Below, piece by piece: positions 1-64,000 of a DNA stretch of 64,000 bases. The notes below the pieces were generated by a model that saw only the letters and a program-made list of their open reading frames with translations, searched no databases and was not told the origin of the DNA. The stretch is taken from positions 1-64,000 of the forward strand of contig CAINDP010000138.1 of NCBI GenBank assembly GCA_903847405.1, written 5' to 3'. The position numbers and the translations under genes are program-made. This DNA is from an uncultured Myxococcales bacterium. Its GTDB lineage: Bacteria; Myxococcota_A; UBA9042; DTJE01. How positions within the stretch are numbered: position 1 is the first letter of the stretch; every line of letters starts with the position of its first letter.

Positions 1-240
1 GAGACCTTCTACGAACCGTTCGGCGGCAAGTCGTACTTCGACGGCCCCGCGCTGGAACTGGAGGTGGCGACTCCCGGCACCTGGTACCTGTACTTCTGGG
101 CGCCGGGCCGCGCCACGGGGGACTACGTCGCCGTCATCGGAGACCAGGAGATCTGGGGCCTCGCCGAGATCTTTCGCGCCCTGGTCGTGACGCCCCTGAT
201 CCGGCGGGACCGGGAACTGCACCGGGCCTGCCTTCCCTGA
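1..240 (+). CDS. C-terminal fragment of a protein cut by the left edge, function unknown
   Basis: Frame 1 open from base 1 to TGA at 238-240: ETFYEPFGGKSYFDGPALELEVATPGTWYLYFWAPG...RACLP*. Confidence 0.65.
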   Translation, partial: ETFYEPFGGKSYFDGPALELEVATPGTWYLYFWAPGRATGDYVAVIGDQEIWGLAEIFRALVVTPLIRRDRELHRACLP

Positions 241-375
241 CCGATCTCAAGACCCGCCGGCAGGACAGGAATCTGCACCATTGACGCGCTTCCCCACCCT
301 CCGATAGAGTCGCCCATCAGAAGATCCTTCTGATCCAGCGTGGCCGGTGAACTGCGGATGCGAAAAGGAGTCCTT

Positions 376-1320
376 ATGCGGACGTTCCTGGGATTCGCCC
401 TGTTGATGACGTTGTCCGTCGCCTGCGTGAAGGTGGAAGAACCGCCGTTCCCCGAGGTGGTCATCAACATCGAGGGAGGGTCCGGCAACGGCACCTGCCT
501 GAAGTGTGACGCGGCCGCCATGAAGGGCCGGGTCTACCGGGTCACCCGCCTGGAAATCGACGAGCCCGACGTCTTCGCCTCGATCCTGAACGTGATGTGG
601 CAGGGCGACGTCAAGAACAACATCCTGAACGTCCTGATCGTCGTGGACGACGCGGTGGCCGGGACCGGGACCGCGTTCGAAAAACTGTCGCTGAAGCTGG
701 GACCGGGCTGGCGCGTCCCGAAGATGCCCTACGTGCTGCCGCCCCCGAACGACGAAACGCCCATGTCCGACATGGTGACCGACTACTGCCAGTTGGCCGG
801 GATGAGCCTGGACGTGCAGTTGGACCCCTATCACGGCACCCAGTGCCAGTTCAAGAGCACCGCGCCGACGTCGCTGTACTTCCACTCGGGACCGAAGGAC
901 GCCCCCCTGATCTGCGCCCCGGACAACTTTCCGTCCAACAACATCCCGATCAGCAACATGAGCATCCGCATGTCGTTCAACGACGACTGCTCCGAGGTCA
1001 AGGACGGCTTCCTGCTGGGGTGCATCAAGGTCCAGGACGCGGACCGGATCTGCATGTGCACGGGTGACCCGGGTGCGTGCGAATGGGACAAGAAACCCGG
1101 CGCGACCTACCAGCCCGACGCGCTGGACGAGTCCTGCCACACGGCCTGCGGGGACATGTGGATGTCGTTCGGAGGCATCGTCCGGGCACTGGGACTGGCG
1201 CCCGGTTGCCTGACGCCGGAGGGCGACCAGGGGTACTTCGTGCAGGCGTTCTTCGACGCCACGATGCTCCCGGAAGACAAGTTCAACCAGGTGTCCTCGG
1301 ACGATTGCTCCCAGCATTGA
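376..1320 (+). CDS. Putative Cys-rich lipoprotein
   Basis: MRTFLGFALLMTLSVAC signal peptide with lipobox; many cysteines; AAGGAG upstream of ATG 376. Confidence 0.75.
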   Translation: MRTFLGFALLMTLSVACVKVEEPPFPEVVINIEGGSGNGTCLKCDAAAMKGRVYRVTRLEIDEPDVFASILNVMWQGDVKNNILNVLIVVDDAVAGTGTAFEKLSLKLGPGWRVPKMPYVLPPPNDETPMSDMVTDYCQLAGMSLDVQLDPYHGTQCQFKSTAPTSLYFHSGPKDAPLICAPDNFPSNNIPISNMSIRMSFNDDCSEVKDGFLLGCIKVQDADRICMCTGDPGACEWDKKPGATYQPDALDESCHTACGDMWMSFGGIVRALGLAPGCLTPEGDQGYFVQAFFDATMLPEDKFNQVSSDDCSQH

Positions 1321-1332
1321 CGGAGGGCCGTG

Positions 1333-2811
1333 ATGAAAGCGACCTTCGCCATGCCCCTGGGCATCGTGCTGGCAGCGCTCCTGTTCGCGTGGCCTTCGAT
1401 GGCCACGGCCGGCGGTTTCGAGGTCGGTGACCAGAACGCGCGATCGGCGGGACGTGCCGGCGCGTTCACCGTCAAGGCCGACGACCCGACCGCCCTGGAT
1501 TCCAACCCCGCCGGCCTGGCGTTGATGCGTGGCACGCGCATCTTCCTGGGGAACCGGTTCATCCTCGGCAAGGAAGAGTTCACGCGCGCCCGGACGCTGG
1601 ACTGGAGCGAGGCCGTCCACGGCGTGCCCCAGTTCCTGACGTTCGGCAAGGTCAAGAACGAACTGCCCACCCAGTACCTGGGTCCGATCATCGCCATTTC
1701 CAGCGACCTCGGCCTCAAGAACTGGGGATTCGCGGTCGGCGTGTACGCCCCGCCGGGGACCATGAGCCAGCAGTTCCCGATCGACGGCCCGCAGAAGTAC
1801 ATGCTGGTCTCGCGCACCGTTTCCATCCTGTACTACAGCGCCGCGGTGGCCTGGAAGTACAAGGACGTGTTCGGGATCGGCGCGACGCTGCAGTGGGTGG
1901 ACCTGCTCAGCATGAAGTTCAACCTGGTCATCAACGGCAACACCACGCCGCGCGTGGTGGAACCGGGATCCAGCCAGTTCGACATCCTTTCGAAACTGTC
2001 CGGTGCGGACCACATCAACGTGACCGCGATCCTGGGCATGTGGTACCACCCGACCCCGCACCTGCAGTTCGCGGCCGCGGCCCGCGTGATTCCCGTGTGG
2101 TTCAAGGCCAGGTCGCACCTGGCGATCGAGGCCCTGAACCTGAAGCTGGACAAGGCGCCGATCCTGACGCGGGACGGCACCCCCGACAACAACGTGACCT
2201 TCTCGTTCGTGCTGCCGCCCAAGCTGCGCGTGGGCGGCCGTTACGTGTTCACCAACGGGGACAAGGAACTGGGCGACATCGAACTGGACCTGGGCTACGA
2301 GGCGTGGTCGATGGTCGACAACTTCACCCTGGACGGCAGCGGCCTGGTGTCCACGGTGCTGGGGCAGAACGTTCCGATCGGCACCATCAAGGTCCCGCGC
2401 CACTGGAAGGACACCTTCAGCCTGCGGATCGGCGGCGACTGGAACGTGGTCCCGTCGCACTTCACGCTGCGCGGCGGCTTCTACTATGAAACTTCCGCCA
2501 CGCCCGAGGCCTATGCGTACATCGACACGCCGACGGGCGCGCGCCTGGGGCCCAGCGTCGGGTTCTCGCTGTCCGGGTGGGGGTTCGACCTGTCCGCGTC
2601 CTACAGCTACCTGTTCGTGATGCCGCTGTCCCTGACGGAAACCGACTCGCGCACCTACCAGCAGACCCCGGGCAGCCTGTGCAAGGCCCCCTACACCGAC
2701 ACGACCAACTGCAGCGCGTACTACCTCGGCCGCCCCGGCGCGCCGTCCAACGCGGGCGTCTACGTCGCCGACTACCACATGTTCTCGCTGTCGCTGATGT
2801 ACAAGTTCTGA
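1333..2811 (+). CDS. FadL/OmpP1/TodX-family outer-membrane protein
   Basis: Signal peptide then GGFEVGDQNARSAGRAGAFTVKADDPTALDSNPAGLALM, typical FadL N-terminus; C-terminal aromatic ...SLMYKF. Confidence 0.85.
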   Translation: MKATFAMPLGIVLAALLFAWPSMATAGGFEVGDQNARSAGRAGAFTVKADDPTALDSNPAGLALMRGTRIFLGNRFILGKEEFTRARTLDWSEAVHGVPQFLTFGKVKNELPTQYLGPIIAISSDLGLKNWGFAVGVYAPPGTMSQQFPIDGPQKYMLVSRTVSILYYSAAVAWKYKDVFGIGATLQWVDLLSMKFNLVINGNTTPRVVEPGSSQFDILSKLSGADHINVTAILGMWYHPTPHLQFAAAARVIPVWFKARSHLAIEALNLKLDKAPILTRDGTPDNNVTFSFVLPPKLRVGGRYVFTNGDKELGDIELDLGYEAWSMVDNFTLDGSGLVSTVLGQNVPIGTIKVPRHWKDTFSLRIGGDWNVVPSHFTLRGGFYYETSATPEAYAYIDTPTGARLGPSVGFSLSGWGFDLSASYSYLFVMPLSLTETDSRTYQQTPGSLCKAPYTDTTNCSAYYLGRPGAPSNAGVYVADYHMFSLSLMYKF

Positions 2812-2824
2812 GGATTGTGCCGCC

Positions 2825-3754
2825 CTATCGGCCGCTTTCCTGCAATACCGCACGACGCCGTTCGACCGCATCCAGATCACCCAGGACCGTCGCGCCCGGC
2901 CCCTCGACGACGAAGGACGCCGCGGCCGCGCCGAACAGGGCCGCGTCGAACGGCGCGTCGCTGCGGACGTGGCAGGCGAGCAGGAAGGCGGCCAGGAACA
3001 CGTCGCCGGCTCCGGTCGCGTCGATTTCCGCCACGGGAACTGCCGGTATGGATACCAGGGAATCGTCGGACAGCAGCAGCGCACCCGCAGATCCGTCCGT
3101 CGCGAACACGTGCCGCACGCCCCGTCGCGCGATGGCCCGCAGGGCGGCCGGGAGGTCGGCCGCGCCGGGGTCGAAGGCGCGGATTTCCTCCACCGATCCC
3201 TTCACGGTGTCGAAGCACTCGAAGTCGATTCCGCTTTCGGCCGCCGTGCCCAGGCGCACGCTGCCGTCCGCGGAAAACCGGCGCAGCGCGTGCAGGTCGA
3301 TCGCCAGGGGACGGCCCCAGGCGGCCAGCGCCCGGATCGCCCCGGGCAGGACCTCGCCGGCGACGGCGCCGACGTGGACGAAGGCGGCACGCGGCGGCAG
3401 CGGCGGCACGTCGGCAGGCCCCAGCACCGGCCCCCGATGTTCCAGGCGGACGCGGCGCACGGGCGGCGTGCCCAGGTAGTCCAGCAGGTAGGCCGTGGAC
3501 GGGTCCGTTTCGGACGTCCCCAGGTGCCCCAGGTCCACGCCGGCCCGGGCCAGCGGCGCGCGCAGCATGTCGGCGTGATCGCGCCCCGCGGCGCCCAGCA
3601 AGGCCACGTCCAGCCCCAGGGCCCGCAGCGCCAGCGACGCGTAGGTGGCCGTCCCGCCGCACGCACGACGCACGAACGTCCCGTTCCGCCGGACCTCGTC
3701 CGCGACCGGGTTCCCGACCACCATGCCCAGGGCACCCCGCCCGATCTGCACGCA
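2825..3754 (-). CDS. PfkB-family carbohydrate kinase
   Basis: GGTATYASLALRALGLDVALLGAAGRD and AEIDATGAGDVFLAAFLLA (PfkB signature). Start uncertain; GTG near 3754 chosen over the longer ORF. Confidence 0.8.
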   Translation of the reverse strand, partial: CVQIGRGALGMVVGNPVADEVRRNGTFVRRACGGTATYASLALRALGLDVALLGAAGRDHADMLRAPLARAGVDLGHLGTSETDPSTAYLLDYLGTPPVRRVRLEHRGPVLGPADVPPLPPRAAFVHVGAVAGEVLPGAIRALAAWGRPLAIDLHALRRFSADGSVRLGTAAESGIDFECFDTVKGSVEEIRAFDPGAADLPAALRAIARRGVRHVFATDGSAGALLLSDDSLVSIPAVPVAEIDATGAGDVFLAAFLLACHVRSDAPFDAALFGAAAASFVVEGPGATVLGDLDAVERRRAVLQESGR

Positions 3755-3768
3755 GGCCCCCTTTCGGA

Positions 3769-4887
3769 CTACTCCGCCCGGTCGATCCACCCGCCGCCCA
3801 GCACTGTGTCGCCGTCGTAGAAGACGGCGGCCTGGCCCGGCGTCACGGCCCGGATTGGACGGTCGAAGTCCACGCGCACCCGGCCCCCATCCAGGAGCGT
3901 CACGACCGCCGGTACCGCGGGCGCCCGGTATCGCACCTGCACGGCGCACGGCATCGGTCCGTCGGGCGGATCCCGCAGCCAGGAACAATTCGAGGCCTCC
4001 AGGGACCGGGCCATCAGGTCGTTCGGATCCGTGGTCAGCACCACGGTGCCGTCGGAGGCATCAATACGCGACACCCAGGCCCGTCGGCCCAAGGCCACGC
4101 CGGTCCCCTGGCGCTGGCCCACCGTGAAGCGGTGGATTCCGTCGTGCCGGGCCAGGACGCGCCCTGCCGTGTCCACCACCAACCCGGGCCGCGCCGTGCC
4201 GTGCAACGCGATCCGCAGCGCCTCGGCGAACCCGCCCTCGTGGTCCAGGCAGGCGTCCTGGCTGTCGGGCCGTTCCGCGCTGGCCAGGCCCAGTTCCCGG
4301 GCGGCCACCCGCACCTCGGCCTTGGTCAGGTGCCCCAGCGGGAACAGCGCCCGCCGCAGCCCGTCGTTTCCCAGTTCGAACAGGAAGTAGGTCTGGTCCT
4401 TGGTGGCATCCAGCCCGCGGCGCAGGACCGGGCGCCCGTCCGGCCCGACCTCCAGGCGCGCATAGTGCCCGGTCGCGACATGCGCCGCGCCCAGCATCCG
4501 GGAGTATTCCACCAGCAGGTCGAACTTGATGTCCCGGTTGCACCGGATGCAGGGGTTCGGCGTGCGGCCGGCCGCGTACTCGTCCCAGGCCGGACGCAGC
4601 ACGCGTTCCTGGAACTCCACGCCGACCTCGAACACCTCGTGGGGGAAGCCCAGGCGGTCCGCGACGGACTTCGCGGTGGCCACGCCGTCGATGCCGCAGC
4701 AGGATCCCGGATCCACGCCCTCGCCGCAGGGCCGGAAGCGCAGGGTGACGCCGATCAGATCGGCGCCTTCGCGGGCCAGCAGCGCGGCGGCCACGCTGGA
4801 GTCCACGCCGCCGCTCATCGCGACCACGATGCGGGGGCGGGGTGACGACACGACGGACCTCCCGGGGCGCAAGAGCGGACTAGGCAT
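3769..4887 (-). CDS. mnmA: tRNA-specific 2-thiouridylase
   Basis: PP-loop VAMSGGVDSSVAAALL, NPCIRCNRDIKF, ATGHYAR, SQDACL. Confidence 0.92.
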   Translation of the reverse strand: MPSPLLRPGRSVVSSPRPRIVVAMSGGVDSSVAAALLAREGADLIGVTLRFRPCGEGVDPGSCCGIDGVATAKSVADRLGFPHEVFEVGVEFQERVLRPAWDEYAAGRTPNPCIRCNRDIKFDLLVEYSRMLGAAHVATGHYARLEVGPDGRPVLRRGLDATKDQTYFLFELGNDGLRRALFPLGHLTKAEVRVAARELGLASAERPDSQDACLDHEGGFAEALRIALHGTARPGLVVDTAGRVLARHDGIHRFTVGQRQGTGVALGRRAWVSRIDASDGTVVLTTDPNDLMARSLEASNCSWLRDPPDGPMPCAVQVRYRAPAVPAVVTLLDGGRVRVDFDRPIRAVTPGQAAVFYDGDTVLGGGWIDRAE

Positions 4888-5953
4888 GATGCCGGCGCCG
4901 GGCCCCCTGCCCCGAGCCGAAGGTCCGGCCGATCGACCGGATCCGCCCGTGCAGGCACAGAGCGCACTGCTCCGCGGTTTCCTCGATGCAGGCCTTCGCG
5001 GGGTAGATTTCGTACTTCACCCGGTACATCGGCGGGGTGAGGTTCGGCATCACGATGTTCGCCCCGCGCTGCAGGCCGTGCTCGCGGCCGCTGGTCCGGT
5101 TGATGGTCGCCAGGGCCGTCGTGCTGGGGATGTTGGCCTCGGGGCACAGGATGCGCGTCAGGGCCACGCACCGCAGCACCAGGTCCTCGGTGGCGGGAAC
5201 CTGCGCGTCGGGGTCCCCGACGGGAGGCTCGATGCCCAGCGGCGTCTGGGGATGGGGGATGTACGGCCCGATCCCGATCATGTCCAGGTCGTAGTCCCGG
5301 AACGTCAGCAGATCGGTCGCCAGCGTGTCCCAGGTCTGGCCCGGGATGCCCACCATGATCCCCGAGCCCACCTCATAGCCCAACTCGCGCAGGCGGCGCA
5401 GGATCGTGAACCGATCCATCGGATGCGACACCCCCGACCGCGCCGGGTGGATCCGCTCGTACAGCACCGGATCGCTGGTTTCGAACCGCAGCAGGTACCG
5501 GTCGGCCCCGGCCTCGCGCCACGCGATCAGATCCTCGTCGGGCCGCTCGCCCAGGGACAGGGTCACGGCCAGCCCCGTTTCCGCCTTGATCCGCCGGACC
5601 ACGTTCGCGATCCCGTCCCGGGTCAGGCCGTAGTCCTCGCCGGCCTGGATCACCACGGTCCCGTACTTCAGGACCACCGCCCGGCGGGCGCAGTCCAGCA
5701 TCTCGTCGTCGGTCATGCGATACCGGTCGATCGCCCGGTTCTCCAGGCGGATCCCGCAGTACCCGCACTTGCGCACGCAGTAGTTGCTGGCCTCGATCAG
5801 CCCCCGCAGGTGCACCTCGTCGCCCAGGTTGGCCCGCCGCACCTCGTCGGCGGCCTTCCACAGCAGGTCCAGGCGTTCCGGGTCGGTTTCGCGCAGCCAC
5901 CGCAGCACGGCCGCCCGATCCAGGGGCTCCGCCATCAGGTCCTCGACACGCAT
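4880..5953 (-). CDS. hydE: [FeFe] hydrogenase H-cluster radical SAM maturase HydE
   Basis: Radical SAM CVRKCGYCG, LRGLIEASNYC, GIGPYIPHPQTPL, NRTSGREHGLQRGANIVMPNLTP; overlaps mnmA start by 8 nt. Confidence 0.93.
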   Translation of the reverse strand: MRVEDLMAEPLDRAAVLRWLRETDPERLDLLWKAADEVRRANLGDEVHLRGLIEASNYCVRKCGYCGIRLENRAIDRYRMTDDEMLDCARRAVVLKYGTVVIQAGEDYGLTRDGIANVVRRIKAETGLAVTLSLGERPDEDLIAWREAGADRYLLRFETSDPVLYERIHPARSGVSHPMDRFTILRRLRELGYEVGSGIMVGIPGQTWDTLATDLLTFRDYDLDMIGIGPYIPHPQTPLGIEPPVGDPDAQVPATEDLVLRCVALTRILCPEANIPSTTALATINRTSGREHGLQRGANIVMPNLTPPMYRVKYEIYPAKACIEETAEQCALCLHGRIRSIGRTFGSGQGARRRHHA

Positions 5954-7200
5954 CAAACGGCCCCCCTGACGCTCGCAGCGTCCCGGTACGCCGCCAGGGC
6001 CCCCGGGAACGGCGACAGCGCCCGCTCGAAAATCCCCAGGCTGTACGCGATGACCAGCCCGTAGTTCGTGATCGGCACGCCCGCCCGGCGGCACCGCAGA
6101 ATCCGGTTCAGCATTTCGCGCCGGTTCTGGGTACACGACCCGCAGTGGATGACCAGGCGGTAGGGCGACACGTCCTCGGGGAAGTCGTGACCCTGCACGT
6201 GGATGAAGTCCAGTTTCCCGCCCACGTACTGTTCCAGCCACCGCGGGATCTTGACCCGGCCGATGTCCTCGCCGATCGGATGGTGGCTGCAGGCCTCGGC
6301 CACCAGCACCTTGTCGCCGCCCTTCAGGCCGTCCACGGCCATCGCCCCCAGGACCATCGTCGTCAGGTCGCCCTTGAACCGGCTGAACAGGATGCTGAAC
6401 GAGGTCATCGGCACGTCCGGCGGCGTGTCGGCAGCCACCTTCAGGAAGGCCTGCGAGTCCGTCACGACCAGGCGCGGCGGCCTCTTCAGCGTGTCCAGGG
6501 CGGCCCGCAGTTCCCGTTCCTTCACCACCATGCACCAGGCGTCGTTGTCCAGCAGGTCCCGGATCGACTGCACCTGCGGCAGGATCAGGCGGCCCTTGGG
6601 CGCCTCCTTGTCGATGGGCACCACCAGCACCGCCACCTCGCCCGGCGGCACCAGGTCGCCCAGGATCGTCGGCGCGTCCACGAAGTCCGCCGGAGCCGCG
6701 TCCAGCAAGGCCGCGCGCAGGTCCAGCACGCCCTCGCCCTGGACCGCCACCGTCCGCACCAGGCGCACGCCGCGCGCCGCCAGCCCGGCCTCGACTTCCG
6801 CCTTCGGCCCGCCCAGGTCGGCCTTGTTCCAGGCGACCACCACCGGGACCTTCCGCGCCGTCAGTTCGGCCAGCAGCGACTCCTCGAAGTCGCCCCAGTC
6901 GCCCGCCGCCACGACGATCACGCCCAGGTCCGTCCGGTCCAGCACCTGCCGGGTCCGGGCCACGCGCATCTGCCCCAGCGCGCCCACGTCGTCCACGCCC
7001 GCGGTGTCGATGAAGACCACCGGCCCCAGGGGCAGCAGTTCCATGGGCTTTTCGACCGGGTCCGTGGTGGTGCCCGCGGTGTCCGACACGATGGACACCT
7101 GCTGGCGCGTGAAGGCGTTCAGCAGCGAGGACTTGCCGACGTTCCGCCGGCCGAAGATCCCGATGTGCAGCCGCATGCCGCGCGGCGCGGTTTCCGACAT
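5953..7200 (-). CDS. hydF: [FeFe] hydrogenase maturation GTPase HydF
   Basis: P-loop GIFGRRNVGKSSLLNA; C-terminal CSHHP...HCGSC Fe-S ligand pattern; adjacent to hydE. Confidence 0.94.
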   Translation of the reverse strand: MSETAPRGMRLHIGIFGRRNVGKSSLLNAFTRQQVSIVSDTAGTTTDPVEKPMELLPLGPVVFIDTAGVDDVGALGQMRVARTRQVLDRTDLGVIVVAAGDWGDFEESLLAELTARKVPVVVAWNKADLGGPKAEVEAGLAARGVRLVRTVAVQGEGVLDLRAALLDAAPADFVDAPTILGDLVPPGEVAVLVVPIDKEAPKGRLILPQVQSIRDLLDNDAWCMVVKERELRAALDTLKRPPRLVVTDSQAFLKVAADTPPDVPMTSFSILFSRFKGDLTTMVLGAMAVDGLKGGDKVLVAEACSHHPIGEDIGRVKIPRWLEQYVGGKLDFIHVQGHDFPEDVSPYRLVIHCGSCTQNRREMLNRILRCRRAGVPITNYGLVIAYSLGIFERALSPFPGALAAYRDAASVRGAV

Positions 7201-7216
7201 TCTCGCTCTCCCGGAA

Positions 7217-8605
7217 TCAGAACCCCAGTCGCCGCACGGCCTCGGGGCTCACCAGCGCGTCGAAGGCCTCGACCGTCAGCCACCCCTCGCCCGTCACGAC
7301 CTCGCGGATCGTGCGCCCGGTCGCCCGGGCCTGCCGTGCCGCACCGCAGGCCCGATCGTACCCCAGGGCCGGGATCAGCGCCGTGGCCGTGGCCGTGGAC
7401 GCCTCCACCGACGCCCGGCATCGCGCCTCGTCGGCCTCGATCCCGTCCACGCAGTTCCGCCGGAACACATCGCACGCCCGCGCCAGCAGGTCCAGCGACT
7501 CCAGCAGCGCATCGGCCACCAGCGGCAGGAACGGGTTCAGTTCCAGGCTGCCGCCCGCCACCGCCATCCCGATCGCCACGTCGTTCGCCATCACCTTCAT
7601 CGCGATCTGCGTCATCGCTTCCGGAATGACCGGGTTCACCTTCCCCGGCATGATGGACGACCCCGCCTGGCGTTCGGGCAGCCGGATTTCCGCCAGCCCC
7701 GCGTCCGGTCCCGAGGCCATCAGGCGCAGGTCCGACGACACCTTCCACAGCGACGTCGCGCAGGCCTTCAGGATGCCCGACACCTCGGCGAACACGTCCG
7801 CGTTCTGGGTCGCTTCCACCAGGTTTTCGGCCCGGGCCAGGCCCATGCCCGTGTCCTCGCGCAGCACGTCCACCACGCGGAAGATGAAGCGTCGCGGCGC
7901 CCCCAGGCCCGTCCCGATGGCGGTCCCGCCCAGGTTCACGACCCGCAGGCGCTCCTCGCACTTGTACACGCGCCAGCGGTCCCGGTTGAACGCCTCGGCG
8001 TAGGCGCCCATCTCGCGTCCCAGGGTCGTCAGGACGGCATCCTGCAACTGGGTCCGCCCGACCTTCACCACGTCGGCGAACCGCTTCTCCAGCCCCTGGA
8101 AGGCCTCCTGCAGGGCCACCAGCCGCCCGTCCAGCACCCGCACCCCGCGGATCGCCGCGATCCGCAGCGCCGTCGGGTAGGTGTCGTTGGTGGACTGGTG
8201 CAGGTTCAGGTCGTCCAGCGGGGACACGCGGTCGTACCGTCCGGCGGGCAGTCCCAGCAGCACCAGGGCCCGGTTCGCCAGCACCTCGTTCACGCACATG
8301 TTGGTGGAGGTCCCGGCGCCGCCCTGCAAGGCGTCCACCAGGACCGCCTCCCCCAGGCCACCCTCGGCCATCTCGTGGCAGGCCCGCTCGATGGCGTCGG
8401 CCTTCGCCGGGTCGTCGGCCCAGGCGCCCAGCTCGCGGTTCGTCCGCGCGCACGCCAGTTTCACCCACCCGAAGGCCCGCACCAGTTCGGGGTGCACGGG
8501 CCGCCCGGCCAGCGGGAAATTGGCGATGGCCCGGGCCGTATGCGCGCCCCACAGCACGCCGTCCGGCACCGCCACCTCGCCCAGGGGATCCCGTTCCGTC
8601 CTCAT
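7217..8605 (-). CDS. aspA: Aspartate ammonia-lyase
   Basis: GSSIMPGKVNPVIPEAMTQIAMKVMANDVA fumarase/aspartase signature; QSTNDTYPTALRIA. Confidence 0.88.
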   Translation of the reverse strand: MRTERDPLGEVAVPDGVLWGAHTARAIANFPLAGRPVHPELVRAFGWVKLACARTNRELGAWADDPAKADAIERACHEMAEGGLGEAVLVDALQGGAGTSTNMCVNEVLANRALVLLGLPAGRYDRVSPLDDLNLHQSTNDTYPTALRIAAIRGVRVLDGRLVALQEAFQGLEKRFADVVKVGRTQLQDAVLTTLGREMGAYAEAFNRDRWRVYKCEERLRVVNLGGTAIGTGLGAPRRFIFRVVDVLREDTGMGLARAENLVEATQNADVFAEVSGILKACATSLWKVSSDLRLMASGPDAGLAEIRLPERQAGSSIMPGKVNPVIPEAMTQIAMKVMANDVAIGMAVAGGSLELNPFLPLVADALLESLDLLARACDVFRRNCVDGIEADEARCRASVEASTATATALIPALGYDRACGAARQARATGRTIREVVTGEGWLTVEAFDALVSPEAVRRLGF

Positions 8606-8644
8606 CCTGCCCGCCTTCAGCCCGCGGCTCCGCGCATCCGGCCG

Positions 8645-8914
8645 TCATTCCGGGTGGTCGAACACCATCTTCTGGACCTCGATGCCCTTCACTTCGCCCA
8701 GTTTCGACACCAGGGCCATGATCTGCGTTTCGTCGCCGGTCATTTCCAGCAGCAGCAGGCCGTTCTTGCTGCAGCACATGCCGTTGCCGCCCACTTCGTG
8801 CAGCCCCAGGCGCGTCTTGATATAGCAGCCGTACTCGCTCAGCAGCCCCTGCACCTGCGGCACGTGCTCCAGCCGGTCCGTCACGTGAACGCCCACGACG
8901 ATGTGCTTGTCCAA
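8645..8914 (-). CDS. TM1266-like iron-only hydrogenase system regulator
   Basis: 89 aa ACT/CopG-like protein (MDKHIVVGVHVTDRLEHVPQVQGLLSEYGCYIKTRLGLHE) within the hyd maturation genes. Confidence 0.8.
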   Translation of the reverse strand: MDKHIVVGVHVTDRLEHVPQVQGLLSEYGCYIKTRLGLHEVGGNGMCCSKNGLLLLEMTGDETQIMALVSKLGEVKGIEVQKMVFDHPE

Positions 8915-8981
8915 GGTTTCCTCCTGTGTCGTCTGCTACAACCAACCAACGCCCGCCGGGCACGCCCGGTGGACGAACCCC

Positions 8982-10388
8982 TCACACGTAGATGTCCCGC
9001 CGCCCGGCGCGGACCTTTTCGACCAGTTTTTCCGACACGGCCCGGCTCTTCGGGTCCATCGTCGCCAGCGTTTCCGCGATCAGCGCCTCGCCCACGGCCC
9101 GCGTTTCGGGCGACGCGTAGTCGGACAGGTACTCCGCGAACGTCGACAGGGCGTTCGGGTCGCAGTGCATCCGGATGTCGCCGGGCTTCGCCAGGTCCAT
9201 GAAGTCCTTCCCGACCCGCCCCAGCCGGTAGCAGCCGGTGCAGAACGAGGGGATGTAGCCCAGCCCGGCGATGTCCTTCACGACCTCGTCCAGGCTGCGA
9301 TGATCGCCCAGGCTGAACTGCTGGCCGTCCTCGGTGATCCCGCCTTCCTCCTCGGCATAGCCGCCGGGGTTCGTGCGGCTGCCGGCCGAGATCTGCGAAA
9401 TGCCCAGCGCGAACGTTTCCCGCCGGATGTTCGCGGTTTCCCGGGTGGACAGGATGATGCCCGTGTAGGGCACCGCCAGGCGCAGGATGGCCACCAGCTT
9501 GCGGAACTCGATGTCCGCGACGGGCTTCGGCGGGTGCGTCGCCACGTCGGACCCGACCGCCGGCTCCAGGCGCGGCACGCTGATCGTGTGCGGCCCGACG
9601 CCGAAGGCCTGCTCCAGGTGCCGCACGTGCTGCATCAACGCCAGGATTTCGAACCGCCAGTCCCACAGCCCGAACAGCACGCCGACGCCCACGTCCTGGA
9701 TGCCGGCCGACATCGCCCGGTCCATCACCGTGACGCGCCAGTCGTAGTCGCGCTTCTTGCCGACCAGGTGGACCTGCCGGTACGTTTCCCGGTGGTACGT
9801 TTCCTGGAACAACTGGTAGGTGCCGATCTTCGCATCCCGCAACGCCGTGAACTCGCCCATGTTCAGCGGCGCCACGTTCACGTTCACGCGACGGATTTCC
9901 CCCGGACCGCTCTTCACCCCGTAGATCGTGTCGATGGACTTCAGGACGTAGTCGAAGCCCTCGTTCGGATAGGACTCGCCCGCGACCAGCAGCACGCGCT
10001 TGTGGCCGCTTTCGACCAGGATGCGCGTCTCGTTCGCGATTTCCTCCTGCGTCAGCGCCCGCCGCTTCACTTCCTTGTTGCGCAGCCGGAACGCGCAGTA
10101 GGTGCAGTCGTTGGCGCAGAAGTTCGACACGTACAGCGGGGCGAAAATCACCAACCGCCGCCCGTAGATGTGCTCCTTCACCTGCCGCGCCGCCGCGAAC
10201 AGTTCGCCCAGCATCCCGGGGTCCGAAATGCCGGCCAGGGCCGCCACGTCGTCCATCCCCAGGCCCTTCATTTCCAGGGCCTTTGCCAGGACCTCCCGCA
10301 CGTGGCCGGTGTCATGCCCGGCCCCGGCCTCCAGCGCCCGGCCGATTTCCGCCTCGTCGATGAACTCCGCCGTTTCCGCAATCGCCAT
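8982..10388 (-). CDS. hydG: [FeFe] hydrogenase H-cluster radical SAM maturase HydG (tyrosine lyase)
   Basis: NFCANDCTYCAFR radical SAM motif; C-terminal SFCTGCYRLGRVGKDFMDLAKPG. Confidence 0.95.
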   Translation of the reverse strand: MAIAETAEFIDEAEIGRALEAGAGHDTGHVREVLAKALEMKGLGMDDVAALAGISDPGMLGELFAAARQVKEHIYGRRLVIFAPLYVSNFCANDCTYCAFRLRNKEVKRRALTQEEIANETRILVESGHKRVLLVAGESYPNEGFDYVLKSIDTIYGVKSGPGEIRRVNVNVAPLNMGEFTALRDAKIGTYQLFQETYHRETYRQVHLVGKKRDYDWRVTVMDRAMSAGIQDVGVGVLFGLWDWRFEILALMQHVRHLEQAFGVGPHTISVPRLEPAVGSDVATHPPKPVADIEFRKLVAILRLAVPYTGIILSTRETANIRRETFALGISQISAGSRTNPGGYAEEEGGITEDGQQFSLGDHRSLDEVVKDIAGLGYIPSFCTGCYRLGRVGKDFMDLAKPGDIRMHCDPNALSTFAEYLSDYASPETRAVGEALIAETLATMDPKSRAVSEKLVEKVRAGRRDIYV

Positions 10389-10400
10389 GCTCGCCTCCGC

Positions 10401-11720
10401 TCAACCCGCCCCGCCGCCGCCCTCGTCCGGGGACTGCAGGGGCTGGGGGATTTCAAACGAAAACTCGGCCCACTTCCCCAGTTCGGATTCCGCCATCACC
10501 CGGCCGCCGTGCAGGCGCACGATCCGCGCCACCGTGTAAAGGCCCACGCCCGTGCCCTTCTGCCGCAGCAGTTCGGGGGTCTGCAGGCGGGAAAACTTCC
10601 GGAACAGCCGCGCGCGCTGGGCCTCGGGGAAGCCCGGACCCTCGTTCCACACGGCCACCCGGAAGCCGCCTTCCGTGCGCCCCGCCGTCACCCGGATCCG
10701 CCCGCCCTCGGCGCCGTACTTCGCGGCATTGCCGACGAAGTTCAAGGCCACGATCCGCAGCAGGTCGGGGTCCGCGTCCACGGCCAGTCCTTCCGCCGGC
10801 CAGTCCCGCTGCACCGTCATCCCCTTCGCCTGGATCTGCGGTTCGGCCATGTCCAGGGCCGGCTCCAGGGCGTCGGCCACCAGGTCCATCCCGGTCTTCG
10901 CGTCCACCTTCAGCCCGGCGCCCTCGACGTGCGCCAGATCCAGGTAGTCCCGCACCAGGCCCAGCAGGTACTCGCCCTTGGCGATGATGCGTTCGATCTT
11001 GCTCTTCTGCGGCTGCGTCAGGTCCCCGACGTACCCCTCCAGCAGCATGTGGCCGTCCAGCACCATCGAGGCCACGGGGGACTTCAGTTCGTGGGACACG
11101 AAGCCCAGCATTTCGGTGTACGCCGCGTTCGCCGCAGCCAACTGCTCGATGTGCCACGCCTTTTCGACCGCCTGCGCCAGCCGCTCGGCCATCGCGAAGT
11201 GCATCCGCACCTGCTCCGGCCCGTAGGCGGCCACCTCCCGCGACGATCGGAACAGCAGCCCGACCGGCCGCCCCTCGACCACCAGCGGGCAGGTCATGCT
11301 GGATCGGACGCCCTCGGCCACCAGGATCCGCGTCGAACGGCTGTCGGGATGTTCGCGGAGGTAAGCGGACAGGTCGTCGATGATGCGCAGGCGCCGGCCC
11401 TTCAGCAGCGCCTCCAGCGAACTGCCGTGCATCTCCTCGCCGTAGCCCTGGCCCAGCAGGATCGGCTGGTACGCCGCCCCGACCCAGCGGGACACCAGGC
11501 GGGAACCGTCGTCGACGACGAACGCCAGGCCGATCCGGTCCGAGGTCCCGATGGCCTTGGACGACTCGAAGGCGAACTCCATGATCCGATCCAGGGACTC
11601 GGACGCCGCCACCTTCCGGTTGATGGTGTCCAGGACCCTTGCGACCTCCGGGGGGAACGTTCCCGCCCCGGCGTCCTCGTCTGCCAGATCCACGTATCGA
11701 AGCCCGTGCCGACCGTCCAT
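10401..11720 (-). CDS. GAF-domain sensor histidine kinase
   Basis: H-box GFVSHELKSPVASM, N-box NFVGNAAKYG, GTGVGLYTVARIVRLHGG; GAF-like N-terminus. Confidence 0.88.
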   Translation of the reverse strand: MDGRHGLRYVDLADEDAGAGTFPPEVARVLDTINRKVAASESLDRIMEFAFESSKAIGTSDRIGLAFVVDDGSRLVSRWVGAAYQPILLGQGYGEEMHGSSLEALLKGRRLRIIDDLSAYLREHPDSRSTRILVAEGVRSSMTCPLVVEGRPVGLLFRSSREVAAYGPEQVRMHFAMAERLAQAVEKAWHIEQLAAANAAYTEMLGFVSHELKSPVASMVLDGHMLLEGYVGDLTQPQKSKIERIIAKGEYLLGLVRDYLDLAHVEGAGLKVDAKTGMDLVADALEPALDMAEPQIQAKGMTVQRDWPAEGLAVDADPDLLRIVALNFVGNAAKYGAEGGRIRVTAGRTEGGFRVAVWNEGPGFPEAQRARLFRKFSRLQTPELLRQKGTGVGLYTVARIVRLHGGRVMAESELGKWAEFSFEIPQPLQSPDEGGGGAG

Positions 11721-11914
11721 GCGGCCCTCCCATGTGGATCGTCCCGAGTCGGCTTCGGCTCCGGCGAGAGTTTCCTGCGGAAACCCATCGCCTCCGCCTG
11801 CGCGCTCGGGAGGAACAGGGGTCCCAATATCTCAAAGCGCGCGCACCCGCGCAAGGCGGTTCACCCGCCCCTATGGAAGTTGCTTTCCTTTCGCGGGCGG
11901 CAATTGTGGGACCC

Positions 11915-11942
11915 GGGGCCCCGGCCTTTCGACCGGGACCCC
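11915..11942 (-). terminator. Strong GC hairpin downstream of hydA (terminator, attenuator or stabiliser)
   Basis: Minus-strand RNA GGGGUCCCGG-UCGAAAGG-CCGGGGCCCC, 10-bp stem with one G-U, just after the hydA stop; no U tract. Confidence 0.45.
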
Positions 11943-11967
11943 GGCGTGTGGTTCACTGGCGCCCGCG

Positions 11968-13890
11968 CTACTCGGCGATGTACTTGCCGCGGGGGGTGTA
12001 GTGCGTGTGCAGCAGCTTGTGGCTCTTGTGGCTGCACGGCCCCTCGGTCAGGAACTTGCCGTACAGTTCCAGCACGGCCGGGTTCTCGTGCGACTTGCGG
12101 ATCGGATAGGCCGAATCCTCGGCGTAGATCGCCTTGGACCGCGCCTCGCGGATCGCCTGGGACGTCGGGATCGGCTGGCCACCGCCGCCGATGCAGCCGC
12201 CCGGGCAGCCCATGAACTCGATGAAGTGGCACTGGGACAGCGGGCCGCCGTTCTTCAGGTCTTCCATGACCTTGTGGGCGTTCGCCGTGCCGTGGGCCAC
12301 GGCCACCTTGACCGTGACGCCCTTCAGGAAGTCCCAGGACTCGAACAGCGGCTTCAGGATCGCGGGCACCTCGCCGACCGACGGGATCGTCAGTTCGACG
12401 TACTTGACCCCGTCCATGCCGCGCAGGGGAATGATGTCGGCGTGGTCGAACAGGTTTTCGACCTTGATGCCGACCACCAGTTCGATGACCGTCCGCAGCG
12501 CCGCTTCCATGACGCCGCCGGTGGTCCCGAAGATGACGCCCGAGCCGGTCGCCGAGCCGAAGGGCGAATCGAAGTCGGACTTCGCCATGTTCGGCAGGTC
12601 GATCCCCGCTTCCTGGATCATCTTGGCCAGTTCGCGGGTCGTCAGGCCGTAGTCCACGTCCTTGAACCCGGAATCGACCATCTCGGGCCGGTTGCACTCG
12701 AACTTCTTGGCCGAGCAGGGCATCAGGGCGACCGTCACGATGTCCTTCGGATCCAGCCCGTTCAGCTGGGCGTAGTACGTCTTGATGACCGCGCCGAACA
12801 TCTGCTGCGGCGACTTGGCCGAGGACAGGTTCGGGATGTACTCGGGGTAGAAGTGCTCCAGGTACTTCACCCACCCCGGCGAGCAGGACGTGAACTGCGG
12901 CAGGAAGACCGGGCCCTTCTTGGTCTTCAGGGCGTCCTGCAGGCGCATCAGCAGTTCCGCGCCTTCCTCGAAGATGGTCAGGTCGGCGGTGAAGTTCGTG
13001 TCGAACACCTTGTCGAATCCGCACAGGCGCATCGCGGTGTTCAACTCGAACGTCAGCGGGTTGCCCGGCTCCAGGCCGAAGCACTCGCCGATCGCCGCAC
13101 GGGGGGCAGGCGCCGTCTGGATGACGACGTGCTTCTTGGGATCGTCGATCGCGGCCCAGACTTCGTCCGTCGGGTCATTGGCCCGCAGGGCGCCCGTCGG
13201 GCAGCGATTGATGCACTGGCCGCAGTTGATGCAGACGACGTCCGCCAGCGGCTTGTCCATGAACGTTTCGATCCGGGTCTGGTCGCCGCGGCCGATCGCC
13301 TCCAGGACGCCCACTTCCTGCAGATCGATGCAGGTCCGCACGCAGCGGCGGCACAGCACGCACTTGTTCATGTCGCGGATGACCGAGTGGCTCGACTCGT
13401 CCTTCGCGAACAGCGGCTTGTCCGGGTGGCCGAACCGGAAGAAGTCCACGCCGTATTCCTTGGCCAGCGCCTGCAGTTCGCAGTTGTTGTTCCGGCCGCA
13501 GGCGTAGCACTCGCCGTAGTGCTTGGACAGCATCAGGTCGATGATGTGCCGGCGCGCCTGGCGCACCTTCCGGGTGTGCGTGTGGATCTTCAGCGGCGAG
13601 TGGACCGGGTAGGCGCAGGACGCCTGCAGGGTCCGCATGCCCTCGACCTCGACCAGGCAGATGCGGCAGAGGCCCGCTTCGCACAGATCGGGGTGCGCGC
13701 ACAGGGTCGGGATCCGGATGCCGACCTTCTTCGCGGCTTCCAGAATCGTGGTCCCCAGGGGGACCTTCACTTCCTGGCCATCAATGGTCAACGTCACGCG
13801 CGATCCGATCATCCCGCCGTCCTCGACGGGGGGAATCACGTGGCCCGTCTGGCTGGCGGGGGCGCGATTGGTGTCAATGGTATCCGACAT
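11968..13890 (-). CDS. hydA: [FeFe] hydrogenase catalytic subunit (HydA/HndD type)
   Basis: N-terminal [2Fe-2S], HYGECYACGRNNNC His/Cys cluster, two [4Fe-4S] motifs (CVLCRRCVRTC, CINCGQCINRCP), L1 TSCSPGW, L2 MPCSAKKFE, L3 EFMGCPGGCIGGGGQP. Confidence 0.95.
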   Translation of the reverse strand: MSDTIDTNRAPASQTGHVIPPVEDGGMIGSRVTLTIDGQEVKVPLGTTILEAAKKVGIRIPTLCAHPDLCEAGLCRICLVEVEGMRTLQASCAYPVHSPLKIHTHTRKVRQARRHIIDLMLSKHYGECYACGRNNNCELQALAKEYGVDFFRFGHPDKPLFAKDESSHSVIRDMNKCVLCRRCVRTCIDLQEVGVLEAIGRGDQTRIETFMDKPLADVVCINCGQCINRCPTGALRANDPTDEVWAAIDDPKKHVVIQTAPAPRAAIGECFGLEPGNPLTFELNTAMRLCGFDKVFDTNFTADLTIFEEGAELLMRLQDALKTKKGPVFLPQFTSCSPGWVKYLEHFYPEYIPNLSSAKSPQQMFGAVIKTYYAQLNGLDPKDIVTVALMPCSAKKFECNRPEMVDSGFKDVDYGLTTRELAKMIQEAGIDLPNMAKSDFDSPFGSATGSGVIFGTTGGVMEAALRTVIELVVGIKVENLFDHADIIPLRGMDGVKYVELTIPSVGEVPAILKPLFESWDFLKGVTVKVAVAHGTANAHKVMEDLKNGGPLSQCHFIEFMGCPGGCIGGGGQPIPTSQAIREARSKAIYAEDSAYPIRKSHENPAVLELYGKFLTEGPCSHKSHKLLHTHYTPRGKYIAE

Positions 13891-13925
13891 GGTGATCGCT
13901 CCTTCGCTTCGGGTCTCCCCGCCTC

Positions 13926-15122
13926 CTAGTGCGCCGCGCCCTGCGTCCGCCCCATCACTTCATCCTTGAAGTGCTTGATGATGGACAGGAACGCATTCGG
14001 GGCGGACTGCCCCAGGCCGCACTTCGACGCCACCTGCATGGTTTCGCCCAGGGAAGACAACTCGTTGAGATACCTCATCGAGCAGCGCCCGTGCTCCAGC
14101 ATTTCGACGCCTTCCAGGAGCTTGGGGTTCCCGTCGCGGCACGGCGTGCACTGGCCGCAGGATTCCTCGACGAAGAACTCCAGGAAGTTCTTGGCGACCG
14201 CCAGCATGTCGCGCTGGTGCCCGAAGACGATGATCGACCCGCCGGTCGACACGTCCTCGAACGCGATGGCCCGGCCGAACTCGGACGCCGGGACGCAATG
14301 GCCCGACGCGCCGCCGATCTGGACGGCCTTCGCGTCCGCGCCACCGACGGCTTCCAGCATCTTGTTGACCGTGATGCCCATCGGGAACTCGTAGATGCCG
14401 GGCAGCTTGCAGTCGCCCGACACGCTGAAGATCTTCAGGCCGGTGGACCGCTGGGTCCCGATGGCCTTGAACCACGCGGAGCCCTTCACCAGGATGCAGG
14501 TCGCCCAGGCGAAGGTTTCGACGTTGTTCACGATCGAGGGCTTGCCGTTCAGGCCCGTGTCGACGGGGAAGGGCGGCCGGTTGCGCGGCTCGCCGCGGCA
14601 GCCTTCCAGCGACTCGATCAGGGCGGTTTCCTCGCCGCAGATGTAGGCGCCGGAGCCCATGCGGATCTCGATGTCGAATTCGAAGCCCTGCTTGCCGGCG
14701 ACGTTGACGCCCAGCAGGCCCTTCTTGCGCCGGGCCGCCAGGACGGCGTCCAGGTGCGGGCGCAGGTAGGTGTACTCGCCGCGCAGGTACAGGATGCCGG
14801 TCTTGGAACCGACCGCGTACCCGCCGATCGTCATGCCCTCGAACACCAGGTCGGCATGGTCGGTCAGGATCACGCGATCCTTGAACGTGCCGGGCTCGCC
14901 TTCGTCGGCGTTGCAGATCACGTACTTGACGTCCGCCTGGGCGGCTGCGGCCAGGTTCCACTTCACGCCGGTCGGGAAGCCGGCGCCGCCGCGACCCTTC
15001 AACTGGGACGCGGTGATTTCGGCGATCAGATCCGCGCGAGGCTTCGCCATGGCGGCCCGGAGGCCCACGTCCGGCTCGATCGTCGCGAAGGTCAGGGGGG
15101 CCTTGTGATTGGGAGTAATCAT
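13926..15122 (-). CDS. hydB: NuoF-like NADH-binding hydrogenase subunit (HydB)
   Basis: GRGGAGFPTGVKW, NADEGEPGTFKDR, ESCGQCTPCRDG; 398 aa from ATG 15122. Confidence 0.92.
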   Translation of the reverse strand: MITPNHKAPLTFATIEPDVGLRAAMAKPRADLIAEITASQLKGRGGAGFPTGVKWNLAAAAQADVKYVICNADEGEPGTFKDRVILTDHADLVFEGMTIGGYAVGSKTGILYLRGEYTYLRPHLDAVLAARRKKGLLGVNVAGKQGFEFDIEIRMGSGAYICGEETALIESLEGCRGEPRNRPPFPVDTGLNGKPSIVNNVETFAWATCILVKGSAWFKAIGTQRSTGLKIFSVSGDCKLPGIYEFPMGITVNKMLEAVGGADAKAVQIGGASGHCVPASEFGRAIAFEDVSTGGSIIVFGHQRDMLAVAKNFLEFFVEESCGQCTPCRDGNPKLLEGVEMLEHGRCSMRYLNELSSLGETMQVASKCGLGQSAPNAFLSIIKHFKDEVMGRTQGAAH

Positions 15123-15643
15123 GCGTGTCCCTCCTCGTGCGACGATTCGAGGGCGTACACGCCGAAGGTCTTCCGACAGGTCTCGAGGATGTCGTGGACC
15201 GTCGCCGGCGTCACGCGCGTGTAGATGATGTCGTTGACCAGCACCGCGGGGCCCTGGTCGCACATGCCCAGGCAGTTCGCCCACTCCAGCGAGAACTTCC
15301 CGTCGGGGGTGGTTTCGCCGAACGTGATGCCCAGGTCGCTTTCCAGCTGCTGGGCCACGCGGGCCTTGCCCTGCATGTCGCAGGAAATCGTGCGGCACAG
15401 GCGGATGACGAACTTGCCCTGGGGCCGATGGTCCAGGAACGAGTAGAACGAAACCACGCTGTACACTTCCACCGGGTGGATGCCCAGCTGGTCTGCAAGG
15501 ACCTGCATCCCGTATTCCGAGACGCGGGCGTACTTCTTCTGGATCTCCTGCAACACCGGGATCAGCGCCGCACGGTCGTTTCCGAACCGCTGCAGCCAGG
15601 TGCCGATGTCGCTCTTCAGCCGTTCTTGTTCGGTGACGAGCAT
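15119..15643 (-). CDS. hydC: NuoE-like [2Fe-2S] hydrogenase subunit (HydC)
   Basis: VYSVVSFYSFLDHRPQGKFVIRLCRTISC...WANCLGMCDQGPAVLVND, typical NuoE Cys pattern; overlaps the hydB start. Confidence 0.92.
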   Translation of the reverse strand: MLVTEQERLKSDIGTWLQRFGNDRAALIPVLQEIQKKYARVSEYGMQVLADQLGIHPVEVYSVVSFYSFLDHRPQGKFVIRLCRTISCDMQGKARVAQQLESDLGITFGETTPDGKFSLEWANCLGMCDQGPAVLVNDIIYTRVTPATVHDILETCRKTFGVYALESSHEEGHA

Positions 15644-15646
15644 GGA

Positions 15647-16024
15647 TCAGCCCCCCTTCTTCAAGAGTTCGTCCACCAGGGCCAGCAGGCGCTTCGGGGG
15701 CACCGGCTTTTCCTGGAACGCGTCCACCGGGACCAGGTCCGAACTGCGGTCGTACGCCAGGCCCGTGACCTTGCTGATGCTGGTCAGCATCAGGATCGGG
15801 GTCTTCACGTTCGCCCGGCGCAGATCCTGAGCCATCACGATGCCGTCGTCCGGCGACTCCATCATGACGTCCAGGATCAGCAGGTCCGGACGATCGCGCT
15901 GCATCGCCTTCATGCCATCAACGACATTGAACGCAGAAGCTACCGAATGTCCTGCCTTTTCGAGGATCAGTCGGCAATCCTCCACGAGGTCCGGATCGTC
16001 GTCGACTACCAGAATTTTCGCCAC
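15647..16024 (-). CDS. Single-domain response regulator (REC)
   Basis: VAKILVVDDDPDLVEDCRLILEKAG...DLLILDVMMESPDDG...PILMLTSIS...FQEKPVPPKRLL; GTG start at 16024. Confidence 0.88.
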   Translation of the reverse strand: MAKILVVDDDPDLVEDCRLILEKAGHSVASAFNVVDGMKAMQRDRPDLLILDVMMESPDDGIVMAQDLRRANVKTPILMLTSISKVTGLAYDRSSDLVPVDAFQEKPVPPKRLLALVDELLKKGG

Positions 16025-16154
16025 GCCACTACCTCCTCTACGAGCACACCGATACAACCGCCGACGGCCCCGCTCATAGAGCCGGACGGCGGCGCGCGTC
16101 GATGGGTGGGGCCGGGGGTTTATTTGCCCGGACTCCCCTGTTTCCGCGCTTGGC

Positions 16155-16190
16155 TGGGGAGGATTGTAGTCAAGTGCCAAACGGAAATGA
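16155..16190 (-). promoter_or_regulatory. Possible promoter of the hydrogenase operon
   Basis: Minus-strand TACAAT (16163-16168) with a weak TTTCAT/TTCATT -35 at 17-18 nt; about 130-nt leader before the response regulator gene. Confidence 0.3.
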
Positions 16191-16388
16191 AAGGGCTTTT
16201 TTCATGCTTCAACCCCTTTTCTTAACAGAGACTTCCGCGGTCCGAGCATCCCTGGAGGGGGGATAACCCTGTCGCAACGCGTCATTGCAGCATCCGACCC
16301 GTTTCTTCGCGTCGATTCCGGACCCGTGGGGGGGGGGATTCATTTTGCGGCCGGAACACGCGCACGCAGGTCGTTCAACGCAGGCCGA

Positions 16389-18134
16389 TCAATGGAAATC
16401 GGCGACGCCGACCGCGTCGGTCGTCTGATCGCGGGCGTAGACCTTGAGGTAGTAGTCGCCGCCGCCGGTCTGGGCCGTCCAGTCGAGGGTGGCCTCGAAA
16501 CGGCCGTTCACGACCGGAACGTCCAGCCGCACCACCCCCTTGTCGTTGGCCTTCAGCCAGTTGGCGTTCACGTCCGCCTTGACCACGTGGTTCGGATCGA
16601 TGGTCGCCATCGTCCCCAGGACCACGTCGCGCTCGGTTTCCAGCGTCACGGTCGCCGTGCCCGTGATGACGCCCGGCGCCGTACCCGCCACCTGCACGTG
16701 CCGGCTGGCGAGGGTGCCGGTCGGCGCATCGAAGGTCGCCACTTCCCGCGGGTACTGCATCGCGGTCGCCGGATCGCCCAGCAGGTTGTACAGGTCGTTG
16801 TGCTGGCGCAGGATTTCCACCTGCTTTTCGGGCGTGTCGCACGACTCGTCCAGCGCGCCCGCCCCCTCCATGAACTTGCGGAAGTCGTCGTCGTTTTCCA
16901 GCATGCCCCGCTTGATGGCCACGATGACCTCGCCGATCGTCGGGTAGCGCATCTCGAGGGCCTTCATCTGGCTTTCATACGCCAGCACGGCGTTTCCGTA
17001 AGGATGCGACACGTCCGACGAGCCGAAGGACGCCACGGGTCCATCGGCCTTGAAGGCCAGCGTCTCGGCCAGGCTGTCCTGGGCCGACGCGTAGTTCCCC
17101 GCGTAGCAGGCGAAGAACATCGAGAAGGGACGCCGGTTGTTGCAGTGGACCTTCGCGACCTGGTCGGTGGTCAACCCCTGGGTCCACGACTCGGAACCAT
17201 GCCCCACGTAGACGGTCATCAGAGCGCCCTGGTTGAACAGATCCACGACCTTGTCGTTGAACGGCACGTACCAGTAGCTGCTGTTCGGGTTGTCCCAGGC
17301 GCCCAGGACGTCGAAGGCGTGGCTGACCCGCTTCAGGCCGTCCATCATCGCCAGTTCCAGCACGCTGTCGATTTCCGCGCTGAAGCCCGCCTGGCCGACA
17401 TAGAGCCCCACGCGCCGATTCCATTCGCCGACCTTGTAGGTCGCCTCGAAATCCTGGACCTTGGCCAGCACCGTCCGGGCCTCCGCCACCGTGCGCGCAG
17501 GCACGCGCCCCGCCGCCGCGTCCGGGATCGTGTCGCCGTCCAGATCCGCGTAGCGGTTGTCCGTCCAGCATCCTCCCGCGCCCGGGGTCGTATTCTCGCA
17601 GTCGTGGGCGGGGATCCGGCCGGCCGCCGCGGCGCCCTCCGCCGGGGCGTCGCCCAGCAGCAGCAGGAACAGGCGCTCCGTCGACCCGCGGGCGTCGCGG
17701 ATGGTCCCCAGGCGTCCCCGGACGGCGTCCTGGAAATCGGTCGCATCCGGCGTGTCGCCGGCCAGGTCCGTCACCGTGGTCACCTCGACCTCGAACCCGC
17801 CGGCGCGACGGTAGGTCGCCCACTCGTTCGCGACGGTCAGCAGGTCGTCCTGGGACACGATCAGCATGTACGGCACCACCGGCAGGGGCACGTCGGTGCC
17901 CGGGTCTGTGGGCGGCACGTCACCGGGCATCCCGTCGTCGGTCCCGGGGTCGGAAACGTCCCGAACCCCCGGATCCCCGGTCCCGTCCGGCAGGCCGTCG
18001 TCCCCGGCCACGGTCCCCGGATCCACCGCGTCGGGGCCTGGGCCGACGGTGTCGTCCGCGCCGCCGGCCCCATCGCAGGCCACGGCCAGGGCCGCGACCA
18101 GCACCACCGCACACCGGCAAGTCCATCGACGCAT
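16389..18134 (-). CDS. Gingipain-like C25-family cysteine peptidase, lipoprotein
   Basis: Lipobox (VAALAVAC), Asp/Gly/Pro linker, TDNRYADLDGDTIPDAAAGRVPARTVAEA, catalytic-type VYVGHGS and FFACYAGNY. Confidence 0.85.
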   Translation of the reverse strand: MRRWTCRCAVVLVAALAVACDGAGGADDTVGPGPDAVDPGTVAGDDGLPDGTGDPGVRDVSDPGTDDGMPGDVPPTDPGTDVPLPVVPYMLIVSQDDLLTVANEWATYRRAGGFEVEVTTVTDLAGDTPDATDFQDAVRGRLGTIRDARGSTERLFLLLLGDAPAEGAAAAGRIPAHDCENTTPGAGGCWTDNRYADLDGDTIPDAAAGRVPARTVAEARTVLAKVQDFEATYKVGEWNRRVGLYVGQAGFSAEIDSVLELAMMDGLKRVSHAFDVLGAWDNPNSSYWYVPFNDKVVDLFNQGALMTVYVGHGSESWTQGLTTDQVAKVHCNNRRPFSMFFACYAGNYASAQDSLAETLAFKADGPVASFGSSDVSHPYGNAVLAYESQMKALEMRYPTIGEVIVAIKRGMLENDDDFRKFMEGAGALDESCDTPEKQVEILRQHNDLYNLLGDPATAMQYPREVATFDAPTGTLASRHVQVAGTAPGVITGTATVTLETERDVVLGTMATIDPNHVVKADVNANWLKANDKGVVRLDVPVVNGRFEATLDWTAQTGGGDYYLKVYARDQTTDAVGVADFH

Positions 18135-18289
18135 GAAGCCTCCGGAATTCATCTGGAACGCCAGGCTGACCCGGCCGAAAGAGTATCCGGGCCGAACGGA
18201 CGCGAGTCAAGGCGGCGCGACCGCCTCCCACCTTGACACCATGCCCCGCCGGCCGCTACCGTGGTCGGGTGGGTTCCGACGGATTGTCC

Positions 18290-18775
18290 ATGAACCGCAA
18301 CATCTACCCGCTGACGCTGTCCGACCTGAAGGGACTGGTCGAAACGCTGGGGTTCCACGTCCAGGAGGACGACGAGAACCGGCGCCTGACGCTGTTCCTG
18401 GAGGGCGAGGAAACCCGCCTGATGGTCCACGTGATGCTGGGCGGCAATGCCGACGAACCGCCGTGGTATGTCCGGCTGCTCAGCTACTCCGTGGAATTCG
18501 AGCCCCTGGCGCTTGGCATCGATCGCGTCGCCCTGGCGCACTGGCTGAACGAGCGCAACGGCCAGATCCTGTTCGGCCGCTACTACCACGACCCCCGGAC
18601 CGACACCCTGGCATTCGAACTGTCGATGCCCGGCATCGGCGGCATCCTGGGCGAGGATTTCGTGCGGATGCTGTGGATCGCCACCGCGTCGGTGGACAAG
18701 GTGCACGGGGAGATCAAGGCCCTGGTGCCGGGCACGCCCCCCCCCAAGAAGGGCGACGACGAGCCCGTCCAATGA
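18290..18775 (+). CDS. YbjN-domain-like protein
   Basis: 161 aa, chaperone-like YbjN appearance (LVETLGFHVQEDDENRRLTLFLEGEETRLMVHVML); ATG 18290. Confidence 0.55.
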   Translation: MNRNIYPLTLSDLKGLVETLGFHVQEDDENRRLTLFLEGEETRLMVHVMLGGNADEPPWYVRLLSYSVEFEPLALGIDRVALAHWLNERNGQILFGRYYHDPRTDTLAFELSMPGIGGILGEDFVRMLWIATASVDKVHGEIKALVPGTPPPKKGDDEPVQ

Positions 18776-20502
18776 CGCAGTTCCGGACGGGTGTCCCGCC
18801 CCTCGAAACCCTGCCCCCGGGGCCGCGACGCCGCCTTCCTTCCCACGTCTGGATCGTCGCCGTCCTCCTGGGCCTGGGCGCCCTGCTCCGCATCGGCCAC
18901 CTCGGGTTCGATCCGGTGTCGCTGGCCCGGAACGGTCCGGCGGTGGACGACAGCTACTACTACTTCGGCATCGCCCGGAACCTCCTGTCCGGCCTGGGCG
19001 TGACCCACGACGGCGTCCACCCGACGGCGGGCTTCCACCCGGCGTGGATGGCGATCGTGGTGGCCGTGACCGCGATCGCGGGCCCCGATCCCTACCTGCC
19101 GGTCGCGGCGACGCTCTACCTGCAGGTCCTCCTGGCCCTGGCCACCGGCATCGCCCTGTTCCGGGTGGCCCGGCGCGTGTCCGGGGTGGAAGGCGCCCTG
19201 TTCGCCGTCCTGGCGTGGAGCGTCATGCCACCCTTCGTCGTGGAAAGCATCAACGGCCTGGAAACCGGGCTGGCGTGCCTGGCTGCGGTCCTGGGACTGG
19301 GCGCCCACCTGTCCGCGATCGTGCCCTCGAACGGCCGCCCGCCGCTGCGGACCGCCCTGGCCGTCGGCGCACTCTACGGGTTCCTCATCCTCTGCCGCCT
19401 GGACCTGGGCCTGCTGGCGGCGATCCTGGGGGGCCATTGGCTGCTGCTGGTCCTGCGATCCGCGCGCGGGGAAAAGGGGCAGCCCGCACGAGCCCTCGCC
19501 GCGGCCACCCTGGCCGGCGTGCTGGTCGTCACCCCCTGGTTCGCGTTCGTCCACGCCCAGACCGGCGGTTTGCTGCCCGAAAGCGGCGCCGCGACCCGGA
19601 CGATTGCCCTGGCCTACGGCACCCGCCCCGGCGAGCCGGACACCGTCCACGGGGACATGGAATCGCCGAACGCGGACTTCTACGCGGCCCAGATCCTGGC
19701 CGGGGTCCGCGAAACGCTGACACGCCCCACCTGGTGGCCCGTCACCGCCGCCACGACCGCCCTCCGGGAAACCGGGCTGATCCCCGGTGGCGCGAAGGGC
19801 CTGGGCGTGACGGGCGGCGCGCTGGCGCTGGCGTGGTTCGGGTGGCGCATGGTCCGCCGCCGGCGCGGGACGGAGGTCGCGGCCCCGGGCGCCCGCGTCG
19901 TCGGCCCCCTGGTGCTGCTGGTCTCGGTCGGGTACGTCACGGCATACTCGCTGTTCGTCTTCGGGTCCTGGTGGTTCCAGCGCTACTACATGCCCATGAT
20001 GACCCTGTGGATGCTCTACTCGGCGCTCCCCCTGCAGCGTTCGTTCGACGCGATCCGGCGGCAATCGTCGGATGGGAAGGCCCGCCTGGCGGCGATCCTG
20101 CTGGCGACGGGGGCGTTGACCTGGTCCCTGGCGGGCCGGGAGGCGCAGCAGGGGCGCATGAATCCGACCGCGCCCTACTGGGAAATGGCCGAACTGGTCG
20201 ACCGGATCCTCCCGGAGGGCACCCGCCTGGGGGCGTTCCAGTCCGGGACCCTGGCGTACGCGTCCCGGCACACGGTGATCAACCTGGACGGTGTGGTGAA
20301 CGGGGACGCTGCTGCCGCGGTCAGGGAAGGGCGTGTTCTGCGGTATGCGATGGACGAGGGTGTGGACTGCATCCTGGACTGGCCGCACGTGCTGCAGGAC
20401 CTGCTGGTCCTGCGGTCGCAGCCCGACCCGGCGGTCAGACTGCGCCCCGTGGCGCGAGGCTCCATGGACCTGCTCTGCCTCGAAAAGCCAAGCGGGCCTT
20501 GA
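18772..20502 (+). CDS. Multi-TM glycosyltransferase-like membrane protein (ArnT/PMT-type)
   Basis: Many TM segments; DDSYYYFGIARNLLSGLG near the N-terminus as in GT39/83-type enzymes; ATGA overlap with upstream gene. Confidence 0.75.
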   Translation: MTQFRTGVPPLETLPPGPRRRLPSHVWIVAVLLGLGALLRIGHLGFDPVSLARNGPAVDDSYYYFGIARNLLSGLGVTHDGVHPTAGFHPAWMAIVVAVTAIAGPDPYLPVAATLYLQVLLALATGIALFRVARRVSGVEGALFAVLAWSVMPPFVVESINGLETGLACLAAVLGLGAHLSAIVPSNGRPPLRTALAVGALYGFLILCRLDLGLLAAILGGHWLLLVLRSARGEKGQPARALAAATLAGVLVVTPWFAFVHAQTGGLLPESGAATRTIALAYGTRPGEPDTVHGDMESPNADFYAAQILAGVRETLTRPTWWPVTAATTALRETGLIPGGAKGLGVTGGALALAWFGWRMVRRRRGTEVAAPGARVVGPLVLLVSVGYVTAYSLFVFGSWWFQRYYMPMMTLWMLYSALPLQRSFDAIRRQSSDGKARLAAILLATGALTWSLAGREAQQGRMNPTAPYWEMAELVDRILPEGTRLGAFQSGTLAYASRHTVINLDGVVNGDAAAAVREGRVLRYAMDEGVDCILDWPHVLQDLLVLRSQPDPAVRLRPVARGSMDLLCLEKPSGP

Positions 20503-20530
20503 GCCTTCTACCGATCCCGCGCAGGTCCGA

Positions 20531-20872
20531 TCAGCCCAGCTTGCCGATGAGGCTGAACGAAATGACCAGCGAATAGATGACCAGGGACTCGATCAGGGCC
20601 AGGCCCAGGATCATCGGGACGAACATCTTGCCCGAGGCGCCGGGGTTCCGGGCGATGCCTTCCATCGTCGCCGTGACCGCCTTGCCCTGGGCCAGCGCGC
20701 CGCCGAACGCCGCGATGGCGATGCCGAAGCCGGCCGCCAGGGCGATGTACTTCTTCACCGTGAAGTCGCTGTCCGGCGCAGCGGCCACCTGGGCGAACGC
20801 CGACGGCACGTACAGCAGGATCGACCCGACTACCATTCCCGCGAACGCCGTGAACTTCTTGAGCAGCGACAT
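20531..20872 (-). CDS. atpE: F0F1 ATP synthase subunit c
   Basis: GFGIAIAAFGGALAQGKAV...IARNPGASGKMFVPMILGLALIESLVIYSLVI; N-terminal signal-like extension. Confidence 0.93.
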   Translation of the reverse strand: MSLLKKFTAFAGMVVGSILLYVPSAFAQVAAAPDSDFTVKKYIALAAGFGIAIAAFGGALAQGKAVTATMEGIARNPGASGKMFVPMILGLALIESLVIYSLVISFSLIGKLG

Positions 20873-20967
20873 CGGTTTCCCTCCAGCTTGCCCGAAACAG
20901 ACGGGTCCGGAAATCGGCCCGCGCCATACCCATTCAAACGCCCGAAGCGCCCCCGGCTGGGGAGGCC

Positions 20968-21888
20968 TCAGTGGTGTCCCCCCTCGCCCTCCTCCGCTTC
21001 CTCGGTCGCCAGGTGGATGTACACCGTCGACAGGATGCAGAAGACCATCGACTGGACCACGCAGACCAGCACCCCGAGGGGCAGCGGGATGATGGGGATC
21101 AGCACCCAGCCGAACAGGCCCACGCCCAGGAATGCCGCCAGGGCGGCGTGGTCGCCGAACATGTTCCCGAACAGACGAATACCCAGGGACACCGGGCGCG
21201 CCACGTGGCTGATCACCTCGATGCAGAACATCAGCAGCATCAACGGCAGCGCGTACCACTTGATGATGGGTCCGAAGAAGTGCTTGAAGTAGGAAATCCC
21301 GTGGGCGCGGACGCCGAAGTAGTGCGTCGCGACAAAGACCACCGAACCCAGGGCGAAGGTCGTATTCAGGTTGCTGGTTGCCGGCAGGAACCCCGGGATC
21401 ACCCCCATCAGGTTGTTGAACAGGATGAACAGCCCCAGGGACCCGATGAGCGGCAGGAAGTACATGGCCCGCTCGCGGCCCAGAAGGCCTTCCATCAGGC
21501 CCAGCAGCGCGTCAGTCAGCACCTCGAAGACCGCCAGCGGCGAAAAGGTCCTGCGCGGCAGCAGGTCGTCGGGGTTCGCCTTCATCTGCCAGGCCGCCAT
21601 CGCCATCAGGACCAGGATCAGCACGAAAACGAGGAATGCGTAGAAGACGTGGTTGATCGACGTGACGGCGTCACCCGCGACGATGGATTCGCCCAGGTTT
21701 TCGTGCGCGAAATCCTTGAGGCTCTGGGGAACCAGCAGGTCGGCCACGGACCAGTGACCGCCGCCGTGGCCCTTCGCCGCCGCCGCAGCCTCGTGGCCGG
21801 GCGCCGCGGCCTCCTCGCTGGCACCTGCCAGGGCCGGCGCCATCGCCAGGGCCGTGCACATCGCAGCGAGCATCCATCCGCGCTTCAT
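20968..21888 (-). CDS. atpB: F0F1 ATP synthase subunit a
   Basis: NNLMGVIPGFLPATSNLNTTFALG, RPVSLGIRLFGNMFGDH. Confidence 0.94.
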   Translation of the reverse strand: MKRGWMLAAMCTALAMAPALAGASEEAAAPGHEAAAAAKGHGGGHWSVADLLVPQSLKDFAHENLGESIVAGDAVTSINHVFYAFLVFVLILVLMAMAAWQMKANPDDLLPRRTFSPLAVFEVLTDALLGLMEGLLGRERAMYFLPLIGSLGLFILFNNLMGVIPGFLPATSNLNTTFALGSVVFVATHYFGVRAHGISYFKHFFGPIIKWYALPLMLLMFCIEVISHVARPVSLGIRLFGNMFGDHAALAAFLGVGLFGWVLIPIIPLPLGVLVCVVQSMVFCILSTVYIHLATEEAEEGEGGHH

Positions 21889-21914
21889 GCGGCACCCTCC
21901 CCACACGGGCCTTG

Positions 21915-22289
21915 TCAGGTCGTCAGATCCACGTTCCGGACGGCCAGCCACGACGTCCCGATCACCATGGCCAGGCCCGACGCGGACAGGCCCGCCACGA
22001 AGCCGACCACGTCCATCGACAGGAAACTGACCGCCAGGAACACCAGGCCGATCAGCAACGCGAACTTCAATGCCAGGCCCAGGGCCCAGGGCCACTTGAC
22101 CCCTTCGCCGGAAACCAGCCGACCGCACAACCACGCCAGGCCGACGAGGTTCACGGTCCCGAGGCCCCCGCCCACCGCCACGCCCATCAGGGCGTCCGGG
22201 GTCGCGAACAGGTACGTGGCCACAAGGAGCACCGCGACCAGCACCAGATCCACACCCAGGGTCATCTTCAAGAACCGGGTCGTGGTCAT
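21915..22289 (-). CDS. ATP synthase subunit I-like membrane protein
   Basis: 124 aa, four predicted TM segments, between AtpZ-like and atpB. Confidence 0.65.
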   Translation of the reverse strand: MTTTRFLKMTLGVDLVLVAVLLVATYLFATPDALMGVAVGGGLGTVNLVGLAWLCGRLVSGEGVKWPWALGLALKFALLIGLVFLAVSFLSMDVVGFVAGLSASGLAMVIGTSWLAVRNVDLTT

Positions 22290-22552
22290 GCCCCATCATC
22301 CTTCGGCCAGTACTTCCGGGCCGTACGCCACAGGCCCCGGAACGCGGCCGCGATCCCCAGGACCAGGAACACGTACATCAGCCAGGGCCCGGTGCCCAGC
22401 CACTCGTCGAGGCTCGACCCGATCCACCAGCCGAAGCCGATGGCCACCGCCATCTCGATGCCGACCGATCCGACGGCCAGCGCCGAGTGCAACGAGTCCC
22501 GATCACCCAACGATGCCAATGGAGCGCCTCCCGGGCCGGTTGTACCTAGCAC
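22286..22552 (-). CDS. AtpZ/AtpI-family F0F1 assembly protein
   Basis: GIEMAVAIGFGWWIGSSLDEWLGTGPWLMYVFLVLGIAAAFRGLWR. Confidence 0.75.
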   Translation of the reverse strand: MLGTTGPGGAPLASLGDRDSLHSALAVGSVGIEMAVAIGFGWWIGSSLDEWLGTGPWLMYVFLVLGIAAAFRGLWRTARKYWPKDDGA

Positions 22553-22627
22553 CCTCCCCGCGGACAGTCAACCATTTCTCCCCCGATCGCCCAGGCTTCC
22601 GGGGGGGCCTGCAACACCGGTCCATCG

Positions 22628-24442
22628 CTAGTTCGCCTCGACCGTCGTGGTCCGGCCGCTGTGAAGCACCGCCCGCAGGACGCGGGGTTCCCGTCCCTCG
22701 AAATCGACCCGAACCTTCACCGGCAAGGGCCCCGGCGAGGTCATCACCAGGGACAGCGCCTCGTTGGTCCGCCCACGCGGCTGAACCTCGTCGTTGACGA
22801 AGACCCGCCCCCCGGTCGGACCGGTGATGACGAGGCCGGCATCGCGGTACCCGATCGACAGGCGGAGGGGGCCCTTCAGCGGCGCGGCCGGATCCAGCAG
22901 GAAGGCCGCCTCCACGTCACGACACACGTCGCAGGAGGGATGGGACAGGTGGACCAGATGCCGCCCCGGGGGCAGCAGCAGATCCTCGACCTTGCCCTCC
23001 CCGACAACTCTCCCGTCCACCTCGATCTGCACGGCCGGCGGGTGCGCCTGGATGGTCACAGCCAGCAGCGGCGCGCTGGGACGGGGACCCGCACGTCCGT
23101 TCCCGGGGGACTCGACGACACGAGGCGCCAACCGGTCCCGCCCCGCGTCGGATGCCGCGACCACCCCCGCCTGCAACGCCATCGGACGCCGGGGCGCGGT
23201 CCGGGGAGCGTCCTCGAGGTCGTCCCGCATCTCCACCGGCGGCGCCGCCTCGGCCGGGTCGACCGATCCCGCCAGCCAGGACGACTGCCACAGAAGCGCG
23301 ACGGCAACCACCACCCCGGCGAACGCCAGGATTCCCAGCACGGCCCCGACCGCCGTCCGGGACAGCCTTCGCCGGCGCGCCGCCTGCCGTGCCCGATCCA
23401 GGACCTTCCGCGCCTCGGGGTCGCCCGGGCGGGCCGCCAGGGCCGCGTCCGCCTCGCGAATCGCCAGGGCCTGCCGCCCCCGGGCAAGGTGTTCCCGGGC
23501 ACGACGCAAGCGGACGTCGGCGACACGTTGCGACGCCTCGACGACGTAGGTCGCCGGATCGGCGAACAGCCGCGGCAGTTCCGTCGATGGCGGACCGAAC
23601 CCCAGGCGTGACGTGACCGCCAGGAGATCGTCGGTCGCCTCCCGTGCCGTCACGTAGCGCTCGTCCGGGTCGCGCGCCATCATGCGCATCAGCACCGCGT
23701 ACAGGTCATCCGGGAATCCCGGCCTCACCGATCGCGGATCCGGGAACCGTACCTCGGCGATGGCCCGCAGCATGGCGGAAGGCGAGTCGGCCTGGAACGG
23801 GTAGCGGCCGGTGGACAGCAGGTACAGCATCGTCCCCAGGCTGAAGACGTCGGTTCGCGCGTCCAGCGCCCGACCGTCCACCTGCTCGGGCGACATGTGG
23901 GCGGGCGACCCCAGGACCGTCCCCGTCATGGTCAGATGTTCCATGTCCACCACGTGGGCGATCCCGAAGTCCATCAACTTCAGGACACCGTCGCGCCGGA
24001 CCATCAGGTTCTCGGGCTTCACGTCCCGGTGGATCACGCCCCGCCCGTGCGCATGGGCGAGGGCGTCCCCGGCCGATGCGGTCACCAGCGCGGCAACCTC
24101 GGGAGGCAGCGCTCCGACCCGCCGAAAGAAGGCGTCGAGGGATTCGCCATCGACGAACTCGGTGACGATGAACGCGCGGTCCGACTCTGCGCCGGAGTAG
24201 TCGTAGACCTCGACGATGCCGGGATGCCGCAGGCGGGCGATCACCCGCGCCTCGCGGGCGAAGCGGGCGCGCGCCTCCTCCTTCTGCAGGAGGTGGGCGT
24301 GCAGCACCTTGATCGCGACCGGCCGGCCCAGGACGTGGTCCACTCCGCGATGGACCACGGCCATCCCGCCCTGTCCCACCTCGCACTCGACCTCGTACCG
24401 GCCGAGGAAGACCTCGCCCACCGCAACCGCCCCGCCCGTCAC
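22628..24442 (-). CDS. Ser/Thr protein kinase with C-terminal TM and PEGA-like region
   Basis: GRYEVECEVGQGGMAVVHRG, VIHRDVKPENLMV, MDFGIAH, SPEQVDGRALDARTDVFSLG; TM then PEGA-like beta repeats. Confidence 0.92.
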   Translation of the reverse strand: MTGGAVAVGEVFLGRYEVECEVGQGGMAVVHRGVDHVLGRPVAIKVLHAHLLQKEEARARFAREARVIARLRHPGIVEVYDYSGAESDRAFIVTEFVDGESLDAFFRRVGALPPEVAALVTASAGDALAHAHGRGVIHRDVKPENLMVRRDGVLKLMDFGIAHVVDMEHLTMTGTVLGSPAHMSPEQVDGRALDARTDVFSLGTMLYLLSTGRYPFQADSPSAMLRAIAEVRFPDPRSVRPGFPDDLYAVLMRMMARDPDERYVTAREATDDLLAVTSRLGFGPPSTELPRLFADPATYVVEASQRVADVRLRRAREHLARGRQALAIREADAALAARPGDPEARKVLDRARQAARRRRLSRTAVGAVLGILAFAGVVVAVALLWQSSWLAGSVDPAEAAPPVEMRDDLEDAPRTAPRRPMALQAGVVAASDAGRDRLAPRVVESPGNGRAGPRPSAPLLAVTIQAHPPAVQIEVDGRVVGEGKVEDLLLPPGRHLVHLSHPSCDVCRDVEAAFLLDPAAPLKGPLRLSIGYRDAGLVITGPTGGRVFVNDEVQPRGRTNEALSLVMTSPGPLPVKVRVDFEGREPRVLRAVLHSGRTTTVEAN

Positions 24443-24750
24443 CCGGGCATCACAGGACTCCGCCGCACGTCAACGCATAGAATCCGACATACCATCGCAC
24501 GCCGCACATAGAACCTGCACACCCCTGCATCCAGGCGGCGCTGCTGCGGCCCGTCCGGCAGCGACCCCGAACGAGGATATCACGTCCCCGGCAGGTCGAA
24601 ACCGAACGAATGGGCCACTCCGACGGAACCTCTCCCCGTTGGATCGGCCGCGGCGACCAAACTTCTCGTCACCCCTCGACGGCGGGCTTGACCGCCCACC
24701 CAACCCTCGCCTACCATCGATTCTTCTGCGTCTCCTGAAAAGAGGTGACC

Positions 24751-24972
24751 ATGATTCCCCAGACCGACGCTCCCGACACCCAGGACTCGCTGTCCCACCT
24801 GCAGGCCCTGAAGGAAGAGCACCGCCAGCTGGACGTGCAGATCACGGCGCTCGACGCAAAGCCTTGGCTGAGCCCCGACGATCAGATCGAGATGGCGCGC
24901 CTGAAGAAGCTCAAGCTCCGGAAGAAGGACGAGATCTTCACGATTTGCACCTCCCTCGGTCTGGAACCATGA
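24751..24972 (+). CDS. YdcH/DUF465-like small coiled-coil protein
   Basis: LKEEHRQLDVQITALDAKPWLSPDDQIEMARLKKLKLRKKDEIFTI. Confidence 0.75.
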   Translation: MIPQTDAPDTQDSLSHLQALKEEHRQLDVQITALDAKPWLSPDDQIEMARLKKLKLRKKDEIFTICTSLGLEP

Positions 24973-25065
24973 ATCGGGCTTGAAATATTCGGCAACGATT
25001 CCCGCCACTTGCCCTAATCAGATGTCGTATCTCCGCGGATTTATGGCGAATTCAAAAATTTTTTC

Positions 25066-25094
25066 TTGACAGTCATTTTTCCTAGTGCCAAATT
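25066..25094 (+). promoter_or_regulatory. Putative sigma70-type promoter upstream of HU
   Basis: TTGACA (25066-25071), 17-nt spacer, CAAATT within a locally AT-rich island. Confidence 0.45.
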
Positions 25095-25208
25095 GACGTT
25101 GCTCGACTATCTGAGCAGCAGAACGGCCTGCCACGGGCACGTCCGGTCTGCCGGCGGGGTGACGCTGGCGTCATCCTTGGTTTTGGGTTGGGTTGGAGGA
25201 GGATTCAG

Positions 25209-25484
25209 ATGACCAAGGCCGAGTTGATCGAAGAGATCCGGAATGCCAAGGGCGTTGACCTGACCAAGAAGCAGACCGAAGCGGTCCTGAACAGCGTGTT
25301 CGACGCGATCCGCGGCGCGGTCAAGCGCGACAAGCGCTTCTCGTTCCCGGGTTTCGGCACGTTCACGGTTCGCGCCCGCAAGCCCCGCAAGGGCCGCAAC
25401 CCGCGCACCGGCGCCCAGATCACGATCAAGGCGTCGAAGACGGTCGGCTTCAAGCCCGCTCCCAAGCTCAAGAGCGTGCTGTAG
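25209..25484 (+). CDS. HU-family DNA-binding protein
   Basis: MTKAELIEEIRNAKGVDLTKKQTEAVLNSVF...FPGFGTFTVRARKPRKGRNPRTG. Confidence 0.95.
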   Translation: MTKAELIEEIRNAKGVDLTKKQTEAVLNSVFDAIRGAVKRDKRFSFPGFGTFTVRARKPRKGRNPRTGAQITIKASKTVGFKPAPKLKSVL

Positions 25485-25505
25485 TCCGTCGCAGTTCCAC
25501 CCCGC

Positions 25506-25541
25506 GGCCGGCGGGGACGGCCAATCGTCGTCCCGCCGGCC
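25506..25541 (+). terminator. GC-rich hairpin downstream of HU
   Basis: GGCCGGCGGGGAC...GTCCCGCCGGCC inverted repeat shortly after the stop; no U tract. Confidence 0.5.
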
Positions 25542-25646
25542 CGGTCGGTGGATCTCCTCCCCCTCCTCCCCCAAGGCCCCAACGGACTCGAAATCCCGAC
25601 ATAGCGCAGTGCGTCGCCTTGCGTCAGGTCCACCCGCCGCGATAGG

Positions 25647-26690
25647 ATGACCGGCCGGAGGCGGACCGTGAACCTGACTCCCCTGGCGCTGCCGCAAGAT
25701 GCTCGGGTCGTTGCCGTCGTCGGCTGTTCCAAGAACGCCGGCAAGACGACGACCCTGAACGCCCTCCTGGCAGGCCTCGACGACGTCTTGAACCCCGGCG
25801 TCCTGTCCATCGGCATCGACGGCGAGGAGGCCGATTTCTGGCTGGGCGTCCCGAAGCCCCGGGTCGAAGTACGCCAGGGCGACTTCGTGGCGACGGCCGA
25901 AGCGGCACTCGCGGCCGGCACGGCCCGGATCGAGATCTGCGCGCGAACCGGGGGCCGCACCCTCCTGGGCGACCTGGTGGTGGGCCGCGTCACGGGCAAC
26001 GGTTCGGTCCTCCTGGCCGGCATCCGGGCCAAGGACGACGTGCGGGCCGCCGTGGACGCCATGCGCCGCCTGGGCGTCACGCGCGTTCTGATCGACGGGG
26101 CCTACCAGCGTCTGGCGGCAGCGGATCCAGAGGTCTCGGACGGCACGATCCTGGCGACCGGAGCGGTCCTGGGGACGACCGTGGAACAGGTGGCCCTCCG
26201 GACCCAGGAATTCCTGCAGCGTCTTCGGGTCCCGGCCAGCGACATCGCCGGGGATCACGCCCTGATGGACGCGGCCCGATCGGCAAGCCGTTTCGCTTTC
26301 CGGTCCGCGCAGGACGGCGATGTGGTGGTCGCGGACAGTCCCGCGGACCCCGTCGCGCGCCGAATCCTGGAATCCGGGGATGCCGTTGTCGCGTTCCCCG
26401 GCGCCGTCGGCGACGACCTCCTCCTGCAGTGCGCGGCGCTTTCCGCGGGACGCCTCCGGTTGCTGGCCCAGGATCCCACGCGGCTGTTCCTTTCCGTGCG
26501 GGAAGCCGCCACCTTCCAACGGCGCCACGCGCTCCGGGTCATCCGCCCGATCCGCGTCCTGGCCGTGACGGTGAACCCGTTCAGCGTCCTCGGCTGGACC
26601 CTGCCCCGGGAGGCGCTGGTCGAAGCCGTCCGGGCGAAGGCCGGCGGACTGCCCGTCGTGTCGTTCGACGTGCATCCCCACCCCACCTAG
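25647..26690 (+). CDS. P-loop NTPase upstream of lysine 5,6-aminomutase; candidate reactivase (KamB-like)
   Basis: Walker A VVGCSKNAGKTTTLNALL; immediately 5' of kamD; function inferred from context. Confidence 0.6.
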   Translation: MTGRRRTVNLTPLALPQDARVVAVVGCSKNAGKTTTLNALLAGLDDVLNPGVLSIGIDGEEADFWLGVPKPRVEVRQGDFVATAEAALAAGTARIEICARTGGRTLLGDLVVGRVTGNGSVLLAGIRAKDDVRAAVDAMRRLGVTRVLIDGAYQRLAAADPEVSDGTILATGAVLGTTVEQVALRTQEFLQRLRVPASDIAGDHALMDAARSASRFAFRSAQDGDVVVADSPADPVARRILESGDAVVAFPGAVGDDLLLQCAALSAGRLRLLAQDPTRLFLSVREAATFQRRHALRVIRPIRVLAVTVNPFSVLGWTLPREALVEAVRAKAGGLPVVSFDVHPHPT

Positions 26691-26748
26691 GGGTGCCATT
26701 CACGTCCGTACCCGCGGCCCCGGCCGCCTTTTTCCAAGGGAGTGGATC

Positions 26749-28329
26749 ATGGAACGAAAACTGGACCTGGATCCCGCAGCCATCCAGCGCTGTCGCCACG
26801 CGGCCGGCGCAATCGCCGACGAGGTCCTCGGCTTTGCCGCCGAACGGACGACGGTATCCATCGAACGGGCCGTCCTCCGCTGGATGGGCGTCGAGGGCGG
26901 CGACACGGACTGCATCCCCCTGGTGAATCGGGTGGTGGACGCCGCCGGCGTGGCGGGCCTGCTGGACCGGGGCGTCGCCCTGCCGTTCGCCGAGGCCGTG
27001 CGGGCATCCGGCCTGCCTCCCACCGACGCCGCGCGCGCCATCGCGGAGGGACGGTTGCCCCTCCGCGCGCCGGACGCAGAATTCGAGTCCGCGGCCAGGG
27101 ACATGGCCCGAACGCTGTCCGCCATCGGCGCCGACCGCGTCCGCCGCACGAACCGCACGCGCCAGCGCTTCCTGGAACGGCTGGGCGAGGGGTCCCGCCC
27201 GCTGCTGTACGTGATCGTGGCCTCCGGGAACATCCACGAGGACACGGTCCAGGCCAAGGTCTGCGCGAAGGCCGGCGCCCAGGTCGTCGCGGTCATCCGC
27301 TCGACGGCCCAGAGCCTGCTGGACTACATCCCCGAGGGCGCGACCACGGAAGGCTACGGGGGAACCTACGCGACCCAGGCCAACTTCCGCATCATGCGGG
27401 CGGCGCTGGACGACGCATCCGAGGACGTGGGCTGCTACGTCCGCCAGTGCAACTACGCGTCGGGCCTGTGCATGCCCGAAATGGCCACCCTGGGCGCCCT
27501 GGAGCGCCTGGACGTCATGCTCAACGACGCCCTCTATGGAATCCTGTTCCGCGACATCAACATGCAGCGGACGCTGACCGACCAGGCCTTTTCGCGCCGG
27601 GTGTCCGCGGCCGCCGGCCTGATCATCAACACCGGTGAGGACAACTACCTGACGACCGCCGACGCCTTCGACGCGGCCCACACCGTGCTGGCATCCGAGT
27701 TCATCAACGAGCAGATCGCGCTGCGCTGCGGCCTGAAGCCCGCCCAACTGGGCCTGGGGCATGCCATGCAGATGAATCCCTGGCGGGAGGACATGTTCCT
27801 GTACGAGGTGGCCCAGGCCCGCATGGCCCGCGAAATCTTTCCGGACTGCCCCCTGAAGTACATGCCGCCGACCAAGTACATGACCGGCGACATCTTCCTG
27901 GGCCACGTCCAGGACGCCCTCTTCAGCCTCGCCAGCGTCATGACCGGCCAGGGCATCCACCTGCTGGGCATGATGACGGAAGCGATGCACACGCCGCACA
28001 TCCACGACCGCACCCTGGCGCTGGAATCCACGCGGATGATCGCGACCGCCGCCCGGCACCTCGAGGACGAGATCGAATTCAAGCCCGGCGGGCTGATCCA
28101 GACACGCGCCCGGGTGGTCCTGGGCGGCGCGGTCGGGTTGCTGGAGCAGGTCCGCGACGAAGGACTGTTCGGGGCGCTGGCGCACGGACGCTTCGCGGAC
28201 ATCCGGCGGGCCCCCGACGGCGGCCGCGGCCTGGACGGCGTCGTGGTCAAGGCGACCGGCTACTGGAACCCGGTGGAAGATTCCCTGGACACCCTGCTGG
28301 CCGAACGCGACGCGGAGGTGGTGCGATGA
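26749..28329 (+). CDS. kamD: Lysine 5,6-aminomutase alpha subunit
   Basis: VASGNIHEDTVQAKVCAKAGAQVVAVIRSTAQSLLDYIPEGATTEGYGGTYATQ, MPPTKYMTGDIFLGHVQDALF. Confidence 0.93.
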   Translation: MERKLDLDPAAIQRCRHAAGAIADEVLGFAAERTTVSIERAVLRWMGVEGGDTDCIPLVNRVVDAAGVAGLLDRGVALPFAEAVRASGLPPTDAARAIAEGRLPLRAPDAEFESAARDMARTLSAIGADRVRRTNRTRQRFLERLGEGSRPLLYVIVASGNIHEDTVQAKVCAKAGAQVVAVIRSTAQSLLDYIPEGATTEGYGGTYATQANFRIMRAALDDASEDVGCYVRQCNYASGLCMPEMATLGALERLDVMLNDALYGILFRDINMQRTLTDQAFSRRVSAAAGLIINTGEDNYLTTADAFDAAHTVLASEFINEQIALRCGLKPAQLGLGHAMQMNPWREDMFLYEVAQARMAREIFPDCPLKYMPPTKYMTGDIFLGHVQDALFSLASVMTGQGIHLLGMMTEAMHTPHIHDRTLALESTRMIATAARHLEDEIEFKPGGLIQTRARVVLGGAVGLLEQVRDEGLFGALAHGRFADIRRAPDGGRGLDGVVVKATGYWNPVEDSLDTLLAERDAEVVR

Positions 28330-29102
28330 CCAACGACGACTCCCCGACCCGCATCCCGTCGGGCATCGACCTCCATGCGATCGGCCCCTATGGCGACACC
28401 CTGGGCGACGGCATCGTCCAGGTCTCGTTCAGCCTGCCGATTCCCGCCAGCCCCGAGGCCCGCGAAGCCGCGCGCAGACTGGCGGTGCAGATGGGCCTCA
28501 ACGAGCCGCAGATCTATCGCGAGGCCGACCTGGGATACGGGTTCTCGTTCTGGATCGTCTACGGCAAGTGCCGCCACCACGTGGACGTCACCCGCATCGT
28601 GGTGCCGAAGATCACGTCCGCCGCACTGTCCTTCGAGGAAATCAACGCCCTGGTGCTGGACAACGCGGGACGCCGCCTGCGGATCGTCGGGGCCTGCACC
28701 GGGACGGACGCCCACACCGTCGGCATCGACGCGATCCTCAACATGAAGGGGTTTGCCGGCGAATACGGCCTGGAGCGCTACCCGGCCTTCGAGGTGTTCA
28801 ACCTGGGCAGCCAGGTGACCAACGGGACGCTGCTGGCGAAGGTCCGCGAAACCGGGGCGGATGCCGTGCTGGTGTCCCAGGTGGTGACCCAGAAGGACGT
28901 CCACCTGTCCAACCTCGCGGAATGGGTCGACATGGTCGAGGCCGACGGCCTGCGCCAGGGCCTTCTCCTGCTCTGCGGCGGTCCCCGGATCACGCACGAA
29001 GTGGCCCTGGAACTGGGGTTCGACGCGGGGTTCGGAGCCGGCACGACCCCCCGCCAGGTGGCCGCATGGCTGGCCCAGGAATGGGTCCGCCGCAAGAAGT
29101 AA
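28326..29102 (+). CDS. kamE: Lysine 5,6-aminomutase beta (B12-binding) subunit
   Basis: GACTGTDAHTVGIDAILNMKG (DxHxxG B12 motif), QVVTQKDVHLSNLAEWVDMVE; 4-nt overlap with kamD. Confidence 0.93.
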   Translation: MTNDDSPTRIPSGIDLHAIGPYGDTLGDGIVQVSFSLPIPASPEAREAARRLAVQMGLNEPQIYREADLGYGFSFWIVYGKCRHHVDVTRIVVPKITSAALSFEEINALVLDNAGRRLRIVGACTGTDAHTVGIDAILNMKGFAGEYGLERYPAFEVFNLGSQVTNGTLLAKVRETGADAVLVSQVVTQKDVHLSNLAEWVDMVEADGLRQGLLLLCGGPRITHEVALELGFDAGFGAGTTPRQVAAWLAQEWVRRKK

Positions 29103-29187
29103 TCCCCCCGGAACTCCGCGATTCAACCGCCCGTTTCGGGCATCCGCCCACCATTCCGGAATCTTGACTCCGAAAGACGAAAAATGA

Positions 29188-29216
29188 TTGACACGCTCGG
29201 GTACTCTGACTACATT
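29188..29216 (+). promoter_or_regulatory. Sigma70-type promoter for the small 4-Cys protein gene
   Basis: TTGACA (29188-29193), 17-nt spacer, TACATT (29211-29216); ATG at 29267. Confidence 0.6.
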
Positions 29217-29266
29217 CATCTTCGGGACCAAACTTGTCCCATTTAAAATGTCGAGGGGGAGCATCG

Positions 29267-29476
29267 ATGCGGTTCACCTACTCGCAGCAAGAAATCCAGG
29301 AACTTTCGGACACGTTCTATTGCCGCGCGCGGCGCAAGGAACTGACGCTGGACAAGTGCCTGAACGACTATCTCGAGTCGAATGCCTTCGAGAAGCGTCG
29401 TTCGGCGTGCTTCCGGTGCCCCCAGGGGCGCAAGAACCGGGAGCTCTTTGCCGGCGCGGTCGAGGAAGAAGACTAG
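29267..29476 (+). CDS. Small 69-aa protein with four cysteines, possible metal-binding
   Basis: MRFTYSQQEIQELSDTFYCRARRKELTLDKCLNDYLESNAFEKRRSACFRCPQGRKNRELF; own promoter. Confidence 0.7.
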   Translation: MRFTYSQQEIQELSDTFYCRARRKELTLDKCLNDYLESNAFEKRRSACFRCPQGRKNRELFAGAVEEED

Positions 29477-29526
29477 GTCCCTGCGAAGACCGGTGCCCGG
29501 ACCGCTCTCCACGGGCACCGGGACCT
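29475..29526. terminator. Nested palindrome between convergent genes (bidirectional terminator candidate)
   Basis: AGGTCCC/GGGACCT outer and GGTGCCCG/CGGGCACC inner inverted repeats touching both stop codons. Confidence 0.55.
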
Positions 29527-30742
29527 ACGGGGCCTTCAGGACCGTGGTCACCGAGGCGCAGATCGGCCCGCCGATGTTGAAGGACGCCGCAAAGCGGGCG
29601 TTCCTGACCTGCAGCGCCGCGGGCACCTTCCCCGTCAACTGCCAGTAGTTCCACCCGATCATCGCGACACCGGTGGCGCCGATGGGATGCCCCTTCGCGA
29701 TCAGGCCGCCCGACGTGTTCAGGGGCGTGCCCCCGCCATCGACCCGCGCGCGCCCCTCGACGAAGTACTTCGCGCCCTGACCGGGTGCCGCCAGGCCCAG
29801 GATTTCGGCCGAAAGCGCGCCCATGATGCCGAAGCAGTCGTGAACCTCGCCGACGCCCACGTCCGCCGGCTTGATCCCGGCCATCTCGTACGCTATGCGG
29901 ATCGCGCGGTACGCGCCCGCGGGACGCAGCACGTCCCGCCCCTTCGTGGACAGGGGGTCCGTGGCGGAACCGTAGCCGACCAGTTCGACCGCCCGGGACC
30001 GGGGAATGTTCAGCCGCTTCAGCCCTTCCTCGGTGGCCAGCAGCAGCGACGCCCAGCCGTCCGACATCTGGGAGCATTCGAACGTCTTCAAGGGCAGGCC
30101 CTCGGCGATGTAGCGGTTCGGCCCGTCGATGGCCATCACCTTGTCCACGGTCATCTGGACCTTCTGCATCTGCGCCAGCGGGTTCTGGTTGCCATGGGCG
30201 TAGAAGGTCACCGGGACGTGCGCCAGATCCATCTCGCTGACGCCCCAATGCTTCATGTACGCGTCCTGGACCTCCGCGAAGATGTGGGGGAACACGAACA
30301 CCTTTCCGGGCCGTTCCTCGGGATGCGAGGCCGTGCCCAGCAGTTTCCCCAGCAGCTTGCCGTCCGCCTTCCCCTCGTCGTCGCGCATCTTCTCGACGCC
30401 GATGGCCAGGCCCACCTCGCCCTCGCCCAGCAACAGGCGGCGCAGCACCGACAGGACCGCCTGCCCGCCCGACGCGCAGGCGTTCTCGACGGTCTCGATG
30501 GGCTTGCCGGCCAGTCCCGGCTCCATGGCCACCAGGCCGGCCAGCAGGGTCTGGTCCTGCAGCATCGGGGTCAGCAGACCCGCGACTGCGGCAGTGTCCA
30601 CGACCTCCAGCGGCGCCCCGGCCCCGGTCGCCACCTCGGTCGCTGCCGCATGGATCGCCTGCCCGATCGACATCGTGCCCAATTTTCCGAACGGGCTCTG
30701 GGCGTAACCGACGACGAACACTTTCTTGTTGCCCGGAAGCAT
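29525..30742 (-). CDS. Thiolase-family protein (acetyl-CoA acetyltransferase / lipid-transfer type)
   Basis: ENACASGGQAV, EVHDCFGIMGALSAE, SGGLIAKGHPIGATGVAM. Confidence 0.9.
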   Translation of the reverse strand: MLPGNKKVFVVGYAQSPFGKLGTMSIGQAIHAAATEVATGAGAPLEVVDTAAVAGLLTPMLQDQTLLAGLVAMEPGLAGKPIETVENACASGGQAVLSVLRRLLLGEGEVGLAIGVEKMRDDEGKADGKLLGKLLGTASHPEERPGKVFVFPHIFAEVQDAYMKHWGVSEMDLAHVPVTFYAHGNQNPLAQMQKVQMTVDKVMAIDGPNRYIAEGLPLKTFECSQMSDGWASLLLATEEGLKRLNIPRSRAVELVGYGSATDPLSTKGRDVLRPAGAYRAIRIAYEMAGIKPADVGVGEVHDCFGIMGALSAEILGLAAPGQGAKYFVEGRARVDGGGTPLNTSGGLIAKGHPIGATGVAMIGWNYWQLTGKVPAALQVRNARFAASFNIGGPICASVTTVLKAP

Positions 30743-31334
30743 CGAACCACCTCGCGCAAGACTCAAGGAACATAACATTCCGCTGTGAACTGGAGAAGCA
30801 TTGTCCGAGTCCGACGCCCGGTGCGCCAAGGCGAAATGCGGCGGCCCGGGCACCAACCGGTCGGAACCCGCGTCCGAGGTCGGGGCCCCAACCCGATCCT
30901 CCCGGACACCCCCAACGGCCCCCGAAATCGTCCAACGCCTGATGGCAGTAGCCCCAGAGGCGGTCCCGCACCTCGACAGGCATCCCGGAGGCACGGGGGT
31001 GGCGGCCCGAGGAGGCGCAGGGAACCGCCTCCGCGAGGTTCACGACAGCCCTCGGCGCCCCGTCCGGCGACGGCTGGCCGGCCCCCCCGCTGCGTCCGCC
31101 GCACATTCCGGACGGATTTCTGCGTCTTCCACTCCCGCACCGCTATCCATCCGTCGGGCCGGATGCTCCAGAACCTCCCGAACATCCACAACAGTGCAGG
31201 ACCAGGTCCAGAGGAATCCAGACCGACCGGGGGGGATGCCTCCAGCGACCCGTCCGGATACGGTTAATCCGCTGTATTTTTTCGCATTTTGCGTCGCCCA
31301 GAGTCTTGCCGCACGACACCCCTCCCCGTAAGGA

Positions 31335-31363
31335 TTGACAAAGCGACGGACCGGTGGCAATAT
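31335..31363 (+). promoter_or_regulatory. Possible promoter of the Ala/Lys-rich lipoprotein gene
   Basis: TTGACA (31335-31340), 17-nt spacer, CAATAT. Confidence 0.35.
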
Positions 31364-31455
31364 CCGCCCCCGAAAGCGTACCACCGGGGGTCCCCGGGTG
31401 GCTGGTGCGCCGGGCTTCCCACGGGAAGCGTCTTGGAGTTTCGGAGGAGGATCAG

Positions 31456-32034
31456 ATGAAGAAGCTGGCTACCGTGTTCGTGGCGATCGTGGCGCTCGCG
31501 TTCGTTGCCTGCGCGAAGAAGGCGACCCCGGACGAAGTGAAGAAGGCCTACGCGAAGCTCGTCGAGCTGCAGAAGGCCGCGAACCCGGCCCCCGCGGTCG
31601 AGGACGCCGCTGTCAAGATCAACGCCGATTTCGCCCAGAAGCTGCAGGCCCTGCAGACGGCCCAGGCCGAGGCGCTGAAGGCGATCGACGGCGAGCTCGA
31701 GACGGCCAAGGCCGCTCTGCCGAAGGCGAAGGGCAAGAAGGCCGAAGCCGCCAACGCCGCCGCCGCCGCGAAGTTGGACGAAGAGTTCAACGCCAAGAAG
31801 AACGAAGCCGCCCAGGGTTTCGCCCCCCAGTTCGCCGGCCTGAACAAGGCCAAGGCTGACGCCCTCAAGGCGACGGCTGACGCCAAGGCCAAGGCCGAGG
31901 CGGATGCGAAGGCCCAGGCTGACAAGGATCAGGCTGCGTACCTCGACAAGGCCGTGAAGGACCGCACCACGAAGGCGAAGGTTGACTGCCAGCTCAAGGC
32001 CGCCAAGCTCGACGACTTCAACAAGTGCAAGTAG
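31456..32034 (+). CDS. Ala/Lys-rich coiled-coil lipoprotein
   Basis: MKKLATVFVAIVALAFVACAKK lipobox; long AKADAKAKAEADAKAQ helix; GGAGGA upstream. Confidence 0.85.
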   Translation: MKKLATVFVAIVALAFVACAKKATPDEVKKAYAKLVELQKAANPAPAVEDAAVKINADFAQKLQALQTAQAEALKAIDGELETAKAALPKAKGKKAEAANAAAAAKLDEEFNAKKNEAAQGFAPQFAGLNKAKADALKATADAKAKAEADAKAQADKDQAAYLDKAVKDRTTKAKVDCQLKAAKLDDFNKCK

Positions 32035-32244
32035 TCACCTGCCGACGCACCTGACCATCCTTCCAATCTAACTCCCCGAAATTTCAAGCTCTGAGGCTCC
32101 AAACGGGGCCTTGGAGTATCCTCACGGCGCCGTCCGGGACGTCACTGGATTCGTCCGAACCGCTTCCCCCCCATTCGACGCTCCCATTTGACTTGCGTCG
32201 CATGAATCGTTTACAGGTATCCGACTTTGTGGCTCCGGAGGTGG

Positions 32245-34680
32245 ATGATGGTCCGCGTTTCTCGACTCTTCCTGACGCTTTCGATGCTCGGCTCGGTGGC
32301 CCTTGGATGCGCCGGGCGTCTTGCCTCCGATCAGGATGTGGTGAGCCTCAACGACGGCGTCACCTTCGAGGACGGCACGCTGCGGGACATCCGCGGCATC
32401 GACCCGGGCGGCACCGCGGACCTGAAGTACGACGGGACCGGCCCGAACGACAACACCACGGACTACACCGGCCCCGTGGCGAACGCCATCGCGGCGATCC
32501 AGCAGTCCGACGCCAGCGTCCAGTGCCCGCCCGACGGCACCACGACGACCCCGGCCTTCGTGAACGGCCTGACCGGCCTGGCGCTGGACGTGGTCGTCCT
32601 GTCCCCGCGGTACGTCGTTTCCTCGGACAAGACGACCGGCGAAGTGACCAAGTACGGATACTTCGTGGCGGACGTCGGACTGACGCAATCCGAGTCCTGG
32701 CGCGGAATCGCCGCAGTTGTCCCGACGTCCGTGACCTCGGACGAATGGCACGTGGGCGACGCACTGTCGCTGGTGGGCGACCACGTCGAGTACTACTGCT
32801 TCTCGCAGGTGGCCGTCACCTCCGCAGTCATGAAGGGCACGGCGCCGAACCCGGCCCCCGTGGACGTCGATCCGGCCGACCTGGGCAGCCAGGACCGGGC
32901 GCGGGCCGAAGCGTACGAAGGCGTCCTGGTCCGCGTTCGCAACGTGACCGTCACGACGACCCCCGCGCTAGGCACCGACGGCAAGGACCACGGCTCCTTC
33001 CAGGCCACCGGCGGCGTGATCGTGGCCAACGACTTCCGCGTGCCCTACATGTCGACCGCCAGCGATTCCCGGACGGTCGGCGACACGTTCACCGAGATCG
33101 TCGGCATCATGAAGTTCTCCTACGATCAGTACATCCTGGTGCCCCGTTCGGGCGACGACATGATCCTCGAGGGCACCCAGCCCGGCGACCAGGGTCCCGA
33201 CGCGTCGCAGGACATCCCCGCGGGCCAGGACGTGGTCAGCGAGGCCGTCAGCCCGACCGGCACCACCGTCGAGGCCATCCAGTCTGCCTCGCAGAGCACC
33301 GGGTGCAGCGCGTCGTCCATCCAGAACATCCAGACCGGCCTGGACTTCGCCGACCTCGTGGTCGTGTCCCCGAAGTTCGTGGCGTCCAAGACCAAGCTGG
33401 ACGGCTACTACGTGTCGGACGTGAACCACGCGACCGCCGGGGACTTCACCGGCGTCGAAATGACCATCGACGTGGCGAAGGCCACCAATTTCCAGCCGGG
33501 CGACGTCCTGCAGATCACCGGCGACTGGCTGGAGTTCTACTGCATGACCGAAATCAAGGCGACGGACGCCGTCAAGAGCGGAACCGCCGCCATCCCGGCG
33601 CCCAAGGTCGTCGCTCCGGCCGCCCTGAAGGCCGCGGCGTCGTCCGAACCCCTCGAGGGCGTGCTGATCGAACTGGACAACGTGGTCGTCACGAAGGCCA
33701 TCTCCCTGGGCTCCGACAGCGCCGACCACGGCGCCTTCGAAGTGGCCGATGGGGTGGTCATCGGGAACGACTTCGGGCTGAACTACATGAGCACGGCGAC
33801 GGATCAGCGGAAACTGGGGGACTCGTTCACGAAGATCGTCGGCGTCGTCTCCTACTCCTTCGGCAAGTACACGGTGTTCCCGCGGACCAACGCCGACCTC
33901 GTGCTGGGCAGCGTCGTCCTCCCCGACACCACCGAGCCGACGCCCGACGTCGTGGAACCGTCGCCGGAAGTCGTCGACCCCGGCACCGACGTGGTCGTCA
34001 GCGGGTACTCGATCGTCGACCTCCAGGGCGGCACCGACAGCGACTCCTGCACGACCGGCGTCGTCAACGGCACCCCGAAGTACGGCATCACGATGACGAC
34101 GTCCTCGGCGGTGGTCACGTCGCCGAAGTACTCGGCCACCGCGGCGTTCGACGGCTACTACATCGCCGACGCGAACGGGGCGACGACCGACGCGGGCATG
34201 ATCCTGCTGGTCGCCAAGACCCTGGCCACCGCCTTCGTGCCCGGCGACCGGCTGGCCATCACGGGGGACTACAAGGAATACTTCTGCATGTCCGAGATCG
34301 TCGTCGCGTCCACCGCCACGGCCCCCGCGACCGTGGGCACCGTCAGCAAGACCGGGACCACGACCGTTCCGGCGGCCACGGTCCTGGCCGCTTCGGTCCT
34401 GCAGAACGGCGGCGGCGCCGGCGCCGAGCCCTACGAGGGCCAGATCGTCACGATCCAGGGTGTGGCTGTGACGTCCATCACGTCCCCCGACACCTTCGGC
34501 TGGTTCCAGGTCGGCACGGGCATCGAGGTGGTGTCGGATTTCTTCTACCCGGTGAACACCGCGCCCTACACGCCGATCCTGAACGACAGCTTCACCAGCA
34601 TCACGGGCGCGCTGAAATTCCACCACGGCAAGTACCGCATCGCCCCGCGGACCGCGGCCGACTTCGTGAAGGCGCCGTAG
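32245..34680 (+). CDS. Lipoprotein with three tandem OB-fold-like beta domains
   Basis: Lipobox (GSVALGC); three copies of EPLEGVLIELDNVVVT...DSFTKIVGVVSYSFGKYTVFPRTNADLVL-type units. Confidence 0.8.
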   Translation: MMVRVSRLFLTLSMLGSVALGCAGRLASDQDVVSLNDGVTFEDGTLRDIRGIDPGGTADLKYDGTGPNDNTTDYTGPVANAIAAIQQSDASVQCPPDGTTTTPAFVNGLTGLALDVVVLSPRYVVSSDKTTGEVTKYGYFVADVGLTQSESWRGIAAVVPTSVTSDEWHVGDALSLVGDHVEYYCFSQVAVTSAVMKGTAPNPAPVDVDPADLGSQDRARAEAYEGVLVRVRNVTVTTTPALGTDGKDHGSFQATGGVIVANDFRVPYMSTASDSRTVGDTFTEIVGIMKFSYDQYILVPRSGDDMILEGTQPGDQGPDASQDIPAGQDVVSEAVSPTGTTVEAIQSASQSTGCSASSIQNIQTGLDFADLVVVSPKFVASKTKLDGYYVSDVNHATAGDFTGVEMTIDVAKATNFQPGDVLQITGDWLEFYCMTEIKATDAVKSGTAAIPAPKVVAPAALKAAASSEPLEGVLIELDNVVVTKAISLGSDSADHGAFEVADGVVIGNDFGLNYMSTATDQRKLGDSFTKIVGVVSYSFGKYTVFPRTNADLVLGSVVLPDTTEPTPDVVEPSPEVVDPGTDVVVSGYSIVDLQGGTDSDSCTTGVVNGTPKYGITMTTSSAVVTSPKYSATAAFDGYYIADANGATTDAGMILLVAKTLATAFVPGDRLAITGDYKEYFCMSEIVVASTATAPATVGTVSKTGTTTVPAATVLAASVLQNGGGAGAEPYEGQIVTIQGVAVTSITSPDTFGWFQVGTGIEVVSDFFYPVNTAPYTPILNDSFTSITGALKFHHGKYRIAPRTAADFVKAP

Positions 34681-34885
34681 TCTCCCCCCCCGGACAAACC
34701 CCTTTCCATCCCGATTCCGACCGGCCCCGCCCGGATCACGACCTTCGCTCGTGGTCGGAACATGCAAATACCTCGAAATCCCCGCCGTTGTACTTCTTGA
34801 CACCCGCAAGCCTCGGGGGGACGATACGCACGAATCGCCCGGCACCAAGGCGGGCCCCCCGGAGCGTGCGGCAGAAGGAGCGACC

Positions 34886-35842
34886 ATGACCCGCAGATGC
34901 CTGGTTCTGGCGGCGATGATCCTGTGCCTTCCTACGGTGGCCGGCGCCCAGACCGTGTACTGGTCGGATCGTCCCATCGTCCAGCCGAAGGGCCAGAGGG
35001 AAGTGAACCTGGACCTGTCGGTGGATCTGAACAAGGGCGCCCTGGGGGAAACCTTCGGCGTCGGGGCGGGATTGGCGGGTGACCGCTACTCCGGCCTGCA
35101 CTTCAGCGCGGGCATCCTGAAGAACTTCGAGATGGGCATGGCCATCCAGTTCCTCTACAGCATGCACAAGGGCGCGGACTACGCCCTGCGCGCCGCCGTG
35201 CCCGTGGACCCCACCCGCATCGGCCGGTTCTCGGATGTGACCGGCGCCGAGGTCCCCGGCCTGCGTCCGCCCAGGCTCAACGCGGGCCCCGAAGGGAACG
35301 GGACGCGGCGCATCGCCGGCCTGCCCTACAATCTGGGCAGCGACAGCCAGACGCACCTGAACCCGATAACCATCTACGCGCGGTACGCCTTCCTGCCGCA
35401 GCTCGGCCTGGAACTCGCACTGATCGTCCCGATCGAGCAGAACGGCGGCAACAACCGGCCCTCCTTCCGCCTGGGCGTGCCCTTCAAGTGGATCCTGTCG
35501 CCCGGCCTCCTGTCCGTGCACGCGCAGCCTGACCTCATCGTGGGCTTCGCGAAGACGGGCACCGGCGTCGGCGAGCCCCGGCAGACGGCCTTCGTATCGT
35601 ACTTCGTGGACGCCGGCGTCACCCTCAGCCTGGCCGGCGCATTCCTGGACGTGACCCTCGGGTACGGCGGCGACGCCTATCCCTACAACCGCGGCTATCT
35701 CCCGATGTCCTTCCTCCTCGGATACACGATCCTCCCGCACTGGGACGTTTACGCCGGCGTGTCCCTGGACAACCTCGTGCCGAAGACCGGCAAGGGCAGC
35801 GACTCGCGCCGCCTGTCCCTGGGCACCAGCATCCGCTTCTGA
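34886..35842 (+). CDS. Outer-membrane beta-barrel-like protein, paralogue 1
   Basis: Signal peptide; QTVYWSDRPIVQPKGQREVNLDLSVDLNKG; C-terminal LSLGTSIRF. Confidence 0.75.
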   Translation: MTRRCLVLAAMILCLPTVAGAQTVYWSDRPIVQPKGQREVNLDLSVDLNKGALGETFGVGAGLAGDRYSGLHFSAGILKNFEMGMAIQFLYSMHKGADYALRAAVPVDPTRIGRFSDVTGAEVPGLRPPRLNAGPEGNGTRRIAGLPYNLGSDSQTHLNPITIYARYAFLPQLGLELALIVPIEQNGGNNRPSFRLGVPFKWILSPGLLSVHAQPDLIVGFAKTGTGVGEPRQTAFVSYFVDAGVTLSLAGAFLDVTLGYGGDAYPYNRGYLPMSFLLGYTILPHWDVYAGVSLDNLVPKTGKGSDSRRLSLGTSIRF

Positions 35843-35865
35843 AGCGCCCGGAAAAGGGGTACCGC

Positions 35866-36753
35866 ATGATCCGCATCACGTCCCTCGGGGCGTTTCTGAT
35901 CGCGACGACACTGACCCTCGCGGCATCCGCCCAGGTCGTCCCCATGGTCGATCGGCCCATCGTCCTCCCCGAGGGCGTCGGCCAGTTGTCCGTGGACGTC
36001 CAGGTGGGCCTCAACCAGGGAAACGCGGGCGGCCTCGTCGGCCTGTCCTCGGGCCTTCCCGGCGACCGGACCCCGGGCCTGTCGGTGGCCTACGGCCTCG
36101 CCCGCGGCATCGAGGGCGGGCTCTCGCTGCCGTACACCCACATGAACCTCCTGGGTGACCTGGTCGAGTCCTACGACCTGGCGATGCAGGGATGGCCCCT
36201 CCGGCGGGACACCCAGACACAGCATCACTTCGGCCCGGTGCAGATCTGGGCCGGCTTCCGCCTGGCCGATTGGATCGCGGCCGACATCGCCCTGCTGATC
36301 CCGATCGAGCAGATCCGCGCGGGCCGCATCGCGGTGCGCGTCAGCCTGCCCGTCCGGTACGCGATCCTGCCCGGGCGCCTGGCGTTCCGCTTCCGTCCGG
36401 ACGTCGTGCTGGGCTTCGGCCGCTCGGACGCGAACCAGGGTTCGTCGGTGCAGACGTCGATCTTCGTGGATGCCGGCCTGGTGGTGAACATCACGCGCGA
36501 ACTGTGGGCCGACGTCGGCATCGGATACGGCCTGATGATCCAGCCGAAATCCGACACCGTCCTGCAGGACTGGCCCGGGAACCCCAAGCCGTCCGGCCAG
36601 GGATACCTGCCCATCAGCGCGACCCTCGGGTACGGCGTGACCCCCGCCATCGACGTGTTCCTCGGATTCACCTTCGCGAACCTGACCCCCGGGTCCCGTC
36701 AGGGACCGGCGGACGCCCGCAGCCTGACGGCCGGCCTGAACTACCGGTTCTGA
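35866..36753 (+). CDS. Outer-membrane beta-barrel-like protein, paralogue 2
   Basis: Signal peptide; VVPMVDRPIVLPEGVGQLSVDVQVGLNQGNAGG parallels paralogue 1; C-terminal SLTAGLNYRF. Confidence 0.75.
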   Translation: MIRITSLGAFLIATTLTLAASAQVVPMVDRPIVLPEGVGQLSVDVQVGLNQGNAGGLVGLSSGLPGDRTPGLSVAYGLARGIEGGLSLPYTHMNLLGDLVESYDLAMQGWPLRRDTQTQHHFGPVQIWAGFRLADWIAADIALLIPIEQIRAGRIAVRVSLPVRYAILPGRLAFRFRPDVVLGFGRSDANQGSSVQTSIFVDAGLVVNITRELWADVGIGYGLMIQPKSDTVLQDWPGNPKPSGQGYLPISATLGYGVTPAIDVFLGFTFANLTPGSRQGPADARSLTAGLNYRF

Positions 36754-36793
36754 CCGGCCTGGTGATTGGCCCGACTCTCGCTGGAGGTACGCC

Positions 36794-37423
36794 ATGATGC
36801 GCCTTGGGGTCGTGGGGATCCTGCTGTCCTGCCTCCTCGTCGGCACCGCCGCCGATGCCCGCGACATGAACGGCAAGTTCGGCATCGGGTACAGCCAGAC
36901 CCTCGGGGGCGTGTCCGGCATCCAGTTGAAGTACTACGTCCAGGATTTCGTCATCGAAGGCACCTTCGGCTTCGACCTGTTCAAACCCTCCAGCCTGGAC
37001 GTCCGCACGGGCGTGAAGGGCTCGGTGGGGGTGGTCTACAACTTCGCCCGGTTCGAAATCGCCAACCTGGGCGTGGGAGTCCGGGCCGACATCGGGTGGC
37101 GAAACGGGGCCTCGGTGGGCGCCTCGCTCGCCAAGGCCTGCGTCGACGCCGGTGGGGTTGCCGCGGACTGCCAGAAGAACAACCCCGGGTCCAGCGTCTG
37201 GCAGTTCAACGTGGAAATCCCGCTGATCGCGGAACTGTACTTCACGGACCATTTCGCCGTGAACCTGTCCACCGGCGTGCTGTTCACGATCGCGACATCC
37301 AGGAACAAGGCGCTTCCGCAGTCCACGGGCCAGCAGGCTACCGACTCGACCGAGGAGGGCTTCGGCTTCAGCTTCGGCGGCGGTAGCCTCTTCGGCAGCG
37401 CGGGGTTCTCCGTCTACTTCTGA
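36794..37423 (+). CDS. Outer-membrane beta-barrel-like protein
   Basis: Signal peptide; alternating beta pattern; C-terminal GSAGFSVYF. Confidence 0.7.
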   Translation: MMRLGVVGILLSCLLVGTAADARDMNGKFGIGYSQTLGGVSGIQLKYYVQDFVIEGTFGFDLFKPSSLDVRTGVKGSVGVVYNFARFEIANLGVGVRADIGWRNGASVGASLAKACVDAGGVAADCQKNNPGSSVWQFNVEIPLIAELYFTDHFAVNLSTGVLFTIATSRNKALPQSTGQQATDSTEEGFGFSFGGGSLFGSAGFSVYF

Positions 37424-37456
37424 CGCCCGCCCGCGCGATCCGGCACAATAAGCGCG

Positions 37457-39685
37457 ATGTCCGAGGGGGTGGCAATGGTCCGGCGATGGATGCTGGCAGC
37501 GGCGATCGTGGCCGTGGCGGTCGGCGGCTGCAAGACGGGGAGCCCGGTTGCGGACACGCTGTCCGGGGATGCGCCCGACGGCGTCGTGACAACGGACACG
37601 CTCTCGGACACGACGGTCCTGGAGGTCCCCGACGGCGGCTGGCCGACCTGCACGCCCGGCACCCGCAAGCAGTGTACCGAGGACGGCCTCGGCGAGGTCC
37701 TGTGCAACGGCTCGGGAACGGGCTTCGAGGCCCACCCCTGCGGCGACGGGTCCGTGTGCCTGGACGACGCGAAGGGCTGCTCCTCCTGCGTGCCCGGCCG
37801 CGTGTCCTGCCTGAACGACACGACGGTCCTCCGCTGCGACCCGGCCGGGACCACCTGGGAGGTCGCGAAGGATTGCGATCCGGCCCACACCGGCGAGGTG
37901 TGCCGCAGCGGCCTCTGCATCGGCCTGTGCACCCTGTCGGACAAGTTGTCGTCCTACATCGGTTGCGAGTACTGGGGCGCCGACCTGGACAACGCCCTCG
38001 TCAGCGCCGGCGAGGGGAACTACTACGACGCCGCCGGGGCCCAGTACGCCATCGTCGTGTCCAACACCAGCGACACCTGGCCGGCCGCCGTCGAGGTCTT
38101 CACGCACCTGGGCAAGGTCGACTACGACGCGAAGTGCAACCCGTTGCCCACGGACCCGATCCCGCCGATGGGACTGCGGGCGTTCGAGCTGCCCCGGTAC
38201 TACCCGGTCGACCCGACGGCCTGCGAAGTGTGCAAGGGCGGCCCCGGCCAGACGTTCCCCGGCGCCGACTGCACCGCCAAGGGCGCGACCGAACTGATGG
38301 ACGTGGACGGCACCACCCTCAAGCGCCAGGCGTACCGCATCAAGTCCACGATCCCGATCACCGCCTACCAGTTCAACCCGTTCGCGAACGTGGGGGTCTA
38401 CTCGAACGACGCCTCGCTGCTGCTGCCGACAAACGCCCTCGGCAAGTACTACGTGGTCATGACCCGCGAGCAGACCTTCCAGGAACTGAAGGGGTTCCTG
38501 GCCGTGGTCGCCGTGGATCCGGGCGAAACCCAGGTCTACGTGAAGGTCACCGCGCCCACGCTGGCCTCCTCCGCGGCGGACAGCGAGAGCGTGCCCGCGA
38601 TGAAGCCCGGCGACGATCACACGTTCGTTCTGCACCAGTTCGACATCCTGAACATCGAAACGAATGCGTACGGGGCGGACCTGACGGGCTCGATCGTGTA
38701 CGCGAACCACCCGGTGGGCGTGTTCGGAGGCAGCGAGGCGGCCAACGCGCCCAACACGAACCACTGCTGCCCGGGCGGCAAGTGCGCGTACAACAACCAG
38801 TGGATGGAGTGCGGCAGCGGCGCGGTGGGCGGCGTGGACTGCCTGTGCGAGTGGCCGAAGGCGAACCTGACACCCCCCCGCGACGTGAAGTGCAAGGTGA
38901 ACTACGACTGCATCGCCTACAACACCTGCTGCGCGGACCACCTGGAAAAGATGCTGTACCCGGTCAAGACCTGGGGGCTCAAGTACATCGCCACGCCGTC
39001 CTACCCGCGGGGCGGGGAAAAGGACGTCTTCCGGATCCTCGCCGCCGAGAACCAGACGAAGGTGACGACCGACCCGTCCCAGGGAACGACGCTGCCGCCC
39101 GTGCTGAACCAGGGCGAGTACTTCGAGTTCGACTCCAGCGAGAACTTCGTGGTGGTCGCGAAAAAGCCCATCCTGGTCGGGCAGTTCCTTGCGGCACAGG
39201 ACGCCCCGGACCCGAACGTGTCGTCCAAGGGACCGAACGACGCCAACACGGGCGACCCCTCGTTCCTGCTGGCCGTGCCCGAGGAGCAGTACCGCACGGA
39301 CTACGTGTTCCTGACCCCCGACAAGTACCGGTTCGACGCCGTGAACCTCATCGTGCCCACCGGCCAGGCGGTCTACCTGGACGGTCGCGAACTGCGGCAG
39401 GAGGACCTGCACTTCCGCCTGGGCCGGGACATCCTGAAGGACATGACGGACAAGGGCTACGACCACCCCTGGCAACTGGGGGTCACGTTCGGCGACTACA
39501 AGATGATCGGCGACGGGGAATGGTCGGTCTGGCGCGTCGTGGTGCCCGACGGCGTCCATGTCGCACAATCCGAAAAGCCCTTCGGGGTCATCGTGTACGG
39601 CTACGACCGCTACGTGTCCTACGGGTACCCCGCCGGCCTGAACCTCGAGGACCTGAAACTGGTGGGGGAAGAACCGCCGCAATGA
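37457..39685 (+). CDS. IgGFc-binding-protein-like surface lipoprotein
   Basis: Lipobox (AVGGC); YAIVVSNTSDTWPA...AYRIKSTIPITAYQFNPF...DASLLLPTNALGKYYVVM...SIVYANHPVGVFGG; Cys-rich N-terminal region. Confidence 0.85.
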   Translation: MSEGVAMVRRWMLAAAIVAVAVGGCKTGSPVADTLSGDAPDGVVTTDTLSDTTVLEVPDGGWPTCTPGTRKQCTEDGLGEVLCNGSGTGFEAHPCGDGSVCLDDAKGCSSCVPGRVSCLNDTTVLRCDPAGTTWEVAKDCDPAHTGEVCRSGLCIGLCTLSDKLSSYIGCEYWGADLDNALVSAGEGNYYDAAGAQYAIVVSNTSDTWPAAVEVFTHLGKVDYDAKCNPLPTDPIPPMGLRAFELPRYYPVDPTACEVCKGGPGQTFPGADCTAKGATELMDVDGTTLKRQAYRIKSTIPITAYQFNPFANVGVYSNDASLLLPTNALGKYYVVMTREQTFQELKGFLAVVAVDPGETQVYVKVTAPTLASSAADSESVPAMKPGDDHTFVLHQFDILNIETNAYGADLTGSIVYANHPVGVFGGSEAANAPNTNHCCPGGKCAYNNQWMECGSGAVGGVDCLCEWPKANLTPPRDVKCKVNYDCIAYNTCCADHLEKMLYPVKTWGLKYIATPSYPRGGEKDVFRILAAENQTKVTTDPSQGTTLPPVLNQGEYFEFDSSENFVVVAKKPILVGQFLAAQDAPDPNVSSKGPNDANTGDPSFLLAVPEEQYRTDYVFLTPDKYRFDAVNLIVPTGQAVYLDGRELRQEDLHFRLGRDILKDMTDKGYDHPWQLGVTFGDYKMIGDGEWSVWRVVVPDGVHVAQSEKPFGVIVYGYDRYVSYGYPAGLNLEDLKLVGEEPPQ

Positions 39686-39718
39686 CCGCACGCGCCCCGG
39701 GAGGGCGCCGGCACCCGC

Positions 39719-42700
39719 CTACATCGGGACGACGCTCCCGTCGAGCCTGCAGGACATGTACTCGCCGGCGCATCGCACGTTCAACGTCTGGTAGACGCAA
39801 TCCGTGGCCGGCGGCATGCCGCAGGACTGGATCACGCACTGGGCGAACACGGTGAAGACCTGCTGCGACGCCGCACTGCCCTGGGCCATGCAGTCCTGCA
39901 CGCAGGCAACCTCGAAGCCGGGGCAGGCGAACGCGCATTCCAGGATCTGGGCACAGGATGCCCCCTGGGGGGTCGCCAGGCACCATCCGTCCGACGTGCA
40001 GGCCGTCCCGGCCGGGCACTGCCCGCACTGGCCGCCGCAGCCGTCGTCGCCGCACTGCATCTTCTGGCCCGTCGAGGACACGCAGGACGGCGTGCACGCC
40101 TGGCAGCCGCCGCTGCGACGGCACGTTTCCACGCACACGTCGTCCCAGGCCGTCTTGCAGCAGTAGGGATCCTGGCTGCACACGCCGGCCTCGCACGCGC
40201 ACCCGCCGCAGCCGCCCGTGTTGGTCGCGGTGCAGCCGTCCTGCTGCCCGCCGGGAAGGCAGCGGCCGATGTTCGCGTCGCAGGAAAGCCCGGGCGGGCA
40301 CGTGCCGCACTGCCCGCCGCACCCGTCGGCGCCGCACTCCATCCCGAAGCACTGGGGCACGCACTGGTTCTGGCAACGGCCGTTGACGCACGTCGCGCCG
40401 TCCCAGCAGTATCCGCACTGCCCGCCGCACCCGTCGGCGCCGCACGTCCGGCCGCCGCACGACGGCGTGCAGGAGGGGATGCACTGGCCGTTCTGGCAGG
40501 ACGCGCCGGTCGGGCAGGTCCCGCACTGGCCGCCGCAGCCGTCCGACCCGCACTCCAGTCGCCACCCGTCGGCGGTCATGCACTGGGGCGTGCACGACGC
40601 AATGCACCAACCGGACGTGCACGAATAGCCCCCGGCGCACGTGCCGCACTGGCCGCCGCACCCGTCGTCCCCGCACTGGCGCCCCGTGCAGTTCGTCGTG
40701 CAGTCCAGGCACGCGGCGTACGGAACCCGGCAGGCGCCGTAGTACGCGCCGTAGTAGCACGCGTCGGTGCCGTTCGATCCGCAGGCCTGGACCAGGCAGT
40801 TCGTCAGGTCCATGTATTGCCGCTGGGCCTCGGGCGACGCGTCCAGCCAGCAGCGGTCGATGCAGGCCTGATCCGTGGCCACGCATTCGGACCAGCAGCC
40901 GAACATGTCGGCGCACGAGCGGAAGACCTTGCAGGTGGTCCCGGCGCAGTACGCGTCGGACGCGCACGAACCGCACGAACCGCCGCAGCCGTCGCTGCCG
41001 CACTGCTTCCCGCTGCAGGCCGGGACGCACCCTCCGGAGCATCGGCCTGCCACGCAGGACTGGCCCTTCAGGCACGATCCGCACGAACCGCCGCAGCCGT
41101 CTTCGCCGCACTGCTTGCCGGCGCAGGACGGCACGCACCCCCCCAGACACTGGCCGCCCACGCAGGATTCGCCATACCCGCAGGTTCCGCACGACCCGCC
41201 GCAGCCATCGGCGCCGCATTCCCGGACCTGGCCGTCGGCCTGGAAGCATGTCGGGACGCAACCCGCGCAGCGGCCGCCCTCGCAGTACTGCCCGTCCGCA
41301 CAGAACCCGCACGACCCGCCGCAGCCGTCGCCGCCGCACTCCAGCCCCTCGCAGGCCGGCACGCAGACCTGAACGCACTGGAACCCCTGGCAGTAGGACG
41401 TGTCGTCGCAGACCCCGCAGGCGCCGCCGCATCCATCCGGCCCGCACTCCCGCCCCAGGCAGTTCGGCGCGCACTGGCGGCACGCGGCCCAGGGCGCCGC
41501 GCACTGGCCGGCCAGGACCTGCTCCAGGCACTGGCCGCTGACGTAGGCGGCGCCGCAGTTCTGGATGGCGCAGTCCCGCACCTTCACGAATCGTTCGCGC
41601 TGCACCGAATTCCCGGCGGGCGCGCAGGTCTGCCAGCAGTCCTGGGCCGCGGCCCCGGAACCGGCGCACGTCAGGACGCACTCGATGGCGCCGGAACACG
41701 ACAGGGACCCGACGCACCGTCCGCCGGTACAGGTCTGCGAAGGATCACACGTGCCACAGAGGCCGCCGCACCCGTCGGGGCCGCAGGCCAGGGCCTCCCC
41801 CGTCGCGTCGTCGGTGCACGCAGGCTGGCAAACGCCGCCGCAGGCCCCCGTCAACGGGTTGCACTCCTGGCCGTCCTGGCACACCCCGCACAGGCCGCCG
41901 CAGCCGTCGGGGCCGCACTGCCGGTTTCCGCAACTGGGGCAGCACGGCTGCATGCAGGTCCCGCCCTGGCAGGCGCCTGGATCCGCCGTCCCCCCGCACC
42001 CAACGCACGTCCCGCAGGACCCGCCGCACCCGTCGTCGCCGCACTGCTTCCCGGCGCAGGACGGCACGCAGGTCACGCAGGCCTTGTAGCGGGCCTGGCA
42101 GATGTCCTGGAAGCCCTGCTGCACCGCGCACCCGTACCCGTTCCACCCGCCGATGGGCCCGCACACCACCTCGGCGCACGCCAGAAGGTCCGCGAACGCC
42201 TTGGCCGATCCGCCGCTGGCCTGGGCCCCGCAGGTCGCCGCCGCCTGGGCCGGCGTCACGTTCATCGACAGCATGCACTGCAGCGCCTCGGCGCACGTCT
42301 TCCCGACCACGGCCTCGCATCGGCCGGCCTTGCACGCGGTGCCGTCCGGGCAGGCGTTCCCCACGTCCCAGCCCGAGCCGTCCGCACGGCACGTCGTGAC
42401 GTCGTTCCCCAGGCAGTCCGTCGCCCCGGGGACGCAGGCCGCCGGCAGGCACGACTGCGCCGCCTCGTCACACCACAGCCCCTCGGGGCAGTCGCCATCC
42501 TTCAGGCAGTCGACGCACGCGTTCGTCGTCCTGTCGCAGACCTTGCCGTCGGGGCAGACGAAGGCCAGGCCGCAGGCCGTCGGACGGTCCACGCAGATCC
42601 GCTCCTCGCAGCGCTGCGCCGCGGGACAGTCCCCGTCGGCGACGCACTCGACGCAGACGCCGACGGTGGAATCACACAGCAGACCCTCCGGGCAGGACGT

Positions 42701-43021
42701 GCCCGCGCCGCATCCCTGCTGGGTCACGCACGCCCCCGCCGCGCACCGGTAGCCGTCCCCGCACTGGGCGTTGGTCCGGCAGGGCAGGCACGCCCGCGCG
42801 ACGGCGTCGCAGACCTGCCCCCCGGGACAGTCGGCGTTGGTCGTACAGGGCCCCGGAGGGGTGTCGGTCGCCGCATCCCCGGGGACATCGCCCACCACGC
42901 CGTCCGCGCCCCCATCGGTCAGCCCGGGCGGGCTGGACGAGGGGCAGGCGAAGCACAGGGCGGCCAGCCCGGCGACGACCAGTGACGATGCTCCGGTCCG
43001 GACACTTGCTGACAACGACAT
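39719..43021 (-). CDS. Large Cys-rich repeat lipoprotein (13 CGxDGCGGxCGxC units)
   Basis: MSLSASVRTGASSLVVAGLAALCFAC lipobox; repeats counted in the translation. Confidence 0.9.
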   Translation of the reverse strand: MSLSASVRTGASSLVVAGLAALCFACPSSSPPGLTDGGADGVVGDVPGDAATDTPPGPCTTNADCPGGQVCDAVARACLPCRTNAQCGDGYRCAAGACVTQQGCGAGTSCPEGLLCDSTVGVCVECVADGDCPAAQRCEERICVDRPTACGLAFVCPDGKVCDRTTNACVDCLKDGDCPEGLWCDEAAQSCLPAACVPGATDCLGNDVTTCRADGSGWDVGNACPDGTACKAGRCEAVVGKTCAEALQCMLSMNVTPAQAAATCGAQASGGSAKAFADLLACAEVVCGPIGGWNGYGCAVQQGFQDICQARYKACVTCVPSCAGKQCGDDGCGGSCGTCVGCGGTADPGACQGGTCMQPCCPSCGNRQCGPDGCGGLCGVCQDGQECNPLTGACGGVCQPACTDDATGEALACGPDGCGGLCGTCDPSQTCTGGRCVGSLSCSGAIECVLTCAGSGAAAQDCWQTCAPAGNSVQRERFVKVRDCAIQNCGAAYVSGQCLEQVLAGQCAAPWAACRQCAPNCLGRECGPDGCGGACGVCDDTSYCQGFQCVQVCVPACEGLECGGDGCGGSCGFCADGQYCEGGRCAGCVPTCFQADGQVRECGADGCGGSCGTCGYGESCVGGQCLGGCVPSCAGKQCGEDGCGGSCGSCLKGQSCVAGRCSGGCVPACSGKQCGSDGCGGSCGSCASDAYCAGTTCKVFRSCADMFGCWSECVATDQACIDRCWLDASPEAQRQYMDLTNCLVQACGSNGTDACYYGAYYGACRVPYAACLDCTTNCTGRQCGDDGCGGQCGTCAGGYSCTSGWCIASCTPQCMTADGWRLECGSDGCGGQCGTCPTGASCQNGQCIPSCTPSCGGRTCGADGCGGQCGYCWDGATCVNGRCQNQCVPQCFGMECGADGCGGQCGTCPPGLSCDANIGRCLPGGQQDGCTATNTGGCGGCACEAGVCSQDPYCCKTAWDDVCVETCRRSGGCQACTPSCVSSTGQKMQCGDDGCGGQCGQCPAGTACTSDGWCLATPQGASCAQILECAFACPGFEVACVQDCMAQGSAASQQVFTVFAQCVIQSCGMPPATDCVYQTLNVRCAGEYMSCRLDGSVVPM

Positions 43022-43132
43022 CGGCGACTCCTGCTTGGAACCCGGCGGCTCGGAATTGTAGCGTTTTTCCATCCCCGCGTCGCGGGGGCCTCGTCACTTG
43101 CCAACCCCGGGGGGCACAGGTAGCCTAGCGGG

Positions 43133-43882
43133 ATGAAAACGGCCGAAACCGGCGATGCCCCGCGCCTTGCGGCCCGGTTCCGCAGGGGCCGGACCCGATC
43201 GGGAATCCTGGGTCCCGCCCTGCTGTGCACGGCTCTCCTGCTGGTCGCAACGCCCTCCCGTGCCGACTTCGGAACCGTCCGGCGCATCGTGAACGGCACG
43301 GCCTACACCCTGGAGCAGGGCGAGCTCGCCGTCGGCGTCTTCAGCCCCGTCCAATACGGCCTGCTGGACGAAATCACCATCGCGACCCACCCGGTCCTCG
43401 ACCTGCTCCTGACGCCCAACGTGGCGTTCAAGGGCAAGGTCTACGACGGTCCGGTGGCGATCAGCCTCAACGCGACCTACATTGAAACGTTCCTGAATTC
43501 CGCCCAGCAGACCTTCCCCGGCACGCTCTCGCTGTATCCCATGCTGACCGTGCCCATCGGTCATGCCGTTTCGTTGACCGCCCAGGGCGGCTACAACCTG
43601 GACGTGTCGCCGGTCTCCCACGGCGCGATGTTCGGTCTGAATGCGACGTTCCTGCTGGGCCCGGCAGACCTGGTCCAGATCACGGTGCAGGACCAGTGGT
43701 ACAGCGGCGGGCAGGGCTTCCGGGTCCCTACGGCCGTCGTTTCCTACAGCCACGCGTGGTATCGCCTGCGGGTCTCGGTCGGGGTGGCCGCGGGGCGCTT
43801 CCCCCTCCAGATTGGCGGCAACGGGGCCCGGGTGCTGAACCTGCCCGTCTATCCCGTTTTCGACGTGTGGTGGCTGCTGTAG
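43133..43882 (+). CDS. Outer-membrane beta-barrel-like protein
   Basis: Signal-like LLCTALLLVATPSRA; DFGTVRRIVNGTAYTLEQGELAVGVFSPVQYGLLDEITIATHPVLDLLLTPN; start uncertain. Confidence 0.65.
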   Translation: MKTAETGDAPRLAARFRRGRTRSGILGPALLCTALLLVATPSRADFGTVRRIVNGTAYTLEQGELAVGVFSPVQYGLLDEITIATHPVLDLLLTPNVAFKGKVYDGPVAISLNATYIETFLNSAQQTFPGTLSLYPMLTVPIGHAVSLTAQGGYNLDVSPVSHGAMFGLNATFLLGPADLVQITVQDQWYSGGQGFRVPTAVVSYSHAWYRLRVSVGVAAGRFPLQIGGNGARVLNLPVYPVFDVWWLL

Positions 43883-43901
43883 GGTGGTTCGCCGGTCCCG
43901 G

Positions 43902-44975
43902 CTACGGACGCTGCTCGATGCTGGGGGACGCCGCCGCCTCGGTCGGCGAGTGCGACCGCAGCGCCTCGTTCGGATCCGGCGCCGCCACGGGGGCCAGTCC
44001 GGCCTGCTTCCGCGCGTCGTTCATCAGGGCGCGCACGCGCTCCACCTCGGGCGACGGCGGGGGCGCCCCGTTTCCGGCCCCCCCGGCTTCCACCCGCCGC
44101 GACTCGGCGACGGCGGCGCCGGGAGGCGGGGGCGGCGGGGCGACGTACCTCTCGCGCAGTTGGTTGTACATCTTCTTGGCGTCCTCGGTCCCCACTTCCT
44201 CGATCAGCCCCCGGATCTCGGCCAGCCGGGCGTTCTGGGCCGCCGGCAGGGTCGCGTAGTTGTTCGCCCCGCGCTGCAGTTCGTCCAGCACCTTCAGGAC
44301 CTTGGCCAACTTTTCGGCCTGCACCTCGGGAGGCGGAACGTTCTTCGCCGCTCCCGCCGCCTCGGCCGCTGCCGCAGCCACGGCCGCAGCCACGGTCGGC
44401 CGGACCGGGGCATTCCTCGTTTCGTCCTGTCCGGGCTGCCCGGGGTTCGCCGCGGCGGCGCCCGTCCCAGGCGAGACCGGCGCCACGCTGCCGGACGGCT
44501 CGTTCCCGACGTTCGCGCCGGCCGATCGGGCCGCATCCTTCAGCCGGCCGTCCACCACCTCCCGGCATGCCGTCAACCCGGTCTCGATCGGGACGTTCAC
44601 GCCGTCCAGGGCGATCGGCAGGCAGGCCGCCGGCGGAACCCGCAGCGCGTTGCACTGGGCGAACACGTAGGCCCGGCAGTCGGCGTTCGTGACCCCGGAC
44701 GGGGCCAGTGCCCCCGGCCGACCGCCCGACGCGGTGCCGGTGGCTGCCGGAACCGTCGAAAGGCTCGGGGCCGGCGCCCCGGTCACCGACTGGAAATCCC
44801 GATCCAACACGCCGCGATCCAGGGGCTGCCGCACCCGATCCAGCCACAGAGGCAGGGACAGCGCCAGGGCCAGAAAGACGAACGCCAGAACCAATGAAGC
44901 CTTGTAATACGGGCTCTTGGGTCTATCCCGGGGCGGTTGGCGGCCGGTGGGGCGATTCGCATCGGTCTCAGCCAC
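43902..44975 (-). CDS. Membrane-anchored Ala/Pro-rich protein, function unknown
   Basis: One N-terminal TM (ASLVLAFVFLALALSLPLWL), low-complexity Ala/Pro region, coiled-coil segment; GTG start inferred at 44975. Confidence 0.6.
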   Translation of the reverse strand: MAETDANRPTGRQPPRDRPKSPYYKASLVLAFVFLALALSLPLWLDRVRQPLDRGVLDRDFQSVTGAPAPSLSTVPAATGTASGGRPGALAPSGVTNADCRAYVFAQCNALRVPPAACLPIALDGVNVPIETGLTACREVVDGRLKDAARSAGANVGNEPSGSVAPVSPGTGAAAANPGQPGQDETRNAPVRPTVAAAVAAAAAEAAGAAKNVPPPEVQAEKLAKVLKVLDELQRGANNYATLPAAQNARLAEIRGLIEEVGTEDAKKMYNQLRERYVAPPPPPPGAAVAESRRVEAGGAGNGAPPPSPEVERVRALMNDARKQAGLAPVAAPDPNEALRSHSPTEAAASPSIEQRP

Positions 44976-45012
44976 GCCTGACTCCTGACGGGAGGGAGGC
45001 GTCCATGATACC

Positions 45013-46215
45013 ATGCCGCCCATGGAATCTGCCGCTCCCGACGTTTCCATCGTCCTTCCGGCATTCAACGAAGTCGCCAGCCTGCGCCTGCTGATCGGCG
45101 AGATCCGGGCGGCCATGGATCCGCTGGATCGGACCTACGAAGTCATCTGCTGCGACGATGGCAGCACCGACGACTCCCTGGACCTGCTGGGCGAACTGGC
45201 GGCCGAGGATCCGCGCATCAAGGTGATCGCCTTCGCCCGCAACTTCGGCCAGACGGCTGCCCTGGACGCGGGCTTCCGCGCCGCGCGGGGACGGATCGTG
45301 GTCCCGATGGACGCCGACCTCCAGAACGACCCGGCCGACATCCCGCGCCTGCTGGCACGCCTCGACCCCGACACCGACGCGGTTTCGGGCTGGCGCGTCA
45401 ACCGCAAGGACGCGTTCTGGACCAAGACCCTGCCCTCCCGCATCGCGAACGTCCTGGTCTCGAAGGTGACCGGCGTGGACCTCCACGACTACGGATGCAC
45501 CCTGAAGGCCTACCGCGTCGAGGTACTGCGGGACTTCCGCCTGTACGGCGAAATGCACCGTCTGATCCCCGCCTACGTGAAGTGGGCGGGCGGACGCGTC
45601 GCCGAAATTCCCGTGAACCACCGCCCCCGGCGCTTCGGTCGGTCCAAGTACACGCTGGCCAAGACGGTCCGCCTGCTGCTGGACCTGATGACCGTCCGGT
45701 TCCTGCTGTCCTATTCCACCAAGCCGCTGTACTTCATCGGCAAGTACGGCCTCCTGGCGGTGGGCCTGGGCTCCATGACGTTCCTGTGGACGCTGTTCAA
45801 GAGGGCCTGGTGGGGCGAACCGCTCTACACCGATCCGTTCTTCCTCCTGTCGATCTTCCTGTTCCTGGCGGGCGTCCAGTTCCTGCTGGTCGGGTTGCTG
45901 GCCGAGCTGTCCATGCGGACGTACTTCGAAAGCCAGCACAAGTCCCCGTATCTGGTCCGGTGGTCCTTGAACCTCGGCCCCGACGCCCCGCCGCCTCCGC
46001 CGGTTGCGGCCCGACGCCCGACCACGCCACAGCGCGGACCCGGCCCCCAGGCCCCGTCCGCCTCGACCCCGGCCCACGGCACGCCGATTCCTCCGGGAGC
46101 CCCCGGTCCCTCGACCGCTCCCGACAATCCCCGCCGGCCGCTCAGCGGGTTTGCCCTGCCCTCTTCACCGCCTTCGGAGCCGGCCGACACGCCGTCCCCG
46201 GATGGGCGGGGGTGA
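45013..46215 (+). CDS. Glycosyltransferase family 2 (DPM/ArnC-like) with C-terminal TM
   Basis: VSIVLPAFNEVASLRLLI, CDDGSTDDS, ALDAGFRAARGRIVVPMDADLQNDPADI, two C-terminal TM helices. Confidence 0.9.
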   Translation: MPPMESAAPDVSIVLPAFNEVASLRLLIGEIRAAMDPLDRTYEVICCDDGSTDDSLDLLGELAAEDPRIKVIAFARNFGQTAALDAGFRAARGRIVVPMDADLQNDPADIPRLLARLDPDTDAVSGWRVNRKDAFWTKTLPSRIANVLVSKVTGVDLHDYGCTLKAYRVEVLRDFRLYGEMHRLIPAYVKWAGGRVAEIPVNHRPRRFGRSKYTLAKTVRLLLDLMTVRFLLSYSTKPLYFIGKYGLLAVGLGSMTFLWTLFKRAWWGEPLYTDPFFLLSIFLFLAGVQFLLVGLLAELSMRTYFESQHKSPYLVRWSLNLGPDAPPPPPVAARRPTTPQRGPGPQAPSASTPAHGTPIPPGAPGPSTAPDNPRRPLSGFALPSSPPSEPADTPSPDGRG

Positions 46216-46225
46216 ACGACTCCCC

Positions 46226-48127
46226 ATGTGCGGCATCACCGGATTCGTCCGTCCCCACGACTCCTCGTCCGCCGATCCCGCGATCCTCGCCCGCATGATG
46301 GACGCCATCGCCCACCGGGGCCCCGACGACGAAGGGACCTGGTCCTCCGAGGGCTCCTGGCTGGGCCACCGACGCCTGTCGATCATCGACGTCGCCGGCG
46401 GTCACCAGCCCATCGCCAGCGAGGACGGTCGCGTCGTGGTCGTGTTCAACGGTGAAATCTACAACCACCGCGACCTGCAGGAAGAACTGCAGGCCCGGGG
46501 CCACACTTTCGCCACCCACTCCGACACCGAGGTGCTCGTCCACCTCTGGGAGGAGTCCGGCCCGGCCATGCTGTCCCGCCTGGAAGGCATGTTCGCCATC
46601 GCCCTGTGGGACGCACGGGACCGGACCCTGTTCCTGGCACGGGACCGCATGGGCAAGAAGCCGCTCTTCTGGGGGCTGTTCGACGGCGAACTGGTCTTCG
46701 GGTCCGAACTGCGGGCCCTGCTGGCCCACCCGGCGGTCCCGCGCCGCGTGGACCCCGACGCCCTCTACCGGTACCTGACGCTGGACTACGTCCCCGCGCC
46801 CCGGTCGATCCTCGCCGGCGTGCGCAAGGTCGTCCCGGGGGGCTTCGTTCGATGGTCGGGCGGCGAACCGGAGGAGGGACGGTGGTTCGACCTCGTCCCG
46901 GCGCCCGGAACCGGCCCGGTGAAACCCGAGGACGCAGCCGCCGAACTGTGGACCACCCTCCGGCGCGCCGTGGACCGCCGCCTGGAGTCCGAGGTGCCGC
47001 TGGGCGTCTTCCTGTCCGGTGGCATCGACTCGACCGCGGTCCTGGCCGCCATGGCCCAGGGACGCGACCCGGCGACGATCGACACCTTCACCATCGGGTT
47101 CGACGACCCCTCCTACGACGAGTCCGGCCCGGCCCGCGCGGTGGCAAAGGCACTGGGCACCCGGCACCACGAACGGATCCTGTCCGGGAACACCGCCGCG
47201 TCGCTGGTCCAGCGCGTGGCCTCGATCGCCGACGAACCGCTCGCCGACCCCTCGCTGCTCCCGACGCACCTCCTGGCGCGGTTCGCCCGGGAGCACGTGA
47301 CCGTCGCCCTTTCGGGGGATGGCGGGGACGAACTGTTCTACGGCTACCCGACCTTCACCGTGGATCGCGCGGGACGCCGGGCCGCCCGCTGGCTTCCCGG
47401 CCCCGTGCGCCGGACCTGGCTGCCCCGCGCCATCGCCCACCTGCCGCGATCCGATCGGGACATGAGCCTCGACTTCCGCCTCGCCCGGTTCGCGCGGGGC
47501 CTCCGGTTCTCGGCCACGGATCGGCATTTCGCCTGGATCGGCGGGTGCGCCCCGGAAACCGCGCTGGACCTCCTGTCACCCGATGCCTCGTCCTCCCTGG
47601 CCGGACGGGCCGCCCAGCCCTATCCCGACGTGGCCGCCTGGCGCGCGGCCTGCGGCGGCGGCGAGGACCTTCCGACCATCGCGTGCCTGTACGCCCGCCT
47701 GTACCTCGGCGAGGGCGTCCTGGCGAAGGTGGACCGCGCCGCGATGGCCGTGGCCCTGGAGGTCCGGGCGCCCCTCCTGGACTCCGAGGTCGTCCGCCTG
47801 GCCTTGACCCTGCCGCCGTCCCTCAACCTGGCCGGACGGACCACGAAGGCCCTCCTGCGCCGCATGCTCCGCGGCCGCGTCCCGGACGCGATCCTCCAGC
47901 GTCCCAAGAAGGGCTTCGGCGTCCCCCTGGCCCGCTGGCTCCGGACCGACCTGCGCCCCCTCCTCGACGAGCACCTGGCGCCCTCCAAGATCGCCCGCGA
48001 GGGCTACTTCCGTCCCCAGGCCGTGTCGCGGCTGGTGGCCGCCCACCTCTCCGGCGCCGCGAACGTCCGCAAGGAGCTCTACTCCCTGCTGGTCTTCGAA
48101 CTCTGGCTCTCGCGCTACCTGCTGTAG
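46226..48127 (+). CDS. asnB: Asparagine synthase (glutamine-hydrolysing)
   Basis: MCGITGFV (Cys1), AIAHRGPDDEG, FNGEIYNHRDLQ, LSGGIDSTAVLAAM, LSGDGGDELFYGY. Confidence 0.93.
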   Translation: MCGITGFVRPHDSSSADPAILARMMDAIAHRGPDDEGTWSSEGSWLGHRRLSIIDVAGGHQPIASEDGRVVVVFNGEIYNHRDLQEELQARGHTFATHSDTEVLVHLWEESGPAMLSRLEGMFAIALWDARDRTLFLARDRMGKKPLFWGLFDGELVFGSELRALLAHPAVPRRVDPDALYRYLTLDYVPAPRSILAGVRKVVPGGFVRWSGGEPEEGRWFDLVPAPGTGPVKPEDAAAELWTTLRRAVDRRLESEVPLGVFLSGGIDSTAVLAAMAQGRDPATIDTFTIGFDDPSYDESGPARAVAKALGTRHHERILSGNTAASLVQRVASIADEPLADPSLLPTHLLARFAREHVTVALSGDGGDELFYGYPTFTVDRAGRRAARWLPGPVRRTWLPRAIAHLPRSDRDMSLDFRLARFARGLRFSATDRHFAWIGGCAPETALDLLSPDASSSLAGRAAQPYPDVAAWRAACGGGEDLPTIACLYARLYLGEGVLAKVDRAAMAVALEVRAPLLDSEVVRLALTLPPSLNLAGRTTKALLRRMLRGRVPDAILQRPKKGFGVPLARWLRTDLRPLLDEHLAPSKIAREGYFRPQAVSRLVAAHLSGAANVRKELYSLLVFELWLSRYLL

Positions 48128-48246
48128 GACCCGCACAGTCCGATAACACCAGCCATCCCGAGCAGTTGCAAAGTTCTCACCCGGTTTGCGCCTGTGCTAT
48201 ACCCGGGTGTCACGCTCCTGCCCGTTCCTTGATGGTGGAGGTCGCC

Positions 48247-49677
<1,431 letters not shown>

Positions 49678-49707
49678 CCCCCGACGCAGTCCCCCATCGC
49701 TCCCTTC

Positions 49708-49736
49708 TTGACAATCGCGGCCCCAGTGGGTTAAAA
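49708..49736 (+). promoter_or_regulatory. Sigma70-type promoter of tRNA-Cys
   Basis: TTGACA (49708-49713), 17-nt spacer, TTAAAA (49731-49736). Confidence 0.55.
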
Positions 49737-49755
49737 ATCTCCCGCTTTGGACGGT

Positions 49756-49829
49756 GGCGCCATAGCCAAGCGGTAAGGCAGAGGTCTGCAAAACCTCCAC
49801 CCCCGGTTCAAATCCGGGTGGCGCCTCCA
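49756..49829 (+). tRNA. tRNA-Cys (anticodon GCA), CCA encoded
   Basis: Acceptor GGCGCCA/TGGCGCC, U73, CCA; anticodon stem GAGGT-CTGCAAA-ACCTC; T-loop GGTTCAAATCC. Confidence 0.95.
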
Positions 49830-50055
49830 AGCAGTAACACTCGTCCCCCGCATCGCAGCAAGGTGCTTCCATACCCGCTCAACCACCCCTCGAAACACCT
49901 GCGTCGTCCGTTTGGCCCCCCGTTCGACTCCCCCCTAAACTTCAAGCGGGCACCGGCCGATAAGGCTGCCTGCATTCTTTCGCCACGGGTCCGAACGCGG
50001 CAATCGGGACCCGGAAGGCCGCTTCCAGCCGGAGCCAGGCAACGAGGAGGGTTCC

Positions 50056-50529
50056 ATGAGAAATCGAGGCATCTGGATGATCCTGGGGACGGTCATGGCC
50101 GTCGCCGGTTGCGCCGGGTCGGGCGGATCGGACCTTCCCTACGAGGCCGACGCCTATCCCGACGGGTGGATCAACCCGGGGGACGTGCCGACGCAGGCGT
50201 GCCTCAGCCAGAACGTCTGGGCCCACCCCGACTTCGACTGGCTGATGATCCGCCCGCTGGAAATCCAGATCACGGTGGTGCATCTGGACGGCGAGCCCTG
50301 GCCGGAAGTCGTGGTCTCGGTCTTCGACGACGCCTCGGACCTGCCGGGCAACCAGACCTTGCTGGCGGAAGGGATGACCGACGCGGACGGCCTCTGGACC
50401 GGAACCGCCGTGCTTCCCACGGACCAGGCGGCGGTCAACGTCGTCGTCAACATCATGGGTGCAAAGAACCGGGACCGCTTGCCCGTGGCCGACGGCCGGG
50501 TGATCGCGGAATTCGGAAGGGGGGAATGA
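50056..50529 (+). CDS. Small lipoprotein, function unknown
   Basis: MRNRGIWMILGTVMAVAGC lipobox; AGGAGG upstream. Confidence 0.8.
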   Translation: MRNRGIWMILGTVMAVAGCAGSGGSDLPYEADAYPDGWINPGDVPTQACLSQNVWAHPDFDWLMIRPLEIQITVVHLDGEPWPEVVVSVFDDASDLPGNQTLLAEGMTDADGLWTGTAVLPTDQAAVNVVVNIMGAKNRDRLPVADGRVIAEFGRGE

Positions 50530-50531
50530 CC

Positions 50532-52211
50532 ATGAAGACGATGCGCATCCTCGTGGTCGCGGTCCTGCTGATCGTTTCGACGGCAGCCACGGCCCTGACC
50601 TTCGACAGCAAGGGCAAACTGACCTGGCGATTCCTGAACGGCGGCACCTTCAAGTCGGGGCACGACAGTTCGGGCATCCCGAACACCATCACCAAGAAAC
50701 TGACCATCCCCAGCGATTTCCTGACGCGACTGGCGGCCGCCCTGCCCGAGCAGCGTGACATCCGGACCACCAACCCCGACCTGATCACCGACGACTTCGG
50801 CGCCAACGTGCACATGAAGAAGGAAGCCGACGTCTACGTGACCTTCATCCACGAGGGCGCGGGGTACAAGAATTCCCTGGGGTTCTTCACGTTCCCCGAC
50901 GGGGGCATCCCGCAGACCCGGAACGACATCAGCGAAACCATCGTCTTCCCGAACAGTTCCTACAACAACAGCGGCGGTTCGGACGCCGGCATGCGCTCGG
51001 GCGACACCATGAAGATCGGGCACTTCGCGACCGGCACGAACATCGGCTTCGCCATCGTCGCGAACGGCTTCGACAGCAAGACCGGCGTCACGACGGTCCC
51101 GACGGGCGGACCGCCCGGGGGCGACGCGGTCTACTACACGATCAAGGCGCTCAACCCGGAAATCGACCCCGCCCTGAAGGCCCACACGGTGCTCCTCAGC
51201 GACGCGAAGTCGGGCTTCGTGGTCCTGGGCATGGAAGACCTGAATCGCAGCGCCGGCAGCGGGTGCGACCACGACTTCAACGACACGGTCTACACCGTCA
51301 CCTCGATCCCGGCCGACGCCATCGACGTCACGAACATCGCCCCGGTGCCGGAGGTCAAGGACGCGGACAAGGACGGCGTCCTGGACGGCAACGACGATTA
51401 CCCGAACGACCCGAACCGCGCCTTCGACATCTACACCCCGTCGAAGATCGGCTTCGGCTCCTTCGTGTTCGAGGACTCCTGGCCGAACCACGGCGACTAC
51501 GACTTCAACGACGTCGTGCTGCGCTACCAGTTCCTGCGGGTCGAAAACAAGGCCGGCAACGTGCTGGATCTGGTCGCGAAGTTCCAGTTGGCGGCGTGGG
51601 GCTCCGAAAACCACGACGGCCTCGCCCTCCAACTGCCCGGCATCTCCCCGGCGGTGGTCCAGACGGCGCTGCTGTCGATCGACGACGGCACGGCCGTGCC
51701 CCTCACGCCCGAGGCCGGTCAGGCCAACCTCGTCTACAAGGTGTTCACGGACCAGGGCGACTACGTCAACCAGACGCGCACCTGCCTGTACTTCAACACC
51801 GAAGCGGGCTGCTACGAAAGCGCCGCGCCGACGTTCGAACTGCGGATCACCTTCAAGACCGCCCAGGCGCCGACCACCCTGGGCGCTCCGCCGTGGGATC
51901 CCTTCCTGTTCCGCACGAACGCCCGCGGCCACGAAATCCACCTGCCCGGCCACGCGCCGACGTCCCTGGCGGACATGACGCTGTTCGGCACCGGCGACGA
52001 CAACTCCAGCGCCGCCACCGGCAACTGGTACAAGTCGGTCTGCAACCTGCCGTTCGCCCTGGACATTCCTTCCGAGTGGGCGTGGCCCCTGGAGGGCGCC
52101 GAACTGTCGGCGGCCTACCCGAACTTCCTGGATTGGGTCCAGTCCTCGGGCGCCGTGTCGATGGACTGGTACAAGACCGGCGAGGTCCCGCAGTACATCT
52201 GGTCCCACTAG
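50532..52211 (+). CDS. LruC-domain (DUF4842-like) surface protein
   Basis: Signal peptide; GCDHDFNDTVYTV, DYDFNDVVLRYQF, GHEIHLPGHAPTSLAD, LPFALDIPSEWAWPLEGA. Confidence 0.85.
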   Translation: MKTMRILVVAVLLIVSTAATALTFDSKGKLTWRFLNGGTFKSGHDSSGIPNTITKKLTIPSDFLTRLAAALPEQRDIRTTNPDLITDDFGANVHMKKEADVYVTFIHEGAGYKNSLGFFTFPDGGIPQTRNDISETIVFPNSSYNNSGGSDAGMRSGDTMKIGHFATGTNIGFAIVANGFDSKTGVTTVPTGGPPGGDAVYYTIKALNPEIDPALKAHTVLLSDAKSGFVVLGMEDLNRSAGSGCDHDFNDTVYTVTSIPADAIDVTNIAPVPEVKDADKDGVLDGNDDYPNDPNRAFDIYTPSKIGFGSFVFEDSWPNHGDYDFNDVVLRYQFLRVENKAGNVLDLVAKFQLAAWGSENHDGLALQLPGISPAVVQTALLSIDDGTAVPLTPEAGQANLVYKVFTDQGDYVNQTRTCLYFNTEAGCYESAAPTFELRITFKTAQAPTTLGAPPWDPFLFRTNARGHEIHLPGHAPTSLADMTLFGTGDDNSSAATGNWYKSVCNLPFALDIPSEWAWPLEGAELSAAYPNFLDWVQSSGAVSMDWYKTGEVPQYIWSH

Positions 52212-52381
52212 CCTCCCGCCAGGTACTCCACCCTCACCCGCGACCGTCCCCCTCCCGACCGTTTCCAGCCCACACCCTCCCTGCCTCGAACGGTCGCAGC
52301 CCGGCCTCCATCTCCCGGCAGAAAACTTGACGGTCCCCCGGACGGCGGGACAATCGAGCCGGGTCGGAACGGGAGGCCTCC

Positions 52382-53419
52382 ATGCGGTCATTGCGGGGAC
52401 GGATCGGCGTGCTGGCGGCCGTGTGGACGGCGGTGCGCGTGCTGTCATGCGGCGGCGAAGGGTCCGATCCGAACGGCACGCCCGACCCGGACGAGGGCGG
52501 CTCCTTCAGCCAGGTCATCACCGCGGCCGAAGGGGGCGACGTCCTCACCGAGCAGGAGTGGGGCCGGCTGACCATCCCGGCCGGGGCGCTGGACAGCGAC
52601 GCCGAGGTGACCCTGTCCCCCGTGCCCGCGGAAGCAGGTTCGGTCACCAGCGTGTACGTCGTCGGCCCCGTCGGGGTCGCGTTCGATCCAGCGGCCCGTC
52701 TTTCGATCGTCTACGACGGCGATCCCGGCTCCGGCCGGGAGGCGGTTCTGGCCAGGTTCGTCGATGGCGGCTGGGCGGCGATCACCGGCTCGGTCGCCAG
52801 CGAGGGTCGTCTGGCAGGCGACATCCCCGGCGCGGGCCGGTACGCCGGCATCCTCCGGAACACCCCGGAGCCCGTCGTGATCGACTGCGCCCAGGTGAAG
52901 GCGGATTTCGCGCCGTGCGGCGGCGCCATCCCGGGGACCTGGCGTCTGGCGGGTTCCTGTGCCGTGGGCGCCCCCTTCCCCCTTCCGGCGCCCGACTACT
53001 GCCCGACGCGCACGGGAACCTGGAGCCTGGAACAGACAGGGATCGTCAGCATCACCGAAACGTCCGAATCGGTCTTCCTGGACCGGAACGTCCGCACCGC
53101 CCAGTTCCAGGCGCCGGCGTCGTGCTTCCCGGACGGGCAGTCCTGCGGCGACACCACGCTGGTGGACGAGTTCGCCACGTCGTGCAGCAAGGCGGCAGAC
53201 GGCTGCGCCTGTACCGGCGTCCACCTGAACCCGGCGCTGCCCACGGACCCCGTCACCCTCGGCATCGTCGGAAACGAACTGGTGCTCGTGGACTCGGAAG
53301 GCGTCGAAACCTCGCGCCAGCCGTTCTGCGTCAGTGGAACCACCGCCGTGATCCAGGCCACCTGGAGCCCGACCGTCGACGGCGAGCCGGTCCAGGTCCT
53401 CTGGGTGCTGTCCCGCTGA
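52382..53419 (+). CDS. Putative lipoprotein with ZU5-like N-terminal domain
   Basis: Signal-like N-terminus to VLSCGG; GGDVLTEQEWGRLTIPAGALDSDAEVTLSP resembles ZU5. Confidence 0.75.
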   Translation: MRSLRGRIGVLAAVWTAVRVLSCGGEGSDPNGTPDPDEGGSFSQVITAAEGGDVLTEQEWGRLTIPAGALDSDAEVTLSPVPAEAGSVTSVYVVGPVGVAFDPAARLSIVYDGDPGSGREAVLARFVDGGWAAITGSVASEGRLAGDIPGAGRYAGILRNTPEPVVIDCAQVKADFAPCGGAIPGTWRLAGSCAVGAPFPLPAPDYCPTRTGTWSLEQTGIVSITETSESVFLDRNVRTAQFQAPASCFPDGQSCGDTTLVDEFATSCSKAADGCACTGVHLNPALPTDPVTLGIVGNELVLVDSEGVETSRQPFCVSGTTAVIQATWSPTVDGEPVQVLWVLSR

Positions 53420-53746
53420 GGCCCGCACCCCTGGGGCCGTCCTTCTGACCGCCGTCCTTCGGAAGTCCATCCCGCTGACGTCCATGCATCCACCCGCGCC
53501 CTCGCCGGTCCATCGAACGCCCCGCCGGCGCACCGTCCCGGCCCACCGGCGGCCCGGCCCGACACCGTGACGATCCACCTTCCGGCGCGGCAGGTCGTGA
53601 CAACGGGGGCGTTTCACAGGCGGGAGGGGTCGAGGCCGGTTAGGGGGAACCCCCCTCTGTCATTCAGGGGAGGTTCCAGTCGGGGGAGAGGGTACGGGTT
53701 GGGGAGGGAAGGAACTGGAGGACCGACCGAGGCCGGACGGACGGTT

Positions 53747-55726
53747 CTAGTCGTACACGCACTGGCCCTTGTAGCAGGTCTGGCCGTTCGCGCAGAGGCC
53801 CTTGCCTTCGTCGATCTGGCCGTCGCAATCGTCGTCCACGCCGTTGCAGATCTCGATGGCGTCCACTTCCGACAGGCCGCCGTTGCCCAGGCACACGGCT
53901 TCCAGGCCGTCCGCCGAGCAGGCCTTCACGCCGGTCGAGGCACAGGCCGACTGGCCGATGGTGCAGGTGGCGCCGACGTCGAAGCCCTCGTCCACCTGAC
54001 CGTCGCAGTTGTCGTCCACGCCGTTGCACATCTCGGCCTTCGGCCTGTCGATCACGCACTCGGCCCAGACGCCGGCCGCACAGGTTCGGTGACCCGTGCC
54101 GCACGCCGATTCACACGCCTGGGTCAGGCCTTCGTCGATCTGCCCGTCGCAGTCGTTGTCGACGCCGTCGCAGAACTCGCTGGAGATCTCGATGGCCGGG
54201 GTCAGGCAGAAGGCGCCCACGCCGGCCCCGTCGCACACCCACTTGCCACGCACCTGGCACGCGGAGCCCACGGTCTCGGTGCAGGTGGCGCCCAGGTTGT
54301 AGCCCTCGTCGACGTCGCCGTCACAATCGTTGTCCAGCCCGTCGCAGCCGCCGCAATCCTGCATCGCGTAGACGCCGTTCACGTCAAACCCGTCGTTCGT
54401 CGACTCAACGTCGGCGATCGGGGTCACGTTCACGATGCGGATCCGGTTGGCGGTCGTCAGGGTGCCCAGGTCGAATTCGTTCGCGACGTTCGGGCGCTTG
54501 TCCGTCGTCAGGTTGGAGGCCTGGCCCAGCTTGACCCAGTTCTTGTTGACGGTATCAAAGGCGTACACGTCGGCGTTTTCGGTGGCGTAGGCCGTGCTGC
54601 CCTTGTAGGTCTTCTCGGTGATCCGGAGGTCGGCGCCCGGGCCGTTCTGCACGGGGCAATCGAACTCGACCTCGATGAAGCCGTCGAAACCCAACGCGAA
54701 GAACACGCTGTCATCGTCCGTCGCGTCGAAGTCCAGCGCCTCGGCCGGGTTCGAGGAAACGGCGTTGACCGCGGCTCCCGCCTTCGTGGTGCCCTGGAAG
54801 AACGCGCTGACCCGGGCCGCGGCGTAGGGGGCCTCGTGGGGGCCTTCGTTGGCACCGGGGTACATGGAGGCGTCGTGGTCGTTGCAGTCGCCCATGCAGG
54901 AAGCCCACCCGTCGCCGTCCTCGTCGAATCCCTCGTCCGTCAGGCCGTCACAATCGTTGTCGATGCCGTCGCAGATCTCCACGGCCGTCGTAGTCGCCAG
55001 GGCTTCCTCGATCAAGGAGATGTCCGAGTCGGGCTTGAGGAACTTGGGGACGTTCTTGCCGCCGTGGGCGGCGAGGGTGGCCAGGAGCGCCTGATCAGAG
55101 GCATTGTCGTACGTGACGACCAGGGTTTCCACGCCGATGGCCTTGAGGGCATCGATCGCCGCAAGGGCGTCGCCGTCGCAGGTGTCGCCGCCCGCAACAA
55201 ACAGGATGACCGCGCGCGAGCGACCGTTCGACGCATGACCATTGTAATAGTCGCGAGCCTTGAGCAGGGCCGATCCCACGGCCGCCTTGCCGCCAATCTC
55301 GATGCCTTCCAGGCGGGAAACGATCCAGCCGTAGGGAGCGCCGGGCTCGACCGCCACGTCACCCACGTCGCAGGACGCCGGGCAGAGGTTCGTGTTGCCG
55401 CCGTCCTTCTTGTCGATCCAGGGGAACGTCAGGAGGCCGAAATCCACGGCCTTCTTGAGGTGCGGCAGGGTCCGCTTCATGGCGTCGACGACCAGCTGCC
55501 CGCGGGACAGGTACTTGCTGCCCTGCTTGTAGCCGGAAGGGTCGCCCATGCGCGTCGACGTGTCGACCAGCAGGAGCACTTCGGAGCCGACGCCACCGCA
55601 GGCCGCCGACTTGAAGGACCCCTGGGGCACCGTGGTCGTATCGGTTGCGGCCTCGGGCGTACAGCCGAACAGGCTGACGGCGCCCAGGACAATCGCGACA
55701 CAAAAGGCGCTGTTCTTCGTCTTCAT
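53747..55726 (-). CDS. VWA-domain lipoprotein with five MopE-type putative metal-binding repeats
   Basis: Lipobox (SLFGC); VLLLVDTSTRMG (VWA); CDGIDNDCDGLTDEGF and four further copies. Confidence 0.88.
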   Translation of the reverse strand: MKTKNSAFCVAIVLGAVSLFGCTPEAATDTTTVPQGSFKSAACGGVGSEVLLLVDTSTRMGDPSGYKQGSKYLSRGQLVVDAMKRTLPHLKKAVDFGLLTFPWIDKKDGGNTNLCPASCDVGDVAVEPGAPYGWIVSRLEGIEIGGKAAVGSALLKARDYYNGHASNGRSRAVILFVAGGDTCDGDALAAIDALKAIGVETLVVTYDNASDQALLATLAAHGGKNVPKFLKPDSDISLIEEALATTTAVEICDGIDNDCDGLTDEGFDEDGDGWASCMGDCNDHDASMYPGANEGPHEAPYAAARVSAFFQGTTKAGAAVNAVSSNPAEALDFDATDDDSVFFALGFDGFIEVEFDCPVQNGPGADLRITEKTYKGSTAYATENADVYAFDTVNKNWVKLGQASNLTTDKRPNVANEFDLGTLTTANRIRIVNVTPIADVESTNDGFDVNGVYAMQDCGGCDGLDNDCDGDVDEGYNLGATCTETVGSACQVRGKWVCDGAGVGAFCLTPAIEISSEFCDGVDNDCDGQIDEGLTQACESACGTGHRTCAAGVWAECVIDRPKAEMCNGVDDNCDGQVDEGFDVGATCTIGQSACASTGVKACSADGLEAVCLGNGGLSEVDAIEICNGVDDDCDGQIDEGKGLCANGQTCYKGQCVYD

Positions 55727-55867
55727 GATTCTTCTCCTGCCCCCAGGGCCTGGTTCTCCGCTTTCTTCGGCACCCCCTCCGAAAACCTTTAGAGGCGGAT
55801 GATCGCCGCAAGAGCAGGATCGACGCGCGCGGGCCGGAGATGCGGGGGGAGGCTCGGAGGGACGGAC

Positions 55868-55896
55868 TTGACCGCCGTCCCGGGGAACGGTACAAC
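55868..55896 (+). promoter_or_regulatory. Promoter of the cobalamin-riboswitch transcript
   Basis: TTGACC (55868-55873), 17-nt spacer, TACAAC (55891-55896). Confidence 0.6.
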
Positions 55897-55899
55897 CGC

Positions 55900-56045
55900 C
55901 ATGGTTCGACGGCGCAGGAAGCCGGTTTGATGCCGGCACTGCCCCCGCAACTGTAACCGGGGACGAACCCAGGGTGACCACGGGCGCGGGCGCGCCGGGA
56001 AGGTCTGGGGGAGAACGATCCGGAAGTCAGGACACTGCGCGTCGG
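55900..56045 (+). promoter_or_regulatory. Cobalamin (B12) riboswitch
   Basis: GCCGGTTTGATGCCGGCACTGCCCCCGCAACTGTAACCGG core, GGTGACCACGG, GGGAAGGTCTGGGGG, and B12-box-like AAGTCAGGACACTGC (56024-56038). Confidence 0.93.
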
Positions 56046-56077
56046 CCGCAAGCGCACGCTGTTTCGGGAGGAAACAA

Positions 56078-56206
56078 ATGCGTTCGGGCCCTCTTATACC
56101 CTCGCGACATCTGCGGCGGACATCAGGGACGGACCCATGGATCTTCCTGCCCGAACGGCGGCAAGGAGGGTTCCCATGCGGTTCGGTACCAGGAGTTCGT
56201 TCCTAG
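56078..56206 (+). CDS. Possible 42-aa upstream ORF between riboswitch and lipoprotein gene
   Basis: GGAGGAAACAAATG strong Shine-Dalgarno; open to TAG at 56204, overlapping the next start in another frame. Confidence 0.3.
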   Translation: MRSGPLIPSRHLRRTSGTDPWIFLPERRQGGFPCGSVPGVRS

Positions 56207-56676
56207 TTCAGTCGGTGGCGATCGTGGCGCTGTTGTCGTCCGGGGCGGGGTGTGACTCGGATTCCGGCAGCAGCGATCAGGACGCCATCCAGTCGGACGT
56301 GCCCACTGCGGCACTGGCCATCACGGGGTCGTACACCGACGGGTTCGGGGCGCAGCACGAGATCGCGTCCGACACGTGGGCGGTGACAGGCGACATGGGC
56401 GCGGGCCCGGTGACCAGCACCTTCCTCCTGACACGCTACGACAACACCTCGCACTGGGTGGTCGGGCAGAACGACGCGACCAACCAATTCAATGCGGGAC
56501 AATGGAGCCGCTTCGACTGGGCCACGGTGGGGGCGATCCTCTACTTCTGCCAGACGAGGTACGACGCGGCCGACGAGGCGGAGGCCCTGGCCGCGACGCC
56601 GGCCGACCCCACCGACCCGGTGGCCGGCGGATGCAGCGGCTTTCCCTGGACGGTGCTGACCCCCGTGGTCAAGTGA
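56176..56676 (+). CDS. Small lipoprotein under the B12 riboswitch, function unknown
   Basis: MRFGTRSSFLVQSVAIVALLSSGAGC lipobox; AAGGAGG-N5-ATG; ITGSYTDGFGAQHEIASDTWAV...QNDATNQFNAGQWSRFDW. Confidence 0.85.
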   Translation: MRFGTRSSFLVQSVAIVALLSSGAGCDSDSGSSDQDAIQSDVPTAALAITGSYTDGFGAQHEIASDTWAVTGDMGAGPVTSTFLLTRYDNTSHWVVGQNDATNQFNAGQWSRFDWATVGAILYFCQTRYDAADEAEALAATPADPTDPVAGGCSGFPWTVLTPVVK

Positions 56677-56712
56677 CGGGCCGGTTCCAGGCACATCCGG
56701 GGGAGGCGGCCG

Positions 56713-57482
56713 TGACGAATCCAGGAACGACGCGCATTCGAAGGCCACAACCGTCCTGGAGGGCGGCATGGGTGGCCGCAGGGATGGTCTGCTGGATCGG
56801 GGGATGCGGAGCCGACGAAGGACCCCAGGGGGTCGTCGCAGACCTGGTGGTGGAAGCCCCCGGGGCCAGCGGGGAGGCCTTCGGGGATCCGCAGAAGGCG
56901 GTCAATGGCGTCCGGGGAGGCGGCGACGCGACCGGAAGCACCGACGTCTTCTCGCTGGGATACGACACGGGCAGGAACGACGTCCTGGTGCTGCGATGGT
57001 CGGGACGCCGGGTCCAGAACGGCCCCGGGGCCGATCTGGTGGTCTTCGAAAACCCCTTCATCATCGCGAACGGCAAGGCGTCGTTCCTGGATCCGGCGAT
57101 CGTGTCGGTGTCGATGGATGGCGAGACGTGGGTCCAGTTCCCCCACGCCTACCTCGCGGCGGATCCGGCGACCTACTCGGCTGATTCCACGTCGTGGCAG
57201 GGTTTCGCCGGCCTGACCCCGGTTCGGTGGAACCAGGACAGGGCCGACGTGGACCCGTTCGACCGGGACGCTGCCGGAGGCGATGCGTTCGACCTGTCGG
57301 ACCTGCCGGCGGACGACGGCGAGGCGGACATCCTGAGGCTGGAGGGGTTCCGCTTCGTGAGAATCCAGTCGGCCGCAACGCAGGTCGATCCGCGCACGAA
57401 CGCCCCGTACCCCCACGATGCCGCGGCCACAGGCCCCGACATCGACGGCGTGGCTGCACGGTACTTCGCACCCGACCTGTAA
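56713..57482 (+). CDS. LIC_13355-like cell-surface lipoprotein, second gene after the B12 riboswitch
   Basis: Lipobox (AAGMVCWIGGC); NDVLVLRWSGRRVQNGPGADLVVFENPF...VSVSMDGETWVQFP...GPDIDGVAARYF; start codon uncertain. Confidence 0.75.
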
Positions 57483-57605
57483 CTCCCCTTCCTTATGTTC
57501 GCGCGCGAGGCCGGCACCCCGGCCGCAGGCCCCTCCCGGCCTTGCGGGGTTCCGGCGCGATCCCTATGCTGACGTCCCGGAGCGGGCCGGGACGGCGGTG
57601 AAGGC

Positions 57606-58088
57606 GTGATCGAAGTCCTGCACGATCGGATCGACGCGTTCTTCCGGGCAGCCACCGAGGCCCAACCTGCGGCCTTTTCCTGCGCGCCGGGATGCGACGC
57701 CTGCTGCCGCGTGGACCTGGCGGTGTTCCCCGTCGAGGCCGCGAGGGTGCGGGCGGCATTCCAGGCGCTGACGGCCCAGGCGCGTCGGGACGCGGCGGCC
57801 CGCGCCAGGGCCGGGAAGCACTGCGCGATGCTGGACGGCGCGGGACGATGCCGCGTGTACGGGGCGCGCCCCGCGATCTGCCGAAGCCACGGCCTGGCCA
57901 TCCTGGTGGACGGCCGCCTGGATGCCTGCCCGAAAAACTACCGGGACGAAGCGCCGCGGCGCCCGCACGTGCTGGACATCGAGACACTGAACGAGGCGAT
58001 CGTCCGGGTGGATGCGGCCTTCGGTGGGCGCGGGGAACGGGTGCGCCTGGCGGACATCGCCGTCGAGGAGGACGGGGAGGCCCGGTAG
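57606..58088 (+). CDS. YkgJ-family cysteine-cluster protein
   Basis: FSCAPGCDACCRVDLAVFPVEA...HCAMLDGAGRCRVYGARPAICRSHGLA. Confidence 0.88.
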   Translation: MIEVLHDRIDAFFRAATEAQPAAFSCAPGCDACCRVDLAVFPVEAARVRAAFQALTAQARRDAAARARAGKHCAMLDGAGRCRVYGARPAICRSHGLAILVDGRLDACPKNYRDEAPRRPHVLDIETLNEAIVRVDAAFGGRGERVRLADIAVEEDGEAR

Positions 58089-58092
58089 GCTC

Positions 58093-58794
58093 CTAGCCCC
58101 GACGGATTATGGACGAGGGGTTGGTGCGCAGAGGCTGCTCGTCGCCGTAGACGACCTTGACCGAATCCAGGTCGGACAGGCCCGCCCGGTCCGCGATTTC
58201 GTCGATCCGGGCCATGATGTCGGCGTCGGTAGCGTCCTTCAGGGCTTCCATTCGCGGCGCCGCAGCGGCGCGCAGGGCGGACCGGCCCGGGAGAGGGGCG
58301 TTCGGGGCGGGCAGCGGCGGCGCCTCGAACCTCGGGGCGGGCGCGACGATCACCGGGGGATCGACCCTCGCCAGCACGCCGTCGATTTCACGCAACTGGA
58401 TCGCCAGAAGGTGGGCCACGCGTTCGACCAGCGCAGCGTCGATCGGTTCGATGGCCTCGCAGGCGGCCGCAAAGGTCGCCCGGTCGATTTCGAACAGGCC
58501 GGTTTCGCCGATCGCCCGGATCAGCGTCGCCCGCGGCTCGTCCACGAACAGTTCGTGGAGCCCGACGGCCTCCCCGGCCTTCAGCACGGCCATCCGCTGG
58601 CCGCCCGCCGAAAGCACCTCGAGTTCACCCCGGACGATTACAAAGGCGGATCCCTTGGGATCGCCCGGCTCGTAAAGAACTTCCCCATCCGCCAGACGTT
58701 GCCGCGCGAACCGCGTTGTCAGGCCAAGAATCGTGTCGTCGGGGAGCCCGTCGAAGAAGGCCAGTGTTTTCAGGTACGGGAGGAAGTTCTTCAA
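58093..58794 (-). CDS. Cyclic-nucleotide-binding-domain protein
   Basis: LKTLAFFDGLPDDTILGL...GDPKGSAFVIVRGELEVLSAGGQ...LKAGEAVGLHELFVDEPRATLI. Confidence 0.82.
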   Translation of the reverse strand: MKNFLPYLKTLAFFDGLPDDTILGLTTRFARQRLADGEVLYEPGDPKGSAFVIVRGELEVLSAGGQRMAVLKAGEAVGLHELFVDEPRATLIRAIGETGLFEIDRATFAAACEAIEPIDAALVERVAHLLAIQLREIDGVLARVDPPVIVAPAPRFEAPPLPAPNAPLPGRSALRAAAAPRMEALKDATDADIMARIDEIADRAGLSDLDSVKVVYGDEQPLRTNPSSIIRRG

Positions 58795-58798
58795 GCCA

Positions 58799-59323
58799 TT
58801 ACCGTCCGAACAACCGATCCATCAAGGATCGTCGGGCCTCACCGGCCCCGAGGGAGGAATTGGCGGCCCGCCGCTGGTCGACGACCTGGGTCGCCCGGGT
58901 CGAGGCCCGAACCAGCCGAACCGCCATCCCACGCGCCAGGTTGGCGACGAGACGGGTGGCTACAACGGGCTGTTCCGCGCGAAGACGGGCAAGGCCGCGG
59001 GCGTCGAGCACCCAGCACGTCGTGGAGCCCTTGGCGATCCCCAGCGCGCGGCGGGGATGGCCATCCAGCAACGCGGCCTCCCCGAACGCTGCGCCGCGCC
59101 CCATGCGGGCGAGGATCGTCTGGGAACCGTCGGGCTCGCGACGAAGCACCTCGACACCGCCGTCGGCGATGACGAAGAACGACTGCGCCCGGAGGTTCCC
59201 GGAAAACACCGTTTCACCCGGCAGGTACGATTCCCGACGCCCCACCTGGGCCAGCGCCGTGAAATCGTCCGGGGTCAGTCCGGAAAAGACAGTGGCGCCT
59301 CGAATATCGAAGTCTTGTGCCAT
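58799..59323 (-). CDS. Cyclic-nucleotide-binding-domain protein
   Basis: FSGLTPDDFTALAQVGRRESYLPGETVFSGNLRAQSFFVIADGGVEVLRR...GRGAAFGEAALLDGHPRRAL. Confidence 0.82.
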   Translation of the reverse strand: MAQDFDIRGATVFSGLTPDDFTALAQVGRRESYLPGETVFSGNLRAQSFFVIADGGVEVLRREPDGSQTILARMGRGAAFGEAALLDGHPRRALGIAKGSTTCWVLDARGLARLRAEQPVVATRLVANLARGMAVRLVRASTRATQVVDQRRAANSSLGAGEARRSLMDRLFGR

Positions 59324-59431
59324 TCGCTTCCAGCCCGTTGGATTGCGGGATTATGGCGGATTTGACGCTCCGTGTCAACCTCGTGACACGGGAAGACCCA
59401 TATGGGGCGCGGCCAGCCCCCCCGGGGGGGA

Positions 59432-61072
59432 TCAAGAAAGGACGGCGGACACGATGGCCTGGGCCTCATCGAGGATCGTGCGCAGGTGGTCGGGACCGCG
59501 GAAAGACTCCGCGTAGATCTTGTAGATGTCCTCGGTCCCGGAGGGCCGCGCCGCGAACCACCCCTGCCCGGTCACGACCTTCAGGCCGCCGATGGAGGCT
59601 CCGTTTCCCGGAGCCCGGGTCAGGCGCGCGACGATGGGATCCCCGGCCAGCGTCTGCGCGGTCACGGCCTCGGGCGACAGGCGCCCCAGGAGCGCCCGCT
59701 GGGTGGCGTTCGCCACGGCGTCGATGCGCGTGTAGACCGGGGAACCGAATCGCGCTTCCAGGTCCTTGTAGCGGGTGGCCGGGTCGGTGCCGGTGATTGC
59801 CGTGATCTCGGCGGCCAGGAGGCCCAGGATCAGGCCGTCCTTGTCCGTCGTCCACACCGTGCCGTCCTTTCGCAGGAACGAGGCGCCCGCGCTTTCCTCG
59901 CCGCCGAAACCGAACGAGCCGTCCGCCAGGCCCTCCACGAACCACTTGAAACCCACCGGGACCTCGCAGAGCCGGCGGCCCAGCGACGCAGCCAGCCGAT
60001 CGATCATCGAGGACGACACGAGCGTCTTGCCGATGGCTGCGTCGGGACGCCATCCCGGACGATGGGTGAAGAGGTACTCGATCGCGACCGCGAGGTAGTG
60101 GTTCGGATTCAGGAGGCCCCCCAGGGGCGTCACGATCCCGTGGCGATCGGCGTCGGGGTCGCAGCCGAAGGCAACGTCGAACCGGTCCTTCAAACCGATG
60201 AGGCCGGCCATCGCGTAGGGCGAGGAGCAGTCCATGCGGATCTTGCCGTCGTGATCCAGGGTCATGAACCCGAACGTCGGGTCATGGGAAGCGTTGACGA
60301 CTTCCAGGCGCAGGCCGTAGCGGTCGGCGATGCGATCCCAGTAGGCCAGGGAGGCACCGCCCAGGGGGTCCACGCCAATGCGGATGCCCGCGGCTGCGAT
60401 GGCGTCCAGGTCCAGGCACGAGGAAAGGTCCTCGATGTACGGCGCGGCGAAGTCCATCATGCGCGTCGTCGCGGCGCCCAGGGCACCCCGGAACCCGCGC
60501 CGACGGACGTCCTTGAGGTCGTTTTCCAGCAGCACGTTCGCCCGGTCCTGGATCCAGGTGGAAACGGACGTGTCGGCGGGGCCGCCATGGGGCGGGTTGT
60601 ACTTGACGCCGCCATCGGTCGGAGGGTTGTGGGACGGCGTGATCACGATGCCGTCCGCCAGGCCGGCGGTGCGCCCGCGGTTGTACCCGAGGATCGCGTG
60701 GGACACGACCGGCGTCGGCACGGGAACCAGGCCCTCCGGAAGGACCACAGCCACGTCGTTAGCCGCCAGGACCTCCAGGGTGGACTCCAGCGCGGGACGC
60801 GACAGGGCATGGGTGTCGACGCCCACGAACAGGGGGCCGGTGATGCCCTGCGACGCGCGATAGTCGGCAGTCGCCTGGGCGATGGCCAGGATGTGAGGTT
60901 CGTTGAACGCGGTCCGGAGGGACGAACCGCGGTGTCCCGAGGTGCCGAAGACCACGCGCTGCGCCGGGTCCTTCGGGTCGGGGGTGCGGTCGTAATAGGC
61001 GGCCACGAGGGCTTCGACGTCCACCAGGGATTCCCGGGGAGCGGGCTTCCCGGCGAGGGGGTGCAGGGCCAC
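59432..61072 (-). CDS. pgm: Phosphoglucomutase (alpha-D-glucose phosphate-specific)
   Basis: [58 protein letters not shown]. Confidence 0.95.
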
Positions 61073-61205
61073 GGGAACCTCCTTGTCCTACGGTCGCGAC
61101 CGGCACAGGATGATGCGTGTCGCAAGAACGTGCAACTCCCTCCGGCAGGGAACGACGAGTTTCGCGAGGATCGCAGGGCCGGGACGGGCCGGGGGGCAGG
61201 CGGGA

Positions 61206-64000
61206 TCAGGGGGTTACCGAGCCCATCTGCTGGAGGCCGACGCAGTACGCCGGGGTCGGGACCTGGCAGACGTAGACGGGCGTGCTGCCCTCCGCGTCGG
61301 TGCCGCGCCGGACCGCGCAGGTCTGGCCCGTGGGGCAGTCCGCCGAGTCCTTGGACGGATCGCAATCGCGCGAGCAGAACGCGGGCAGGTCCCACTTCCC
61401 GTCGCCGTTGGTGTCCACGGCCCGCCGCGGCTTGAATCCGCCGCCATCCGCGTCCACGCGGATCGGGTTCGTGGCGCCCCAGGGGAAGGTCGGATACGAG
61501 TCGGGCAGTTCGATGGACCCGGTCAGCGAGGACACGTCCAGGCCGAAGGCCGCGACGCTGTCCAGCAGGCCCGCGAAGGACGCCAGGATCTGGTCGGCGG
61601 CCAGGGCGATGACCGTGGAGATCAGGATGTTGCCGTACGACTCCCGCTTGTAGACCGGCGACAGGGCAGCCGCGGAATCGGTGCCGTAGGCGATGGCCAG
61701 GTACCACGCGTCCACGGCGGGCCGGTCCAGGGCGACGTCGCCCTCGAAGTCGATGATGTCCTCGGTCTTGCCGTCCGTGTAGATCTGCTTGACCAGCGCG
61801 CTGTTGCTCCAGATTTCGACGCGGTCCACACGGACCCACGACGGGGTCTGAACGCGCAGGTGGGCGATGATCTTGCCCGCGCCCTTCGCGGTCAGCGTGC
61901 CGCCGATGTCGACCGGCTTCCCGCCCTCCTCGCGCAGGGTCATCTGGATGTAGGGCCCGGCCGAGATCGTGGCCTTGCCGGCCTTGTAGGCCCGGTTCAT
62001 TTCGTCGCGGTCGACGGCCGACGGGGTGTCGGTGCCCAGGGAGATGTACGTCCGCGGGGAACCGATTTCCTTGGACGTCCCGTGGGAGTCCGAGTTGCCG
62101 ATGCCGATGACGTCGAAGCCCACGTCCAGGAAATGGAACCAGTCCTCCAGTACCTCGAACCGATCGGTGCAGGGGCGGACGTCGTCCGCCGGACATTCGT
62201 CCCGGCACCACAGGACGCACTGGGTCGTCCAGCCGGTGCCGCCGTCGTCCACCGACTTGGCGCACAGGGGGTGGTTCTTCGAGACGCAGGCAGTGCAGGC
62301 GTCCTTCTGGCTGCACCCGATGTCCAGAAGCCTGGTCGGATCCGCGGCGACTCCGGCTTCCGAAGCCGTCTGGAAGTACGCGTCGTTTTCCTGGGGCGTG
62401 CGCTCGACCTGGTAGCGCACGGACATCGCCTTCAGGCCTTCGAGGGCCTGGCGCTTGCACTCCAGCATGCTGCGGTCCGCCGTGCACGCGTCGAAGGCGG
62501 CGCGGGCCTCCTGGTGCCACCGGCAGTGGTCGCGACCGACGATCCAAGCGGACCGGGTCGCCTCGGGCAAGGTCGTGTCCGCGGCCTGCGTTTCCGCCTC
62601 GGCGCAGTTGGCGATCGGGTCGGCCAGCAGCCAGGCGCAGATCGAGTCGCTGCCGTTGTACGCGAACTGCGTCTTGTCCTTGACCCCGAGAATCTCCCGG
62701 TAGCAACGGTTGTGGCGCTCGGTTTCGCCGACCGTGGGGGTGTGCAGGTACTGGAGGTTCTTGCCGTTCATGATTTCGATCGACGAGAAGTCGCAGGGCG
62801 CCTCCTCCATGACCTGGTTGCACATTTCCATGCCGGGCGTCTTGCGCGACAGGTCGTACCCCTTCATGCCGATCTGCGCGAAGTAGCCCATGAAGCCGTC
62901 GCGGGGGTGGTTCACCTGCAGCACGAAGGCGTCCTTGGGACCGTCCGCCTTGGCGAGGATCGCGTCGAAGAACTGGCGCACCGTCAGGCCGTGCCACTTC
63001 GGCGGATCGTGGTTGAAGCCCTTCGTGGCGTCGAAGGTCATCGGGAAGCCGATGTAGTGCCCGTATTCCAGCGGCGAAATCTCGGCGGACAGTTCGAACT
63101 GGAAGAACGCCTCGAGGCCGCCCTTCAACACGTAGGGGAGGTAGTCCACCTGGTCGTCGTGGTCCGTGGCGGCGAAGAACTCGACGCCTTCGGCCGCGGC
63201 GGTCTTGACCCGGGTCTCCATCGCGAGGCCCGAATCCACCGACCGTCCGGCGTGGACGTGGAAGTCGGCGCCGATGTTGTCGCGGGTGTCCACTTCGCGA
63301 ATGAGGCCCATGCGCAGGGGCACCTTTTCGCCCGCGCGGACCTCGAAGTCCTCGACGACCGACAGGCCGTACTCGAAGCCGCGGGACGCCGTCACCTTGT
63401 AGAGGCCGGGGGGCAGGGTCAACGACCCGGCGCCCTCGGTGGAGTGCTCCAGCTTCATGACGCCGTGGTCGTAGCGGCTGTCGCCCAGTTCGACCTGGCT
63501 GAGGCCGTCCCAGTCCAGCACCTTGCCGGTCGCGTCCAGGCGCTGGAACGTCAGGCGCGCCGGGACCAGCATGCCGCCATTGTCCGTGATGCGGTACTCG
63601 ACCTCGCCGGGACCCGGCAGGACCAGGTTCACGCGCACGGTGCCGTCCTTGGCGACCGTGACGGGCTCCAGGGCGGATTCCCCGCGGTCCGAGGCGTGGG
63701 CCATCACGAAGTAGCGCCCCGGAGGCACCGGGGCGTCGAAGGCCCCTGAATACTGGGGCGCCACGCCCACGTCCGTGAGCATCTGCATGGCCAGGCCGGA
63801 GTTCGCGAATTCGGCCTGGGCCATCGCACGGTACTCGATCCACGTTTTCGGGGCGGCAGCCGTCGGGTCGGTCCGCGGATCCTTCAGGACGAAGACGTCC
63901 ACGTGACGCAACGGGGTCAGGGACCCCTCCTCGAAGACCGTGCCCGTCACGTTGCCCACGGGAGTGTTCCGGAGGGCGAACAGGTGCTTGACGGCCGAGG
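61206..64000 (-). CDS. PHP-domain metallohydrolase-like surface protein (CehA/McbA-like), N-terminus cut by window edge
   Basis: Reading frame stays open to 64000 (SAVKHLFALRNTPVGNVTGTV); NIGADFHVHAGRSVDSG, FFAATDHDDQVDYLP, LQVNHPRDG, GIGNSDSHGT. Confidence 0.82.
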   Translation of the reverse strand, partial: SAVKHLFALRNTPVGNVTGTVFEEGSLTPLRHVDVFVLKDPRTDPTAAAPKTWIEYRAMAQAEFANSGLAMQMLTDVGVAPQYSGAFDAPVPPGRYFVMAHASDRGESALEPVTVAKDGTVRVNLVLPGPGEVEYRITDNGGMLVPARLTFQRLDATGKVLDWDGLSQVELGDSRYDHGVMKLEHSTEGAGSLTLPPGLYKVTASRGFEYGLSVVEDFEVRAGEKVPLRMGLIREVDTRDNIGADFHVHAGRSVDSGLAMETRVKTAAAEGVEFFAATDHDDQVDYLPYVLKGGLEAFFQFELSAEISPLEYGHYIGFPMTFDATKGFNHDPPKWHGLTVRQFFDAILAKADGPKDAFVLQVNHPRDGFMGYFAQIGMKGYDLSRKTPGMEMCNQVMEEAPCDFSSIEIMNGKNLQYLHTPTVGETERHNRCYREILGVKDKTQFAYNGSDSICAWLLADPIANCAEAETQAADTTLPEATRSAWIVGRDHCRWHQEARAAFDACTADRSMLECKRQALEGLKAMSVRYQVERTPQENDAYFQTASEAGVAADPTRLLDIGCSQKDACTACVSKNHPLCAKSVDDGGTGWTTQCVLWCRDECPADDVRPCTDRFEVLEDWFHFLDVGFDVIGIGNSDSHGTSKEIGSPRTYISLGTDTPSAVDRDEMNRAYKAGKATISAGPYIQMTLREEGGKPVDIGGTLTAKGAGKIIAHLRVQTPSWVRVDRVEIWSNSALVKQIYTDGKTEDIIDFEGDVALDRPAVDAWYLAIAYGTDSAAALSPVYKRESYGNILISTVIALAADQILASFAGLLDSVAAFGLDVSSLTGSIELPDSYPTFPWGATNPIRVDADGGGFKPRRAVDTNGDGKWDLPAFCSRDCDPSKDSADCPTGQTCAVRRGTDAEGSTPVYVCQVPTPAYCVGLQQMGSVTP

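Follow-up and report, generated by a model that had tools for sequence, protein, structure and literature searches.

A cobalamin riboswitch-controlled lipoprotein pair of an uncultured myxococcal bacterium: a likely accessory module of cobamide capture with a remote relative of the BtuH domain

Introduction

Surface proteins that capture B12 are so far known mainly from gut Bacteroidetes. BtuH (BT_1488/BT_1956, PDB 7BIZ) and BtuGH (BT_1490, PDB 8BLW) are riboswitch-controlled lipoproteins encoded in a btu context, and in BtuGH of B. theta, where a beta-propeller is fused to a BtuH domain, cobalamin is bound by both halves (PMC12751083). In BtuH2, Asn399 contacts the nucleotide-loop phosphate and Phe401 contacts the lower ligand (PMC8941943); the work on BtuH covers Bacteroidetes and three cases from Firmicutes (PMC8941943). 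BtuG is a YncE-like, seven-bladed beta-propeller lipoprotein that captures B12 at the cell surface together with BtuB, and BtuJ-type proteins bind B12 with a jelly-roll domain, DUF4465 (PF14717).

The locus described here lies in a window of 64,000 nucleotides (the whole stretch of DNA that was analysed) from an uncultured Myxococcales bacterium and encodes two lipoproteins, LP1 and LP2, behind a cobalamin riboswitch. LP2 resembles BtuH in being a riboswitch-controlled lipoprotein with btu associations, in a core motif that includes the phosphate-contact Asn and the lower-ligand Phe and, like the BtuH half of BtuGH, in being fused to a beta-propeller in some lineages. Unlike BtuH, LP2 lacks PKD domains, comes with LP1 as its partner and occurs in Myxococcota, Leptospirales and other phyla; the likeness is detectable at the profile level only. 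BtuG differs from both LP1 and LP2 in being a propeller, and the likeness to the BtuG system consists in the presumed surface capture of B12 with BtuB and in a BtuG-like propeller that is encoded in the btu operon of the same genome and is fused to LP2 elsewhere. The BtuJ-type proteins share the presumed task of LP2 but show no sequence relation to the pair (hhalign 0.2-0.7%).

The riboswitch and the two-gene operon

The aptamer core at 55915-56037 of the forward strand matches the RF00174 cobalamin riboswitch model (positions 45-169) with 85.1 bits (E 1.5e-19), far above the gathering score of 31.5, so that the cobalamin riboswitch claimed in the sequence-only reading held when checked against Rfam. 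It is preceded by a candidate sigma-70-like promoter, TTGACC-17-TACAAC (55868-55896, forward strand), which would place the transcription start close to the 5' edge of the aptamer. The -10 hexamer lacks the final T, and a strict promoter scan misses the site; a loose count that accepts 9 of 12 positions finds seven sites on the forward strand of the 64 kb, this one being the only such forward-strand site within 55000-57000. The hexamers and the spacing are thus as originally read, and the rating of the promoter is lowered from well-formed to plausible.

Downstream of the aptamer, folding predicts a hairpin (56130-56185, forward strand) that covers the Shine-Dalgarno sequence (AAGGAGG, 56163-56169) and the start codon of LP1 and is inferred to be the likely expression platform. 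The folding z-score for 56038-56190 is -2.0, and pairing of the CTTCCTGCC / GGC(A/G)GGAGG type is found also in the congeners L037 and L041. No transcription terminator was found downstream of the riboswitch, and a terminator was accordingly rejected as the expression platform. Given this absence, and a hairpin over the Shine-Dalgarno sequence and start codon that is kept in two congeners, translational control is the likely mode of the riboswitch, an inference from sequence alone.

LP1 occupies 56176-56676 of the forward strand, as read before, an in-frame ATG at 56137 being a less likely alternative start. LP2 extends from a GTG start at 56712 to 57482 on the same strand; the previously given start, 56713, is one base off (a reading from there meets four stops in frame), so that the original extent held only in part. 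LP2 has the lipobox IGGC at Cys32, and the lipobox cysteine is kept across the LP1 family and across the LP2 family. The YkgJ-type gene noted behind the lipoproteins is confirmed at 57606-58088 (PF03692, 35.2 bits). It was rejected as a member of the operon and is probably outside the system because only one of the two congeners has it downstream.

Among the other genes around the locus, the divergent neighbour of the riboswitch (53747-55726, reverse strand), which is conserved in divergent orientation in both congeners, encodes a VWA domain and MopE-type repeats, and a stretch of it recalls the LP2 motif (NGPGADL, FDLGTL, GFDVNGV) without ENxF. Two adjacent small proteins of the cyclic-nucleotide-binding type are encoded at 58093-59323 (reverse strand) and a metallohydrolase of the CehA/McbA family, beyond a phosphoglucomutase gene, at 61206-63959 (reverse strand).

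LP2 is a remote homologue of the BtuH domain

LP2 belongs to the LIC_13355 family (NF033170, 170.5 bits, with a curated cut-off of 120), has no match in Pfam, and is not illuminated by a sequence search of the PDB. A profile of LP2 relatives, built without any BtuH protein, retrieves Bacteroidales proteins with E-values of 3e-8, 8e-7, 4e-6 and 7e-6, and these represent the BtuH family, whose members match PDB 8BLW and 7BIZ. Direct profile comparison (hhalign) of LP2 with BtuH yields 94.2% (E 1.1e-7); all the controls (DUF4465, LP1, the propeller, BtuB, BtuF and BtuC) remain below 1%. With the 18 Myxococcota sequences only, the hhalign probability is 26% (E 7e-4), so the stronger link to BtuH requires the full family. 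The AlphaFold (AF2) model of LP2 (pLDDT 89.6, pTM 0.83) has as its top match among 350,542 PDB chains 8BLW_B (E 4e-4), the BtuG1 chain that carries a BtuH domain, and discoidin/CBM32 (F5/8-type) sandwiches rank next; the Foldseek match is modest, with a TM-score of 0.43 on the query.

The similarity to BtuH spans about 52 columns around a single motif, in which E113-N114-x-F116 of LP2 aligns to the GNAF of BtuH. Of 116 LP2 domains, 100% have N114 and 91% have F116, and these residues fall on Asn399 and Phe401 of BtuH2; the numbering of 7BIZ (offset 100) was verified by locating each of the eight contact residues that have been published. The BtuH2 contacts Gln333, His476, Tyr510, Trp511 and Trp577, which face the corrin and the ribose, lie outside the aligned block. 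Profile comparison and the AlphaFold model show LP2 to be a remote homologue of the BtuH B12-binding domain, at the profile level only; that LP2 binds B12 is a prediction, made because the ENxF motif falls on the residues of BtuH2 that contact the phosphate and the lower ligand.

Two other assignments of LP2 were rejected. Kinship with BtuG is contradicted by the confident AF2 model, which resembles BtuH-bearing BtuG1 and F5/8-type sandwiches and is not a seven-bladed beta-propeller, and by the comparison with the propeller profile (0.1%), and kinship with DUF4465 by an hhalign value of 0.2%, LP2 not qualifying as a PF14717 (BtuJ) domain. BtuG, initially taken as the model for these lipoproteins, is therefore replaced by BtuH as the nearest known relative.

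LP1 is tied to B12 by association only

LP1 is a distant relative of LIC13354 and not a member of that family by the NF047669 model (20.8 bits, E 3.8e-4; curated cut-off 130). The family alignment delineates a domain of about 100 residues with conserved Cys125 and Cys153. There is no match to LP1 in Pfam, the PDB sequence search is uninformative, and no relation to any solved protein, to BtuH, to BtuJ or to BtuG is detectable: hhalign against DUF4465 gives 0.7%, with no PF14717 domain, and the comparison with the propeller profile 0.1%, without a seven-bladed beta-propeller of the BtuG kind. The evidence that places LP1 in a B12 system is association alone, and corrinoid binding by this protein can be inferred at most, as a possibility. 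LP1 could itself bind B12, as a second domain of that kind, or could serve as a docking part through which LP2 is presented to the transporter, a suggestion that rests on its repeats, the two invariant cysteines and its fusion to LP2.

Fusions of LP2

LP1 and LP2 are encoded in one ORF at four loci (L050, L051, L056 and L058), and a BtuG-like propeller and LP2 share one ORF in seven genomes. The latter layout is that of BtuGH of B. theta, and the propeller from the btu operon of the present genome matches several of these fusions, with single-sequence E-values down to 1e-23. Three of the propeller-LP2 fusions (L044, L049 and L059, in genomes G165, G078 and G058) are accompanied by btu genes in genomes without a detected RF00174 riboswitch; control by B12 through another element is possible there. 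In Bacteroidales, LP2 and DUF4465 (BtuJ-type) domains are found in one chain (L120:421-2133, also L098, L108, L113 and L116), and those checked carry a T9SS sorting tail.

Association of LP2 with B12 riboswitches and btu genes across bacteria

A LIC_13355 gene above the cut-off is present in 28 of 284 Myxococcota genomes. In 16 of the 28, the present genome included, an RF00174 riboswitch precedes the gene on its own strand, mostly directly before LP1 or LP2; seven of the other 12 carry propeller-LP2 fusions, six of these beside btuB or btuFCD. The estimated chance of a gene falling within 2 kb downstream of a same-strand riboswitch is of the order of 3e-4, assuming about 1.5 riboswitches per genome.

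An independent collection of 85,462 species was the source of the 80 best LP2 relatives, from many phyla. A custom riboswitch model places a same-strand upstream riboswitch at 63 of these 80 loci, and 65 of 66 riboswitch matches are on the strand of LP2. When eight weak cases were rechecked at the Rfam gathering level, three were confirmed and five (L081, L082, L117, L127 and L136) did not reach it; with these five dropped, the conservative count is 58 of 80. The tie of the homologues to B12 riboswitches elsewhere, a check proposed together with the original reading, is therefore strong (16/28 in Myxococcota, 58-63/80 among the nearest relatives), with no riboswitch detected in about a fifth of the LP2 relatives; many of the loci without one have btuB, btuFCD, BtuG-like or BtuJ-like genes next to them. 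The 80 loci also include btuB homologues (31 loci), propellers (36 loci) and DUF4465 (BtuJ-type) domains as neighbours or fusion partners of LP2 (about 19 loci). A same-family relative (L042/L076) has the gene order riboswitch-LP1-LP2-btuB-propeller and, judging from this order, the two-gene operon of the window is likely to be a version of the same operon with the transporter genes located elsewhere.

The pair in Leptospirales

LP2 is found in 26 of 30 Leptospirales genomes and follows LP1 in 22 of 27 loci, the same gene order as in the window. Riboswitches above the gathering level precede Leptospirales loci in two classes, RF00174 in four and AdoCbl-II (RF01689) in two (L156:3360-3439 and L157:351-430, before LP1-LP2); five further loci have sub-threshold matches to RF01482 that are correctly placed. 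The occurrence of two riboswitch classes before the same gene pair is a strong argument against accident. No paper that joins AdoCbl-II with Leptospira was found in the open literature searched. Another Leptospirales locus (L172:761-3805) has the operon LP1-LP2-DUF4430-DUF6580-btuB-like, in which DUF4430 and the DUF6580 membrane protein are possibly further parts of B12 uptake.

LP2 exceeds the cut-off of the family named after LIC_13355 of Leptospira interrogans, which is a neighbour by locus number of LIC_13354; both genes are about 3.7-fold up in rat-implanted chambers (PMC3953431). In assays with recombinant LIC_13355 that had been refolded from inclusion bodies, the protein bound laminin, plasminogen and endothelial cells (PMC11891782). 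The two proteins differ from the present pair in being described as host-induced and, for LIC_13355, as an adhesin, without a link to B12 (PMC3953431, PMC11891782); the reported binding by the refolded protein does not exclude B12 binding. Published lists of Leptospira riboswitches contain btuB and cob loci only (PMC3493377, PMC3953431), and no paper that joins BtuH with Leptospira or ties LIC_13354/LIC_13355 to B12 was found in the open literature searched, so that the B12 link of these genes appears to be new.

The B12 system in the rest of the genome

The genome contains two cobalamin riboswitches, one at the LP1-LP2 locus and the other on contig C99, where it heads btuB, a YncE-like (BtuG-like) propeller, btuF, btuC and btuD (an ABC ATPase). 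The C99 btuB has TonB-B12 as its top NCBIfam match (126 bits, under the cut-off), and btuF and btuC have BtuF and BtuC as best matches, both also under the cut-off. Homologues of btuB, btuF, btuC and btuD were not found in the 64 kb window. The original statement that the locus has no transporter accordingly held for the locus and the window and failed for the genome.

CbiC, the only biosynthesis family checked, was not found in this genome, which is 97% complete. There are 28 B12-binding domains above the cut-off, including that of lysine 5,6-aminomutase beta of the window; the alpha and beta subunits (KamDE, 26749-29102) score 759 and 354 bits, both over the cut-off, which bears out their earlier identification. 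The cell thus looks, with CbiC as the sole biosynthesis family considered, like a probable scavenging user of B12.

Proposed function and alternatives

What is shown is the riboswitch, the gene order, the conserved linkage, the fusions, the remote homology of LP2 to BtuH, the separate btu operon and the failure to find CbiC. The reading that probably accounts for them is that LP1-LP2 is an accessory cobamide-capture module whose partners in trans are BtuB and the BtuG-like propeller; binding, surface location, hand-over and mode of regulation are inferred, and there are no binding data. In this scheme, when cobalamin in the cell is low, the riboswitch would keep the start of LP1 accessible, so that the two lipoproteins would be produced; when cobalamin is bound, the hairpin would hide the Shine-Dalgarno sequence and start codon of LP1 (an inferred translational OFF state). 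The BtuH-like beta-sandwich of LP2 would bind B12, its ENxF loop gripping the nucleotide-loop phosphate, as inferred from homology. LP2 would hold the scarce cobamide on the outer surface and hand it to the propeller-BtuB complex, with BtuFCD completing the import, these hand-over partners being encoded under the other B12 riboswitch of the genome. The hand-over is proposed by analogy with BtuH and the BtuBG model in B. theta (PMC10404256). The original reading of both lipoproteins as B12-binding or B12-salvage proteins is supported, for LP2 through the homology to BtuH and for LP1 through association only, corrinoid binding remaining an inference.

The alternative that survives best is that LP1 and LP2 are regulated by B12 without binding it, as scaffold, vesicle or assembly factors of the uptake machinery, the role that BtuL seems to have in B. 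theta. In its favour, BtuL, a lipoprotein of a B12-regulated operon, did not bind cobalamin (PMC12751083), BtuK2 bound none although BtuK1 did (PMC12751083), and LP1 has no known relative. Against it stand the homology of LP2 to a domain whose complex with B12 has been solved, the retention in LP2 of the Asn that contacts the phosphate and of the Phe that contacts the lower ligand, and the fusion of LP2 to a BtuG-like propeller, which parallels that of BtuH in BtuGH. For the pair, this alternative is unlikely; for LP1 alone, it is quite possible.

A second alternative, that the family consists mainly of surface adhesins that bind extracellular matrix or other surfaces and for which B12 is a mere regulatory cue, draws on the binding of laminin, plasminogen and endothelial cells by LIC_13355 (PMC11891782) and on the resemblance of the LP2 fold to discoidin/CBM32 sandwiches. 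It is very unlikely, given that most members of the family occur in environmental bacteria, beside btu genes and B12 riboswitches and that the LIC_13355 protein assayed had been refolded (PMC11891782). Equally improbable is that the pair handles cobalt, cobinamide or another tetrapyrrole under B12 control and not complete cobamides: B12 riboswitches control cobalt transport and synthesis genes too in other bacteria, and conservation of the remaining BtuH contacts in LP2 is unproven, but the neighbours are btuB, BtuG-like propeller, btuFCD and BtuJ-type genes, and the conserved Asn matches a contact with the nucleotide-loop phosphate, which is part of complete cobamides only.

Implications

With LP1-LP2 as a likely cobamide-capture module, a riboswitch-controlled putative capture protein related to those of the Bacteroidetes, together with a regular partner, would be present across Myxococcota, Leptospirales, Planctomycetota and others. 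A bolder reading, somewhat less likely than not, is that the pair is a phylum-spanning cobamide-capture module, LP2 representing a BtuH branch outside Bacteroidetes and LP1 a B12-binding fold that is new, with LIC_13354 and LIC_13355 of pathogenic Leptospira being B12 scavengers. The former currently counts as a hypothetical protein and the latter as an adhesin, and both would have to be re-read as B12 scavengers if this is true. The analysis offers a proposed function for two families annotated by locus tag only, and it allows the LIC_13355 'adhesin' to be read in a new way.
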